From Chondrilla cf. caribensis (Eukaryota > Porifera > Demospongiae > Chondrillida > Chondrillidae): a stretch of 64,000 bases of DNA. Numbering within the stretch: the first letter of the stretch is position 1; each line of letters starts with the position of its first letter. The translations under genes and the position numbers were made by a program. The notes under the pieces were generated by a model. The model did no database searches. It was not told the origin of the DNA and saw only the letters and a list, made by a program, of their open reading frames with translations. The stretch lies in contig OZ026570.1 of the NCBI GenBank assembly GCA_964020155.1, forward strand, positions 2,181,721 through 2,245,720. The letters run 5' to 3'. Positions 1-64,000 of this stretch are shown here, one piece after another.

Positions 1-63
1 AAATCTATTTAAAATGGCTTGTACATGAATATATTATTATGACTAGGTGTAGTTTGATGGAAG

Positions 64-180
64 ACTCGGAGCCCTTCTCCTGTAAAATCAACCAAACATA
101 TTGTTAAAACGTTCCATATTGTGCCTGAGCCAAGTCAAAGACCTACGAGGATTTCGTCGGCAAGAAGGCAACCGAATTGA
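64..180 (+). CDS. Possible last coding exon of an upstream gene (partial)
   Basis: After an AG at 62-63 the frame reads 38 codons to TGA at 178-180. The peptide starts TRSPSPVKSTKHIV and ends SARRQPN, so it is basic and Ser/Pro-rich, like a disordered C-terminal tail. An AATAAA poly(A) signal lies at 230-235, about 50 bases past the stop, as expected for a gene 3' end. The same RSPSPV string recurs in the kinesin-light-chain-like tail near 6.53 kb, which may point to related genes, but six residues are weak evidence. No upstream exon is visible. The exon could be chance. Confidence 0.35.
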   Translation, partial: TRSPSPVKSTKHIVKTFHIVPEPSQRPTRISSARRQPN

Positions 181-229
181 AGGGAACTCTGCTTTTTGCT
201 TCTGGGCCAAAATTTGTGTGATGCATATA

Positions 230-235
230 AATAAA
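230..235 (+). terminator. AATAAA polyadenylation signal
   Basis: A canonical AATAAA lies about 50 bases after the TGA that ends the putative terminal exon. The surrounding TA-rich sequence makes a chance hexamer possible. Confidence 0.3.
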
Positions 236-290
236 TATATATATACATGTATATATATATATACTCAGTATATGTACGTATATATGTATA

Positions 291-714
291 CAGTGCCAGC
301 CAAAAGAAACGGAACGATTATCACGTGTTGAAAAATGGCGCCGAATAGGATGGTGAAATGAACGTCAACGAATCGTTACTAAGAACGTTTTGGCCTTAGT
401 TACACTTCGGAGACATGTAAATAATACCGTTTATGAGAATATTAGGGTTTATTGTCTATTTAGAGCTCTTTAGTGATGCCTAGACAAGTGAATTCGATTG
501 TGTGAAAGTGGTGACATTAAGACAGCTCAGGTGGAGTTATGGAAAAATTGCAGAAGAGCTGCAATGTTCGAAGTCAACTGCTCAGCGCACATGTCAGCGA
601 TATTTAGAGACCGGTATAACTGCTGACAGGGCTAAATCGGGAAGACCAAAGCTGCTTTCACCAAGGGAAAGTCGCTTTATCGAAAGGAAGAGCCTTGCTG
701 ACCGTTTCATGACT
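291..714 (+). mobile_element. Truncated Tc1/mariner-type transposon with broken transposase
   Basis: The left end begins CAGTGCCAGCCAAAAGAAAC directly after a TA at 289-290, as expected for a Tc1/mariner terminal repeat and its TA target. Inside, the frame from ATG 476 reads MPRQVNSIV and stops at 503. A shifted frame from 502 continues with a helix-turn-helix typical of Tc1 transposase N-termini (motifs YGKIAEELQCSKSTAQR and SGRPKLLSPRE) and loses similarity near 714. The catalytic DDE part and the right terminal repeat are absent. It is a dead, 5'-only copy with an N-terminal frameshift. Confidence 0.75.
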
Positions 715-896
715 GCACCAGCCATTTTCACTCTATTTATACATGTACAGGGATTCAACACCATTACAGTCTTGGGCACATGACCACCATACATTTCTTA
801 AATTGCTTGTTGATTTTACATTTTCTTTTATACTATGTATATTTCTTAAAAGTAATATATATTATATAAATTACTTTTCTCATGTATTTCTGCAGA

Positions 897-3575
897 ATGA
901 AATCCTTCATAATTGGTAAGGTCTTACTTTTGATGATTGTGTCATCTTTTGGGACCATTGGAGGTCATGCACACCTGAAAAGAGCACTGCAAAGTCCTGT
1001 CAATGTGGATGTCAGTGTTGACTGTGCCATCAGAGAGCTTGCCTGGTCTTATGCAAAAATGCTACAACCACAAAGAGGGAACTTTAGAAGTGCCTTTGAT
1101 GCTCTACAGCTGCAAAACTGTAATGTTTCTCTACCAGCCATGAAGAAGCAGTCTCCATCAGACAAGGGTTGGAGTGAAGCTGCTGCTCTTGTGTTTTACT
1201 GTGATTGTGAGAATGGCAATGATGACAATCCTGGAACCATAGAGAAACCAGTCAAGACTATCATAAAAGCAATTGAATTGACTAGGAAAGCAGTTTCGGG
1301 TGTCGCAAAAACTGTTTACCTTCGTGAGGGTACCTGTTACATTGGTGGTCCAATAGAACTAAGTCCACAAGACAGCAACTTGACCATCTCTGGGTACATG
1401 CAGGAGAAAGTGGTTGTCAGTGGAGGGAAATTGTACGAGTTTACTTGGGAAGACTACAAGAAGGAGATGGGACCCCTCCACTATGGACTGTGTAGCTGCA
1501 GTGAAGATGAATGGGTGTCAAATGGTAGGCATATGAAACTATTTGCAGATATAGACGGAGTGGAGACTTGCCAGACAATCTGTTTCAAGGACAACACTTG
1601 TATTGGTTTCACTTATTACAAGTCTGGAAAGCACACAGGGACATGTGTACTTCGTGAAGGAGGATTTGCATCTACTACAAACTCTCCAGACTGTGTCAGT
1701 GGAAAGAAATTGAATATCATGTACGCAGATCTATCCAGTCAGAATCCCAACGTGTTCACTTCGCTATTCATAAATGGTCGTCGTGCAGTTCGTGCTCGTT
1801 ATCCGGACGGCAACCCAGAAACAATGGGTCTGCATACCAATCCTACTGGATATGTCCCCAAAGCAGATTCGTGGCTACCTCCAGCTTCCCATGGGGATGC
1901 TACAGAGATACACATTGAATCCCCGACAAGGGTTGGTGCTTATTTTCCCACCTTTGATTTAGCTATTGGTGGACCTGTCAAAGATTTTGATCCACCAGAG
2001 TCTTATTGGGGATTGAAATCGACCAGAGGAGGTTATGCCCGAACCTACACAATACCCACAGGTCTTCAGTATCCGAGCGATGTACATTTTGTAAATCGTA
2101 CATGGAAACACCCAGAAACAGGAGTTGTTCATGCATTTCATGGTCAGCACTGGGGTAATTGGCAGTTTCAACTTTCTGGTCGTGATGTGGAGAAGAGACA
2201 CCTGATGTTTGCTTATGGTGGGTGGCAAGAAGCTAGGGGATGTTCCTATGGAGCAGAGTGGTATGTTGAGAACATCATGGAAGAACTAGATTCTCCAAAT
2301 GAATGGTTTTATGACGACGCTTCAAAAACACTGTACTTATATCCCAATGGAAGTTTACCATCAGTAGGTGTGGGTACAGTTCTAGATGAACTGATTGGAT
2401 TTCGAGGAACATCAGATTTGCCTGTTAGAAATGTGTCTGTGAGAAACCTTATTTTTGCTCACACAGCTACAACTTTCCTTAAACACTACACAATACGGAG
2501 TTCCGGTGACTGGTCCGTATACCGAGGAGGTACTGTGTTTGTCGAAGGAGTGGACGGATTTAATCTCCAAGGATGTTTGTTTGATGCTGTTGGAGGCAAT
2601 GGTATTGCAGTCAGCGGATATGTCAGAAATGCTGTCATCAGGGAGAACGAGTTTGTTTGGAGCGGAGACAATGCTATTGTGTCTGTAGGTGAAACCAACC
2701 TGATTGACGGTACACTTGGAATTCAGCCGAGGGGAACCAAGATCATTGGTAACCTTGTGCACGAGAACGGTGTATTTGGTAAACAGACATGTGCATATTA
2801 TCAAACCCTCAGCTGTCAAACAGAAATCACTGGGAACGTATTCTTCAACGGTCCACGAGCCGGTATCAATTTCAATGATGCATTTGGAGGGGGTAATCAC
2901 ATGGAGAATAACTTACTGTTCAACTATGTTCGTGAGACAAGTGATAACGGTCCCATCAATACCTTTGATAGAAACCCCTATATCACCAAGGTACAGGATG
3001 GAATGACTCCTTCATTGTTAATTGCTCAGAGTACCATAACTCGCAGTTTTGTTATCAATAACTATCATTCAACATGGCCTCTTGACCATGATGATGGTAC
3101 CTGTTACTATTTTGACACCTACAACTTCCTGGTTTATGGCGGATTCAAGAACTATCTAGGACACAGCAAAGTAGTTGAAAAGAATGTTTACATTTACCCT
3201 GATGCAGATCATATTGCCGACAAATTGGGAGTGTATATTGCTGACCCTTACTGTATTACTGATTTAAGCCCTTCTCGTACGGGTGAGTTCCGATCCGGCT
3301 GGGGCGATGTATGGGCCAATAACGTATGTGTTGTTGGCAATCCTAATGTTTATAACTTGCAGCAGTGTGATCCCATTGATCCTGAAGACCTTATCCCATT
3401 CACTGCTAACAATAAGTTCTACGCTCCAAATAAATACATCTACATCAGATGTGGAGACAAGAATTTGACTTTAGAAGAATTCCAGAATGTAGGATACGAT
3501 ATAGGATCCATTGTTGAAGATCCTGTAGATGCTGCAACTATTATCAAATGGGGAAAAGAGTTACTGGATATGTAA
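897..3575 (+). CDS. Secreted right-handed beta-helix protein with PAN/apple-like insert
   Basis: A single exon encodes about 892 aa. I chose ATG 897 because MKSFIIGKVLLLMIVSSFG begins a good signal peptide (cleavage likely near residue 24); ATG 882 only adds five residues inside what looks like a splice acceptor (TTTCTGCAG, 887-895). Residues ~100-180 match the entry segment of bacterial-type parallel beta-helix proteins (CENGNDDNPGT, VYLREGTCYIGGP, VVSGGK). A Cys-rich stretch at ~195-275 (GVETCQTICFKDNTCIGF, GTCVLREGG) resembles a PAN/apple domain inserted in the scaffold. LFINGRRAVRARYPDG and the later ladder (VRNLIFAHTA, GGNGIAVSGYVRNAV) fit the GH141-like/pectate-lyase-fold family. A carbohydrate-active or binding role outside the cell is inferred; no catalytic residue was assigned. 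Lack of introns contrasts with its neighbours. Confidence 0.85.
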   Translation: MKSFIIGKVLLLMIVSSFGTIGGHAHLKRALQSPVNVDVSVDCAIRELAWSYAKMLQPQRGNFRSAFDALQLQNCNVSLPAMKKQSPSDKGWSEAAALVFYCDCENGNDDNPGTIEKPVKTIIKAIELTRKAVSGVAKTVYLREGTCYIGGPIELSPQDSNLTISGYMQEKVVVSGGKLYEFTWEDYKKEMGPLHYGLCSCSEDEWVSNGRHMKLFADIDGVETCQTICFKDNTCIGFTYYKSGKHTGTCVLREGGFASTTNSPDCVSGKKLNIMYADLSSQNPNVFTSLFINGRRAVRARYPDGNPETMGLHTNPTGYVPKADSWLPPASHGDATEIHIESPTRVGAYFPTFDLAIGGPVKDFDPPESYWGLKSTRGGYARTYTIPTGLQYPSDVHFVNRTWKHPETGVVHAFHGQHWGNWQFQLSGRDVEKRHLMFAYGGWQEARGCSYGAEWYVENIMEELDSPNEWFYDDASKTLYLYPNGSLPSVGVGTVLDELIGFRGTSDLPVRNVSVRNLIFAHTATTFLKHYTIRSSGDWSVYRGGTVFVEGVDGFNLQGCLFDAVGGNGIAVSGYVRNAVIRENEFVWSGDNAIVSVGETNLIDGTLGIQPRGTKIIGNLVHENGVFGKQTCAYYQTLSCQTEITGNVFFNGPRAGINFNDAFGGGNHMENNLLFNYVRETSDNGPINTFDRNPYITKVQDGMTPSLLIAQSTITRSFVINNYHSTWPLDHDDGTCYYFDTYNFLVYGGFKNYLGHSKVVEKNVYIYPDADHIADKLGVYIADPYCITDLSPSRTGEFRSGWGDVWANNVCVVGNPNVYNLQQCDPIDPEDLIPFTANNKFYAPNKYIYIRCGDKNLTLEEFQNVGYDIGSIVEDPVDAATIIKWGKELLDM

Positions 3576-3646
3576 GAAAACGAGACTACTGGGGATGTAT
3601 ACACTAACATGTGTAAAGTGCATTATTTAGCTTTACATCGGAGCCT

Positions 3647-3652
3647 ATTAAA
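3647..3652 (+). terminator. ATTAAA polyadenylation signal of the beta-helix gene
   Basis: ATTAAA, the common variant signal, lies about 70 bases after the TAA of the beta-helix gene. Confidence 0.4.
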
Positions 3653-4166
3653 ATTGAACATTATATCACGTTGTTGACTGAATACATAAAATATATAATT
3701 AGGTGATGAAATTATGAGTGTATTGATGAATTGTATTGCGCTATAATAATGTTATAATTATGTTGCTTCATACTCCTGGTTACAGTGGAATATAATATCA
3801 TTGGTGATCCGACAGTTTGTCAGTGGATACGTATATACTGTGCTTTATAATATTACAGTAGTACAGTTCTGTACTTTTCTTGATAATTTGGATATCAAAT
3901 ATCAGATCAGTGGTGAAGGTATAAGATATAATATATAGTGAGTACTGTAATCTTAAGCACAATATATATTATACTCAATCAATTCAAAATTACATAAATT
4001 ATTACAAAATTAATGTATTGTCCACAGTATAATGGCTGTGAGATTACCACAGTGAGTATTATACAATCACTCAAACACGAAAACTATTCTATTTTATATC
4101 ATAATACTGTATAATAATAACAATTCACCTCTTCCTTATGGCTGCCATTAGCTCTTTTTCCCAGGG

Positions 4167-4322
4167 ACACACACACACACACACACACACACTTCTTCTT
4201 CTTCTGCTGTTTGCACTCCAACAAGCCTCAATGAGGGGGGAGTGATACAGGCCAAAACATCCCAAGTCCATTAGTGCCTACTGGCACAGAAACGCTTGTG
4301 ATTTCGAAGTCCCTGAGTGTTG

Positions 4323-4377
<55 letters not shown>

Positions 4378-4453
4378 ACACATATACGTACACACACACG
4401 TACACACATCCACACGCACACGCACACACATACACGTACACACATTCACACAC
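4167..4453. repeat. CA microsatellites
   Basis: Two CA runs (4167-4192 and about 4324-4453, the second interrupted by ACGTACA units) flank about 130 bases of unique sequence. The open frames here (poly TH/CV) are artefacts of the dinucleotide repeat. Confidence 0.9.
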
Positions 4454-4589
4454 ACAAGTCTTTTACACTTCAGATTAGAACTGTAAACCACTTGACTTCC
4501 TTCCTGGGGTATACTGGAAGTATCATATCTTATATGTACAGCACTATCCACATGTTTTATGCATGATACACTTCAAAAGAATTATCTCC

Positions 4590-4705
4590 TAGAGATGGAC
4601 ACTGCACAACAGAGAAGCACTCTACCAAACAGAGATGCATTCTAAAGAACAGTGAGGTACACTACGTAACAGAGAGGGATACTACACAACAGCACAACAC
4701 TTGCT
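4590..4705 (-). repeat. Degenerate minisatellite, inverted copy
   Basis: About six imperfect units resembling ACACTACACAACAGAGA are the reverse complement of the minisatellite at 5150-5745. The two blocks flank the hairpin element at 4911-5074 in opposite orientation. Confidence 0.7.
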
Positions 4706-4910
4706 TCAAATTGGATGGGTGCATTGTTAGTGTCACCTTGTATTGCACGATACAAGGCTGGCGCTATAAGCACATGCTGACGTTGAAAATGGCGGTCTTT
4801 GTTTATATATGCGCAATGCTTCAGCTTGTGGGAACTCTTGTGAAGAAGAATAAAGCAGAGAAGGAGACAAGTACCAAGGAATGCCTCGTGCTTTAGAGAG
4901 AAATATTTAG

Positions 4911-5074
4911 TGGTTAAGACATGGGCACGAGGGCGAGTGTATTTTATGTCATAATGCCCGAGTGTCCTTGTCTTAACCATTATAGCATCCGTTGCTAACG
5001 CTTTATACTGTTGCTAGCGCTTTATACATAAAATTGCTGTATAATAGTACTGTTTCTATGGTAACGGATGCTAT
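4911..5074. mobile_element. Composite hairpin MITE, copy 1
   Basis: Two nested hairpins are visible. TGGTTAAGACATGGGCAC pairs imperfectly with GTGTCCTTGTCTTAACCA, and ATAGCATCCGTTGC pairs with the GTAACGGATGCTAT end. A second copy lies inverted at 12102-12304 inside a CSTF1 intron, so this is a mobile repeat family rather than a local structure. No ORF is present, so it is non-autonomous. Confidence 0.7.
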
Positions 5075-5149
5075 ATATATGTAGAGGCACTTGTTTCAAT
5101 TTCACGCAATTGAGTAAAGAATAACAACAAGCTTAAGCCCTAAGGTGAA

Positions 5150-5745
5150 GTGTGCCCTCTCTAGCTAGTGTGTAGTATCCCTCTCTGTTGTTTAGTTTAC
5201 CTCTCTTATGCGTAGTGCACCTATCTGTTGTGTGGAATGCATCTCAGTTGTTCAGGGCTAGACCCTTTCGTGAAGTGTGACCAGCTGTTGTGAGGTGCAC
5301 TTCTTTGTTAGTTTATGGAGTGTTTCTCTGTTGTGAAATGTACCTACATATTTGTTGTGTAGTGTGTTTCTCTGCTGTTTAGAGTACCTCTCTGTTGTAA
5401 ACTGTGCCCCTCTTATGTGTAGTACACCTCTCTGTTGTGTGGACTGCATCTCAGTTGTTTGGGGTTCTGTTCTGTTATGTAGTGTGCCCCTCTGTTATGT
5501 AGTGTGCCCCTCTGTTATGTAGTGTACCTCCCTGTTTGTGGAATACCTCTATGTTTTGAAATATGCCACACTGTTGTGTAGTGTGCCTCTCTGTGTGTTT
5601 TTTAAAATCCTCTCTATTGTATTCTGTTGCTATCTGTTGTGTAGTTGTGCTCTCAGTTTATTTATAGTACCTCTCTGTTGTAAGTGTACCTCTGTTTGTA
5701 GTGTGTGTCTGTTTTCAGAGTACCTCTCTGTTGTGCAGTTTTGAG
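5150..5745 (+). repeat. Degenerate ~20-bp minisatellite
   Basis: Roughly 25-30 imperfect units of about 20 bases, consensus near CTCTGTTGTGTAGTGTACCT, run across this block with much drift. Short ORFs over it are repeat artefacts. Confidence 0.8.
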
Positions 5746-5944
5746 AGTGGTAATCCAGAAGGGGAAGTCTGTTGAAGGTGGATCAAAGATCATGTCCTGT
5801 ACCGAGCATGGTGGCTTACACTGATCTGACAGACAAGCCAACAAGTAAGAAATGAGTGTTTTACCTGATACAGAACTCTATACACAAGAGGACACGTATA
5901 TCAACGTTTACACTTGTGTATTTTATGAAATGTCTAGTACTAAT

Positions 5945-6114
<170 letters not shown>

Positions 6115-6225
6115 ATACATGCTATTATCAATGTTTATGCATGATTTATTAACATAGGTTTGCGTGTGCAAGTGTGTCAGTATTCTGTATGTGTAGTACA
6201 TGCATTAATGTCTTGTTTACAACAG

Positions 6226-6766
6226 GCCACCAGTCTCTGAAACACTTAAAAACTTGAGTGACCTTTGTAGAAGGCAAGGTAAAATAGATGCTGCTTCCAT
6301 TTTGGCTCAACTAGCAACATCTTCTAGTAAGGTTGGTATGTACAATATTTGATATATTATAATCAAATTTGTCGTATTGGTCAATGTCACTTTATCATAG
6401 GGACTGAACTCCGAAGAGAGAGCCAAAGTGGTCCAGGTTCTTGATCACCAGGAGACAGTGAACACTGAAGACGATGATGACAAGCATTCCATTGTCAGTC
6501 AACATGCTGTGAGCACCTCAAGACGATCACCTAGTCCTGTTGTGATGAGATGTAACTCTAACAGTATGGTGCATAATATCATATACCTCCGTTTGTGTAT
6601 GTGTGTGGGTATGTCTGGGTGTTTTGGTGTGGGTGTACTTGCATGCACGTGTTTGATGCAACCCTTTCCACATGATGCATACATGTAAGTACATACATAT
6701 GTGCCTTATCTTGTGGTGTGCTTTGTGTTAATGCATCTCTCTATTGCAGAGCCAAGGTTCTGTTAA
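6226..6766 (+). CDS. Kinesin-light-chain-like gene, 3' exons only (partial)
   Basis: Exon 6226-6331 (phase 2 start) reads PPVSETLKNLSDLCRRQGKI then DAASILAQLATSSSK. This matches the last TPR helix pair of kinesin light chains, where the family has TLRNLGALYRRQGKLEAA. After a GT-AG intron, exon 6401 onward reads GLNSEERAKVVQVL, the family's linker after the TPRs, then an acidic and Ser-rich tail containing RRSPSPVVMRC. The last splice is uncertain: donor GTATGG near 6561 to acceptor before 6750 ends at TAA 6764-6766. In another frame the last exon would stay open to TAG 6861. The ~400 residues that normally precede this part are not in the window upstream of 6226. The gene may start before the window with the beta-helix gene nested inside it, or this is a partial duplicate. 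Kinesin light chain links cargo to kinesin-1. Confidence 0.6.
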
Positions 6767-6863
6767 TAGACGGCCTATAGCTAACAGCTATTTGACTATG
6801 GTTACGGATTATGATTATGGTTACAGGTTACGTTACAGAAATTGTCGTGATCGTTCTTCCTAG

Positions 6864-7769
6864 GTGATCCCATACTAGATTGTTCTCCAGCATAACCTAG
6901 GTAACAGGCCATACGCGTATAATACGCGTAAAATAATAATGAGGGTCTAGCAAGCCAGACTATAGGTGCACATGACTTATTCCAATGCGAAAATGGCTGA
7001 TTAAATAGTTGTTGTACGTATAAAACGTTTTGCAAGGAATCTCGACTTGAGTTTAAGGTTAGTAACCTTAGAACGATTTGTACGTCCACTTGATTCATGC
7101 AATGTCGCGCTAGTGCATGTTCTTTCAGGAACTGATTTTGTGAGAAGTTCTCTTTGGGGAATGTAAGGTTGGGTAAGCGTAGGGTGAAACTACCTAAAGG
7201 CCCGGGTATTGATTTGAATTCACGTCAAATAATAATATTCTCTACATACGTACGCGAGGGATGGACCACTGATAGACACCCCACCATAGTTTAATATCAT
7301 CATGCAATGTTTCAAGGCGGCCGTGCTACATTACCCCAGTCCCCAAATAAGTAAAGACAATTATCCATGTTATGTCAAGTCTGCCACTCGCTGTACCGTA
7401 GTGGTGCTAACAGAGGGCCATTACCTGGAAACATCTCCAGCAAAGTCACTCGATTTGCTCTGCTGTGGCAAACTGTTCAAAACCCTCAACTGTATCCCAT
7501 GTTCCTCGCAGCATTTCTTGTTGTAGTATCAACCGTTGTACACACATGTATGTAGCAAAAACTGTCTTAAGAAGAAAATATGTCCAAATCCCCTGTGACT
7601 CTTAACCATGTACATTCAATCCTTAGTGATTTTTATTATCATTATTACTTGTAGTAAGTACATGACTTGGCAATATAGTATTATATAATACCATACATGC
7701 CATACAGATCTGTGTGCAGGACACCTGGGCTACATTGGTATACAAAGTCACAGAGACTTCGCCTGAAGA
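6864..7769. other. Intergenic stretch upstream of CSTF1
   Basis: Two overlapping frames at 7302-7555 stay open for about 70 codons but show no recognisable motif or splice logic. The stretch presumably includes the CSTF1 promoter and 5' UTR; I see no clear TATA box. Nothing else is supported. Confidence 0.4.
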
Positions 7770-10700
7770 ATGTCTAGGTTTCATAGAAAAGCTGGCGTTT
7801 CAAAAGAAAAGGAGCAATTATATCGTTTTATTATCAGGTACATGTATATATGACTGTCACTATAGAATAGTATCAAACCTTGTATAACACGTACTAATCG
7901 AGTGTTAATTATTGACATACATATGTAAGTATCGTAGGAATCTTTTTGACATATGTACATATGTAAATACGTACGTAGTTACTTTATTTCTTTACATATC
8001 ATTGTACTGCATGTGGAGGATTGTGGGCTTTAAGAGAAATTTGAGGAATAATTTTCTCAATTAATCAATATTCTGAGCAGGGTATCACTCTTTTGATGAC
8101 AAACAGTGACCACCTCAAGTCATAATATGTCCTCACATGAAACCTTACACATTCACCTTACATGAAATTTAAAGCCGTGTACACAAACTGGTAACAACCA
8201 TGTCAACAGGCTTGTCCCAACGCAGGATTTGAAACTGTAAACTAGGTTGTGATAATGTTGTAGAAAATTTAGTATTCTTAGACATGCTTGGTGGATTAGT
8301 AAATTTTTTATCTTTGGATGGATAGCATGTCACAATGTTTCTCTCCAATAAATTATCAAAAAGTACAACGTTTCGCCCACTTGGGCTTCTTCAGGTACAC
8401 AGACTGTCAGTACACTTCTCACTCACTACAGGCTCACTGAGTCTGTGCACCTGAAGAAGCCAAGTGGGTGAGCGTTGTACATTTTGATGATTTAGTGAAG
8501 AGGAACATTGTGACATGCGTTACCCGTCCAAAGATAAAAAAAATTACCAAGGTCGTAACAAGGTCTTGTTTACAGTTTCAATTTCTAAACTGTGAAAGTT
8601 TGTTGACATTTTGATCCAACTACCATATTACAAGCTTGTAGTCACCTCCTACACTTACTAGAGGCTCATACAAGCTTGTACAATCTTGTACAGCCAAGGT
8701 TGTGCCACATGGGGACAAGGTTGTAATAGACCATATGCATTTTTACGCCCACCACCCACAATGATGAGGTCACAAGAGGTCAACGGTGAACGGTTATCAC
8801 CTTCGCCTATCTAAATGTACATGAAATCATAGATACTGTATACCATGGTGAAATGGACGGTCGACGTTGAAATTCGTTCGTTTTTGAGATGTCTTGGTAC
8901 TAGGGCTGTATTGAAGGCCGTTCAAATCGAAGAATACGTTGTTCTGAAAAGGTTGGCGGCGTTGGAGTCTGCCTCGAAGAGTGAGGACAGCTCAAAATCG
9001 AGTGATAATATCCCTTTAATATGTTTGCTGATCACCACGAGGCCTATAGCACATTCAGGAGTGTGTGTATGCATTCGAATTTGTGTGATAAGTTTAATAT
9101 GCACCCTGGGAATCCCCTGGTGACCAGCAGCAGAATGTGAATCTACCTAAGTGATCACCACAAGGTGTATTGCACTAATATTATTGAAATGTAATACAAA
9201 AGTATATGTATGGTATGGAATATCTATGGTGTTGTTATGCGTGTCATATGGACAGTAATCTCTTTCCACATTCACTCGATTTTGAGTTGTCCTCACTCTT
9301 CGAAGCAGATTCCAACGCCGCCAACCTCTTCAGAACAACGCATTCTTCGATTTGAACGGCCTTCAATACGGCCCTAGCGCCAAGACATTTCAAAAACGAA
9401 CAAATTTCAACGTTGACCGTCCATTTCACGTACATTTAGATAGGCGAAGGTGATAACCGTCCACCGTTGACCTCTTGTGACCTCATCATTGTGGGCGGTG
9501 GGCGTGAAATTGCATATGGTCTATTTTCACATGGGCATGCATATGCCATATGTAATTACAAATCAAAAACAGACCACAGATCTGGTTAATCCTAACCAGG
9601 TTGGTATACCACTATATCCCTACACGGGCTTAATAATTACCGTGTTATAATTGACCCTCCATACTAATTTGCCTTTTATCTTGATAATTTTTACGACTAT
9701 CTAATAATATTTATATTGCACTAATTAAAAAATTATAACTGTGCATAGTATAATATCATTATTGTTGTAGTCAATTGAAGTATGATGGGTTTGAAACAGC
9801 TGCTGCACAGTTAATGGAAGCTGTACCAAAGACTGTTTTGGGATCTTCAGAGAGGCTGAATCATTTGGTCTCTCTCGGACTACAAGCTGAAGCTGGTATG
9901 CAAGTTGTGTCCCTTATTTCAATGTTTCATGTAAGACAATATTAAAGAAAATGTAATTGTCAAATTTGAAATAGCTTCCCAATTCATTCACCCAAGCTAC
10001 ATATATGCAGTACCTCACGCAGTCTCACCACAATAGTTGGGTGTACAGTATGCAGGTTTAGCTTAACATGTATAAAGGAGTGTTTGAGCCACAATGTTGC
10101 TCTTTTTTATCCTTTTTCGTGTTGGATGATAAGATTCGGATATCGATGACATTCACAAATTTGCCAATCCCAGTCGTTTGCGAAATCTGTGACATTAACA
10201 CACGCGACTACTACTAACTGTACTAGACTTGCTTGCCTGTACACACTCATGCACATGTATGCGCACACTATAGGCAAGTCCCTCCAGCTCCATTTAGATT
10301 CTGAACTAGTTAAAATATTAGCCCCCTCTCTTGACCTGTGTTCACCCATGTTCAACTATGCTTGTATACAGTACACTTCTTGTTGATGTCTTGATGTAGT
10401 CTAGTTTACTTTGCATAGATACAACCTCAATGAACACTGCTGATAGTATCCCTGAAGGACAAGGAATAGATTTGGAGTATGAAAATGAAGGTACGTAAGA
10501 CTAGGCTTCTCATTTCGAGGGCTACCTCTGATGAAGCTGCAGGCTGGGTTGTTTTCAATTCTACATTATGAGTAGATCTTGCAACTACTAATTAGCCATA
10601 GTATCGGTTTCAAGTTTGATAAACTATTAGAATCCTGAAAAAATTCTGCCAACTTAATTATTCATGTCAACTGTCACCACTATCGCAATCCTGTATAAGC

Positions 10701-13700
10701 ATTTTATTCCACCATGAGGCATGTAACTTATAGTATATTGATTGTATACTGACTTCATATTATGTAATATCAGATGTGTATTATTGACATCTAAGTATGA
10801 ATGTTTAATATACCAGAATATTCCTATTTTCTCTGGCTCAAGGAATCAGGAAATCTGTCTGTCCTAATGAATTTGAGTGGGTGTACAACACCATTCACAA
10901 GGCTCCAGTGTGGACAGCAAAGTTCAGTAAAGATGGTGAGATATCCATTGTTGTACGTAATTGTACAAGCATACATATATAGTACATATGCTCACACACT
11001 GTGTCTGTTATCATTTTCAGTTTGTATATACATAATTTGCGGCAATGTTTGTACGTTCTGGTGTTTTCACACTACAGGTAATCTTGCAGCCAGTGCATCA
11101 GTGGATACAACAATCAAGGTTAGGTTACTGGTTATATCTTAAATTCCAGACATTGAGTATTGTCCCAAAGCATTTGGCCATCTAGAAAAACGTATACTTG
11201 TATGTTACCTAACACATATAAAATAGCTAATTGATTCTCAAGGGTTATGACAGATGGCAGAGAATGGAAATGGCATGCAGTTTGTGTATGCTCAATTGCT
11301 AATGCAGTAGTCCTTACTGTTGTAGCACTAAGGAGATTCATATCTAGACTACATGACTCTTGAGAGGAAGATACATTAGTACAACTACATATGTACAGTA
11401 CCTCTCACAATATACAACAGTACTCACGTACGTATGCAATATAATAATAATGTATATGTTGTTGGATGTTGAAATCTCAGGTATTAGATGTTGAGCGTAT
11501 GATGGCAAAGTCCCAACAGTCTGGAGATGGTCATCCTGTGTTAAGAACACTCTATGATCATCACGATGTGAGTCCAAGGTCTCATCTCCTCTGCTGCATG
11601 CATAGTTGTTAATATTATGCTCATGTGCATTCCTGTAGGCTGTGACCTGTCTGGATTTTCATCCCACATCAACCTTTCTAGCTTCCGGAAGCAAAGATTG
11701 TACTGTCAAGTTTTTTGATCACTCAAAACCTTCTGTCAAAAGAGCCAGTCATTTCATTCAGGTGAATGTGTATCTGATTCGAGGTGATGTGGACATTTTG
11801 TATTACCTGATGTGTCCTGCGTACCCTTTGAGAAGGAATTGTGTAGCTTATGCCATAAACACAAAGATTAACCCCTCAGCTAGTTGTAGTGTGTACTGAC
11901 ATAGCTGAATGTTGGAAGAAATTGAGCTTGAGATCACTGGACCACAAGTCTTGGTGATTACAGCACTGTGCCGCATCATCTTTAGAAATCATTGAGTTTA
12001 TCAGAATTACCGGTTACCACAATAACAAAATAGTCACCACATTTTGTTATACATACATATGTATGTTTGTGGGAATGGATTGTACTACTGTTTAATACAT
12101 AATAGCATCAATTTCCATAGAAACAGTACTATTATACAGCAATTTTATAAGTGTATAAAGTGTTAGCAACAGTATAAAGTGTTAGCAACAGATGCTATAC
12201 CAGTTAAGACGTGGACACTTGGGCAGTATGACATATAAAATACACTCGCCCAAAGCGCCCTAGGGACTCGGTCATAATGCCCTAGTGCCCATGTCTTAAC
12301 CACTAATTACATCACCTTACATGGTATGTACATCCTCAAACGAACCTATTATCAGGATTCCTTTAAATCAGCCAGTTTTCCCATCGAGCGTCACTACTTG
12401 TATCGTCCCGACTTACAATGCATCTCTGCCTGAAATATTATTGTTGTTCTGTGCTGCAGGAAGTTGTGAGGGTGAACTGCATAGGATTTCATCCTGGCGG
12501 TAACTACATGCTAGTGGGCACAGATCATCCTACTTGTAAGTGGGCCATACTGCGGTGAAAATGATCGGACTTGCATGGTATCTGTATACAAGTGTTTATG
12601 CTAATTTTACAAATTTTGTAAAACGGTTCGAGTTGGTAAATGTAACCAAATGTGACATTTCCATTTCCTGTGCTTCCTTCCTGAAGGTGATATAAATGAC
12701 ATACATCCTGATTAGCCTATTGTTGACCTCTTGGTAGCTTATTGATCCAGCAACTGTCACATCTGGGGATCTAAAGGATGATTGGATAACAATATCCTTG
12801 CCCGTCCCTTTGATGTTAACACCAATCAGAATACATGAAAACTATACACACACTGTACCCACAACCACCACAGAATATGTATATGTATATTGTGCAACTT
12901 TATTTCAGAATTCTCTTTCGTATGAAACATACAATTATCATCTTGACAATCCTTTTTTATTGATAGTGAGGTTGTATGATATCAATACATTCCAATGTTT
13001 TGTGTCTGCGAATGCCAAGGACCAACATTCGGGACCCATCACTGCTGTGAGTCATCATGGAACACTGACCTCTTCAACATTGTACCGTATACCCACATCC
13101 ATTGTAGGTGAACTACACAGCTGATGCCAGAATGTATGTATCATCAAGTCGAGATGGCCAGATCAGAGTGAGTGAAATAGTTTGATGTATGTAATACTAA
13201 TGTGATCATGGTGATGATGAATAATATTGTGGGGAAATAGGTATGATGTGATATGATCATGATGGTATTGGATTTTGTACTACGTAGATATGGGATGGAG
13301 TCAGTAATAGATGTATTTCCGTTTTTCCAAAGGCTCATGAAGGAGACGAGGTACATTACATACGTACATTGAAGTATCATAGTTTTATGATGATACATTA
13401 TATTTCTTGTTTGTCCTTGATAAGGTGACATCTGTTCAATTTTCAAAAAATTCTAAGGTACCATACCATGATAGACATGTCTCATGGATGCTACGGTTCA
13501 CGTGTGACTGTTTCCTTAGTACATTCTATCCAGTGGCAAAGACGGACTCGCCATTTTGTGGGAGCTGGCTGCAGGCCGGCCTCTCAACTACTACTCACCC
13601 AATAGGAAGCATCCAGCGGATTTCCCCACGTGTGCTGTATTCACTCACACCGAGGACTACAGTCAGTGACCTTTAATCATTTTCACATGCTCAAGTTCAC

Positions 13701-14025
13701 TCTAACCAGTGAGAATGTTAATTTTGTTCTTTAACACAGTTCTCATGCCAGATGAGAAGTTGCAATATGTCAATGTGTGGGACAGTAGAACCACAGAATC
13801 ATTGAAACCCCTTAAAACTGGTATATTTTATACTCTTGCATTAGTTGATGGATTTCATGTATGTACATATGTACATGTGTATTTAATTTCTTTTCCATTC
13901 TTTTAGGGCATACCAACTTAGTAAGATGTGTCACACACTCTCCAACTAGACCTGTCTTCATAACTACTAGCGATGACTTCAGAATAAAGTTTTGGATGAA
14001 GAGAGAGTTACCAACTATCCGATAG
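7770..14025 (+). CDS. CSTF1: Cleavage stimulation factor subunit 1 (CstF-50)
   Basis: Fifteen exons close in frame to 420 aa: 7770-7837, 9771-9895, 10419-10490, 10843-10935, 11078-11118, 11481-11567, 11639-11761, 12460-12535, 12967-13046, 13108-13167, 13288-13350, 13425-13457, 13520-13661, 13740-13820, 13907-14025. All introns are GT-AG. The N-terminal ~65 residues ([25 protein letters not shown]) match the CstF-50 dimerisation domain. From ~95 on there are seven WD40 repeats with strongly family-specific strings: [67 protein letters not shown]. The human protein is 431 aa. In the nucleus CstF binds GU-rich RNA downstream of poly(A) sites and helps cleave pre-mRNA 3' ends; CstF-50 is its WD40 subunit. 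Intron 1 is unusually long and holds two foldback elements; a short intron splits the Ser-Lys/Tyr-Ile-Leu-Ser motif. Confidence 0.96.
8228..8588. mobile_element. Foldback element in CSTF1 intron 1
   Basis: Arms of roughly 115-180 bases (about 8228-8410 and 8436-8588) are imperfect reverse complements. Shared strings include ATCTTTGGATGGATAGCATG, CACTTGGGCTTCTTCAGGT and GAAACTGTAAAC at the tips. No ORF is seen. The size and symmetry fit a non-autonomous hairpin transposon. Confidence 0.7.
8728..9526. mobile_element. Long foldback element with mirrored ORF in CSTF1 intron 1
   Basis: Inverted arms of ~255-280 bases (8728-9005 and 9273-9526) surround a ~270-bp spacer. Both tips read AATAGACCATATGCA-like. 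Each arm carries the same ~54-codon ORF on its inward strand: 8845-9006 (+) beginning [10 protein letters not shown], and 9435-9270 (-) beginning [11 protein letters not shown]. Both contain [10 protein letters not shown] and [15 protein letters not shown]. The spacer has a degenerate direct repeat (GATCACCAC units at 9029 and 9152). The peptide matches no family I recognise. It may be the start of a captured or transposon gene. Confidence 0.75.
12102..12304. mobile_element. Composite hairpin MITE, copy 2 (inverted)
   Basis: This is the reverse-oriented relative of the element at 4911-5074. It starts ATAGCATCAATTTCCATAG and ends GCCCATGTCTTAACCACTA. An internal ~20-base unit (TATAAAGTGTTAGCAACAG) is tandemly duplicated. 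It sits in the CSTF1 intron between exons 7 and 8. Confidence 0.7.
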
Positions 14026-14508
14026 ACAGCAACGTAGGTAATACAGTCATAGGTGTACATATATATACTCATTACAACCATTTTTTGTTGTAGTTGTTTG
14101 ACTAATTTCATAGTATTACCATTAGCATTATCGCAAACGTATAGGTCTAGGGCCTACCATAGTTATTCACATGTACGTTTGTCACTACGGAGACATTGAG
14201 ATTATGTGCTGTATATACAGTACATATTGTATTACACAGTATTCTATATCATTTTAAGAATCCGGACTATATAATTAATGTTATACGTGTGTAGATTCAT
14301 TGGTCATGTAACATGAGCAGTATAATATGAAATGCCATTGTGATACATAATTATATAGCACTGTTATAAATTGCGATGACAGAGAGATCAGTTATAATAA
14401 TATTTTGGCAGATCGACTATGGTTGAGGGTAAATTTGAGCCACTGTGTAGATAGTATGTATAATAATCATGTACAGTATGTAAATGTACTGCTGTGGTCC
14501 AAGAGGAA

Positions 14509-14514
14509 AATAAA
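14509..14514 (+). terminator. AATAAA polyadenylation signal of CSTF1
   Basis: AATAAA in GGAAAATAAAGTTATATG lies ~484 bases after the CSTF1 stop. The intervening sequence is AT-rich and noncoding, as expected of a 3' UTR. Confidence 0.5.
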
Positions 14515-14944
14515 GTTATATGAACTATATAATATATATACAATAATTATTATTACTATGATATACTTATAAGTTTGTATGCCCAGACATCCAGGAATTT
14601 CAAAAAAATTCCAAGTAAATCTTTTGAAATGATTATTTTGACCACAGTGCAGATATGGACACTGAATTCATATTTCAGCATTACTTGAAATTTGTACGTA
14701 CCATTACCTTGTCAAGCTATGTATGGGTCGTCTTCATTTCATTGCATATATGTCAGTGTCTCCGTTACAAGTACAGTGTATTAAAGTTAAACTACATTTT
14801 GGAATTACATTTAATTTTGTGATTGTATTGAATATAATTATAATTTTAGTCACGTAATATATTTATTGTATATATATATATATATATAAGAATAATCATC
14901 ATCACTGGTCTTTATAAGCCAAAATGCATGGCCCTTAGACCTCA

Positions 14945-16270
14945 GAATTGTTTTAAGATAAATTGTAAATTTAAATTAATAGTGACAGGAGGTGACAACA
15001 GTGCAGATCTGAGTTTCATAGCATTATGTATGTACTTTGCTGAACACCAAATCAGGTTTTCATTGGTGGATGTTAATAATATATATAATAATATTATAGA
15101 TTTATCTGTCAATGATAGGTGCTTAAAACAGGAATTGGGTGTGTTAGCTGTAGTGAGCATATTGTGTCTCAAGTGTGAAAATCTTGGGCATGTGATTGAG
15201 GCTCTTTCTTGACACCTTTTAGATTGCATAGTGTACAAAGTCTCTTTTGGGGGGAGTTGGGGGATGAGTGTGGCGACCACTTTCAATTAAGAGTGTATGC
15301 ATCATGGCAGTGGCAGTGGAACATAAAAATCTTAGGGGGCTGGTGGTCCAGTGCACGTGCAGTACAGAACACTAAGTCACCAAATTAGCATATACTAGCC
15401 ACTCCTTCACTTCAGTAAATTCTATGCATAATATGTTCATAACACCAAGGCTCATTCAAAATTATATTAATAATGTGTAATAATGTAACATTACATGTCT
15501 CCTTGAAAATTAGGGGGGGCAATGCCCCCCCCCCTCCCCCTGCCCAAACTTAGGGGGGCAACTGCCCCCCTGCCCCCCCGGTTCCACCGCCTATGGTATG
15601 GTTACTTATTCTCAATCTAGTCATTGCTTACCTGAGTATAGGATTCTTGATAACAGTTAGATATTTTTCCATGTTGTGGAGAGGTTGCTTTAGCAGTCGA
15701 TAGTTTATAAGTTTATTTCCACCCTTACCAGAGATACCTTGCAGATTATTTAATTGGTAATTTAAATTCTGTACATGTTCTCGTGATTGTTCCTTAATCT
15801 GGTTAATGGTTGGTTGGCTCAATGTAATGTCAAATCCTAGTGTTTTTACATGATCTGGTGCCATACCAGGAAAGTAAATCTTTCTGTGTGAGCTTTGTGA
15901 ATAGGTTTAGAGCATCAGTGAGTAAATTGGAGGTCATTTGGTTTATTGCTTGCTCACAGTATATTGCTACTGCTAAGTTTGTGTCATAAGAAATCGGTAG
16001 TAGCCCTAGTTCACTGTAAATAGCTGTAGTGCTGCTAGTTTGAAATATTTTCAATGAAAATTTATAGAATTTTAGACAGATTCATTCGAGACATTTGACG
16101 TCATGTAGATACCGGAACTCTGCATTATACAGGATGATCGGTTTAACAAGTGTATTGAATAATTTTATTATGGATATTAATATTGGTGATACTGAGTTTG
16201 ATAATATTCTGGATTGTAGAGTTTTGTTGGCATAGTCTGATAGTTTAGTCAATGAGTAGCTATAGTTTCC
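14945..16270 (-). mobile_element. Degraded non-LTR retrotransposon (LINE) 3' part
   Basis: Read on the minus strand from ~16270 down, broken frames give the C-terminal half of a LINE reverse transcriptase polyprotein: SLTKLSDYANKTLQSRILS, IKLFNTLVKPIILYNAEF, then TTAIYSELGLLPIS and a helical tail. The frame stops at several points (for example after KCLE near 16090). A further piece at 15290-14945 reads ITCPRFSHLRHNM and AKYIHNAMKLRSAL, typical of the extreme C-terminus of these elements. The two pieces are separated by a C-rich stretch at ~15300-15600 that looks like a later insertion. The endonuclease and RT catalytic FADD-type box are not present. Confidence 0.7.
15305..15600. repeat. C/G-homopolymer-rich insertion inside the LINE relic
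   Basis: The stretch ends with runs of GGGGGG and CCCCCC (15512-15590), including GCAATGCCCCCCCCCC and GGTTCCACCGCC, and begins GGCAGTGGCAGTGGAAC. The GGTGGAAC/GTTCCACC ends suggest a short inverted terminal repeat. It interrupts the LINE reading frame. Confidence 0.45.
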
Positions 16271-16725
16271 TCTCCAATGCAGCCATGTTCCTAAATATAT
16301 GTATACATAATATGTATACGTATAATAATATATGTAATACCAGCAGAATGAATGTTCAGCCTGTGGTAAACAATTAAGGAGTAGCTCTAACGTTAACTGT
16401 TATGCACAATTGATAATATAGCATACACATAACACTGCAGTGCAACTTGCTCACTAAGCACCTGGGTTAGTAACCACTCCTAATTAGTCAGTACACCTCA
16501 CTCAGTCCTATCTCATGCAAGTATTCATAGTACCTCTGGTAAGAAGTACAGATTTGGAGTACCCTTCAAGGTACTCACTAACCAAGTTCGACTATATGTA
16601 CATGCATACACATACTAACTATAACCATGTACTGCAGGAGTGGCTCGGAAATTTTACACTGTAATGTCACATACAATGTAAAACCAATTTAATGCTATGT
16701 AAATATCCCATCAATTCCACAAACT

Positions 16726-16751
16726 ATATATATATATATATATATATATAT
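16726..16751. repeat. TA microsatellite
   Basis: Uninterrupted TA run of about 26 bases. Confidence 0.9.
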
Positions 16752-16861
16752 GCATACAATAGAAATACAACAAAAATAATCCTTGAATGCACACACCAGG
16801 TTGGTGAGACAGACACACAGATCTTAACAAGAACATTCATTTGTGTGGCCTGTATCTTTGA

Positions 16862-17071
16862 TTACTGCCGCTTTGACAGGCTCCATGTCTCACACCCATA
16901 CATTAACGTAGGCATCACTGTGGCATTCACTACCTTCAGTTTGGTGCTCCTGCTTAGTTTTTTCCTCCTCAACACCATTTCATTCACACACACACGCACG
17001 CACGCATGCACGCACACACACACACACACACACATACAAACACATGCACATAATACATACACATGCACACA

Positions 17072-17154
<83 letters not shown>

Positions 17155-17985
17155 CCTCCTCCTCCTCTATACTCCTTGTCCGTATGGACGTTGGGTATGA
17201 TCTAGGACGATGAGCTATGGTGGCCATCCACTGGTTGATGGATGAGCGCTCTCCACTTTGTGCTGTCCTTCACTGCTGCTTGCCAGCTTGGCAGGCTCGC
17301 CAGGTCTCGGTGGACCACATCGACCCATCGCAAAGGTGTTCCCCTAGGGGGTCTGCACATTCCTTAGGGTCTACTCTTGAAAATTTGTCTTTGCGGACGA
17401 TGGATAGGCATTCACATAATGTGTCCAAACCATTGTAGTCGCTTCAGTCTTAGTTGTTCTCTCACAGTTGTCTCCCCACACTCTTCAAAGATATCAGCAT
17501 TCCGTCATCTGCCCCATAAAGTGAGGCCTAGGATGTCTCGCAGGCATTGCATTTGGAATGTTGTCAGTTTTCGGGTGTCCTTCTGTGTTACTGGTCATAT
17601 CTCAGCACCATAGAGAAGGGTAGACATCACCATTGTTCTGAGGACACGGAGTTTGTTGGATTTGCTCAGATACCTACTTCTAAAAATCTTGCGTCTCAGC
17701 ATCTGATACACAGTGCTAGCCTTGTTCACTCTTACTGTCACCTCCTTCTACACCTTTGCTGACTACCCTACCTCACTACCAAGATATGGAAAAAGACTCA
17801 ACTTCCTCTAGAGCTTGGTCTTGCAACATGATGGATGGATGCTCCGGGTCATACTGTTCTCCTACTGCCAATATCTTAGTCTATTCTACACTGATACGCA
17901 TACCCCACCTCTCGCACAGCTCATCCATGACTGTTAGCATGGGCTGTAGCTCACTCCTGGACTCTGCAATGAGAGCCACTCTCAC
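16862..17985 (-). mobile_element. Second degraded non-LTR retrotransposon, split by CA repeats
   Basis: On the minus strand from 17985 to ~17215, broken frames read PMLTVMDELCERWGMRISVE, KTKILAVGEQYDPEHP, ESFSYLGSEV, LRVLRTMVMSTLLYGAE and LRDILGLTLWGR, the reverse transcriptase thumb/connection order of a LINE. Beyond a CA tract at 16983-17152, 16980-16862 reads KLKVVNATVMPTLMYGCETW, which is the same protein segment again. This second piece must therefore come from a different copy. Stops and frameshifts show both are dead. A CA tract also bounds the 5' side (17983-18199). Confidence 0.75.
16983..17152. repeat. CA microsatellite
   Basis: About 170 bases of CA with early interruptions (GCACGCATGCACGC, ATACAAACACATGC), placed exactly between two retrotransposon fragments. 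Confidence 0.95.
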
Positions 17986-18038
17986 ACACACACACACACA
18001 CACGAAACACATGTACACACATACACATAAACACACAT

Positions 18039-18094
<56 letters not shown>

Positions 18095-18199
18095 CACCAA
18101 CACATGCACACACACACACAAACACACATGCACACGCACATGCACACACACACACACGCACACGCACATGCACACACACACACGCACACGCACACACAC
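17983..18199. repeat. Compound CA microsatellite
   Basis: CA run with CG and TG substitutions, abutting the 5' side of the minus-strand retrotransposon fragment. Confidence 0.95.
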
Positions 18200-18950
18200 C
18201 TGTAAGAGTAATGTCCACTACTTGAATATCATTAGTCTTGGTGTTGATGCCAAGTAGATAGTGACATTGATATAACCGTAGGACATGTTTCCATCTCTTG
18301 AAATAATCATGGTCTCTAAACTGAAAGGTCCATGTACCAGATAGAGCAATGATGGGCACTGTATTCTCTCTCCAAACAGTAGTTGCTTATCTGTACTGTG
18401 CTGCACTTCTCACTGATTGACATATCAGCTCCACAACATTAAACAGTAAAATCGAAATCAGTGAAACAGTTATTATTGTGTTATTGTACTACTATTATAA
18501 TCCTATATTAATGTGTATATAAAATAATCGATTGTCATAATGGCATCTCTATAATTACAATAGCACTACAGCAACTATGTACCTGTCATAGAGATTGCAT
18601 ATAGCAGTTAGCAGTACTCTGTGTACATATACACTTCTATGAAGTGTACCAATGCAATACCTCTGAATATAGTGGATTGAACTAATGGCCAACCCAAAAC
18701 CTCATGCCTGCATGACTCATGATCATAATATTGTATACATGTGCTGGTATTGGTGGGACACACAGGTCTACCAAGCCAGCCAGCTCGTTCAATGACTGTA
18801 CAATGATGGTCACATGCACTGCATGTGAGTACGTACATGCAATAGAGCTGTTTATGTAATGGTTAGTTGTGTATGTATGGGTGTGTGCATGTGGGGTGAA
18901 TCCTTTACATGTGTAAGTGTGTTATTCATACACATATCATGAGCGTTTTC
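18200..18950. other. Gap without a recognised gene
   Basis: Minus-strand frames around 18406-18200 stay open (for example WTFQFRDHDYFKRWKHVLR in one frame) and end near a possible donor, but two frames look equally protein-like, so no call is made. From ~18600 to 18950 the sequence is a diverged duplicate of ~33460-33760 (shared AACCTCATG and TGGTTAGTTG). Confidence 0.4.
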
Positions 18951-18954
18951 TTTG

Positions 18955-19520
18955 TGTGTAACCCTAGCTACAGGTTTTCAATATTTCCAATGTATGGAAG
19001 AGAATGGGGAAATGCTAGGCACCTTTTGGCATAGCTCTTGGCAGAGGGGGGCATGTCATGCAGATTTTATACCAGACCTAGCTTGGGATGAAAACAAAAT
19101 TCTAAAACACTCCTCATCTCCATAAGTGGCCTGTATCCCTAGCTACAATAGGAGGTGCTTAAAATTTTTAATGTATGTATGGGAGAGAGTAGGGAAGAAA
19201 TGCTAAGCACCCATTGATGTAGCTTATGGTAGAGGGGCATGTCAAGCTGATAATATGTCCAGACCTAGCTTTAGTTAGAAACTGAATTCTGAAACATTTT
19301 CTGTCTTCGTATGTGGTCTATAGCCCTAGCTGCGTAAGGAGGTGCTTAATATTTCCAATACATGGGAGAGAATAGAGAGAAAACACTGAACACCTTTTGA
19401 TGTAGCTCATGCCAGAGGGGACGGGGAGTGTCAAGATGATATTTGGTGCAGAGTTAGCTTTTGTCAGAAGCTAAATTTTGAAACACTCCCCATCTCGATA
19501 CATGGCATGTAAGCCTAGTT
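18955..19520 (+). repeat. ~180-bp tandem repeat, three units
   Basis: Units start at the CCCTAGCT motif at 18962, 19137 and 19324 (periods 175 and 187), with a fourth start at ~19506. Shared landmarks in each unit are TTCCAATGTATGG with GAGAGAAT, GATGTAGCT with CAGAGGGG, and CCAGACCTAGCTT. A further partial unit (AATGTATGGGAGAGAATA) lies at ~19738. No coding potential is seen. Confidence 0.8.
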
Positions 19521-19867
19521 ATTACAAAGCCTAGTAGTTATTATTCATTACGGTGCTATGAGGCTAACTTCTCGTCATAGCACCACGTACACATTTCAAA
19601 ACTCAAAAAATACAGTCAAAACACCTCTTTGGGAGGTTGTGTGCACTTGGTACCGTCTGTGCTGCTATGGGGTTCAATTGTGTTCTCTATCTCCACAAGT
19701 TTCCAAATCAACAAAAATATAATCGATCATGGCATTTTCAATGTATGGGAGAGAATATAGGGAGAAAGCTTTATCGATCATTTGTGATATTGAAGTAGTT
19801 TCTTCATCCATTTAGCACTATTGTTTAGAGTGCCAAATTCGCCGAAATCGGTATTGCGGGATGCTAT

Positions 19868-19945
19868 TTTAGCTAAGTAGTGCGAACTCGGGGACACCGA
19901 TATCCCTAGGGATTTTACTCGGGGCACCAAAAACGAGGGGTCATA
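19868..19945. repeat. Dispersed repeat copy (partner at 36195-36272)
   Basis: GCGAACTCGGGGACACCGAT and TTTTACTCGGGGCACCAA recur with ~80 percent identity (by eye) at 36195-36272. The boundaries and type (SINE or MITE) are not clear. Confidence 0.55.
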
Positions 19946-20105
19946 ATATTGCATTGTAGCCGCGGTAGCTTGTCTGTCAACGAGTGAAAATCCAGGATTG
20001 CCCTAACGTACACAGATTCAAAACTACGTACGTAAGCAACAGAACAATTTGATCTCCAAGTGAGTCCCTTATGTATATTAAGTATATGTTGAAATTTCAG
20101 GTCAA

Positions 20106-20216
20106 GGATCTTGTTGTACAGAAGATCCTGAGAACATGGCTGCGCCGAACGGAAGTGTGGCATCCTCATCACTTAACTAGCCGTGTTCTCAGAATCTTCT
20201 GTACAAGGAGATCCTA
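20106..20216. repeat. 36-bp inverted repeat with short loop
   Basis: GGATCTTGTTGTACAGAAGA followed by TCCTGAGAACATGGCT (about 20106-20141) is nearly the reverse complement of AGCCGTGTTCTCAGAATCTT followed by CTGTACAAGGAGATCC (20180-20215). It is probably a small hairpin MITE. Confidence 0.65.
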
Positions 20217-20479
20217 CTTATATAATGATAAGGAATAAGTTACGAAAGCGTCGTGTCGATACGATCCGTACTTTTTGAGAACGAAACATTTTCGTCAAAC
20301 GTTCAAAGTCGCCATTTTACATTCTACCGAGTTATGAGGAATTAATCTGGCTTTAGCTGAGGGTCATGTAAAGTGATTTTGATGCGTACAATGTACCAAT
20401 CCTATCGAGTACTTATATTTTGTACACTTATCTGTACTTATCTAGTATCTCTATATCTTAAATGCGGATTCGCCTTGAA

Positions 20480-20540
20480 TGACGTCATGTATTTCTATTG
20501 GTCAGTATGATCCAGTGCCAAAAGCATACCGCATAAATAG
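20480..20540 (+). promoter_or_regulatory. CRE-CCAAT-TATA-like promoter cluster
   Basis: TGACGTCA (20480-20487, CREB/ATF palindrome), ATTGG (20497-20501, inverted CCAAT box) and ATAAATA (20533-20539, TATA-like) occur in that order within 60 bases. The spacing suits a plus-strand start near 20565. No recognisable coding sequence follows before 22319. Confidence 0.35.
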
Positions 20541-20560
20541 TCGCTCCTATGATCTGAATG

Positions 20561-22318
20561 CTAGTGTCATTGTCTGCAGTGTGGAATAGGCTATCGAATA
20601 ATACCAAAAATGTACATTTGACAAAAATTGCTTAAGGGCCCTTTTCACTTGCACATACACATATGATAATGATAGGCCTCGAACGATTGCACAATAGGTA
20701 AGATGGTGCAGCTGATTAGTCAAAGCCGGCTTTCTTTGAGCAGCGAAAACAGGTGCTGATTGCAATCTCACCGTGCTATGACGAAGCGTAGGTGATGAAG
20801 AGAGCTGTTGAGTGCCAGAAGCACAAAGAAAGCGGGTAATGAATGGAGTGGATAGGCTAACCTCGATCAGACACCCCCTCAATAAACCACTCGGTAAAAA
20901 CGCAGCGTAAGCGAGGCCGATTGCATTTCAATGTATGCCCTTGTAACGTTGTGTGTACGTAGTAAGCATGCTTTCCCATCTCCGTGGCTCAATTATGTCA
21001 CTAATTTCCAGTGCATTGGTCAGTCATTATTAGTACCATGCACCCATACAAGTGTGTTGTGTGTACCTGTCCTTTAGGACCTACCAGTATTCTGCCACCA
21101 GAGATAATGTAACTATACTCTCACTGTATCCTATACAACGCATATATTACAGTTTCACAAAATATTGCCTATGGACAGGTATTAAGCCCAAGCAAGCATT
21201 AAGAAGTTGTTCTTGGCTGATGTAAGAAGTAAGAAAATTACTAACAAGTGGCGAACCAGCGAAAGGTCAAAAATTAAAGGTCAGTTTGGGACTTCTGCTT
21301 GTTAAATTTTTATCCTCAGCTACTGAAGTTTTGGCTGGAGCTATGGTGCTCATTTTGAAATTAAAAAGTCTTCTAGCATTCGTTTCACCATTCTATCGAC
21401 CTTAGAGGCAATAAATTAGTTACTACTGAGGCTCTGGGACCGTGGGACATAATGTGTGCCAAAGTCGATATCACCCAACTCCTCAACAAGTCTGCAGCAA
21501 CAACCATTGCAGGCTCGCACATCATCCTTAATGCCAGATCAGACGTATGGAACTCATCCCGCCCACTCCTTAACTCACTGTGAACCTTTATCAATGCATG
21601 CTCACTAGGGATTATTATTACCACATAATGCATGATTATGGCTGACTAATTTCATTGTATCACTACCCTTGTCATGCCCAGTTATCCCACTTTTACTGTG
21701 TTTGTCCTGGTACCATGTGACTAGGGTATAATTCAGTTAGTCTCGCGTAGCTCAGACCCGCTTCTTGCCTCCATTTTTATAATTATGACATCATAATTAT
21801 AAAAATGGAGGCAAGAAGCGGGTCTGGGCTACGCGAGACTATAATTCAGTAATTATTTTTTGTACCATGTCACTATGTTATATCTTTGTTTTTGCTTTTC
21901 CTTGCTCTTTAATCCTCCAATCAATGACTTGGCTCTTCCCCCTGTATACAGAAACTAATTGTGTGCAGTCATATTCTTTTATTGCACATCTGTGTTGTTT
22001 ACTGACAAGAAGGTTGTACCTGCACAACAATGGCTTCTATCTCAAACCTTGTACTGAATTGTTACTTGATAGCTACGTATGTACACACGGGTGCTCCACT
22101 TCAATCAATAATGTATAACTGTACTGTTATTATGTGTATCTCATCATAATAGCATAGCACACTAATTTCAATCCTCATGTGGCCTCTTCTTATTTTTTTA
22201 TAAGCTTATGGTAGTTTTGAAATATTGTATGTGTATAATGATTTAGATTGTACACCTAATTACATTTTGTAGACAGTATAATTGCAATATCTGGTTTCCA
22301 AGACGAATATAATCAGCC
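20561..22318. other. Intergenic gap before the receptor locus
   Basis: Apart from the palindromic MITE at 21738-21841, nothing is recognised. A plus frame at ~21437-21585 (PWDIMCAKVDITQLLNKSAA then a stop after LLNSL) and a minus frame at 21633-21385 are open, but neither shows a known motif. Confidence 0.4.
21738..21841. mobile_element. 104-bp palindromic MITE with 9-bp target duplication
   Basis: The element begins TAGTCTCGCGTAGCTCAGAC and ends with the reverse complement. The arms of ~49 bases pair almost perfectly around ATGACATCAT. Both sides carry TAATTCAGT (21729-21737 and 21842-21850), a 9-bp direct duplication. A related half copy is at 31557-31597. Confidence 0.85.
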
Positions 22319-24962
22319 ATGTTCCAGCTGAACACTATGGTCCTGTTCATAATGGTGGTGCTAGTCACCTACCAAGGTCAGTGAGTTGTATGGCATTGTA
22401 TACATGAAGTGTGTACTGTGTGGTGTATGATGGCTTGTGTAGTAACACTGAATAATAATATGTAAAGTTGTGTGTGCTTATAATTAGTGAATATACCCAG
22501 TACAAATTTGTGGAGGTTTAGTGAATGGTCAGATTTCTCTATACGAGTTAAACTTTCTTCATACTTGTGTCTTGTTGCAGGTATTGGCACAGTTCATGCT
22601 GACCCCACCATCTCCACATCCACTCCTACTCCATGTTATGGAGATGTAGTGACTCTAGTGTGCCACCATCCTGAGGTGGTTAGCAACCGTACCAGATACT
22701 TTATTCAAACACCAGTATGGAAGGAGAATGATGCAACAATTACTATTGCTGATGGCACCATGTACACTACTGAGACTGTAGCAGACCTCACCCATACAAT
22801 CCTTAACATAACCATCACAGTGGACCACTTCAAGGACAAGTCCCTTATGTACTCTTGTGAGCTCATATTGGCTGGTGAGAAAGGAGGACCTACTAGTGAA
22901 GTGGAAACTAGTGGAGTGGTCACTGTAGATCCTGTTGGTGAGTTGTTAGTACATACAAATGTGTACATATGTACGGTTATCGCCTCATCTGACTGTCATC
23001 GATGTTTATCGTACATTGATTCACCTACTCGATACTTGAAGTAGTATTTTACTACTCACTAATACACATGCAAGGATGTGGCAGGCTGGATCTTGAGGCC
23101 AATGCTTCATACAGTACTGGTTCATGTTTCATGAGGTGTATAATTCTGAGCTCTGATAAGGAAATTTACCTTATAATTTATAAACTGTCCCATTGGTTGT
23201 TGCACCATGCCACTTCAATGTATGCTGGCCTGTTTCTGTTAACCTTACTTTTGTGTTGAGATAATATAAGTGTCATCCACTGCACATATTTTTGTGTCCT
23301 GATTCTGACTGTGTTAATACTGAAAAGACTGTTGGAAAACCGAGAATGGTTGACTCTAGTTGCATAATCATTATGCATATCATAGAACAGTGAATTCGTG
23401 TTAATTCACCGCTTTTTATCCGCCACACTTCCACAGTACCAATATAATCTACAATCAATCAATAATGTTTATCCAATTAATCTTCCAAACATGCTTATCC
23501 ATCATATATTTGGAGAATGAACTGTGTCAGATTAACAAGTACTCACTGGACATTCACATGCATATGCAATCACATACATACTTGACATTTCTCACATAAT
23601 GTACTGTCCATTACTGTAGATACAAGTGGTCTATCCTATACATAAGTACAATATGGTATACCCACACCTTCAGCTCAGAATCTACGTCTGTAGACTTCAA
23701 ATGGCTTCACTCTAGAATAGTACAGTTATGGAGGAAGTCTTATCATACATATCTTACATATCACTCCAACTCCCCTTTGTACTGTATGTACATCCAATAC
23801 AGACATAGTACCCATTATGTACATGTGGTTCAATATCACATTCTTAAGTTTTCTGAATGTTATTAATGTATGTTTTATTGTTTATTTATAACACTTTGTT
23901 CAATGCACATGCACACGCAGTGGATACCCTTCCACCAAAGATCACTACAATAGAGTCTCTCACTGAGAGAACCTCACTAACATGGGCACACAACACAGTG
24001 TGTTTTAATACTAGTGACATAGAGTATGTAGTGAGCTGGGTGAACCTGGCTAGTGGTGGTGGTCTCAATGGTACTACTGTGGAGAGGAACTTCACTATAA
24101 GGACTGGAGCAAGGGGGGTGTACCGGGTGAGGATTACAGCTACAGTGAAGGGTTTGTCCAGTGTAGAAGGTGTGACTGCTAACTGGGAGGATAGCAGAAC
24201 TGAAGTACTTGTACATACAGGTGTGTTACCATTGTGTGTGGTGTGTGCATGTCCAAAGATTCACACTCAGAATGTCTCACTACTGCACAGGCCAGCCCAC
24301 TGCTCAAGGTACTGAGGGTGGTGCCTGTTTTGGACGGCCATTTTATCTGACATGTCTCCATGGCTACACTACTGACTATGAAATCACCTGGAATGTGAAT
24401 GGAAGTGGGATTGGGACCAGTGACCAGGTGTATGTTGTGAGAGGGGACATTTTGGTAGTCACGAACATCACTGAGGACCTCTTCTCCAATGTTATCACCA
24501 CCTTCAAATGCTCTGTTCTCCTTAATGGGACTAAGTTCACTGGAGAGCCCTACCTCATGGACCCTATTGGTACAGTGACTCTTGTTTTGTGTGTTATGTG
24601 GAGTGTGCTTCATGGGATGTTTACTCTCTTCAGAGCGTTCCCTCTCACCAGAGGTGACTGTTACAGACTCCACCCCCTACACTATATTGCTGACACTGGA
24701 CCACTCGGAGGTGTGTTTTGAGGACTACACTTTCCACTACAAGATCTCTTGGAGCAGAGAAGATGGAGACTGGTCCCTTCCAGTAAAGGTCCCCCTCATC
24801 CCGTCCTACACCATCACTGGTCTGAGTCCAGGTAGCGAATACAGAGTGAGAGTGTTAGCCGAGAGCAAGGAGGACTCTACTGTAGTCAGTGGACTAGTCA
24901 CTGTCAGAGCAGTCACACTCAGTCAAACAGGTGTGTGTTGAATACTGTCACACATGCGTACC

Positions 24963-25012
<50 letters not shown>

Positions 25013-26355
25013 TGCACATGCACATACGTATACAATACGCACACATTCTCCATCAGCTTGTATTTTGCCTTTTGAGTCCTGACGTATAACAGAAAGGTAT
25101 CCCTAATTTGGAGTTCATATTATATCCACGTTCCCAGAATGGTGTCCTTATTATAAAGGGTTTATTACAAATGTTAAAATTCATTAAATCAACTTTATTG
25201 TTTGTATTTACGTTTGATGCACCCCCTTCAGGTCCTATTATTGGTTTAGCAACCTGTTTCGGGCTCTTCTTTGCCATCACAATAGCCATGTCAACTATTC
25301 TCCTAGTTTTACATGTGAAATCCTTTATTAAGAAGAAGAAAAATGAGAAAGGTAAATATATATATAATATGTATATAACCAAATGTTTATATATAATACA
25401 ATATATATATATATGTATCCCGATTGGTGATATTGTCACTTAAGATCAAAGGGACCGACTGGAGTACATTCGCGATGTACTGGGGTACAACACTGACCCT
25501 ATTAGTGATGTACCCCGGTTTTTAAGTGACTGGTATTAATTAATCAACAGCCATTGTTATGTGCCCATTGTGTATTCTCGGCTGTATTCTTGGCTCGAGC
25601 CACTCTTCGACGTTCTCAACGGGGTTAAAAAAAGGTTGTTTCTCGGATTTTCTATTAGAAGAAGCCATAACCGTTGCTTCGTTCGTTCGGTAAGTATTCT
25701 AAGCATCGTTGGTTCGGCAAGTTTCCTCTTTCGTTCGGTAAATACTCTGATACTCGTTGGTTAGGCAAGTTTCTTTGTTCGTTCGGTAAATACTCTGAAA
25801 CTCGTTGGTTCGATGAGTTTCTTGGTTCGCTCGGTAAATATTCCAAGGCTCGTGGATTCGGCCATTTTCCTCGTTCGTTCGAAAAGCTGTCCTGAAGCTC
25901 GTTGGTTCGGGAAGTACGGGCGGCCAAGAAGCCATCTGAATTGGTTGATAGCCACCTCCAGCTCTTTGAGAAAATCATCTTTTTCGATGTCGTGAACGAA
26001 ATCCATCTCTGCTACTCGTAATCGTGCTATCGAACGGGATACATAATAGTTGTACCCCGCTTTTGGTCGGTACATGGGAATGTACTGAGCTGATATCAGT
26101 TAATTAACCTCGGGCTGCGCCCTCGGTTAATTAACTGATATCCGCTCAGTACATTTCCCATGTACCGACCAAAAGCGGGGTACAACTATTACATATATAT
26201 ATACTGCATATATGTTTGATGTTCACTATCACATTTTGGTCCTTACAGAATCCAACAATGTTGACTCGGACAATGACGTTCCCATGACAACAAACCCCAG
26301 CTACATGAGGACCACTCTGTCCACCCCACACCCTGCACCCACTCATGTCATTTAG
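22319..26355 (+). CDS. Ig/FN3 single-pass membrane receptor, short form
   Basis: Seven exons close in frame to 505 aa: 22319-22376, 22581-22937, 23921-24220, 24291-24569, 24634-24930, 25232-25351, 26249-26355. The signal peptide is MFQLNTMVLFIMVVLVTYQ (residues 1-~26). Ig-like domain ~27-138 has Cys in VTLVCHHPE and MYSCELI. FN3 ~139-238 has SLTWAHN and GVYRVRITA. A second Ig-like domain is at ~239-331 and a second FN3 at ~332-430 (YTITGLSPGSEYRVRVLAE). The membrane segment is ~433-458 (GLATCFGLFFAITIAM), followed by KKKK and a ~50-residue tail with an NPxY-type NPSY near the end. Every internal intron is phase 1, the mark of shuffled modules. It is probably a cell-surface recognition or adhesion protein; the ligand is unknown. 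The last intron contains a mobile element. Exons 1-5 can also splice in frame to the exon at 27019. Confidence 0.8.
23398..23548 (+). mobile_element. pogo-like MITE (family A) in receptor intron 2
   Basis: It begins CAGTGAATTCGTGTTAATTC and ends TCAGATTAACAAGTACTCAC plus TG, with the internal string CAGTACCAATATAATCTACA shared with the copies at 60.2, 61.0, 62.3 and 63.1 kb. The TA target sites have decayed. Confidence 0.7.
24964..25010. repeat. CA microsatellite in receptor intron
   Basis: CA run of about 45 bases immediately after the donor of receptor exon 5. Confidence 0.9.
25440..26192. mobile_element. Inserted element with 48-bp tandem repeats and large palindrome
   Basis: It lies in the last intron of the short receptor form. 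The left part contains GTACTGGGGTACAAC and GATGTACCCCGG. In the middle, about five 48-bp units (25676-25913; GTTCGTTCGGTAAATACTCT core) encode 16-residue repeats in several frames. The minus-strand ORF 26075-25761 contains MDFVHDIEKDDFLKELEVA followed by TERTKKL repeats. The right part, 26044-26192, is a near-perfect palindrome with arms of ~65 bases (GTACCCCGCTTTTGGTCGGT) around CGGGCTGCGCCCTCG. The whole fits a non-autonomous or decayed DNA element; the superfamily was not identified. Confidence 0.6.
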
Positions 26356-26783
26356 AAACACTATAACTCTTACTACTGATCTGATCAATACATAATTACA
26401 TTCCAAATGCAATCATGTGCATTCAAGTGCTAGCATATGTGTCCAGTCACGTGCTAGCATACATGGGCAGTCACGATAGTCTATAGAATAGATATGAACT
26501 GAAAGTATCAGTGAACACCTGGACCTGGTGCTTTCAACTGATAGTTAACCCTTTAACATGTCATGTTACATCACCTTAACCCTTCTGTTAGCAGGTTTAT
26601 ATATCACTGACCGGTGTACATAATTATTATGTACTTGAATCGTTCATTTGTACATATGTAATATTGTGTGTATATTACGTGCAGTATGCGTGAGTCTTAC
26701 TTTTATTTACTCTCGAGTCTACTGCTTTCCAACAACACTTAGTTGTGAAGTGTTTCAACTGATAGGACCAAGGACATACGTAC
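26356..26783. other. Gap between receptor units
   Basis: I searched for a signal-peptide exon ending in phase 1 that could start the second receptor unit and found none. It holds short AT-rich sequence with two ~22-base direct repeats (GTGCTAGCATA units near 26430-26465). Confidence 0.5.
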
Positions 26784-26951
26784 ATAGGTAGAAGACATTC
26801 CTTCAGTTCTCACATTCCAAACACTTCCACATCTGTTCATTAGTTTATGGATTTGTTGAGATTCATCCGTAATATTTTCACCAATCTTGTATCGACCACG
26901 CTTAGTGTTTGGTAGTTCATATGATGAACACGTGCAAGTGATTGAACCACC
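26784..26951 (-). CDS. Candidate isolated exon on the minus strand, GAS2-like pattern
   Basis: On the minus strand an acceptor TAATTGCAG precedes 56 codons, followed by a GTACGTATG donor at 26783. The peptide contains ITCTCSSYELPNTKRGRYKI and WNVRTEG. The spacing of CxC, GRYKIG and VWNVRTEG recalls the GAS2 microtubule-binding domain (RYRIGD ... VMVRVGGGW), but the match is partial. No partner exon on this strand was found, so it could be an exon fragment, a pseudogene or chance. Confidence 0.25.
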
Positions 26952-27018
26952 CTGCAATTACATGCATTAGCGGATATGTTAATAAGCCTTGAAACATGCA
27001 TACTCTTGTATGCTACAG

Positions 27019-30000
27019 ATCTGGTCCCACCTCACATCACGAACATAGACGCTCTGGAGTCCAAGATCACTGTTAGATGGACCCCCCAACCCTGTAATAA
27101 TGCTGTGATGTATAATGTGTCCTGGATGTACACCAATGATGATGGTACTACTACTACTGCTAGTGGAGTCTCTGACCAGGTCACCAACTACACTATCCCA
27201 ACCTTTGTACAAGGAGTGTACACTGTGTCAGTCCAAGCTGCTGATAGTATGGGTAATGTAGGACCAGCAGCTAGTGAATTGGTGAAATCCAGTGAGTACT
27301 ATAGCTCCACACTCTATCTTGATGATAGTGTAATGATCAATTCTTCTCTCTGTAGCCTACCCTCGACCCACTACTGATGCTCCTCCTTGTGAGGACAGAT
27401 GGCTTAATCTAACATGTCTACTCAGTGGACTATACCATGATAGGAGATCACATTTCATCTGGATGGATGGGAATGGTCCACTTGATAACTCTACTCCATA
27501 CAGCATCACCGGTGCTCAGTTGATGATAGCTAACATCAGTGCTTTGAGTGGCGAGGATCACAAGGCTATTCGATGCTGTGAAGTCTTGAGCAATGGAATA
27601 GTAGTGAAAGGTGTACAATACTACGTGGAACCACTCAGTACGTAGTTACATAAATTTGGTGTCACCATTACTACTTCATTTCTAGATATGTAGAGTAACT
27701 ACACTGTTAGTTTTAATATAATTAACCCTTCTCTCCTCTCCACCAGCCCACCCAGGTCCTCCTGAAGTAACTATAGCAACAACAGGTTCCACTATCATTT
27801 TAACATGGAACACTGCACTACATTGTTTCGAGTCTGAAAAGTTCACCTTTGTTGTAATTTGGAATGAGATTGGAAGTGGGACCAGTACCAATGTGACCAC
27901 CTCATCCTCTCCATACACCATCAGTGGACTCCAACCTGGTACCTCTTATCAGATCAGTTTACAAGTTGTGGGTGGATTGGGAGTGGTCAGTGGAATCAGT
28001 GTGCTTAATGTAACAACACTTGGTAAGTGGAATCTAATAGTGTAGCTTCATGTGCTCAACTGTAAGTATGTACAAGTGTATTTGTTAGGAAGTCAATGTT
28101 ACATATGTCCACGTGAAGCACATCTCCTGACCCACCAGGTGACCACACCTCATGAAAATAATTATAATATTATAACAATAATCAGTAGTGGAATCTACTG
28201 TGCACAATGTGATAGTGTGTGCAGTCTAGTGTATACATGTTGTATATGGTGTACTTATGTACATGGTGTGTGCTTTACATGGTGTGTGTGGTGTACATGG
28301 TGTGTGTGGTGAACATGGTGTATGTGATGTACATGGTGTGTGTGGCGTACATGGTGTGTGTGGTGAACATGGTGTATGTGATGTACATGGTGTGTGTGGT
28401 GAACATGGTGTATGTGATGTACATGGTGTGTGTGGCGTACATGGTGTGTGTGGTGAACATGGTGTATGTGATGTACATGGTGTGTGTGGTGAACATGGTG
28501 TATGTGATGTACATGGTGTGTGTGGTGTACATGGTACATACAACATCCCCAACACAGCTGATGTACATACAACATCCCCAGCACACCTGCATGATGTACG
28601 TATGTGCATATTTACATATGATGTATCCTCTGATACACTGCAAGATCGATAATGTAATTTGTCTCATTTGTAATTTCATCAATGTGTACGATTAGCAACT
28701 TATGTGTAAATCTGATTGACAATTTTTGTTCAAAGAACTTGAATCTGGACCAAAATTGTGACTTTTACCTCAATCTGACTCCCTATGCGATGGAAACAAT
28801 TAACCTTGCAAATACTGCTCGAAACTTGTCCGTTGACCTGTGCTACATGGCTTATGTATACACAGATTTTCCTTTGATCTACCCCTCAACCAGGATACAA
28901 AATTAACTCTATAAGATATGTTTTGAACTTAACGTACATATGTACTGGTTACTCTATTGATACATATGCTACTTATTAAAGGTTGTTTGGTGAGTTTGAC
29001 AAGAATTGCTGTGAACTAAAGGAGGAGTTTGCAAACAAGAGATTTGGTAATTTATTGTAGTATTGTACTTATTGATCTTCATTATATTTCCATAGCTGAG
29101 ACACCTACAGAAGGATACAACTCTACCACTGTTGCTGCCATTGCTGGTGTTGTTTCAGTAATAATCATTATGACTGTTCTCATAGCAATTGCTCTTGTGG
29201 TATCTCATTGTCGAAAGACAAGTGTACGAGGAAACTATGACACTGGACCCAGGGAACATGTATGTGAAGTGTACTTATACAAACTGTGTGCTGTGTTTGT
29301 ACCGTGAGTCTACCAGGTGGTTGTAGTATGTGTATATGTGTGTATTCTTGAAAGCCAAACCACTGCATCACTAATGCTGTCATTTACCAGGACCCCAATC
29401 CACCAGCCTCCAGTAATCCCTCCAGTAATAGGATGTCTGGAACATTTCGTTATGCTCAAGTTGACTTTGAAAGGAATCCTCAAACTAGAATTCCTCCTCC
29501 TCCTGTGGAGGGAGTGACATATGCAGAACCCGTAGGAGTTGGAGAGGAAGATGTGAGTGTTTGTGTACATGGACACTCAGTGTTGACCCTATTGTGTGTG
29601 TGGCTACTTATCTGTGTTCTCTTGTAGAGTCAGGCAAATGATGGTGAAACCAAGTCAGAATTACCTACTAAACAAAAGCTCTGTCACAACGGTAAAATAT
29701 GTATGTATAATTCAATATACATCTTTGCATATTGTTATGACACTCATTTTATACTCTTACTTCAGTCGAGAAGTTTAGATTTGATGTAGTTGATGCTCTT
29801 GTGTCAATTGGAGTGCGTTACTCTGGTGTGGAAACAGGAGTCCCACACTTCACTGCAGATTACAATGGCATCCATTTTGTTGTCACCTGCATGTACACTT
29901 CATCTGATGTGACACTTGAAGACATCGGCCATGTTGTTGAAGCCAAGCAAGTGACTGGCTCCACCAAGGGTCTCCTGATATCAAACCAGTCCACCATCCC

Positions 30001-33000
30001 ATCCAAGTGCCTTCTAACACTGGAGGATGCTGGTTGTCAGTTTGTGCCTGTTGGTGGGTATGGGGAGAAAGGATGGGAGGACAGGATGATTGACAAGTTC
30101 AAAGATGTCTTACCCAAAGTAGCCAATGGTGATTATGAGGTCGGTTCCTCCATCTTGACAGTACATTGTACAAGGTGATATGATCATCTACCTCTCATAA
30201 CAGAGTGAAGAAGACCTTCCAACCTCTGAACAGGAGACCACTCCTCCACCTTCTTGCATCTTCCAACTAGGAACAGGTCCAGCACCTGTCCATTATAACA
30301 ATAGCAATACTAACAAGGTTACGAACAAGAGGTGGACCTTATCTGATGAACATTGTGTAGAGTCTCGGGAAGAGACACCTGTGAGTATACGCATATGAAT
30401 GCATGTCTGTATGGATGCAACGTGCAGTCAATGTCTGTCCTATTGTATAGCTGTGTCATAATGACTGTTCTACCAGCACTTTCCGAAGCCCTGAGGTGAG
30501 TCACATGATCAGTACTCACAGTACAACACATGTAGTTGGGACGTAAGTAGTTGCACAATATGATACTCGTAACAACTTTCTGTTCACTATGCAAAGTGCT
30601 TGAGTGCATAGAGACAAGTAGCTTCCTCTTTTGGATACATGCACTCAGTGTGTATGTACATGACTCACGAGCCATACATGGTCCACTGCCTCTCTCTATA
30701 TTGTAGAATAAAACATTTACAACCATTGTGAAGACTGAGTTTCATGCACTTGACAATCAAAATGTAAGAGTTATCTTTTCTGAAGTAGCCAATGATGACA
30801 GTGAGGTCAGTTCCTCCATCTTGATCCACTACCTCCCATTACAGAGTGAAGACCTTCAGACCCATGAACAAGTGGTTGACTCTTCACCAGTGGTTTTACC
30901 TAAGTGCCCCCTGCCCACCAAAACTGGTCCTCCCTCTGACTATCAAGGTGGCTACTCATTTGTATATCAAGTGAGTACCCCACCCTCACTACATCACATG
31001 GTGACATATCCATCTTCCTCATTCTCAATGTCCTACATGTAGGATGGATGTACTACGCCCATTGTTGGTGGGCAGTACTCAATATACATGCCTCGAATCA
31101 CCAGTGGATTGTTTATGTCATCCTTCGAGTGCAAACTATCCGATGAGGAGGAAGAGATTTTTTATAAGAGGGTGAGTGTTGCATCGAGTAATAGCCGTAT
31201 TATATTCTGAGTGAAACACAGATGATTGTTCATGTACTGAACTTCTACGTGACTTTAATGATATGAATCAGTACTGTGAATCAGCTGTGTATAATTATAT
31301 TGTATAATAATCAAGTGATTAGTCAATTAACCTCCTGATTCATTCTGCCTGAAAGTGGGTGAAGCCTTGTAAAGATACGTAATGTAGTAATCTTTTAATC
31401 CTTACACTAGCCGCAGTGCATGAGCAGATTTCCACCTTAAAATATGTGCTCAGTGTATCCAATACAATTATTTTGACACGGTCAACTCCATCTCTAAGAA
31501 GAGATACTAATATGCATTGAAACCAGACTATTTTCACTGGGAACACGTCCCACGTTGTAAAATGAAGGCAAGAACGGGTCTTGGCTGCGTGTGACTGACT
31601 AGAAGCCACTTCCAATTCATAGGCCAAGTAGTCTCCCAATGGATGTGATGTGGAGTCTTCCGACTGCTTTGTAGATGCTGCCTGCAGTAACCCCTATATT
31701 ATTCCCATTCAGACTTCTGGTATATAATGCTTGATAGATATATTATGTGGTACTACAATAGACACTCCAAACTACGTAGTTCAGAGTGTCTGTGGTACAT
31801 ATAATCACAACAGTGAATTTATATTATAATTTATATTACGTGAAAAAAAAATTCAAATTTCAAATTACTAATTTGTATTTCTAAGTTCATTATAGAGACT
31901 ATATAAGTTATGCATTGTGATAATATGGTTAGGAATACCTTTCTGCTGAAGACGACCCACAGGGTTAAAACAACCATGTCCAGATGAAGAACTCTCTTCA
32001 ACAGACTGCGTTTCTCAACGCTCCAGAATCCAAATGGATTTTCACCACAACAATAACTTAATTCCTGTTACCCTCATCTAATTACTTCCTATGATTAGTC
32101 AGTTTGTTTCAGTTTGCAGTACTGATGATAATCAGATTCAACATCTAAAGTCAATTAATCAGTTAATTGTCTCAGCTCTAATTCATGCTTTATATTTACA
32201 CTTAGGTCCCCTGGGAGGAGGTGGAGGAAGAGGAAGCAATATGCACCCCAGTGCAAGAAACCCCACTAACTACCTGTTCTCTGGTTTCACCATCAACTGC
32301 TGTCTCTATTGGCAACCTTGAATATCCAGAGGAACCACTCCCTACGGCTGCCTTTGTTGCTAATGTGAAATGTCCAGAAATGCTACCGATGGCTCTCACT
32401 GAATCCTTTTATGAATGTCCTGATGTACTGAAGGCAGCAGATTCCAACATCTCCCCTGAACCAGATTCTGTGGTATGTGTGTGGACTTATATATACATAT
32501 CACTTGCATCCTTTATACTGAAGGTATTTTATGTGCAGTATATACATATATCATGTATGTATGTACGTTTGTGGTTACAGTGTTTTCAGGATAGGTTGCG
32601 GCACACGCATTGCAGTGCTGAAAAATAAACCTTCACTCGTGATTGGTCATATTTCATAGGGAAGTCAATTTTTCAGACATTTAGTAAATCCAAACCAACA
32701 ATTTAAATGTATATCTCCCTAATAGCATCGTACAGGGTGTGTGATTTTTCTCGTCATTGCACCCCAATTTGGCATTAGTGCACTGTGGTTTGTGCATGTC
32801 CTGTACATGTGTTCCTATACACACTTCCCTTTGATCCACCCATTAACCAGAACTCAATCATTTCTGAAAGCACGGACTCTCCGTCAGTGAACCAAACACC
32901 AACACAGTTCAGTGGGAAGACTTACAGCTTTCTTGGTGGCCTTGAAACAGCTTTGCGTCTATCACAGCGTCAACATAACTGGGGATTGTGGACAAGCAAG

Positions 33001-33126
33001 AAGACTGAATCGGTTCAGCATATGCGGAAGAGAAATGATATGGCCTACGATGAAAAGGGAAAGCTGTGTTGTACATTTTTGCTCACCTCTTCCAGACAGC
33101 TCTCCCCCACAGTGGAGCATTGTTAG
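27019..33126 (+). CDS. FN3-Ig-FN3-TM receptor unit with Mrr-like cytoplasmic domain
   Basis: Fourteen exons stay in frame: 27019-27291 (FN3), 27356-27637 (Ig-like), 27747-28022 (FN3, YTISGLQPGTSYQISLQV), 29096-29259 (TM, GVVSVIIIMTVLIAIALVV), 29391-29552, 29628-29691, 29766-30139, 30204-30380, 30451-30495, 30707-30763, 30845-30970, 31043-31171, 32206-32472, 32851-33126. Together they give 2672 nt. No start or signal peptide is evident; ATG 26976 would read through the acceptor. Exons 1-5 of the upstream unit (1291 nt, phase 1) splice in frame to 27019, giving 3963 nt, exactly 1320 codons plus stop. This long form is the favoured model. The tail has Tyr motifs (RYAQV, VTYAEP), acidic and Pro-rich stretches, and at 29766-30139 a globular domain with an Mrr-type pattern (FDVVDALVSIGV, NGIHFVVTCMY, STKGLLIS). 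Function is unknown; signalling is inferred. Confidence 0.7.
28215..28545 (+). repeat. GT-rich minisatellite in receptor intron
   Basis: Units of ~18-36 bases (GTACATGGTGTGTGTGGTG and GAACATGGTGTATGTGAT alternating) fill ~330 bases. Frames here are open on both strands because the units are multiples of three and lack stops; they are not genes. Confidence 0.9.
31557..31597 (-). mobile_element. Half copy of the palindromic MITE
   Basis: AAAATGAAGGCAAGAACGGG followed by TCTTGGCTGCGTGTGACT matches one arm of the element at 21738-21841. The other arm is missing. Confidence 0.55.
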
Positions 33127-34094
33127 TGGTGTGAACAAGTATGAAGATAACCTCGAGTCATCCTACTAGGCCTACCTAAACTGCTAATCTATTATGCTAT
33201 GTGCCATAGTAATATTTTGCAGCATCATTGTATGTAGTAGTTTTTCTTTAGCTACAACAACACTAAACTCTTAGTGTGATGTACATCTCAGTAGTGTTAG
33301 GTCATGTATTGTAATATACACATTCCTTAGTAAGTATATTACTGAATACTTAATGTGTCCATGAATAACCAATCATTATCATAACATTTTCTATCTATCA
33401 GTATGTATGACATTGTATTAGTGGTGCAGAAACTCTGTATGTACCTATATTATAGCTGTCATGTCACATATATAGAATATAGTAGTGCATAGTACTTTAC
33501 ATGTATACAAATAGGTGAGTGTGTCCCTATACAAACCTTCAAATATCTGTAGTGGAAGTGTTGACCAATCCACGACCTCATGTCTTCATCCTATTGTGGT
33601 TAGTACAAGTGGTATGCACACAGTCCAGCAGGACAGGTTACATGTAGCAACTATAGTTGAATGATTGTATGCTAATGGTTAGTTGTTCATATACGCATGT
33701 ATGGGTGTGTATTGGATAAATCTTATGTACATGTGTATAATATTGTCTAATTGGTACATGTACATTATCTTGAGTTTTGAATATATAGGACTATAATATT
33801 ATACTCTGAGTTGACAACTGAGAGACTATCATATTATATATTATGTATATATAATATATACGTACAGTGCAACTTGCATAATAAGTACCTTGGTTAGTAC
33901 ATACGTACGTACTCCTGATTATTATAGTGTGTAAATACACATCAATCATGCAGTCCCTGGCATGTTAATAACTATAATAAAATATTACTATAAACTAATA
34001 TACCGTGCATAATATTATACTGCATCATATGTACATATTATAGTTGCTTGCAGTTATTGGACCTACAGACAATCTCAGCTTGCGATAAAACTCA
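33127..34094. other. Intergenic, AT-rich, repeat-derived
   Basis: No gene is seen. 33460-33760 is a diverged copy of ~18600-18950. The string GCAACTTGCATAATAAGTAC (33869) belongs to a dispersed repeat also seen near 16441, 41350 and 44785. Confidence 0.45.
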
Positions 34095-36733
34095 TCACAA
34101 ATGTAACAGTTCTGGGTTGATGTGCATTGAGGAGAGAATCATTCTTGCTGACATATCTTCCACATCAGTACAATTCTGTAGTTGGGACAATACTTGACTG
34201 GCAACATCTTCCCACCTACATGCTAACTGTTTCAGTTCATCTCTGGTAGTCTGCATAATTACCAGTAAACATGCAATTATAATATATTTAGGGTAACAGC
34301 ACATTCACATGTTATGTACATCACAGCAGTTAATATCCAAGCATTTAATATCACTAAGTCTAGTGGGAGAAATTATAAACTACAAATATGAAAAATAAGC
34401 TTCAGCACATACAATAATTTTTCTGAAATGTGAAGAAACAGATTTACATATGTACGTAGGTATGCACAATGTTCAGCATCAACTAATCATTTAATTAATA
34501 ATGAGTAATCAATTCCCTCATACATAAGCAATGCTGGTGATAGCAGTGGTCATATTTTAACCTAAATCATAATGTTGTAGATTGAACATTTGAACATTTG
34601 GTCGGCCATCTTGTTGGTACAAGATGGCTGACTTACTAAATACTTTTATAGTATAGTAATGTAAGGATTTTGAAACACTTCTTCCCTTTGCTGTTATGCA
34701 AACTGGGTCACTATGTGATAGTAGTAACATGAAGTGAGGCCCTTTGAAATGAAATGTACTGTAGTGCATGAAATGTTCAATAGAAATGGCATTCGTATCG
34801 TAGACTCAGTGTCAGATTCTATTGCGGCTCATTTATTTGCGACACAATTTCTGAGTACGGGAAGTTGTCTGCATGAAATATGAACAGAGAGCAAGGATTT
34901 GACACAAATTTAGGAAAAGAAGGGTTTTTGGTAACCACTCGGTGTGAATGGGTAATAAGGTGAAAGATCACACACTGCATGACAATATAGACTTAATTGA
35001 TTCTAAAACTGATTAGTACAGAGATACATTTCAAAAGTCCAAATTTATTGAATGTCCAAACAAAATGACTTTGCTGGGAACCAAAAGCTCATCTTCACCA
35101 CCGCATAAGGAAACACTTACCTTCTTTTCATTTACGTGTAGGGAAGAAAGTTTTGCAATACGCTTCTTCTTCATGTTAATTTCTCTTTCCAAAGAGCTAC
35201 ATTTCTCGATTAGAAAACGACACCTTGTTTCATTGTTAGCCTGTTGAATATCCTCCTGAGGAAGTGATGCTGAGTTTGGTTCCTCTGTGAGTGGAGATAT
35301 GTTTGAGAACCTAAAATTAGCAATCCAATAGATTGTTGGTTTGCGTTTAATGGTGATATTCCTGCAGACAACTGTACCACTGTTCAACCACGTCTCTAAC
35401 ATTTTCTGTACAGAGCAAAAGTATTCATTACAATATTCCACTTGGATATCAGAAGTAGTAATAAAAACCAAAAAAACATGTTTTAGATGTACATGTGTGC
35501 ACTTGTGACATCTTATAACTTGCAGATATGCAGATGATGACTGCAGCATATGATACAAACTTCTTTCAAACTTTTATCACATACCGTATAGCAGGAAATT
35601 TTCACAGGTCCAAAATTTCACGAAATGCACCTTGGCCTAATATTTGCGGTTCATAGTTTCATGATGTTGCAATCAAAGACAAGTATTGTGCAATGTTATA
35701 CTGAAAATTCATGGTTGTAATTTCGCACCTTCAGTCAAATCGAGAAAATTATGACCTCACAAAAATTTCTCGCTATACGGTATACTCCATACTATGCTTA
35801 AAGGTACAGAACCAGCCTTTATTAGCAGCCTACTACCACCGCTGAGAACATACACTTACAATCCAAATACTGTATTCCCTAATGTAAGCCCTATAACTTC
35901 AACCACCATAAAGGAGAGGTAAACAGTGATTCAGGAGACATAGGGGGGTTTGAAACACATGCCTTTCTTTTATGATAATGTTGAGCTGTGGCTACCTGTC
36001 TACCAGTGGCAGTGGTCTTCACATAAGGAGATATCACTGGCTTAATCTGGATCAATAGCTGAGAGGTACTGTTTGCTAAAGGTTGGGTGCACGTGTTCCA
36101 GTGCATCCCGAGTCAAAGGCAATCTGGGAACCCCCATGAAAATAGCACCTCCTAAGTAAAATATCCTAGGAATATGGCTCCCCCTTAGGGAAATTCATCC
36201 AGCAATACGAATTCGGGGACGCTGATATGGGTAGAGTATTTTACTCGGGGTACCAATAACGGGAGGTCGAACTCACCATGACACCAGCTACCAATTAAGG
36301 TAGGCGGGGTAATTTCGAACTGTCGTTAATTCCGAACATGTCGATTTTCTACCTAATTCGGTCAATAATGAGCAGACCAAAGAATGCTGTTTCTCACCTG
36401 GTGTGTAAGGATTAAGAATATGAACTATAAATGATAGTTTCTTGAAAATAATACGGTGAGAGACCAACTGTTCGGAATTAGGCACTGTTCGAAAATACCC
36501 GCGCTTACCTTACATTAATTTTCTTTACATTTGCTGTTGGTAAGCAGATTAGGTGTACACAACTGTTGGAATAAATTAACCTGTTAACTCACCATACAAT
36601 CGGTTTCAACCTCAGAACAGTGAGTATGGACGGATCTTGCTTGACAGATTGTAGTTACCTCTTGTTTACAAAATGGTACGTCAGGTGCAAGCAGTTCCAC
36701 ACTAGAATTCATCTCTGCGCTGTCATTCATCAT
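34095..36733 (-). CDS. SFR1: Swi5-dependent recombination DNA repair protein 1 (SFR1/MEI5) homologue
   Basis: Three exons read on the minus strand: 36733-36593 (MMNDSAEMNSSVEL start), 35405-35121 and 34250-34095, with phase-0 GT-AG introns, 193 aa. The diagnostic part is the C-terminus: a coiled coil (CSSLEREINMKKKRIAKLSS) followed by TTRDELKQLACRWEDVASQV and MSARMILSSMHINPELLHL. This follows the vertebrate SFR1 order: coiled coil, then a K/RW-S-Q-L-LQ helix, then a conserved block ending in a DDKLLHY-type motif. SFR1 pairs with SWI5 to stimulate RAD51 strand exchange in homologous recombination in the nucleus. The vertebrate protein is ~245 aa; the N-terminal half is shorter here and poorly conserved. 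Possible extra exon at 36106-35950 (KRKACVSNPPMSPESLF) was not included because no donor follows. A MITE sits in intron 1. Confidence 0.8.
35584..35780. mobile_element. 197-bp MITE (family C) in SFR1 intron 1
   Basis: It begins CCGTATAGCAGGAAATTTTC and ends AAAATTTCTCGCTATACGG, with TA on both sides (35582-35583, 35781-35782). The ends are inverted repeats. A diverged fragment of the same family starts near 61587. Confidence 0.75.
36195..36272. repeat. Dispersed repeat copy (partner at 19868-19945)
   Basis: ACGAATTCGGGGACGCTGAT and TTTTACTCGGGGTACCAA recur at 19868-19945. Confidence 0.55.
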
Positions 36734-36857
36734 CCCTGTTTGGTGGTTAGAGAAGGATTGCTATTATAATCGGTTGACTATCTACGACAACAATATTATT
36801 ACAAAACACCTACCATCGGTAAGAGAACGCTCTCTTCCTTCTGCACTCACGCACACA

Positions 36858-36879
36858 TCACGTGACAATTAGGCGGGAA
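36858..36879 (-). promoter_or_regulatory. E-box and E2F-like site upstream of SFR1
   Basis: CACGTG (E-box, ~36859) and GGCGGGAA (E2F-type, 36872-36879) lie 125-145 bases upstream of the SFR1 ATG. E2F control would fit an S-phase recombination gene. Both are short motifs and may be chance. Confidence 0.3.
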
Positions 36880-38141
36880 TTGTGGACATGCCAACATAGA
36901 CCCTCAACGCTTATGGTGTCGATTTCAAGGACGAAAGGTTCGTACTACCATACTGACTTGTGAGATGTAGGTACTGTATTATTAATAGGATTAATGATTG
37001 AGTATATTTCACCTTCCCATTTGGCCTATTTTGGGGTTGTATGGATTTCCGTTTTCTTTCGGCCAGATCTTAAAATTCTACCAGACATAAGTTTTATGCT
37101 GATTCTTGTATATAGCTTTTACCCATTGTTTCAATAGGCCATCCAGGACTTTTTCTTCATCTCAGTCCGCCTTTTAAAGCTATCAATATTTTGTCCTACG
37201 TATCATTCCTCATTGTCGCGTACATTCTAACTTCTGTCGTTTGAGCGGTTTGTATCATCTATGGTTTGAGCATTGACTGTGAAACGCACTAAGAACGCAA
37301 CATAACGTACTATTCCGAAACTATTAGTCAGTGATAGCGACGAGAGATGAAGCTATACACCCTTAGGTTAGTACACCTTCAACATGTAAGTCAGTGCTCA
37401 AATACTTCGTGAAACACGGTATTGATTTAAAATAGACGGACCGCACTCAAATAGTAACCTACTACCTACCTATTGTGGACCGTTCCCAATCTGTATGTTA
37501 AACATGCTATTGTGAAGCAAATATGTCCTATTATACGTATATTGTGAAGCCCCCTCCCCTACAAGTATGTCTATTCGTCAAGTAATAGTGCTACATCTAG
37601 CATTGATCGTATACAAGGGTTCGGCTGAGGAGTTTGCACAAAAAGTATGACCAGGTCCACTGAATTATGAATATTGTGTACATTTGCAATGTTCACTACT
37701 GGTGACCAGATGGATGATCCATAAAGTACAGTGTACTGACTCCTCTGCTGAACCTGTAGTGATGTAGGGATTATGGCTTTGCCAAAAGAGGTTGAAAGTA
37801 ATACATGGATTACAAGAATTCTGTTGGCAAGGGTGAAATATTATTAGCCACTAACCTGTTGTGAACTGTATCAACCAATGTTATTCAGATAATTGTACAA
37901 TGTTTGATTGTTTTGGGATGATTCATAGCAAACCCAGGGAAACCTGGTATTCTCCCTAGAGTAACTCACTCTTCTAATATGGAGTACGTAGTTGCGTCAC
38001 TAATAGTGACTCCAGCTCTGCACCTCAACTCAAATCCTGTATGAAACCCTGCTTTTCATTGAAACGTTGTATATTTGTCATGTTACGTACTTTTATGGAA
38101 TGTTACTCCCTGTATTCACTTTTACACTAAAGGGAACTGAC
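36880..38141. other. Divergent intergenic region between SFR1 and TOP2
   Basis: It separates the minus-strand SFR1 from the plus-strand topoisomerase II gene and must hold both promoters and the TOP2 5' UTR. An AG at 38129-38131 just before GGGAACTGACATGG could be the acceptor of a 5' UTR intron. No other gene is seen. Confidence 0.4.
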
Positions 38142-41100
38142 ATGGCTGACAGTGACAAGTCAAAGAGACTTTCTGTGGAAAGGATTTACCAGAAGAAGAC
38201 ACAGTTGGAGCATATACTTCTACGCCCCGACACCTATATAGGGAGTGTTGAAGATGTTACACAGCCAATGTGGGTGTATGATGACATCCAAGATGCCATT
38301 GTTCAAAGACAAATCAAATTTGTTCCTGGGTTGTACAAAATATTTGATGAGATTCTTGGTGAGCATGATAATGATTTACGTCGATAGGGCAGTATCTGCT
38401 GTTACGTACGTACATGTACATACGTATGTGAATCCGTACTTTGCAAGTGTGCATGTTATGTACGTACATGTGTATGTGTATACAAAAGTGGAATAACAAA
38501 AGGATGGGTAGCATTTTTCCTGTAATATGCATTTTTATTCAGCACTATGCTTTATTGTCACTATACATACACGGGTTTTGATTTGGTTTCTCAGCCTGCA
38601 TACGTACATACGTACTAGCTCAAACAACTCATGTAAACATAACTTTGCCTTTGGTTTCAATTGAAATTGACATAAACATGCTGTGAAATGCTCGTACTTT
38701 TGTATACGTACGTATGTATGTGATTGTATGTACGTACGTACAAGGTGCAGGTTCATTTTGTGGCAACTACGTATGAGAGGCTAATAAGCAACTGTTCTAT
38801 ACATAGATGTATAAAATGCTATCTTTGTACCATTTCCACTTATAGTCAATGCTGCAGACAACAAGCAACGAGATCCAAAAATGAGTGCCATCAAAGTTGT
38901 TATTGATACGTAAGTACAGTATGTATTGCTTGATGTTATGTATTATGCAGACAAGAACCTCCTATCCTGTAATGTAATATTTTACATTGTTCAACTTTAT
39001 AATATGGTGTTGATGTGAGAATTGCACAGCAGCAGAGATGAAGTACATGCATTATATATTTCCTACTTTTCCACTATGGCAGTATTTTTTGACTCTATGG
39101 TGTCAAGAAGTCCGTTATTTGCCTCTGTTCAGATGGTAGTGATCTACGTATTCTGTAAATCTGAACTTTAGTAGTTCAAAACAAATTGTGTTTGTTTTTT
39201 CGACTATGCCTGTCATAATAGACCCATATGCATTGTGTATATTTTGTACATATGTACACATGTGCTTGTTTACTTATAGTGATAAGAATGTGATAAGCAT
39301 TTGGAACAACGGACGAGGTATTCCAGTTGAGATGCACAAGAAAGAAGGGATGTATGTACCTTCCATGATATTTGGACATCTCTTGACCTCTTCCAACTAT
39401 GATGATAAGCAAAAGAAAGTCACTGGAGGGAGAAACGGATATGGTGCCAAGCTTTGCAATATCTTCAGCACTTTGTTCACTGTTGAAACTGCCAATAGTG
39501 AATCAGGGAAGGCTTTTAAGCAGGTTAGAACCAATAGTGTCAAATGAGTTTTATGTCTTATGTGTGTATGGTGGGTATGTACAGTACTAGAAGGTTATGA
39601 GATCTAATGAAATACGTACCTACATAATATTACGTTTACACATCCTAGTGGAATGAAACATTGTAATGGTTGTGTCAGCCAAATCTAATTCTGTACCTTT
39701 TGATTTCAGACTTGGAGGAATAACATGTCGCAAGCCGAAACTGCGAAAATCCTCAGTGCCAAGGGAGACTACACAAAGGTCACATTTTGTCCAGATCTTC
39801 CGAAGTTTGGGATGACTTGTTTGGATAGAGATACAGTAGCTTTGCTTACAAGAAGAATTTATGACTTAGCAGGCTGTCTGTCTGGAGTTAAAGTGTATTT
39901 GAATGAGAAGCGCATACCAGTAGGTAGCACACATCCATGTGTATACATGTACGTACATGTAAGACATACGTACGTACAGAATAATGTATGTGCATATGTG
40001 TAGTACTTACGTACGTACATACGTAATTATACCCAATTGTACTACGTATTTACGTCATAATTAGTTACATAGTTATTAACAGCAAATAGTATCTCAGTGC
40101 ATCATGATTGCACTACTGTCAATACTAGTAGTTTTTGAAACCCCCCATCAATTGATTATGTACTGTACAGTACGTATGTATGTAATAAGAACTAATTTCC
40201 TTATTGCAATTTCCTACATGCATACAGCTACGTAATAATGCTAATTCCAGTCAGCTGAACTGTGTTGTCTAAGGGATTTGGAATATCATCTCTGTAATAC
40301 ATGTGTATGTACTGTATTCATGTTGTTTTGTACAAGTACATACCTACGTACGTACATATGTTCAGTACTGAAATTGTGGTGTATTTGTATTCATGTATAT
40401 CTACAGGTATCTGGATTCAAGCAGTATGTGGATATGTACTTGAAGGTTGATGGAGCTGATGATGATGCTGCTTCAGATGTTCGCAAAGTTGTGTATGAGA
40501 AGGTGAATCCGCGCTGGGAGGTTTGTGTAACAGTGAGCAATAATGGCTTCCAACAAGCAAGCTTTGTGAACTCCATAGCAACAACAAAGGTACGCACTGA
40601 ATGTATGTATGTAGATGTGGGCCATGTACTATGTACTATGTATGTATGTATATTTGTGTATGAAATACAGTAAATTCTGTATTTACATACATTTACATAA
40701 ATAAGTAGGTGCATGTATGTACCTGACTTGTGATGTTAATATAATGCACGTGTCTATGTGTACGTACGTGGCTCCTACGAATTTCTGTCAGTGGTTCTGT
40801 ATACACTTGAGAATGTCAGGAAATGAAATTTCAATCACTTGTAGTATGTACGTATGTTGTACTGTTTTACTCAGCCACCTCTCCTAAAATTCTAATCCAT
40901 ATTTCATTGTTACAATTTCAATAAAATTACTTGATGAGAGTAATCTTGATGATGGGAACAATGGACACAGTACATCTAAAGCCATATGTTCACCTTGTTG
41001 TACTGTATGTATGTATTGTGGGAGGCCATCTGAAATTTTTGTTTCAGCCTGTTTATTACTTAGTTGTAAACACAAGAATTCCTTTCACCATAGGGTGGGA

Positions 41101-44100
41101 AACACATGGACCATGTGGTGGATCCTTTGGTAACTAAAATTGCAGAAACTGTGAAGAAGAAAAACAAGGGTGGCATGGAACTCCGCCCTCATCAGATTAA
41201 AAGTCACCTGTGGATTTTTGTTAACTGCTTGATTGAGAATCCAGCATTTGACTCTCAGACAAAAGAAAATATGACTCTAAAGCAGTCAGCCTTCGGTTCC
41301 AAATGTGAATTCAGTGAAAAATTTGTGAAGGAGGTTAGTGGGTACAGTAGAACTTGCTTAGTAAATATCCTGGACATACGTATATATTCCTGGATAGTAC
41401 GTACTTGCACTTTACTTGGTCCCTAGTTCATGTACACTGTGTCACCCAGTACTGATTGTCAGTGCATATGTACGTACATACCTTGGATGAGAAGTATGGT
41501 TTAGGTGTTCCCTTTAGAAATGTACGTACTAACTAAGTAAGTTTGACTCTGCATATGGACGTGCATATTACTGTAATATATGTACATTGTAGTTGTTACC
41601 AGAAAATGAATTAATAAGGCTAATTGTGGTACAACCATCGCCTGATAGTGTGCCCTTACTGTGGTATACATACATACGTACGTACATAACTTTCAGTGCT
41701 TTGCAGTAGAGACCATAGTAACAGTAATCAAAAACTAACTCTGCTTCGTGATGACCAGGCAAGGGTATTCTTTATTTGAATTATTTTCATACATATGTAT
41801 AATAAATTCATACAGTACGTAAGTACGTATTGTTTGTGCGTAATATGTTATGCATATACAAGTGTACATTTATCCATGCACAGGTATTGAAATGTGGAGT
41901 GGTTGAAAGTTGCATTGCGTGGGCTCAGGCCAAATCAAAGGTCCAATTGAACAAATTGAAAAAAGGCAGCGGTCCAAAGAATTCCAAGCTTCGGGGTATT
42001 GCTAAGCTAGACGACGCCAACAATGCTGGAGGCAAAGGAGCAAAGGATTGCACTCTGATCGTCACAGAGGGTGATTCAGCCAAAGCATTGGCCATTTCAG
42101 GGCTGAGTGTTGTTGGACGAGACAGTTATGGAGTGTTCCCCCTTCGTGGAAAGCTACTGAATGTTCGGGATGCATCTCACAAACAGGTAAGCATGTACAT
42201 ACGTAGTAGGTGCAAGCCTATAATAGATCATACGTACATATGTCGGTGAATACATGTGAAGACAAAGTACAGTATAAGTGATCCACGAGATCAGTACTTG
42301 TTGTTGGATTTCCTTATCATGTTGAGCTGAATACGTATGTGTACAGTACACTACTACAGCAAATGGAAAAGAGCTCAAACATTTGGTTTGGGTTAAACAT
42401 CAACTTATCCTGAAGATGTTTGTCTTAACGAGTTTATGTGGTACATGTACATACGTACATATGTTGCATGGACAAATCAGTGTCAAGTGTGCAAATGTCT
42501 GCACTATTTGTACAATTCCCATACCAGGTAATTGTTAATAACAAATCATTGTTCAGCTATGATAACAATGCTGTACAAGTGTTACACACCTACGTATGTA
42601 CATTATTTTATATGGAAACATACCATATTATATCAACTAAAGTACCTCTGCTAGGGCTGTAACTATTACCTATCATACTGTACAGATTGAAAGCAGTGAC
42701 CATATGTATACTAAGTATTACCATTCCTGATGAAATGGTATACGTACGTACGTATGCATTTTTATTTGTATAGCAGATCATTTAGTCCTAGTATGTATAT
42801 GAATGATAATATATGTAGACACAGGTGGGAAGCCCAATAACTACGTACATATGTAGTTGCACATAGGGACCTACTATCAAGGCAAGGCTTCTATTGCTTT
42901 ATTCCATTGCTACCAATCAGTTTTACAACTGAGATGTAAGGAGTATGTATAGTACGTACGTATATGTATGTACATGAATGTTGTGTGATGATCCAGAGCA
43001 ACTCTATACAGTAATGAATATTACATATGTTCTTTTTGTTTTAGCTGATGAGCAACGAGGAAATAATGAATCTTGTGAAGATCATTGGTCTAGAATTTGG
43101 AAAGCGTTATGGTGATGATAGTGGCCGCAAATTGTTGAGATATGGTCATTTGATGATCATGGCTGATCAAGATCAGGATGGTTCGCATATTAAAGGGCTT
43201 GTGATCAATTTCATCCATCATAATTGGCCTGAGCTCCTCAGAGTTGACTTTGTTAGAGAATTTATTACTCCCATTGTCAAGGTTTGTACTTGTGTAGTTA
43301 ATTGTGTATGCAAAAGTGATATGTACATATGTACGTACATACGTACGTACATACGTAGGTATGCATATGCAAGCTAACATGTATGTACGTATGTACGTAC
43401 GTATGTTAATATGTGTATACATACGTATGTACATTTGAATGCTCTGGTACGCTGCATATACACTAGTACCCTCCAGGAGTCCTTCCAACCCATTCCAAGG
43501 AGATACGTACATACGTATGTACTCACACTTTACTACTACTTAACTGTCATATATACGTATGTGAACTAGAGTACAGTTACAAATACACTTCTGCTTTGTT
43601 TCACAATCTGCCGTTAGTCAAAATATGTATTGACACAAAGTACATACAACAATGTAGAAATAAGTTTGTAACTGTACTGCGGCACTGTTCAGCCATATGG
43701 CATATTACACATGTCCTACTTGTTGATTACATACATATACGTACGTGCAGTTTTATGTACGTATGTACATAATATATTTTCATTGTATTTGACACACATA
43801 TTGTAATTGAGGTTATATCAATTGAAAGCTTTACGTACGTATATATTGTGTGCATATGTATCTACATAGGTTACCAAAGGAGGGAATGAAATCCCATTCT
43901 TCAGTCTTCCTGAATTTGAGCACTGGAAAGCCACCACTGAGAACCATCATACCTGGAAAGTGAAGTATTATAAGGGTCTTGGGACAAGTACAAGTAAAGA
44001 AGCAAAGGAATACTTCTCTGACATGGACCGGCACTGCATCAAGTTCAAGTACAGTGGAGTTGAAGATGACCGTGCTATTGAACTGGTGGGTGTAGACATC

Positions 44101-47100
44101 ATTTGGCTGTTATAGCCCTATCCATAGTTCACTGCATTGCCCAATTCATTCCAGGCATTTTCTAAGGATAAGAGTGATATGCGAAAGGAATGGCTCACTG
44201 AATGGTTGGGTAGACGCAGAGAAAAGAGAGAGCTTGGACTCAATGAGGTATTGCATGATTGTCACAGATTCTCAACATTACAGTACATACATATGTGTAT
44301 GTAATGAAATATGCGTATAAGACTATTATCTTCGGATACACTACATGCTCACTCTCCACTTTTATGCGTACGCGCATAGCTGTACATTCGTTCTATCTCC
44401 TCCATCGCAACATGTGTGTAATATCTACCAGCACTACTATGAGCTCATTCTGTTTGTACACATGTGTACATGTACATACGTACGTACGTACGTACATCTG
44501 TCATGAAACTGTTGTAAGCCTAACATGCAAGGCATAAAATAAACCCATCTTTTATCACATATGTACCTGGAAAACTTGGGCATTTAGCTTTACAGCAGTA
44601 TTTGTCAGCCTAGCAGTGTACTACCAAATATGCCCAATACTTGGCAGTAATGTAACTGCATTACATGGCTAAAGCAAGCATAACTGCCAAATTTAACTTA
44701 CATATTATATTTGTACGTACATAAATTCAATCACACTGATTTCTTAGCTTATTTTTGGCCACCTGTACTTCCGACGTAGTACGGTCCTACTTGCTTAGTA
44801 ATTACCTGGTCTGTACAGTGCATACTCCTGGATAATGAGTCCACCTACGTAACTCAGTTCCTAGCGTATACATTACATGTCGAACAGTACTGATGATAAG
44901 TACCTCTGATGAAAAACAAGTAATTTGAGTTCAAAAACTCGTGGGGCTGCCGCCCCCCGCACTCGAATTACTTGCGCGTATTTCTTAGGTTCAGAAGAAC
45001 CTTCGCTGAAGTTATCACGTTTGGCGAAGCTTCAGCGCACGAATTCTAGCCCAAATTCAAATTGTCGGCGTTCGAAATCGGCCATCTTTATTTCGCGCAA
45101 TATAAATTCTAATATAAATTCATTGTTGCGGTTACGCGTAGGAACACATATTATATATATATCTATCTATCGGACGAGCGTTACATACCGGAAGTCGAAA
45201 TGAAAACAATATAGGGGCTGCCTGTGGCAGCCCCTAAAAATCAGATTTGGTGTGTCCCCAAGGTACTTTCTAAGCAAATTTGACTGTAGTACTCATAATC
45301 TTACTTGTGACTTGTTTGGGATTATCTCTTATCTCCCCTGCAGTCTTACCTCTATGGAGAGAGAGTTGAACATGTCACCTACAGTGAATTCGTCAACAAG
45401 GAATTGATTCTGTTCTCCAATGCTGACAATGAGAGATCGATTCCTTCATTAGTAGATGGTAAGTGCCTATACATAGTGTGTCTACAATAGAAATTCAACT
45501 GCAGGTGTGTACATATGTACATACGTACGTATGTACGTGTATACCTATGTGTATTCCAGCAACAAATGATATTGAAGTGGTACATTGTGATGTGTGGATA
45601 CTGTACATAGGATTGAACTGTATTATTACAACACCAGCATTAATGTGTATGAACAGTACGTACGTACGTATGTACTGTGTTTAGCCTGTACGTAGTTGAA
45701 GTTGATACTGCTATTCAATGCATTACTGGTGTGTTTATTCATGATTTAATTGCCTTTAACTTCCTTGTACTGTTTAGTACATATATCACTGTACATACTT
45801 ACGTACGTATGTGTGTACATACACTTACGTACATATGTACATACGTATGTAGTATGTATGTGTTACCATGTACACACTTCCCATATGTCTATTAGGGCTA
45901 AAGCCTGGTCAGAGAAAAGTGCTCTTCACTTGCCTGAAAAGGAATGATAAAAGAGAAGTGAAAGTTGCTCAGTTGGCTGGATCTGTTGCTGAACTCTCAG
46001 CTTACCATCATGGAGAGGTATGCTCATGCTTGAACACACACATACGTGCAAGGTATGCCTAGCCAAGTGGTTTTAAGGGGACCAAAATATGGTTTAGGAA
46101 CACAAATACAATGGTTATCCAATAATAATGTTTATAAAGACATTCTCAAAGGGAGATGGTAAAATTTTCATGCCTACAAAAAACACTATACTGATGTGAC
46201 AAAACGTAATTGGTAACATGTAAAATGATTGTCACCTGATCCTGTTATACATGGACTATAATAATAATATTGTGGACATTATAACATGAATTAAACTGTT
46301 TAACACTTGTTTTTAAACTCAATTTGTGATTTTTTTTTAACTACGTAGGCTGTAATAAAGTTTTTATATGTATGTTCTACAGGCTTCCTTGATGTCCACA
46401 ATTATCAACTTGGCTCAGAATTTTGTGGGATCAAACAACGTCAATTTGCTTCAGCCTCTGGGTCAGTTTGGGACACGCTTGTGTGGAGGGAAGGATGCTG
46501 CCAGCCCTCGATATATCTTCACAATGCTGAGCCCTTTGACAAGGAAGATCTTCAATTCTGATGACGACCATGGTTTGAAGTTTCTGTCTGAAGACAACCT
46601 GAGTATCGAACCAGAGTGGTATTGTCCCATCATCCCACTCATCCTGGTTAATGGATGCGAGGGTATTGGAACGGGATATTCAACATCTGTGCCGAATCAT
46701 GACCCTCGTGAAGTAGTGGAGAACCTCAAGAGGATGATGAACGGTCTGGAACCACTGCCAATGGTAAGTAAGTTGAATATCCAATACTCTGGAAGTGTCT
46801 AGCTAGTCTAATCTAGTACTGTAGTCAAGTTAACTTCAAAAGCCAAGATTATGTGGAGTACGTATGTCTGTAATTTCTTATGGAAATCCAGGCTCCAAAG
46901 TACAAGCATTTCAGAGGCACCATAGCTCATGTAACCCCAGCCAAGTACTCCGTTTATGGCAATATCTCACGTCTCAGCTCCACTACTCTGGAAATTACTG
47001 AATTGCCCATCAGGAAGTGGACTCAGGACTATAAAGAGTCTGTCCTAGAGCCCATGCTTCATGGAACAGATAAGGTGGAACCATACATACAGTGAGTACT

Positions 47101-50100
47101 GAACATGTGTTCAAATTTGTAATAGGTTGTTTGGATTTGTGTGTGTGGGGGCATGGGTGTGTATGTGTGGGTGTGTCCATATATAATCAATACTTGTAAA
47201 CTCCCTCAGGGACTATAAGGAGTATCACACTGACACTACTGTCAAGTTTGTGGTGACTCTTTCTGAACAAAAGATGGAAGACGCTGCTGAAATCGGTTTC
47301 CATAAAAAATTCAAATTGGAAGGAGCTCTATCAATCAATAATATGGTAGGAAGCTGTGTACACACACCTCGTACTACATTTGTTTGCATTGTATCTAAAA
47401 TGACCAGATTTCTTATGGGCCTTCTACTTGTCACCAATAGTTATTAAGACACATACATACGTACGTACATACATACCTACATAATTGTATGTACGTACAT
47501 ATCTAATTGAATGCACTCTTACACTCCCACCTATGCGAGTGTTGTAACTTTTGGTGCTCAATTAACATAGGAAAAAGACATAATATGTGTATGTCAGCAT
47601 TCCTACTGTTTTTTAATGTTTCAATACACATACGTAACATTTACGGATTGAATGCTAATACGAATAACTACAGTTGCCTTTGTTGGAACCTAAGGGCAGA
47701 ACCTACCTACCTATGTACGTATGTGCATACATGTGCATGTAATAGTTATATCACCTCTACCCAATACCTAGACATGGTATGGCTAACTCATATCCTGCAT
47801 CGTGCTAAAGTTTCAGCTGAGTATTGTAGCCTAGAGTAGACAAGAAAATCAAAGAACTCGACTAGAATCACTAGAATGGCTTTACTTACCATACATCTTA
47901 ATGCATACTCGCAATTGTCTACTGTACATGTACGTATGTATGTACGTGTGTACTGCATTGTGAAATTGTACCTTGTATGATAGTGATGGCAGTTGTTCTT
48001 GCAATTAACTACAGGTGCTATTTGATGCTAGTGGATGCTTGAAGAGGTACCGTGAAAGCACTGAAATTTTGAAAGAGTTTTATTCATTACGCCTGGAGCG
48101 GTATCGACAGAGGAAGGAATGGTTGGAAGGGAAGTTACAGGCTGAAGCTGACAAGATTACACAGCAAGCTAGATTTGTTCTGGAAATGTACAACGGGACT
48201 ATTGTTTTCCGTGAGTTTTACACTCATTGAACATGTACAGGAAATGAGCACATCTGTACAGACAGCTCACTCCAGTTATTACAACACTTTGTACTTACAA
48301 ACATATGTACATGTGAACACGCTCTTCACTCTGACTTCCAAGTGTTGGAGGGTTACACATTTGAAGCTCAATTACCATGGGGATCCCCTGATTTTTATTT
48401 TTTGAAAGGAAATTGCAAAATAAAGTGTATTTGCAGAAGATACAGGAAGCATCCATCACAGTCATTGTTCTCGCTTTTATTTATTGTGTATTCTGTAATG
48501 AATCGCCACTAAACTAACTGGTAAATTATCATTTTCCACATCGATCTCTAATAGAAAAGAAGTCAAAATCTCAAATGATTGGCATTCTGAAAGATCGCAA
48601 ATACCCCAGCGATCCTGTAAAATTGTGGAAGTCTCGAATTGCTGCCGAAGCTGATGAACTCGATGAAGAAGAGAATGATGACGAGAAGTCTTCAGATTAT
48701 AATTACCTCCTTGGAATGCCCATGTGGAACATGAGTTTAGAGAAGAAGAATGAGCTCCTTCAAGAGAGGGACAAAAAGGTAATAGTACAAACTGTACATT
48801 CAAACGTGTAGTGTGTACTAGTGTTGGGCGGTATACCGGTATATAGTTGAATCGCGGTATTGAGTTCATACCGTTCCGGTATATATTGTATGTTTATTCA
48901 TACCGGAAACCGGATACCGATTATACCGTGACAAAATTGTATAGTATACGGTATCCGCATAACTATTCATACAGCTGTGCAAGATGGCCGGTGTACGTAG
49001 CGTCGATTATCTACGCGTGTAGATTGCTTCTGCGACCGTGAACGATAAAAGCTGAACAAAGAATCGACAGAAATAGTATTATTTATATTTCAAACAAAGA
49101 ATGGGCAGAAAGCGCGTCGCTGTCGTAAACCTATGTTTCATACTGAAGCGATTTGAAGAGTTTCTACAGTTGTTGGATAGTTAAGGCAAAACTAGTGAGC
49201 AAGAGCGGTACGAAAAGCGTTGTATGGGACTATTTCGGTCTCGAGCTGGGAAAGATGAAAAGACTGTCGATGATGGCAGTACTGTATGCCAAAATTATCG
49301 ATAACAAGTGCGAGCAAAGCACGAGAACACCTCAAACTTGTTGGCACACTTCTGAACAAACCACCCCTCAGTTATTAGTATAGTATGGTATATATATTTA
49401 CATAATATATAGTATAGAATAGTATTATTAGAATAGTAGGTATGTAGTTATACCGCAATATTTTTTTCAGAAATACCGTGGTACTATATTTGTTAATACC
49501 GCCCAACACTAGTGTGTACTGTACATGTGTATGTGGTATGTTGTGTGGGCGACTTCAAAGGAAAAGCAGTGCACACATTCGTGATGTGTGCACACTTCCC
49601 TGATGTATGCACACTTCATTCGAGGTTGCAATGTGGATAATTGGTTATTTCCTATTCACTCGTCTACTAATCATTGCTCAACCAAAGGGCACTTTCAAAA
49701 TTAATAGCAACTGATTGACACAACATTACATGTGTCGTCTTTGTGATACCTACTGGTGTCACGTAATGATATTACTCACTACTGCCCAAAGTATTGCTCA
49801 TAGTATGTACATACTCAGTGCTTAAACTATAATGAGAGTGCTGATTTATGTGTACGTACTTATTGTTAGGGTTCAATGTTGCTTCCTTGTAAATTTGTGT
49901 ATAGAGCTACTACAGGCTAGATACCATCAAAATGTTATTGTACATACTTTATTGTTGTATGTATTTCTCTCTCATGTTGGATGTCCATGTATTCATAGGT
50001 CCATGAACTGGAAACCTTGAAGTCTAAGAGTCCTAAGGATTTGTGGAATGAGGACTTGGATGATTTTTTGAGAACCATGAATGTAAGCTTTTCAAGTATT

Positions 50101-51828
50101 AACACATGACAGCTTGTAGTGATGGTGTACATTTCACATACAGTAAAGACTATTCAAGCAACGTGAATTGTGCTTGACACAAACAAATTTCAATCTCATA
50201 ACACTACCACAAATTGTGAACATTAATTCATTTCCAATGTGTACTTTTCAATTTACTGTTTCTCTTGCTTCATTGCCCCACTGATTTTGTATACAATATT
50301 AGTGCCTCTGTGTTCTATACATGCTTTGTATGACAGTACACTGTATTACTTGTGTTTTTGTAGGAAGTAGAAGAGCAAGAGCGTCAGACACAAGTGGTCA
50401 GTTCAAAGATCAAAGCAAAGCCTAAAGCCAAGGGTAATGTTCGTCAGGCAAAGATTACAGCACAGGCATCTCAGAAGGAAGATACTAAACCCAGCGCTTT
50501 TGCCGAGGTAATTGAACCCAAGATCCCCGCTTTTACTGTACCAGTTGAAAAGAAGCCGAAGGTGACTGCAGAAAAGTCTGGGCCTGCCAGTGCATTGAGC
50601 AGCAAAGATTTGAAGCAAGGAAAGCTGAAGTTTCCAAAGGTTGAAGTGGACTCAACGTCTTTTTTTGATGATGATAATGCTGAAATCAATGTTGAACAAC
50701 CAGAAGAAAACCTCCCCACGGATGATAAGCCGGTAGCATTAGTCCCTAAGAAGCGCAAGAGAGTAGCTCTGACTCGTGAGAGCACTGATGATTGTTCCTT
50801 TGACAGCGATTCCGACATGGATTTCAACGTTGGCAAGAATGTGAAGAAAGGCCCTAGTCAAAAGAAAGCCCCTGCCAAGAAAAAATCTCCTGCCAAGAAA
50901 CCCACTGTCACCAAGCTTGGTAAAAGCACATCTGAAAAAGGAGCCAAGAAGAAAAAGGTCCATTCTTTGTCTGATTCCGATGAGGGAGAACGCAGTGATG
51001 AAGTGGCCGTCCGCCGAAAAAGAGGTGTTAAACAAGATGGAAGCAAAAAGGTACGCATTATTGTGTGTTTTGAGACTATACCAAAGATTTGTTTATGGAA
51101 TTAAGGCGATAACTAGATTTTGGGAGTATAAATTCTTTGATGTCAGTAGTATTATAATATGCCAGTCTTCTACGATCTGTCCACCATGCAAGTGAGGTAG
51201 GCATTTGGGACTTGGTGACTTTGTAGAAACCTGTTATATGTAATTCATATATGTGTGTATTTACGTATATCTAATACATTGTACAACCTCAATTTTCAAA
51301 CGACCCAAAAATTGCATACGTAAGCCATTGTAATACAATGAAGTCATGCAAAATGGCTTCCTAGAGCTAGATAGTGGAAACATTGAGTATCTGAGATTGT
51401 ACTGTATAAGAATGGTAGTGTGGTGATCCAGAAGCAGTGTTTTTTGGTGGCATTCATTGAATATGATGGATGAATCGAAGGCAGAGAAAAACTAGTTTTA
51501 AGGATCTTGCTCTGACCACAGATTGTCCAATAAGTGTGTTTGCTCAGAACAATTTTCATATTTTGAATAACTGTAATCAGATCCCTCAGTGAACTTGATA
51601 TTATTCACTTTCCTTTTTCCCTCCATAACATAGCTTGCTAAGAAAAAGATATGTAAATCGCCCATACACATCAGTGATGACAGTAGCGGCAAAGATGAAG
51701 ATGATCTACCTCTGATACAGCGTCTGACCAGGAAGAAGACGACTGTTGCCAAGTACTTCAGTGACGACAATTCTGATGATATTTCTGTTGAGTCCAAGAG
51801 CAGTGAATGGGAAATCAGTGATGATTAG
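38142..51828 (+). CDS. TOP2: DNA topoisomerase II
   Basis: Twenty exons close in frame to 1448 aa: 38142-38358, 38846-38909, 39280-39523, 39710-39919, 40407-40589, 41094-41333, 41884-42186, 43045-43281, 43870-44085, 44155-44247, 45344-45458, 45896-46017, 46383-46763, 46892-47091, 47210-47345, 48015-48210, 48555-48778, 49999-50082, 50364-51050, 51634-51828. The GHKL ATPase shows NAADN (74-78), NGRGIP (105-109 region) and GGRNGYGAK (143-151). TOPRIM shows EGDSA (Glu448) and DQDQDGSH (528-535). The active-site Tyr792 is in ASPRY (codon 46512-46514). WHD, tower and coiled-coil gate follow, then a Lys/Ser/Asp-rich C-terminal tail (~1156-1448) encoded by the last two exons. It passes one DNA duplex through another in the nucleus using ATP. 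There is one gene here rather than vertebrate alpha/beta; length is slightly under human TOP2A (1531 aa). Intron 10 and intron 17 carry insertions. Confidence 0.98.
43318..43512. repeat. TACG/GTAC tetranucleotide-rich tract
   Basis: Repeated GTACGTAC, ACGTACAT and TACGTATGTACG strings dominate this intron. Similar patches occur at 38400-38475, 38700-38745, 39955-40030, 44465-44500, 45505-45540 and 47455-47500. The unit is self-complementary, so either strand can form small hairpins. Confidence 0.7.
44925..45245. mobile_element. GC-richer insertion in TOP2 intron 10, type unknown
   Basis: Base composition shifts abruptly. The block begins after AAGTAATTTGAGTTC, contains GGGGCTGCCGCCCCCC at ~44943, is rich in TTCG/GAAC and CGCG, and ends with the hairpin GGGGCTGCCTGTGGCAGCCCC (45214-45234). 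A plus frame is open from 44925 to 45203 but matches nothing known. It is probably a mobile element; no terminal repeats were firmly defined. Confidence 0.4.
48819..49511 (+). mobile_element. Non-autonomous hAT transposon with decayed BED finger
   Basis: The ends are TAGTGTTGGGCGGTATACC and the inverted GGTATTAACAAATATAG side finishing ATACCGCCCAACACTA. An 8-bp direct duplication GTGTGTAC lies at 48811-48818 and 49512-49519. These features define the hAT superfamily. At ~49190-49365 a broken frame reads KSVVWDYFGLE, STVCQNYR and TSNLLAHF with in-frame stops and one Cys replaced, the remains of an N-terminal BED zinc finger of a hAT transposase. The catalytic domain is deleted. It sits in TOP2 intron 17. 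Confidence 0.88.
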
Positions 51829-52032
51829 CTGATGTTGTTCTACACGTACTGTTGCAGTAACTGAACATTATATTGTTATCAGAACTTGTCTGTGTTTAAC
51901 TTTCAAGTCACTAATATGTAGTGAGCAGTATATTATATCTATGTATATTAACTGTTAAAAACTCTTTATTTTATGTTACAAGCACTTGCTATGTTTATAA
52001 TACATAATATTACTGTGGAAATGAGTCATTAT

Positions 52033-52038
52033 AATAAA
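52033..52038 (+). terminator. AATAAA polyadenylation signal of TOP2
   Basis: AATAAA lies ~205 bases after the TOP2 stop in AT-rich sequence. Confidence 0.5.
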
Positions 52039-52244
52039 CTATAACTATTTAATTTTCGTACAGTGGTAAAAAAGATAATGTGAAATGGGCCAGCTCTCAA
52101 GGATAAACATGAAGTAAACTCTGTTCATGTGGGGACTGTCTGCCAGGAGACTCAATCCTAGCTATCCAGTGGAATATTCTATTAATGTAATTGTACGTGT
52201 ACAGGTATACATTCTAGTAAACGTTTCATTAAGGATGATAATAT

Positions 52245-52430
52245 ACAGTGGAGCGATTTCATGATAACAAAGGACACATTGGGACCAGCAAATTTGCCCA
52301 CTCTAAATCTGCAGCAGCAATATAAGAAGGTACAATTTGCTGCCTTAGAAGCATAGCTTTATAGGGAGGTAATTTCTATGGTGTTCTTCATTTAGAGCGT
52401 ATAAGACATCCTTTCAAAGAGGTTCCACTG
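52245..52430. mobile_element. 186-bp pogo-like MITE (family B) between TOP2 and the NTPase-TPR gene
   Basis: It begins CAGTGGAGCGATTTCATG and ends CAAAGAGGTTCCACTG, flanked by TA (52243-52244, 52431-52432). The internal AAGGACACATTGGGACCAGC recurs inverted in the copy at 56759. Confidence 0.75.
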
Positions 52431-53485
52431 TAATTTGAAGACATAGAGTATAGCTCAAATTAATAGCTAAAGAGGTATGAACCTCAGCTGGGTACAGACA
52501 GGTGCAGGGGAGAAGTTATATATTGTACAATCGAGGTTATTTGTACATCATAATTATAATTATATTATAAAGTGTATTGATTAGTTAAAGTGGTCAAGGC
52601 TTAATCACATATTATTCTAAGACTTATAAAACCTGGAGACCAGCCAAAACCATAACATGATTCTTTGAAAGATATAATAATATTCCACTATCCAAATTGT
52701 CTAATACTTAAGAATATAACAATATTATAAAACCAGCGGTTAATTTGACGAAATTTCTATTATGAGTTTGCTGACACCATTTTCTCAAATACATAATTAT
52801 GTCTAGTAATCTTCCATTTCTGTCGATATCCTTGACTGTCACATATTCCACTATCCAAATTCTTTAACATATAAGGATATATTAATATTATCATACCTAT
52901 GTTATTCTACTATTAATGCAAGATCAAAACACTCATGGTTCGTCTGCATGCATGACATTTCCCCTTGTGAATCAACATGCACATACCATCCACATAATAT
53001 TATGTATATACTATCATGTTGGAAACTTCAAGTGTGCACACATGCAGTGAAAGAATATTATATTAAAACAGACAGATCTGTAGGTATATACTATATAATT
53101 CTTACATTCGATTGATCCTTATTATATATATATATAATTTAAAGCTTTATTCTTTAAGCACATTGGCCACTATAATAATTATTATATAAATTATGCATGG
53201 CAAATAATACAAATAATAATATATTATTTCTGTGCTTTGATCGAAATAATAATTAATATCACTAAGTTTATTATAACTGGCATATCCCTTTAAGCAGTAT
53301 AATTTGCATGACATTGTATGTACCATTTAAATTGCACATCAAATATTTTGATGTAATTAAAACCAATCAGTATACAATGCTATGAAAAATAACAAAATTA
53401 GAAAAGCAAATTGATCTGATGGACTATAATCACCAGAAGTTGCTACACGAAGTCATAATGAAATAAAATCAACCAACAGACACAA
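52431..53485. other. Convergent intergenic region
   Basis: AT-rich sequence between two convergent genes, presumably their 3' UTRs. A ~50-base unit (ATATTCCACTATCCAAATTG then TCTAATA) occurs twice, near 52680 and 52845. No gene is seen. Confidence 0.5.
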
Positions 53486-56400
53486 TCAATTAGGTTCCTC
53501 TTTGTACGTGTGAAGCAGTTTATCAAGTTTCTGAAGGTTTGCAGCTATTGACGGATGCACCTCTCCAACCTTACGTTGCAATATGCTCTGCGAGTTTTCC
53601 AGACACTTTTTTGCATACTTGAATTGTCCCTAAAGTAAACATGGGATACATGTTACAATAGAAAAAGGGGGAAAAAATCAGATGCATTGTTTTGTGTGCT
53701 ATCCGATGTTCCACATACTGTACAGTATACAGTCTACATTGATCTATGTAATATAAAGATCTCATCAAACATACACCAAAGTCATACTGTACGTACTTGA
53801 TGAGCTAAAACAATTCCGTAATTGTTCATTGCTTTTGCAAAGAGTTCGTGATCCTGGCCAAACTCTTTCACAATGAGGTCAACAGCCACCCTACAGCCAA
53901 AACCAGTGCTTACTTGTTAGTCTCATAAACACTCTCTTTGTACACATGAACATTTGCAACATACAGTAAAACTGAAATAATATCAAACCAATAGGACACA
54001 CTATAGGCCAGAGATCACAATGAAGGTATGTATAGAACACATGCAGTGTATTACTGTATGTAGTGTTGAAGGACTACGAGTAACCCTTATTGTTGTTACC
54101 AAACATGCCTTCGTACTGGAGGATACAGTCATAATACTATAAATGTGTACACTGGGCATGGGGAAGTTCCACTGTGTATTGAATGTAGGGGAAACCACAC
54201 AGGGAACCCCAATGTTGGTGATACTGAAGGTGTGTGTTGTAGTGACATGATTGATTACGTGCATACATGTAGATGGTGGATTGTGTGTGATAGAACATGT
54301 TCGCAAAAGAAACATTTTGCACTGATTATTCATAAAACTAGGACTACCACTTTGTTCACTGATACGCAGACAGTTGCCCTTCAGGAGAAGATACTGGTGG
54401 AGTGAACTAATGCACAGTGTTAAGGTATAACATGCCATGCTAATTCCAGAATACTCTCAGGCTTGCTAACCAACTGACCTTTGAACTGCCTCGGCATTTT
54501 GATACAAGCACTAAAGAACACAAACATGAAAAAAATTACTCGAGAACATGCGTACATATGAAGTACATTATACACATAATACATACGTGTACACAAATAA
54601 ACATTTCATGGGTATAACAATAAAATATTTACATTTGAAAATACTGTACATATATAGTACGGAACATACCACATAATATTATGTAATACTTGTGTAAATT
54701 GAGGCTCCCTCCAAAAATTACACACATACGTAGACCATACCATAAATTAGGTAAGTTTAAACATGTCATTGTGCTCCATTCAAGTGTAAATACTTCTAAA
54801 TACATATTATTGTATTACTGAAGTTTGATTCAGAGTTTCTCTGAGAATGCCTAAGAAGGGTGTCTACCTGAATAATAATCCATTGACAAATTTCAGAGCA
54901 ATTGCCACTGTTTATGGATTGTCAAGGATCCCAGTCATGATGGAAGGTAGCAGGATTCCTAGGTACAATAAAACCTATTCAATACGATATTCTTATAATT
55001 TGATATTTTCATCCCACAATGAGTGTCAGATTGGAGAGGTTCTACTGCTTTGAATATTGTTATCCACTTACTGTTAGAGACCAGAAACAAAGAGATCAGA
55101 TTAAGACTACATACACAGTAGACTCACTTCTGCCATGTACACTGCAAAGAGTTGTTCAATTACATCATACATTATCGAGTGCTGATCTTGTAAACTGGAC
55201 ATCTATGATGATAGAACACGCAAAATGCATAACAAAACAGTACTAGTACTGAGGTTGACAGGAAGGGTCTAACATAGGCCGTGGATGACAAACCTGCAGC
55301 AAGCTTTTGAAAGTTTTTTCCCAGAGTACACGTGAGATATCAAATCTTCAACAGAAATGGATATTACCGTAATGATTAGGTCACTTTGAGTATAGAACAC
55401 TGAAGACATGTTTACACACATACGTACTTATTCTGGTATGAGGCCACTTGTCCCATGTTGAACAATGTACAAACAGTTTCAATGTGGAAATCTCCAAGTA
55501 GACTCTCTCGTATGTTCAATGCATGTCCATAATACACAATACTATTCCTAATATCGTAAAAAATCATGGATACCATAATTGCACCCTTCTTGAGGGGTAG
55601 ACGAAAAATAAAAGTGTGCAAACATAACCCATGTAGCACAGGTTAGCATGTAGCACATGTAGCATATAAGCCATGTAGCACAGGTCACTAGACAGGTTTC
55701 ATTGTTTAGGATTAATTATTAAGAGCCAGGCATTAAATTAGTAAACACATTTCTATCGCATATAACATGCATCATGTATGGTACATGACAAAGTTTGTCT
55801 ATGCGCTTCCCCAAGGTCAACCACAAAAGGTGCTCATAGGTTTACGCAGATGTACCTACATACAGCTATCTACAAACACTTGCATAGGCTTATTGCGTTA
55901 TTACAATACAAACGTATACCCAGCATTGTACCCGCATACCCAGCATTTGTACCCGCATACCCAGCATTGTACCCGCATACCCAGCATTGTACCCGTATAC
56001 CCAGCATTGTACCCGCATGCTGTGCTGCAAGTAAACGTTGACCTTCACATTTCATTAATTTGCAGAAGTTTATGAAGCAAAAAGCTTTCCGCATACACCC
56101 CACATGCACATGGACAAATTACGGAGAATATGGAGTGTGTCCGCCTCTTGCTTGAATAACTGCATTAATTCGAGAAGGGATGGACTGTAATTAGTTAAAT
56201 AGCGTATCAGGGGAAACATTTGGCCACAATTCTTGTAAACAACGGTACAAGCTCTCTAAATTTGTCCTGCTGTTGCTCTGTGCCATACATAGTCTTGTCA
56301 TACGGTCAATTGCGCCACTGTGACATGCAGTTACAAGAACAAAGCAGTGCTCACTCCAAGTCACTCATGATGGCGTAGAGTGTGCCTAGCTCGTGCAGTG

Positions 56401-59400
56401 CAGAGGCTGTACCCACTGACTCCACTTCCTCGATCTCACTCTCTAGTTTCTTAATGAGCTTGCGAATGGCCTTAACGCTCTACGAAGGTATACATGTACA
56501 GAAAATACAACCACAATATATCACTCACAACCTGTGTGTTCACAGTGACACAACAATAACATTAGAATTGGAGCATATACATAGAGCACATGTCACAGAG
56601 GAAACAAAAGTCACTTTCAGGGAATCATTGAGGGGGTTGGACACCTCCCTTGTCAAATCTCCCCATCCCCCTTGGCTAAAATTTTTCTCATCAACAAAAT
56701 CCAATGGCCTTAATAGATGGAACACAGAACAAACTTGTTCCTTCTACATACATATGTACAGTGGAACCTCTATTAAAGGGCACTCCCAATAAAGGACACC
56801 GTAGAAATTACCTCCCTACAAAGGACACATTCTAAGGCACCAAAAGTAGACTTTCCTATATAATAATACATTTTCCATCTCTGAAGAGTGGACAACCTCT
56901 CTACAGGGGACAAATAGCTGGTCCCAATGTGTCCTTAATAGAGATCCCCCCCCCCGTATCACAAAAGTTAAACAAGTCGCTTGAACTTCCCCTTGACAAT
57001 TTCCTAAAGAAAGGTCTGACCATGCGGTTATGAGCCCACTACAAGTGTGCAGGTTGAGACAGACACTGCCAAACAAATAGTGGCACACTATGCACAACAC
57101 TCCTAACATGCATTGGATTGCAGATTACAGTGCTTTCACCCAAGAAGAGCACACAAACTTACAGTACTGTTTTGAGGCTGAGTCATCACTATGTTCTGTA
57201 CTCTCACAATCTCAGATTCTAAGCTGACAGCCATTTCATTACTACAAAGAGTACTAAGGTTACAGTTTGTGTGGAGTATGTGTCACAATACATGTGCTAT
57301 AACATACTCATTTAACATTTCTTTCACAGTCTTCAAAGCCTTCAATACCTATGGTACAATCATAACAAGATCTCACTTGATCTAGAACACTTGTTAGAAT
57401 ATAAATCTACGTATGATATTATATTATCGACAGACTTACAGCATATCAACACATTTGTATGCGGACAATAAACAGAACATAAAAACCTACACGTAAGCAT
57501 TCCCATGAGTCTGGACCGTATGCTTCCTCAAAAGATCCCAACGCTTGTTGAAGAAGACCTTCTGCAGTCCTGAATGTGCATGTGCGTACAAGAATAGAGG
57601 AGGGAGAGAGGGAGTGGTGTGCATATGCTTGTGTGTGTTTCAGGTATCATTTGACTGGTGATTTGAAGTGCCAGGTCGGCCACATGAGTACTACAGCAAC
57701 AATACACTCACTGGGGTTTCTTCCATGCAATATACAAAACACCCAATTCATAGACACTTCTAGCCACTTGTGGCGAATCCGGATCAAAATAGGCTTCATA
57801 GAGCTCCAACCCGCGCTCCAAACACTGTTTACTCTACATAGATTTTTGCATGCATAAACATGTCAACTTCCTTACTACAATCATCACACAGAACAGCATT
57901 CTCACTCTTTGGTAGTCTTGGATGGTGCGTAGAAACACTCCCAGCTGTTGCCAAAGATGTGCAGTGTGGGAATTGTCAGCGTGTTCTTCACCTTCAGTAA
58001 CACTCATGTACTTCAGGTATTCACCAACCATGTCATCCTTATCAATGCCAATCGACTTCCACATAGACATCAGCTTGCAGTAAGAGCCACTTTGTTGTGA
58101 GAACACGAGAACAATAACAATTAAGGACAGTAGCACATACGTACATATAAGTACACACAAATATACTGTGTGTCTGCATAACAAGCTATACTATAACATA
58201 TCTTTATCTAATGTAAACACAATGATATAAGTAAATAAACAAAGTTGATCTACAATGGTCATTGTGCCCTAATATGGTCATAGAGAGAACAAGTAAGACT
58301 TTCCTAAGGAAACTGGTAAAGCTCCAATAGAGGCCAGCATACCACTAGGGTGAGGCAGACAAGATGCTAACCACAGTACGTGTACGTACAAATATTCAAG
58401 TTGTCAGTTTCCAGAATTAATGGCCGAGAAATACAATTTTCATTTATTATTCACTTTTGTGTCTTTCTGTCCTACATTTATGTATACTGTATATATACAT
58501 AATATATTGCAAACAGGAATTTTTCAAATTGTTTACATTTGCGAATAACACTCAATGAAATTTATGAAATTATACAGCACAAGAATTTGTATGCACACAA
58601 TACCCATGATACTGCACAAGATTGCAAAAGGTTACAATTTGTAGTATTGTGTGTACTACACATTTAGCACTACACCTTAGCTACATACCACATCACTGAC
58701 TACAAAATCTGACAAACCCTCTACTGAATACACAGCCACCTGCATACCTGAAGACCATGAATATCAAAACTTCAACATTGGAGAGAAGAGACTTTAGTTC
58801 TTGCTCTTGTTTGAGCAGAATGAGATGACGTGGCAATTCCTCCAACATACGAGAAATATGCACTGGTGGACTACAGCAGGGATAGAATTGATGTGCATAT
58901 ACATGTACATACATACATCAAAAGTTCACAACATCACAACTGAAACGATTGTCATACCCTTCGGGATTCTTGTAATACGCAAGGAATCTCTGGGCAAGTC
59001 CAATGTCATTCCCAGTGAAGTATATGGCACCTTGGACTGCTTCTTTCAGCATGGGATGAGCAAACTGAACCAATCCCCCCACTTCAATGAGTATCTGCAA
59101 GTCTTTCAAATACTTGAAGACGAGACACCAAAGTGAGTATGGGACACTAGTGAGCTAGGTATGAAGGGAAACAGAAACACCATGTTAACCCATGATATTA
59201 TTTTTATAGCAATACGTAAATGATAGACCACATAGGTAGATCTATATCAATGAAGACAGTTTCGTAACTGATGAAAATTGACATGGTTAAACATGGTGAA
59301 AAACCTCTCACGAATTATGCATTACTTCTATGTTTTCTGTTCAAAATATTCCTATTTCAGATACTCTGATATAGTTACACACGAGCCCCTATGATATTAG

Positions 59401-62400
59401 GTTAATGATATAGTGGCAGCAAAAGGTACAATGTCATTTTCATTCAAAATTATGCAGAACACATCAATCCCCAATGATAATATACATACGTACATGTACA
59501 TACTGCGTATCTGTATACTCTGTGGAAGTACAGTAGGTACAGTAGAAACTCGTTAAGACAAATGCACACAAGTCAAGGTTGCTTAACAAAAATAGATTGT
59601 TTGGTTCACTGTACGCAGCAGTGAACATATAGTAGGCAAATCGTGATAGAAGAGAATGTGATAACAAGAACTGATTTTGTGGGTCCATTGTACTTCACCT
59701 TAACAAATTTCTACTGTATCTCGTGACTAGTGCAATATTATACACAACACAGAAAACTGAATGGAAAAAATCACGTTGAGGATTGTTACAAAACAACTCC
59801 GAGAAGCTTTAGTTATAGATAGACAATAGGTGGATGAGAAGGTAGGTGTAATTGGAGATACATATTGAGTGATTGAGTTATATTGGAAATATAGCATCCA
59901 ACGTGTTAAAATCAGTACGCAACTTGTACAAAACATACATGTAGATTATATGAATATGGATACATATGTACGTGTGTACAATATTCAGGATGTACAGACT
60001 AACAGGCATATATGTAGATACGAACCTCGAGTACCTCCTGAAGAGTTAAACCGTGCGATGACTGACAAATGAACTGTAATATCTGAATAAATGAGAACAG
60101 GTGATGCTAACCGTACCACTTCTGTTGATGATCAAGTGACAGAAGAGACAATTGTGCAACTACTGACAATCCAATGCAAGCATCCAAAATCTCACACTTG
60201 CTGAAAAGTTGTTAATAATACTCATACAGTAGACTCTTGTTTATTCGCCACCGCTTTATCCACCAGAATTTCCCAGTACCAATATAATGTACAAGTAACA
60301 ATGAATATCCAGTTGATCCACCAAATTCGTTAATCCACCATATTCTTTGAAAACGAATTGTGGCGGATTAACGTGTATTCACTGTATTTAGTAGTGCTAC
60401 CCAGTAACCCACTGATAATACCAAGGTGTGAACTAGTCTCTATTGCTGTGGTAGACCATCCACCCCACTCCTCATCCTGGGTGCCTGATGGGCTAGTAGT
60501 AGCAGGCCAGACCAGCTAGTCAGTTGACGGGAGACGTGCAACAGGACACACAACAGGCAACTAACCAAATAGACGTAGTCCCCATCACTCCCTAAGCTCT
60601 CATCCAACGAAGTGAGAATATGTTCCAGCAGTGAATGGGTCTCCTGTTGTAGCAAAAGAGATCAAATTGTGCGGTAAGGGCATGTCGATTCCCAAACGCA
60701 ATACAGTGAGCTGACATGACAACTTTCAAGTTCTCCAATGAGCTCATCCACAACATCGTCTCTGTCTTCTGTGGTCACGGGTTTCCTATCAGTCAGATAG
60801 GTACACAAATGCATCACAGCAATAGGCAATTTTACAGGATATTTGTATTAATGTGTCTAATTCCTCATAAAACCTAACCATTATCTAATGATAGATATCA
60901 TTGCTAGTACCTGCATCAATGCATGCGTCACCACTATCACCACCAACAACAAATATCTTTCTCAGATGCAAACAGATAAGAGGAAATCAATTATTTACAC
61001 ATCTACAGTGAATTCTTGTTAATCCACCACCGCTTTATCCACCAAACGTTTTAATCCACCACAATTTCCCATTACCAATATAATGTACAAGTACCAATGA
61101 AATCCAGTTAGTCCACCCAACTCATTAATCCACCATATTCTTCGAAAATGAACTGCGGTAGAGTAACGAGTATTCACTGTATATACAGTAAGTGGTAAAC
61201 TGCCTAATATTTGATGTTTCACCTTTTCAGCATGCTGAGGATGTGATGCATAGCAAGTATATACCACAACCTAGGATAAGGGTTGTCGGGACCGTTTTCC
61301 AGGAGATATCCAATCTAAATAACGATGATAAACACAAGTCAGTAAATGTATTGAAATAATAACATGCATGGACAACTACCTACTGTACATACTCTATGTG
61401 TTTTAATATTCATGGATTTTACGAGGTGTAGTAATTGGATTCGTGAAAATTTAATTCAAAATGCTCTCTCTTCCAAAGACTCTAGCTACAGAGATCCTTT
61501 TGCTCACAAAATAAATATAAATTGCAAATCACTTGTCAATTTGTAAAATACATATCCCATAGAACTTAACATACATACAGTCCACTATATAGTGGGAAAT
61601 TTTCGCAGGACAAAATTTTTGCGGATTTCACGGTTGGCCTAACATCTGTGAAAGTAAAATCGCCGAATTAGGCACTCTCGTTGTTCTATCACATGATTGT
61701 GGCCAGCATCTGCGGAAAATTTATCCACAAATATTCATTATTTCTGGGGCAAACTATATGCTACAAGCAGGAGTTTACGTCAGGACAATGTCCTATGAGG
61801 TACTGTAGCACATGGATGTGGTCACTGCTTTGTTATATCAAGAAATTCGTTATAGAGGAGATTGTGGTGAGAGTGCTCCACTGTACATACTTGGTAATCT
61901 TCCAAAACATTGCCAAATTCTTCTTGTATAGTTTCTTCAGTATCTCCCGCATTCATCATTGGTATATCAGTGCTTTCAAGGACACTACAAGCAACAAATA
62001 CAAATGGTAGCCAATACATCACCCTACCATGTCTTACACACATCCAAACTACTTGTATCTACATGTCTATACATCACACACTCACCTCCAATCCTTAGGG
62101 TACGATGGCAGACTAACGGACATCACGATTTTCACACAAAGCGGCAGTGAACCGAGTAGCCAGTCCAGAGACTTGGAGCAGTTCTGGGATAATGGTCAGA
62201 GAGAGAGAAAATACCTCACTTATATACCACAACTTGTATATAGTATGCATGTACAACATACAGTGAATACTGGTTAATCTGCCACAATTTATTTTCGAAG
62301 AATGTGGTATATTAATGAGTTTGGCAGATTATCTGAATATTCATTGGTACTTGTACATTATATGGGTACTAGGAAATTGTGGTGGATTAAAAGGTTTGGC

Positions 62401-63808
62401 GGATAAAGCAGTGGCAGATTAACGAGATTTCACTGTATGTACAACATTTACGACATGTATGTACACGTACAACATATATAACACATGTATGCAAACATGT
62501 ATAACATGTATCTACACATTTACAACATGTACAACATGTATGTATACATTTACAACATGTACAACATGTACATAATAAATGTACAAAATGCATGTACACA
62601 TGCTCATACAATACAACCCACCAATGAAGCAGAGACAGGTTAGTACTAACCTCAACCCTATCAGCATTGTCAATAACAATGAGAATCTGCATTTTCTCGG
62701 CCTTTCCCAAGCACTTGGCAGCAGCATGTCCGAGACTCTTCAAAAAGAACTCCTTGAGGACATTTTCGCTGTGAGAATAAGTAGGACAACTTGGAGACTC
62801 TGGGTAGTAGTACTGGAGCTGAAAGGACACAAAATGTGAGCCTTGAGCAGTTCATACAGAGAAGGACATGGTAGATGTCAGGCTGTATCAGCCAAATTTC
62901 TCACCTTCTGAACAAACCTCCTATACATAACCTCTGGTTGGCTGCTAGCAGAGTTTGAGCTGGTAACAAAATGGTCCAGCAATATGATTTGTTCATCACT
63001 GATTTCAGATAGCCTACATTACAAGTAAAATAATCAAGTTTACACAAAACTGAGAGTGAATATGTAAGAATGTATGCCGATAATCAGTGCCTGAACAAAG
63101 GCTTAGCATAATAAACAGTGAAGAATACAGTGAATTCTCTCGTTAATCCGCCACCGCTTTATCCACCAAACCTTTTAATCCACCACAATTTCCCAGTACC
63201 AATATAAAGTAAAAGTACCAATGAATATCCAGTTAATGCTCGAAAGTCATTAATCCACCATATTCTTTGAAAACAAAATTAATCGTGGCGGATTAACAAA
63301 TATTCACTGTAGTCTAATACTGCTGTGTATGCATCCCTGTAACAGCGTCCCTGCCCAAATCAAACCCTTCATTAACAGCCATGTTTACATATCCTTGTAT
63401 GTACATAGAGGCCCGCCTGTGTGTGTATTTGCAGAACACACAAAACACAAACAGCACAGAGAGGTGATGTCTAGGAGCATACCATCTAACAAGTAGAGAT
63501 GACTTTCCTTCACCGGGCCACGACCTCAACATGAATGGGGAAGTTGACACTGTTGGATCACTGTGGAGGTACTCTTGGAGTTGATCGAAGCACTACACAC
63601 ACCAGTTGAAAGAAGGGGCAATGTTAACAGTTTTCGAATACATTGAATCATTACAACTGACAAATGCTACACCAATCAAGTCCTTCTTGCTGGTATACGA
63701 CTGGACCAGTTCAACTTGTTCTTGTTCAATTTTCATATCTTGTAAAATGCCAATTCTACTAACCGCCAGGTCTTCAGATATCCTCGGTATGGATGGAACA
63801 CAACACTC
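53486..63808 (-). CDS. NPHP3-like P-loop NTPase with TPR repeats (5' end outside window)
   Basis: Twenty-two minus-strand exons close in frame over 757 codons to TGA at 53488-53486: 63808-63662, 63592-63483, 63013-62905, 62818-62651, 62183-62086, 61984-61891, 61314-61223, 60785-60716, 60643-60566, 59112-58958, 58870-58748, 58089-57906, 57833-57712, 57569-57491, 57348-57308, 57241-57163, 56479-56355, 55547-55428, a probable 10-nt microexon 55303-55294, 54510-54479, 53890-53797, 53629-53486. Walker A is SWPGEGKSSLLVRW, Walker B ILIVIDNADRVE, then LDWLLGSLPLCVKIVMSV (NACHT/STAND pattern). LMSMWKSIGIDKDDMVGEYL and VYELGVLYIAWKKPQ match the start of the nephrocystin-3 TPR array, which continues to GEVHPSIAANLQKL. 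In animals NPHP3 acts in the ciliary inversin compartment; STAND-TPR proteins elsewhere act as sensors. Several TPR exons are much shorter than in vertebrates, so orthology is likely but not certain. Confidence 0.8.
55914..56020. repeat. 20-21-bp tandem repeat, five units
   Basis: ACCCGCATACCCAGCATTGT is repeated about five times with two single-base variants, inside an intron of the NTPase-TPR gene. The high identity suggests recent expansion. Confidence 0.9.
56759..56950. mobile_element. pogo-like MITE (family B), one end eroded
   Basis: After TA (56757-56758) it begins CAGTGGAACCTCTATTAAAG. GCTGGTCCCAATGTGTCCTT near 56921 is the reverse complement of the internal string of the 52245 copy. 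The far end runs into a C-tract and lacks the terminal CACTG. Confidence 0.7.
59540..59716. mobile_element. 177-bp pogo-like MITE (family D)
   Basis: It begins CAGTAGAAACTCGTTAAG and ends CTTAACAAATTTCTACTG with TA on both sides. The inside (CACTGTACGCAGCAGTGAAC) is unlike families A and B. Confidence 0.75.
60227..60384 (+). mobile_element. pogo-like MITE (family A), copy 2
   Basis: CAGTAGACTCTTGTTTATTC to GGATTAACGTGTATTCACTG, TA at both flanks. The internal CCACCGCTTTATCCACCA and CCAGTACCAATATAATGTAC are shared with the other family A copies. Confidence 0.8.
61016..61182 (+). mobile_element. pogo-like MITE (family A), copy 3
   Basis: CAGTGAATTCTTGTTAATCC to GTAACGAGTATTCACTG, flanked by TA. 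Same internal strings as the copy at 60227. Confidence 0.85.
61577..61690. mobile_element. Fragment of the family C MITE
   Basis: GTGGGAAATTTTCGCAGGAC and AAAATTTTTGCGGATTTCAC resemble the left end of the element at 35584-35780. The right end was not found. Confidence 0.5.
62261..62435 (-). mobile_element. pogo-like MITE (family A), copy 4, inverted
   Basis: CAGTGAATACTGGTTAATCT to GATTAACGAGATTTCACTG, flanked by TA. Internal strings are the reverse complement of the other copies (GTGGATTAAAAGGTTTGGC). Confidence 0.85.
62436..62600. repeat. ACATGTACA-type degenerate repeat
   Basis: Units such as ACAACATGTACAACATGTAT are repeated with drift next to the inverted MITE copy, in an intron. Confidence 0.75.
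63128..63309 (+). mobile_element. pogo-like MITE (family A), copy 5
   Basis: CAGTGAATTCTCTCGTTAATCC to GGATTAACAAATATTCACTG, flanked by TA (63126-63127, 63310-63311). Confidence 0.85.
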
Positions 63809-64000
63809 CTGTGGTTAGTCAAATGCATGCACATGAGCAAACATCCTAAAGCAAGAACGTGTTCGATTTATGAATCAAGTCCACTAATAAGCTAAGAACG
63901 GTCAAATCAACAAGCACACCCAAACAATTAAGTACGTTCTCTCTATTTTTCTCTCCTCTCTATGATGGGCTAAAAGCCACCCTGTATAAACAAAATTACC
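63809..64000. other. Window end, intron of the NTPase-TPR gene
   Basis: Nothing recognisable. It should be intron, because the exon ending at 63808 starts with a splice acceptor and the family's N-terminal region is still missing. Confidence 0.4.

Follow-up and report, generated by a model that had tools for sequence, protein, structure and literature searches.

The window analysed here is a 64,000-nt stretch of the Chondrilla cf. caribensis genome (GCA_964020155.1, contig OZ026570.1, positions 2,181,721-2,245,720 of the forward strand). It holds a candidate receptor gene in which two FN3 modules and an Ig-like module precede a membrane helix, a juxtamembrane segment with two tyrosine motifs and a tail domain of predicted nuclease fold (Table 1). 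The hand-joined model has nine exons and eight AG/GT junctions and stays open over 595 codons, after which a stop follows.

Table 1. Exons of the candidate receptor gene, numbered along the window
Feature	Position	Strand	Basis
FN3 exon, ectodomain module 1	27019..27291	+	Pfam fn3 E 1.2e-4, 22.7 bits (cut-off 25); phase 1 out
Ig-like exon, ectodomain module 2	27356..27637	+	homologous exons: 2/7 match Ig_3, E 2.1e-4 and 0.0028
FN3 exon, ectodomain module 3	27747..28022	+	Pfam fn3 E 5e-9
Membrane-helix exon (VAAIAGVVSVIIIMTVLIAIALVV)	29096..29259	+	read from sequence; homologous exons in paralogues
Juxtamembrane exon, tyrosine motifs FRYAQV and VTYAEPV	29391..29552	+	ITIM-like, not strict
Short linker exon	29628..29691	+	gene model
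Exon of the catalytically degenerate PD-(D/E)XK domain (Mrr-like / inactive REase)	29766..30139	+	predicted fold, profile matches, residue columns
Tail exon 3' of domain	30204..30380	+	gene model
Candidate short last exon (HFPKP, stop)	30477..30494	+	gene model
Alternative longer tail (30707-30970, 31043-31171, 32206-32472, 32851-33126)	30707..33126	+	open throughout, AG/GT, stop at end

The domain exon lies between an AG acceptor (29764-29765) and a GT donor starting at 30140 and reads in one open frame of 124 residues, which bears out the coordinates and peptide stretches given in a first-pass annotation of this DNA. From the helix exon through the juxtamembrane and linker exons to the domain exon, all borders are AG/GT, phases match and the frame is kept. 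The Ig-like exon itself has no Pfam match at E<=1; seven homologous Ig-like exons matched Ig_3 at 2.1e-4, 0.0028 and 0.16 in three cases and nothing in the remaining four.

Both ends of the gene are less sharply defined. Simple scanning turned up no signal-peptide exon in 21500-23900 or in 25400-27018, and the gene start was not found. A further membrane exon, part of an upstream receptor, lies at about 25232 and makes the gene borders uncertain here; an FN3-to-FN3 joint between that receptor and the window gene is in frame, and the two may be a single gene that uses alternative membrane exons. At the 3' side, the donor of the domain exon (GTCGGT) is weaker than the GTCAGT of several paralogues, and reading through it at 30140 meets a stop 12 residues later, inside the next intron. 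Some transcripts may therefore finish their coding sequence with the domain exon.

Predicted fold and catalytic positions of the tail domain

The window domain yields a confident predicted model whose top structural neighbours are PD-(D/E)XK proteins, and a second model, of a paralogue, again has PD-(D/E)XK proteins as top neighbours. These two models argue for the Mrr-like nuclease fold that the first-pass annotation had proposed. The alpha-beta-beta-beta-alpha-beta core of the PD-(D/E)XK fold is present in the window model, and the paralogue model has it without the first short strand. In Foldseek, a single solved structure matched at E<=0.001 (TM-score 0.43); its lower-ranked matches include the unrelated folds of APOBEC, integrase and K-Ras.

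Profile searches gave weaker signals. At E<=1, the only Pfam families matching more than two of 78 family members are NA-iREase1 (PF22722, NACHT-associated inactive Restriction Endonuclease 1), with 16 members and a best E of 0.0029, and Mrr_cat (PF04471), with three members and a best E of 0.13. The 16 matching members are related copies and do not count as independent observations. The paralogue L017 reaches 15.1 bits against NA-iREase1, where the curated cut-off is 27; among the domain matches seen, none exceeded a curated Pfam cut-off, and REase-family rows never fell below E 0.0029. The window domain (P0001) and three close paralogues matched no Pfam family, Mrr_cat and NA-iREase1 included. 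A six-frame search of the own genome with the NA-iREase1 profile gave 0 matches, and Mrr_cat gave a single one, at a separate place on contig C22. With 81 E. coli-type Mrr sequences as the profile, the hhalign alignment fell in the expected register but lacked significance (probability 0.49%, E 0.12). P0001 had no match in the PDB, and PDB sequence-profile searches returned weak unrelated matches only (e.g., TCP-1 zeta and P-II). NCBIfam gave nothing consistent over the 78 members (methylmalonyl epimerase in 4, best 0.022; GrpE in 2; Avs5 in one, at 0.012), and no relative covering the domain region was found with the whole modelled protein as query. Since Mrr homology stays below curated thresholds, the case for Mrr-like descent is built from the predicted fold, the residues of the C19 paralogue described below and the recurrent weak profile matches.

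In Mrr, a strand pair bears D and Q-x-K. The family columns were mapped onto Mrr by eye along the modelled strands, and the corresponding window positions are H27 (codon 29846-29848), T40 (29885-29887) and M42 (29891-29893); D, Q/E and K are all absent from this copy. Across 78 rows, position 40 (Q/E in Mrr) is N in 31, T in 25, I in 10, S in 10, V in 1 and K in 1, and never E, Q or D. Position 42 (K in Mrr) is K in a single row of the 78. These columns support the earlier view that T-C-M in place of Q/E-x-K makes an active nuclease unlikely. The suggestion that VEAK serves as an unorthodox E-x-K is not borne out: K60 is kept in 72/78 rows but E58 in only 37/78, and both fall in the helix.

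D at position 27 occurs in 6 of 24 rows of alignment A1 and 2 of 78 rows of A4. L012-type copies, L027-type copies and L022 retain a D. The C19 paralogue, L025, reads PDIHGSYLGITFVASCK, with D and K present and S replacing Q; it was matched by eye to the D...VQAK of Mrr. The fold core is well kept: F37 in 72 of the 78 rows, L70, I77 and L85 in 76 each, C90 in 75 and F92 in 77. A1 comprises 24 of the 29 own-genome places (L009, L016, L024, L026 and C1:1507870 were left out as carrying a stop, fragments, a near-duplicate or a split match). A4 comprises P0001 with 77 of the 84 relatives P0002-P0085 (left out: P0022, P0028, P0033, P0048, P0058, P0059 and P0060), and A5 holds 44 of the 84.

Copies, receptor context and constraint

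Own-genome searches covered 137 Mb in 37 contigs, the window's contig being C25. With the 124 residues of the domain as query, 29 places gave 30 matches (E 2.7e-81 to 0.018), of which three are weaker than 1e-3; 28 of the 30 are free of internal stops, two carry one, and some are fragments. Searches with other subfamilies, together with tblastn in 20 fetched regions, confirmed one of the three weak places and added six (E<=1e-3), and a second weak place holds a sequence closely related to it. This gives about 34 copies in the own genome. All lie on C1 (1.5-1.65 Mb and 7.65-8.49 Mb) except the window's copy and one on C19. Four regions (L120, L122, L124 and L126) hold two domain copies in a row, representing either one gene or neighbours. 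Protein searches with family profiles returned 59 and 27 relatives, two of them in common (P0028 is the window's own), as exon-sized frames on ENA contigs. Some ENA contigs carry copies identical or nearly identical to the own genome, and in others most copies share 65-87% identity with the fetched own-genome copy nearest to them. These contigs point to a second genome or haplotype carrying the same family.

Receptor-type context recurs among the paralogues. Of the 20 fetched regions, 16 have a hydrophobic 21-residue segment, simple repeats excluded, no more than 2.5 kb upstream of the domain on its own strand, and 3 have one on the opposite strand; a stricter threshold gives 14 and 0. FN3/Ig exons occur upstream in 11 of the 20 (E<=1e-3), and nine show none. 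The frame, the phases and this recurrence support the assignment of the domain exon to a receptor tail, as proposed earlier from the window; the first-pass annotation had noticed neither the large clustered family nor the tyrosine motifs 5' of the domain. With 140 of 349 candidates scored, the ectodomain gave at least 151 own-genome matches (E<=0.01), many of them on C1, C13 and C24. For 30 tabulated FN3b places, a REase-fold exon follows within 8 kb downstream in nine; the 12 FN3b places on C13/C24 among those listed have none within that distance. Tyrosine-kinase tails were sought for the C13 ectodomains, and the kinase search gave at least 156 matches (133 of 1258 candidates scored), with none on C13 among the matches listed. 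The genome at large shows a large kinase expansion and short introns, which might suggest a sponge. A search for silicatein as a marker of sponges led to one peptidase gene, which reads as an ordinary cathepsin with CGSCWAF.

The two tyrosines of the juxtamembrane exon stand 23 residues apart in the window copy. Set against the ITIM consensus, [SIVL]xYxx[ILV], the window copy offers just the core YxxV and no strict ITIM. Homology located the tyrosine exon in six paralogues; together with the window's, all seven exons retain Yxx[VI] as their first motif and V[TI]YA[EN]P as their second. Yxx[ILV] is present in 7/7 and a strict ITIM in 3/7, levels that 4 and 67 of 5000 shuffles reached, with the shuffle ignoring gene kinship. 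Seven further regions yielded similar exons with tyrosine motifs, but the motif itself was the means of finding them, and the wider count of strict ITIMs (9/14) is biased for that reason. Scans of L118, L120 and L130 recognised no such exon.

Constraint appears to differ between the two sides of the membrane. Pairwise Nei-Gojobori omega for the domain has medians of 0.70, 0.46, 0.34 and 0.11 in four subfamilies (28, 21, 6 and 1 pairs), with values up to 1.12 in the window-like subfamily. Ectodomain medians are 0.93 for FN3a, 0.85 for Ig and 0.83 for FN3b (21, 21 and 15 pairs; FN3a and Ig from seven genes each, FN3b from six; a stop codon in the L118 Ig exon was skipped). Single ectodomain pairs exceed 1, reaching 3.2, at low dS, and the outer values are uncertain because of this low dS and likely gene conversion. 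The pattern fits a more constrained inner domain and an outer part that may be loosely constrained or diversifying.

Interpretation, parallels and alternatives

We favour, with moderate confidence, the reading that exon 29766-30139 encodes a pseudo-nuclease, in which the core of an Mrr-like PD-(D/E)XK fold is kept and the catalytic residues are lost, and that it forms a cytoplasmic domain of a clustered FN3/Ig membrane-receptor family that arose by duplication. The predicted fold, the catalytic loss, the family size and clustering, the membrane-helix-like segment upstream in most regions and the kept tyrosine motifs are computed; the signalling part we infer. In such a receptor, the FN3-Ig-FN3 part would bind a ligand, binding would lead to phosphorylation of the two tyrosines, and the phosphotyrosines could recruit SH2 proteins for ITIM/ITSM-like signalling. 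The pseudo-nuclease may act as a protein-interaction, docking or assembly module; REase-fold domains often dimerise, and among kinases, receptors with pseudo-enzyme parts are well known.

The family expansion and the weakly constrained ectodomains suggest that variable targets, self/non-self or microbes, are recognised. An extended version, which is possible but on balance doubtful, would see in the C1 and C25 genes a complex by which an early-branching animal recognises self/non-self or microbes. A restriction-enzyme fold without its activity, of the same general kind as that named in NACHT immune proteins, would have been recruited as a receptor signalling adaptor beside ITIM-like tyrosines, so that a prokaryotic-type immunity domain is reused as an animal receptor tail. 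A large, clustered family of receptors in which a dead restriction-enzyme fold accompanies ITIM-like tyrosines would connect the way animal immunity reuses conflict domains from prokaryotes with the early origin of ITIM-type recognition signalling. These two themes are usually studied apart, and the family supplies concrete candidate genes for bench work.

By Pfam name, the inactive REases of NACHT proteins appear to be the nearest domain parallel: NA-iREase1 is a REase-type domain named inactive, whereas here the REase-fold domain is attached to a membrane receptor. With the Mrr_cat domain of E. coli Mrr, a type IV restriction enzyme, the family shares by eye the order helix, D-strand, QxK-strand, helix and G-hydrophobic strand. 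The CRISPR ancillary nuclease Can2, an active enzyme, and the PDB entries VC1899 and AF1548, which carry no listed function, show 10 to 13% identity and lack a receptor context. For function, the nearest parallels would be the receptors of the Hydractinia Alr locus and Botryllus FcoR, allorecognition-locus families with ITIM-type motifs (PMC12065747). The genes of the window family are clustered, and a part of theirs in allorecognition would be conjectural. The FcoR ectodomain combines Ig and sushi, whereas that of the window family is FN3-Ig-FN3, and the excerpted text mentions no nuclease-fold tail in Alr or FcoR (PMC12065747). The earlier remark that no Ig/FN3 receptor with this tail had been described agrees with our search of the open-licence literature, which found no receptor with a nuclease-fold tail, has subscription journals mostly outside it and cannot prove absence.

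Other readings were weighed against the same evidence. The domain might still act on nucleic acid, as an unorthodox active nuclease or as a catalytically dead DNA/RNA-binding sensor, and both the predicted PD-(D/E)XK fold and the near-constant K60, which could be a relocated lysine, speak for this. However, the canonical places carry no conserved acid: position 40 is never E, Q or D, E58 is kept in only 37/78 rows, and D at position 27 occurs in a minority of rows of A1 and A4. We consider such a role unlikely. A generic alpha/beta sandwich, such as a receiver or CheY-like domain merely resembling a nuclease, is scarcely probable: for both models, the top nuclease-type rows exceed generic sandwiches by about 3 to 4 Z units, the Pfam names common to more than two members are REase families only, and the RPB5 N-terminal domain is itself REase-like.

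The remaining two readings concern the gene rather than the fold. It is quite improbable that the gene model wrongly joins neighbours and that the REase-fold exon is part of a different transcript. The missing signal-peptide exon in the scanned stretches, the weak donor 3' of the domain exon and the further membrane exon at about 25232 would be in keeping with such an error, but the open run of phase-matched exons stands against it, as do the membrane-type segments that precede the domain far more often on the same than on the opposite strand and the FN3-Ig-FN3 or juxtamembrane exons that recur 5' of it in several paralogues. Equally, there is little chance that the copies are decaying or neutral and the tail domain functionless. 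The omega of up to 1.12 in the window-like subfamily, the two matches with a stop and the fragments point that way; against them stand the 28 of 30 matches without an internal stop, the core residues kept in more than 90% of rows and the median omega of 0.11 to 0.46 in the three other subfamilies.

A second receptor upstream of the modelled gene

The interval directly upstream of the modelled receptor gene displays a second receptor, delineated through exon matches and reading by eye. Its ectodomain comprises two FN3-type exons identified by match, with an Ig-like exon between them recognized by eye. A membrane exon follows at about 25232, and the short tail ends at 26355. Helices similar to this membrane exon also lie upstream in four other regions of the same assembly (L113, L118, L120, and L121). 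With a phase 1 end, the last FN3 exon of the upstream receptor can be spliced in frame to the one at 27019. Hence, the two receptors may constitute a single gene with alternative membrane exons.

Coordinates of receptor, tandem-exon, and repeat features (window positions unless a contig is named)
Feature	Position	Details
Second receptor	23900-27018	
Minisatellite	25679-25915	period 48 bases
Nested inverted repeats (two)	26039-26196	arms 42 and 40 bases; complementarity 95% and 90%
Minisatellite	28258-28535	period 18 bases
Two REase-fold exons in tandem, same strand (L120, L122, L124, L126)	G000:C1 8.06, 8.16, 8.23, 8.31 Mb	

Copies and a counterpart of the domain exon

Within a later tail exon, positions 30785-30850 hold a second copy of the last part of the domain exon together with the beginning of the intron that follows it (VANDDSEVSSSIL...). 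This copy is a remnant of a partial duplication. A counterpart of the domain exon, P0032, occurs on an ENA contig of 2040101 bases with 85% identity, and the translated intron sequence preceding the exon is alike in both. P0032 is either orthologous to the exon in the window or a highly divergent allele of it.

Repeats and other families

The nested inverted repeats resemble a small mobile element or a hairpin. Elsewhere in the genome, a separate Mrr_cat match above the cut-off (L029, G000:C22:194044-194244; 29.9 bits) reads GVDF...GQCK and, judging from these residues, apparently retains catalytic residues. The kinase family PF07714 yields at least 156 matches over many contigs (133 of 1258 candidates scored), and those listed include clusters on C14, C5, and C3, together with other contigs.
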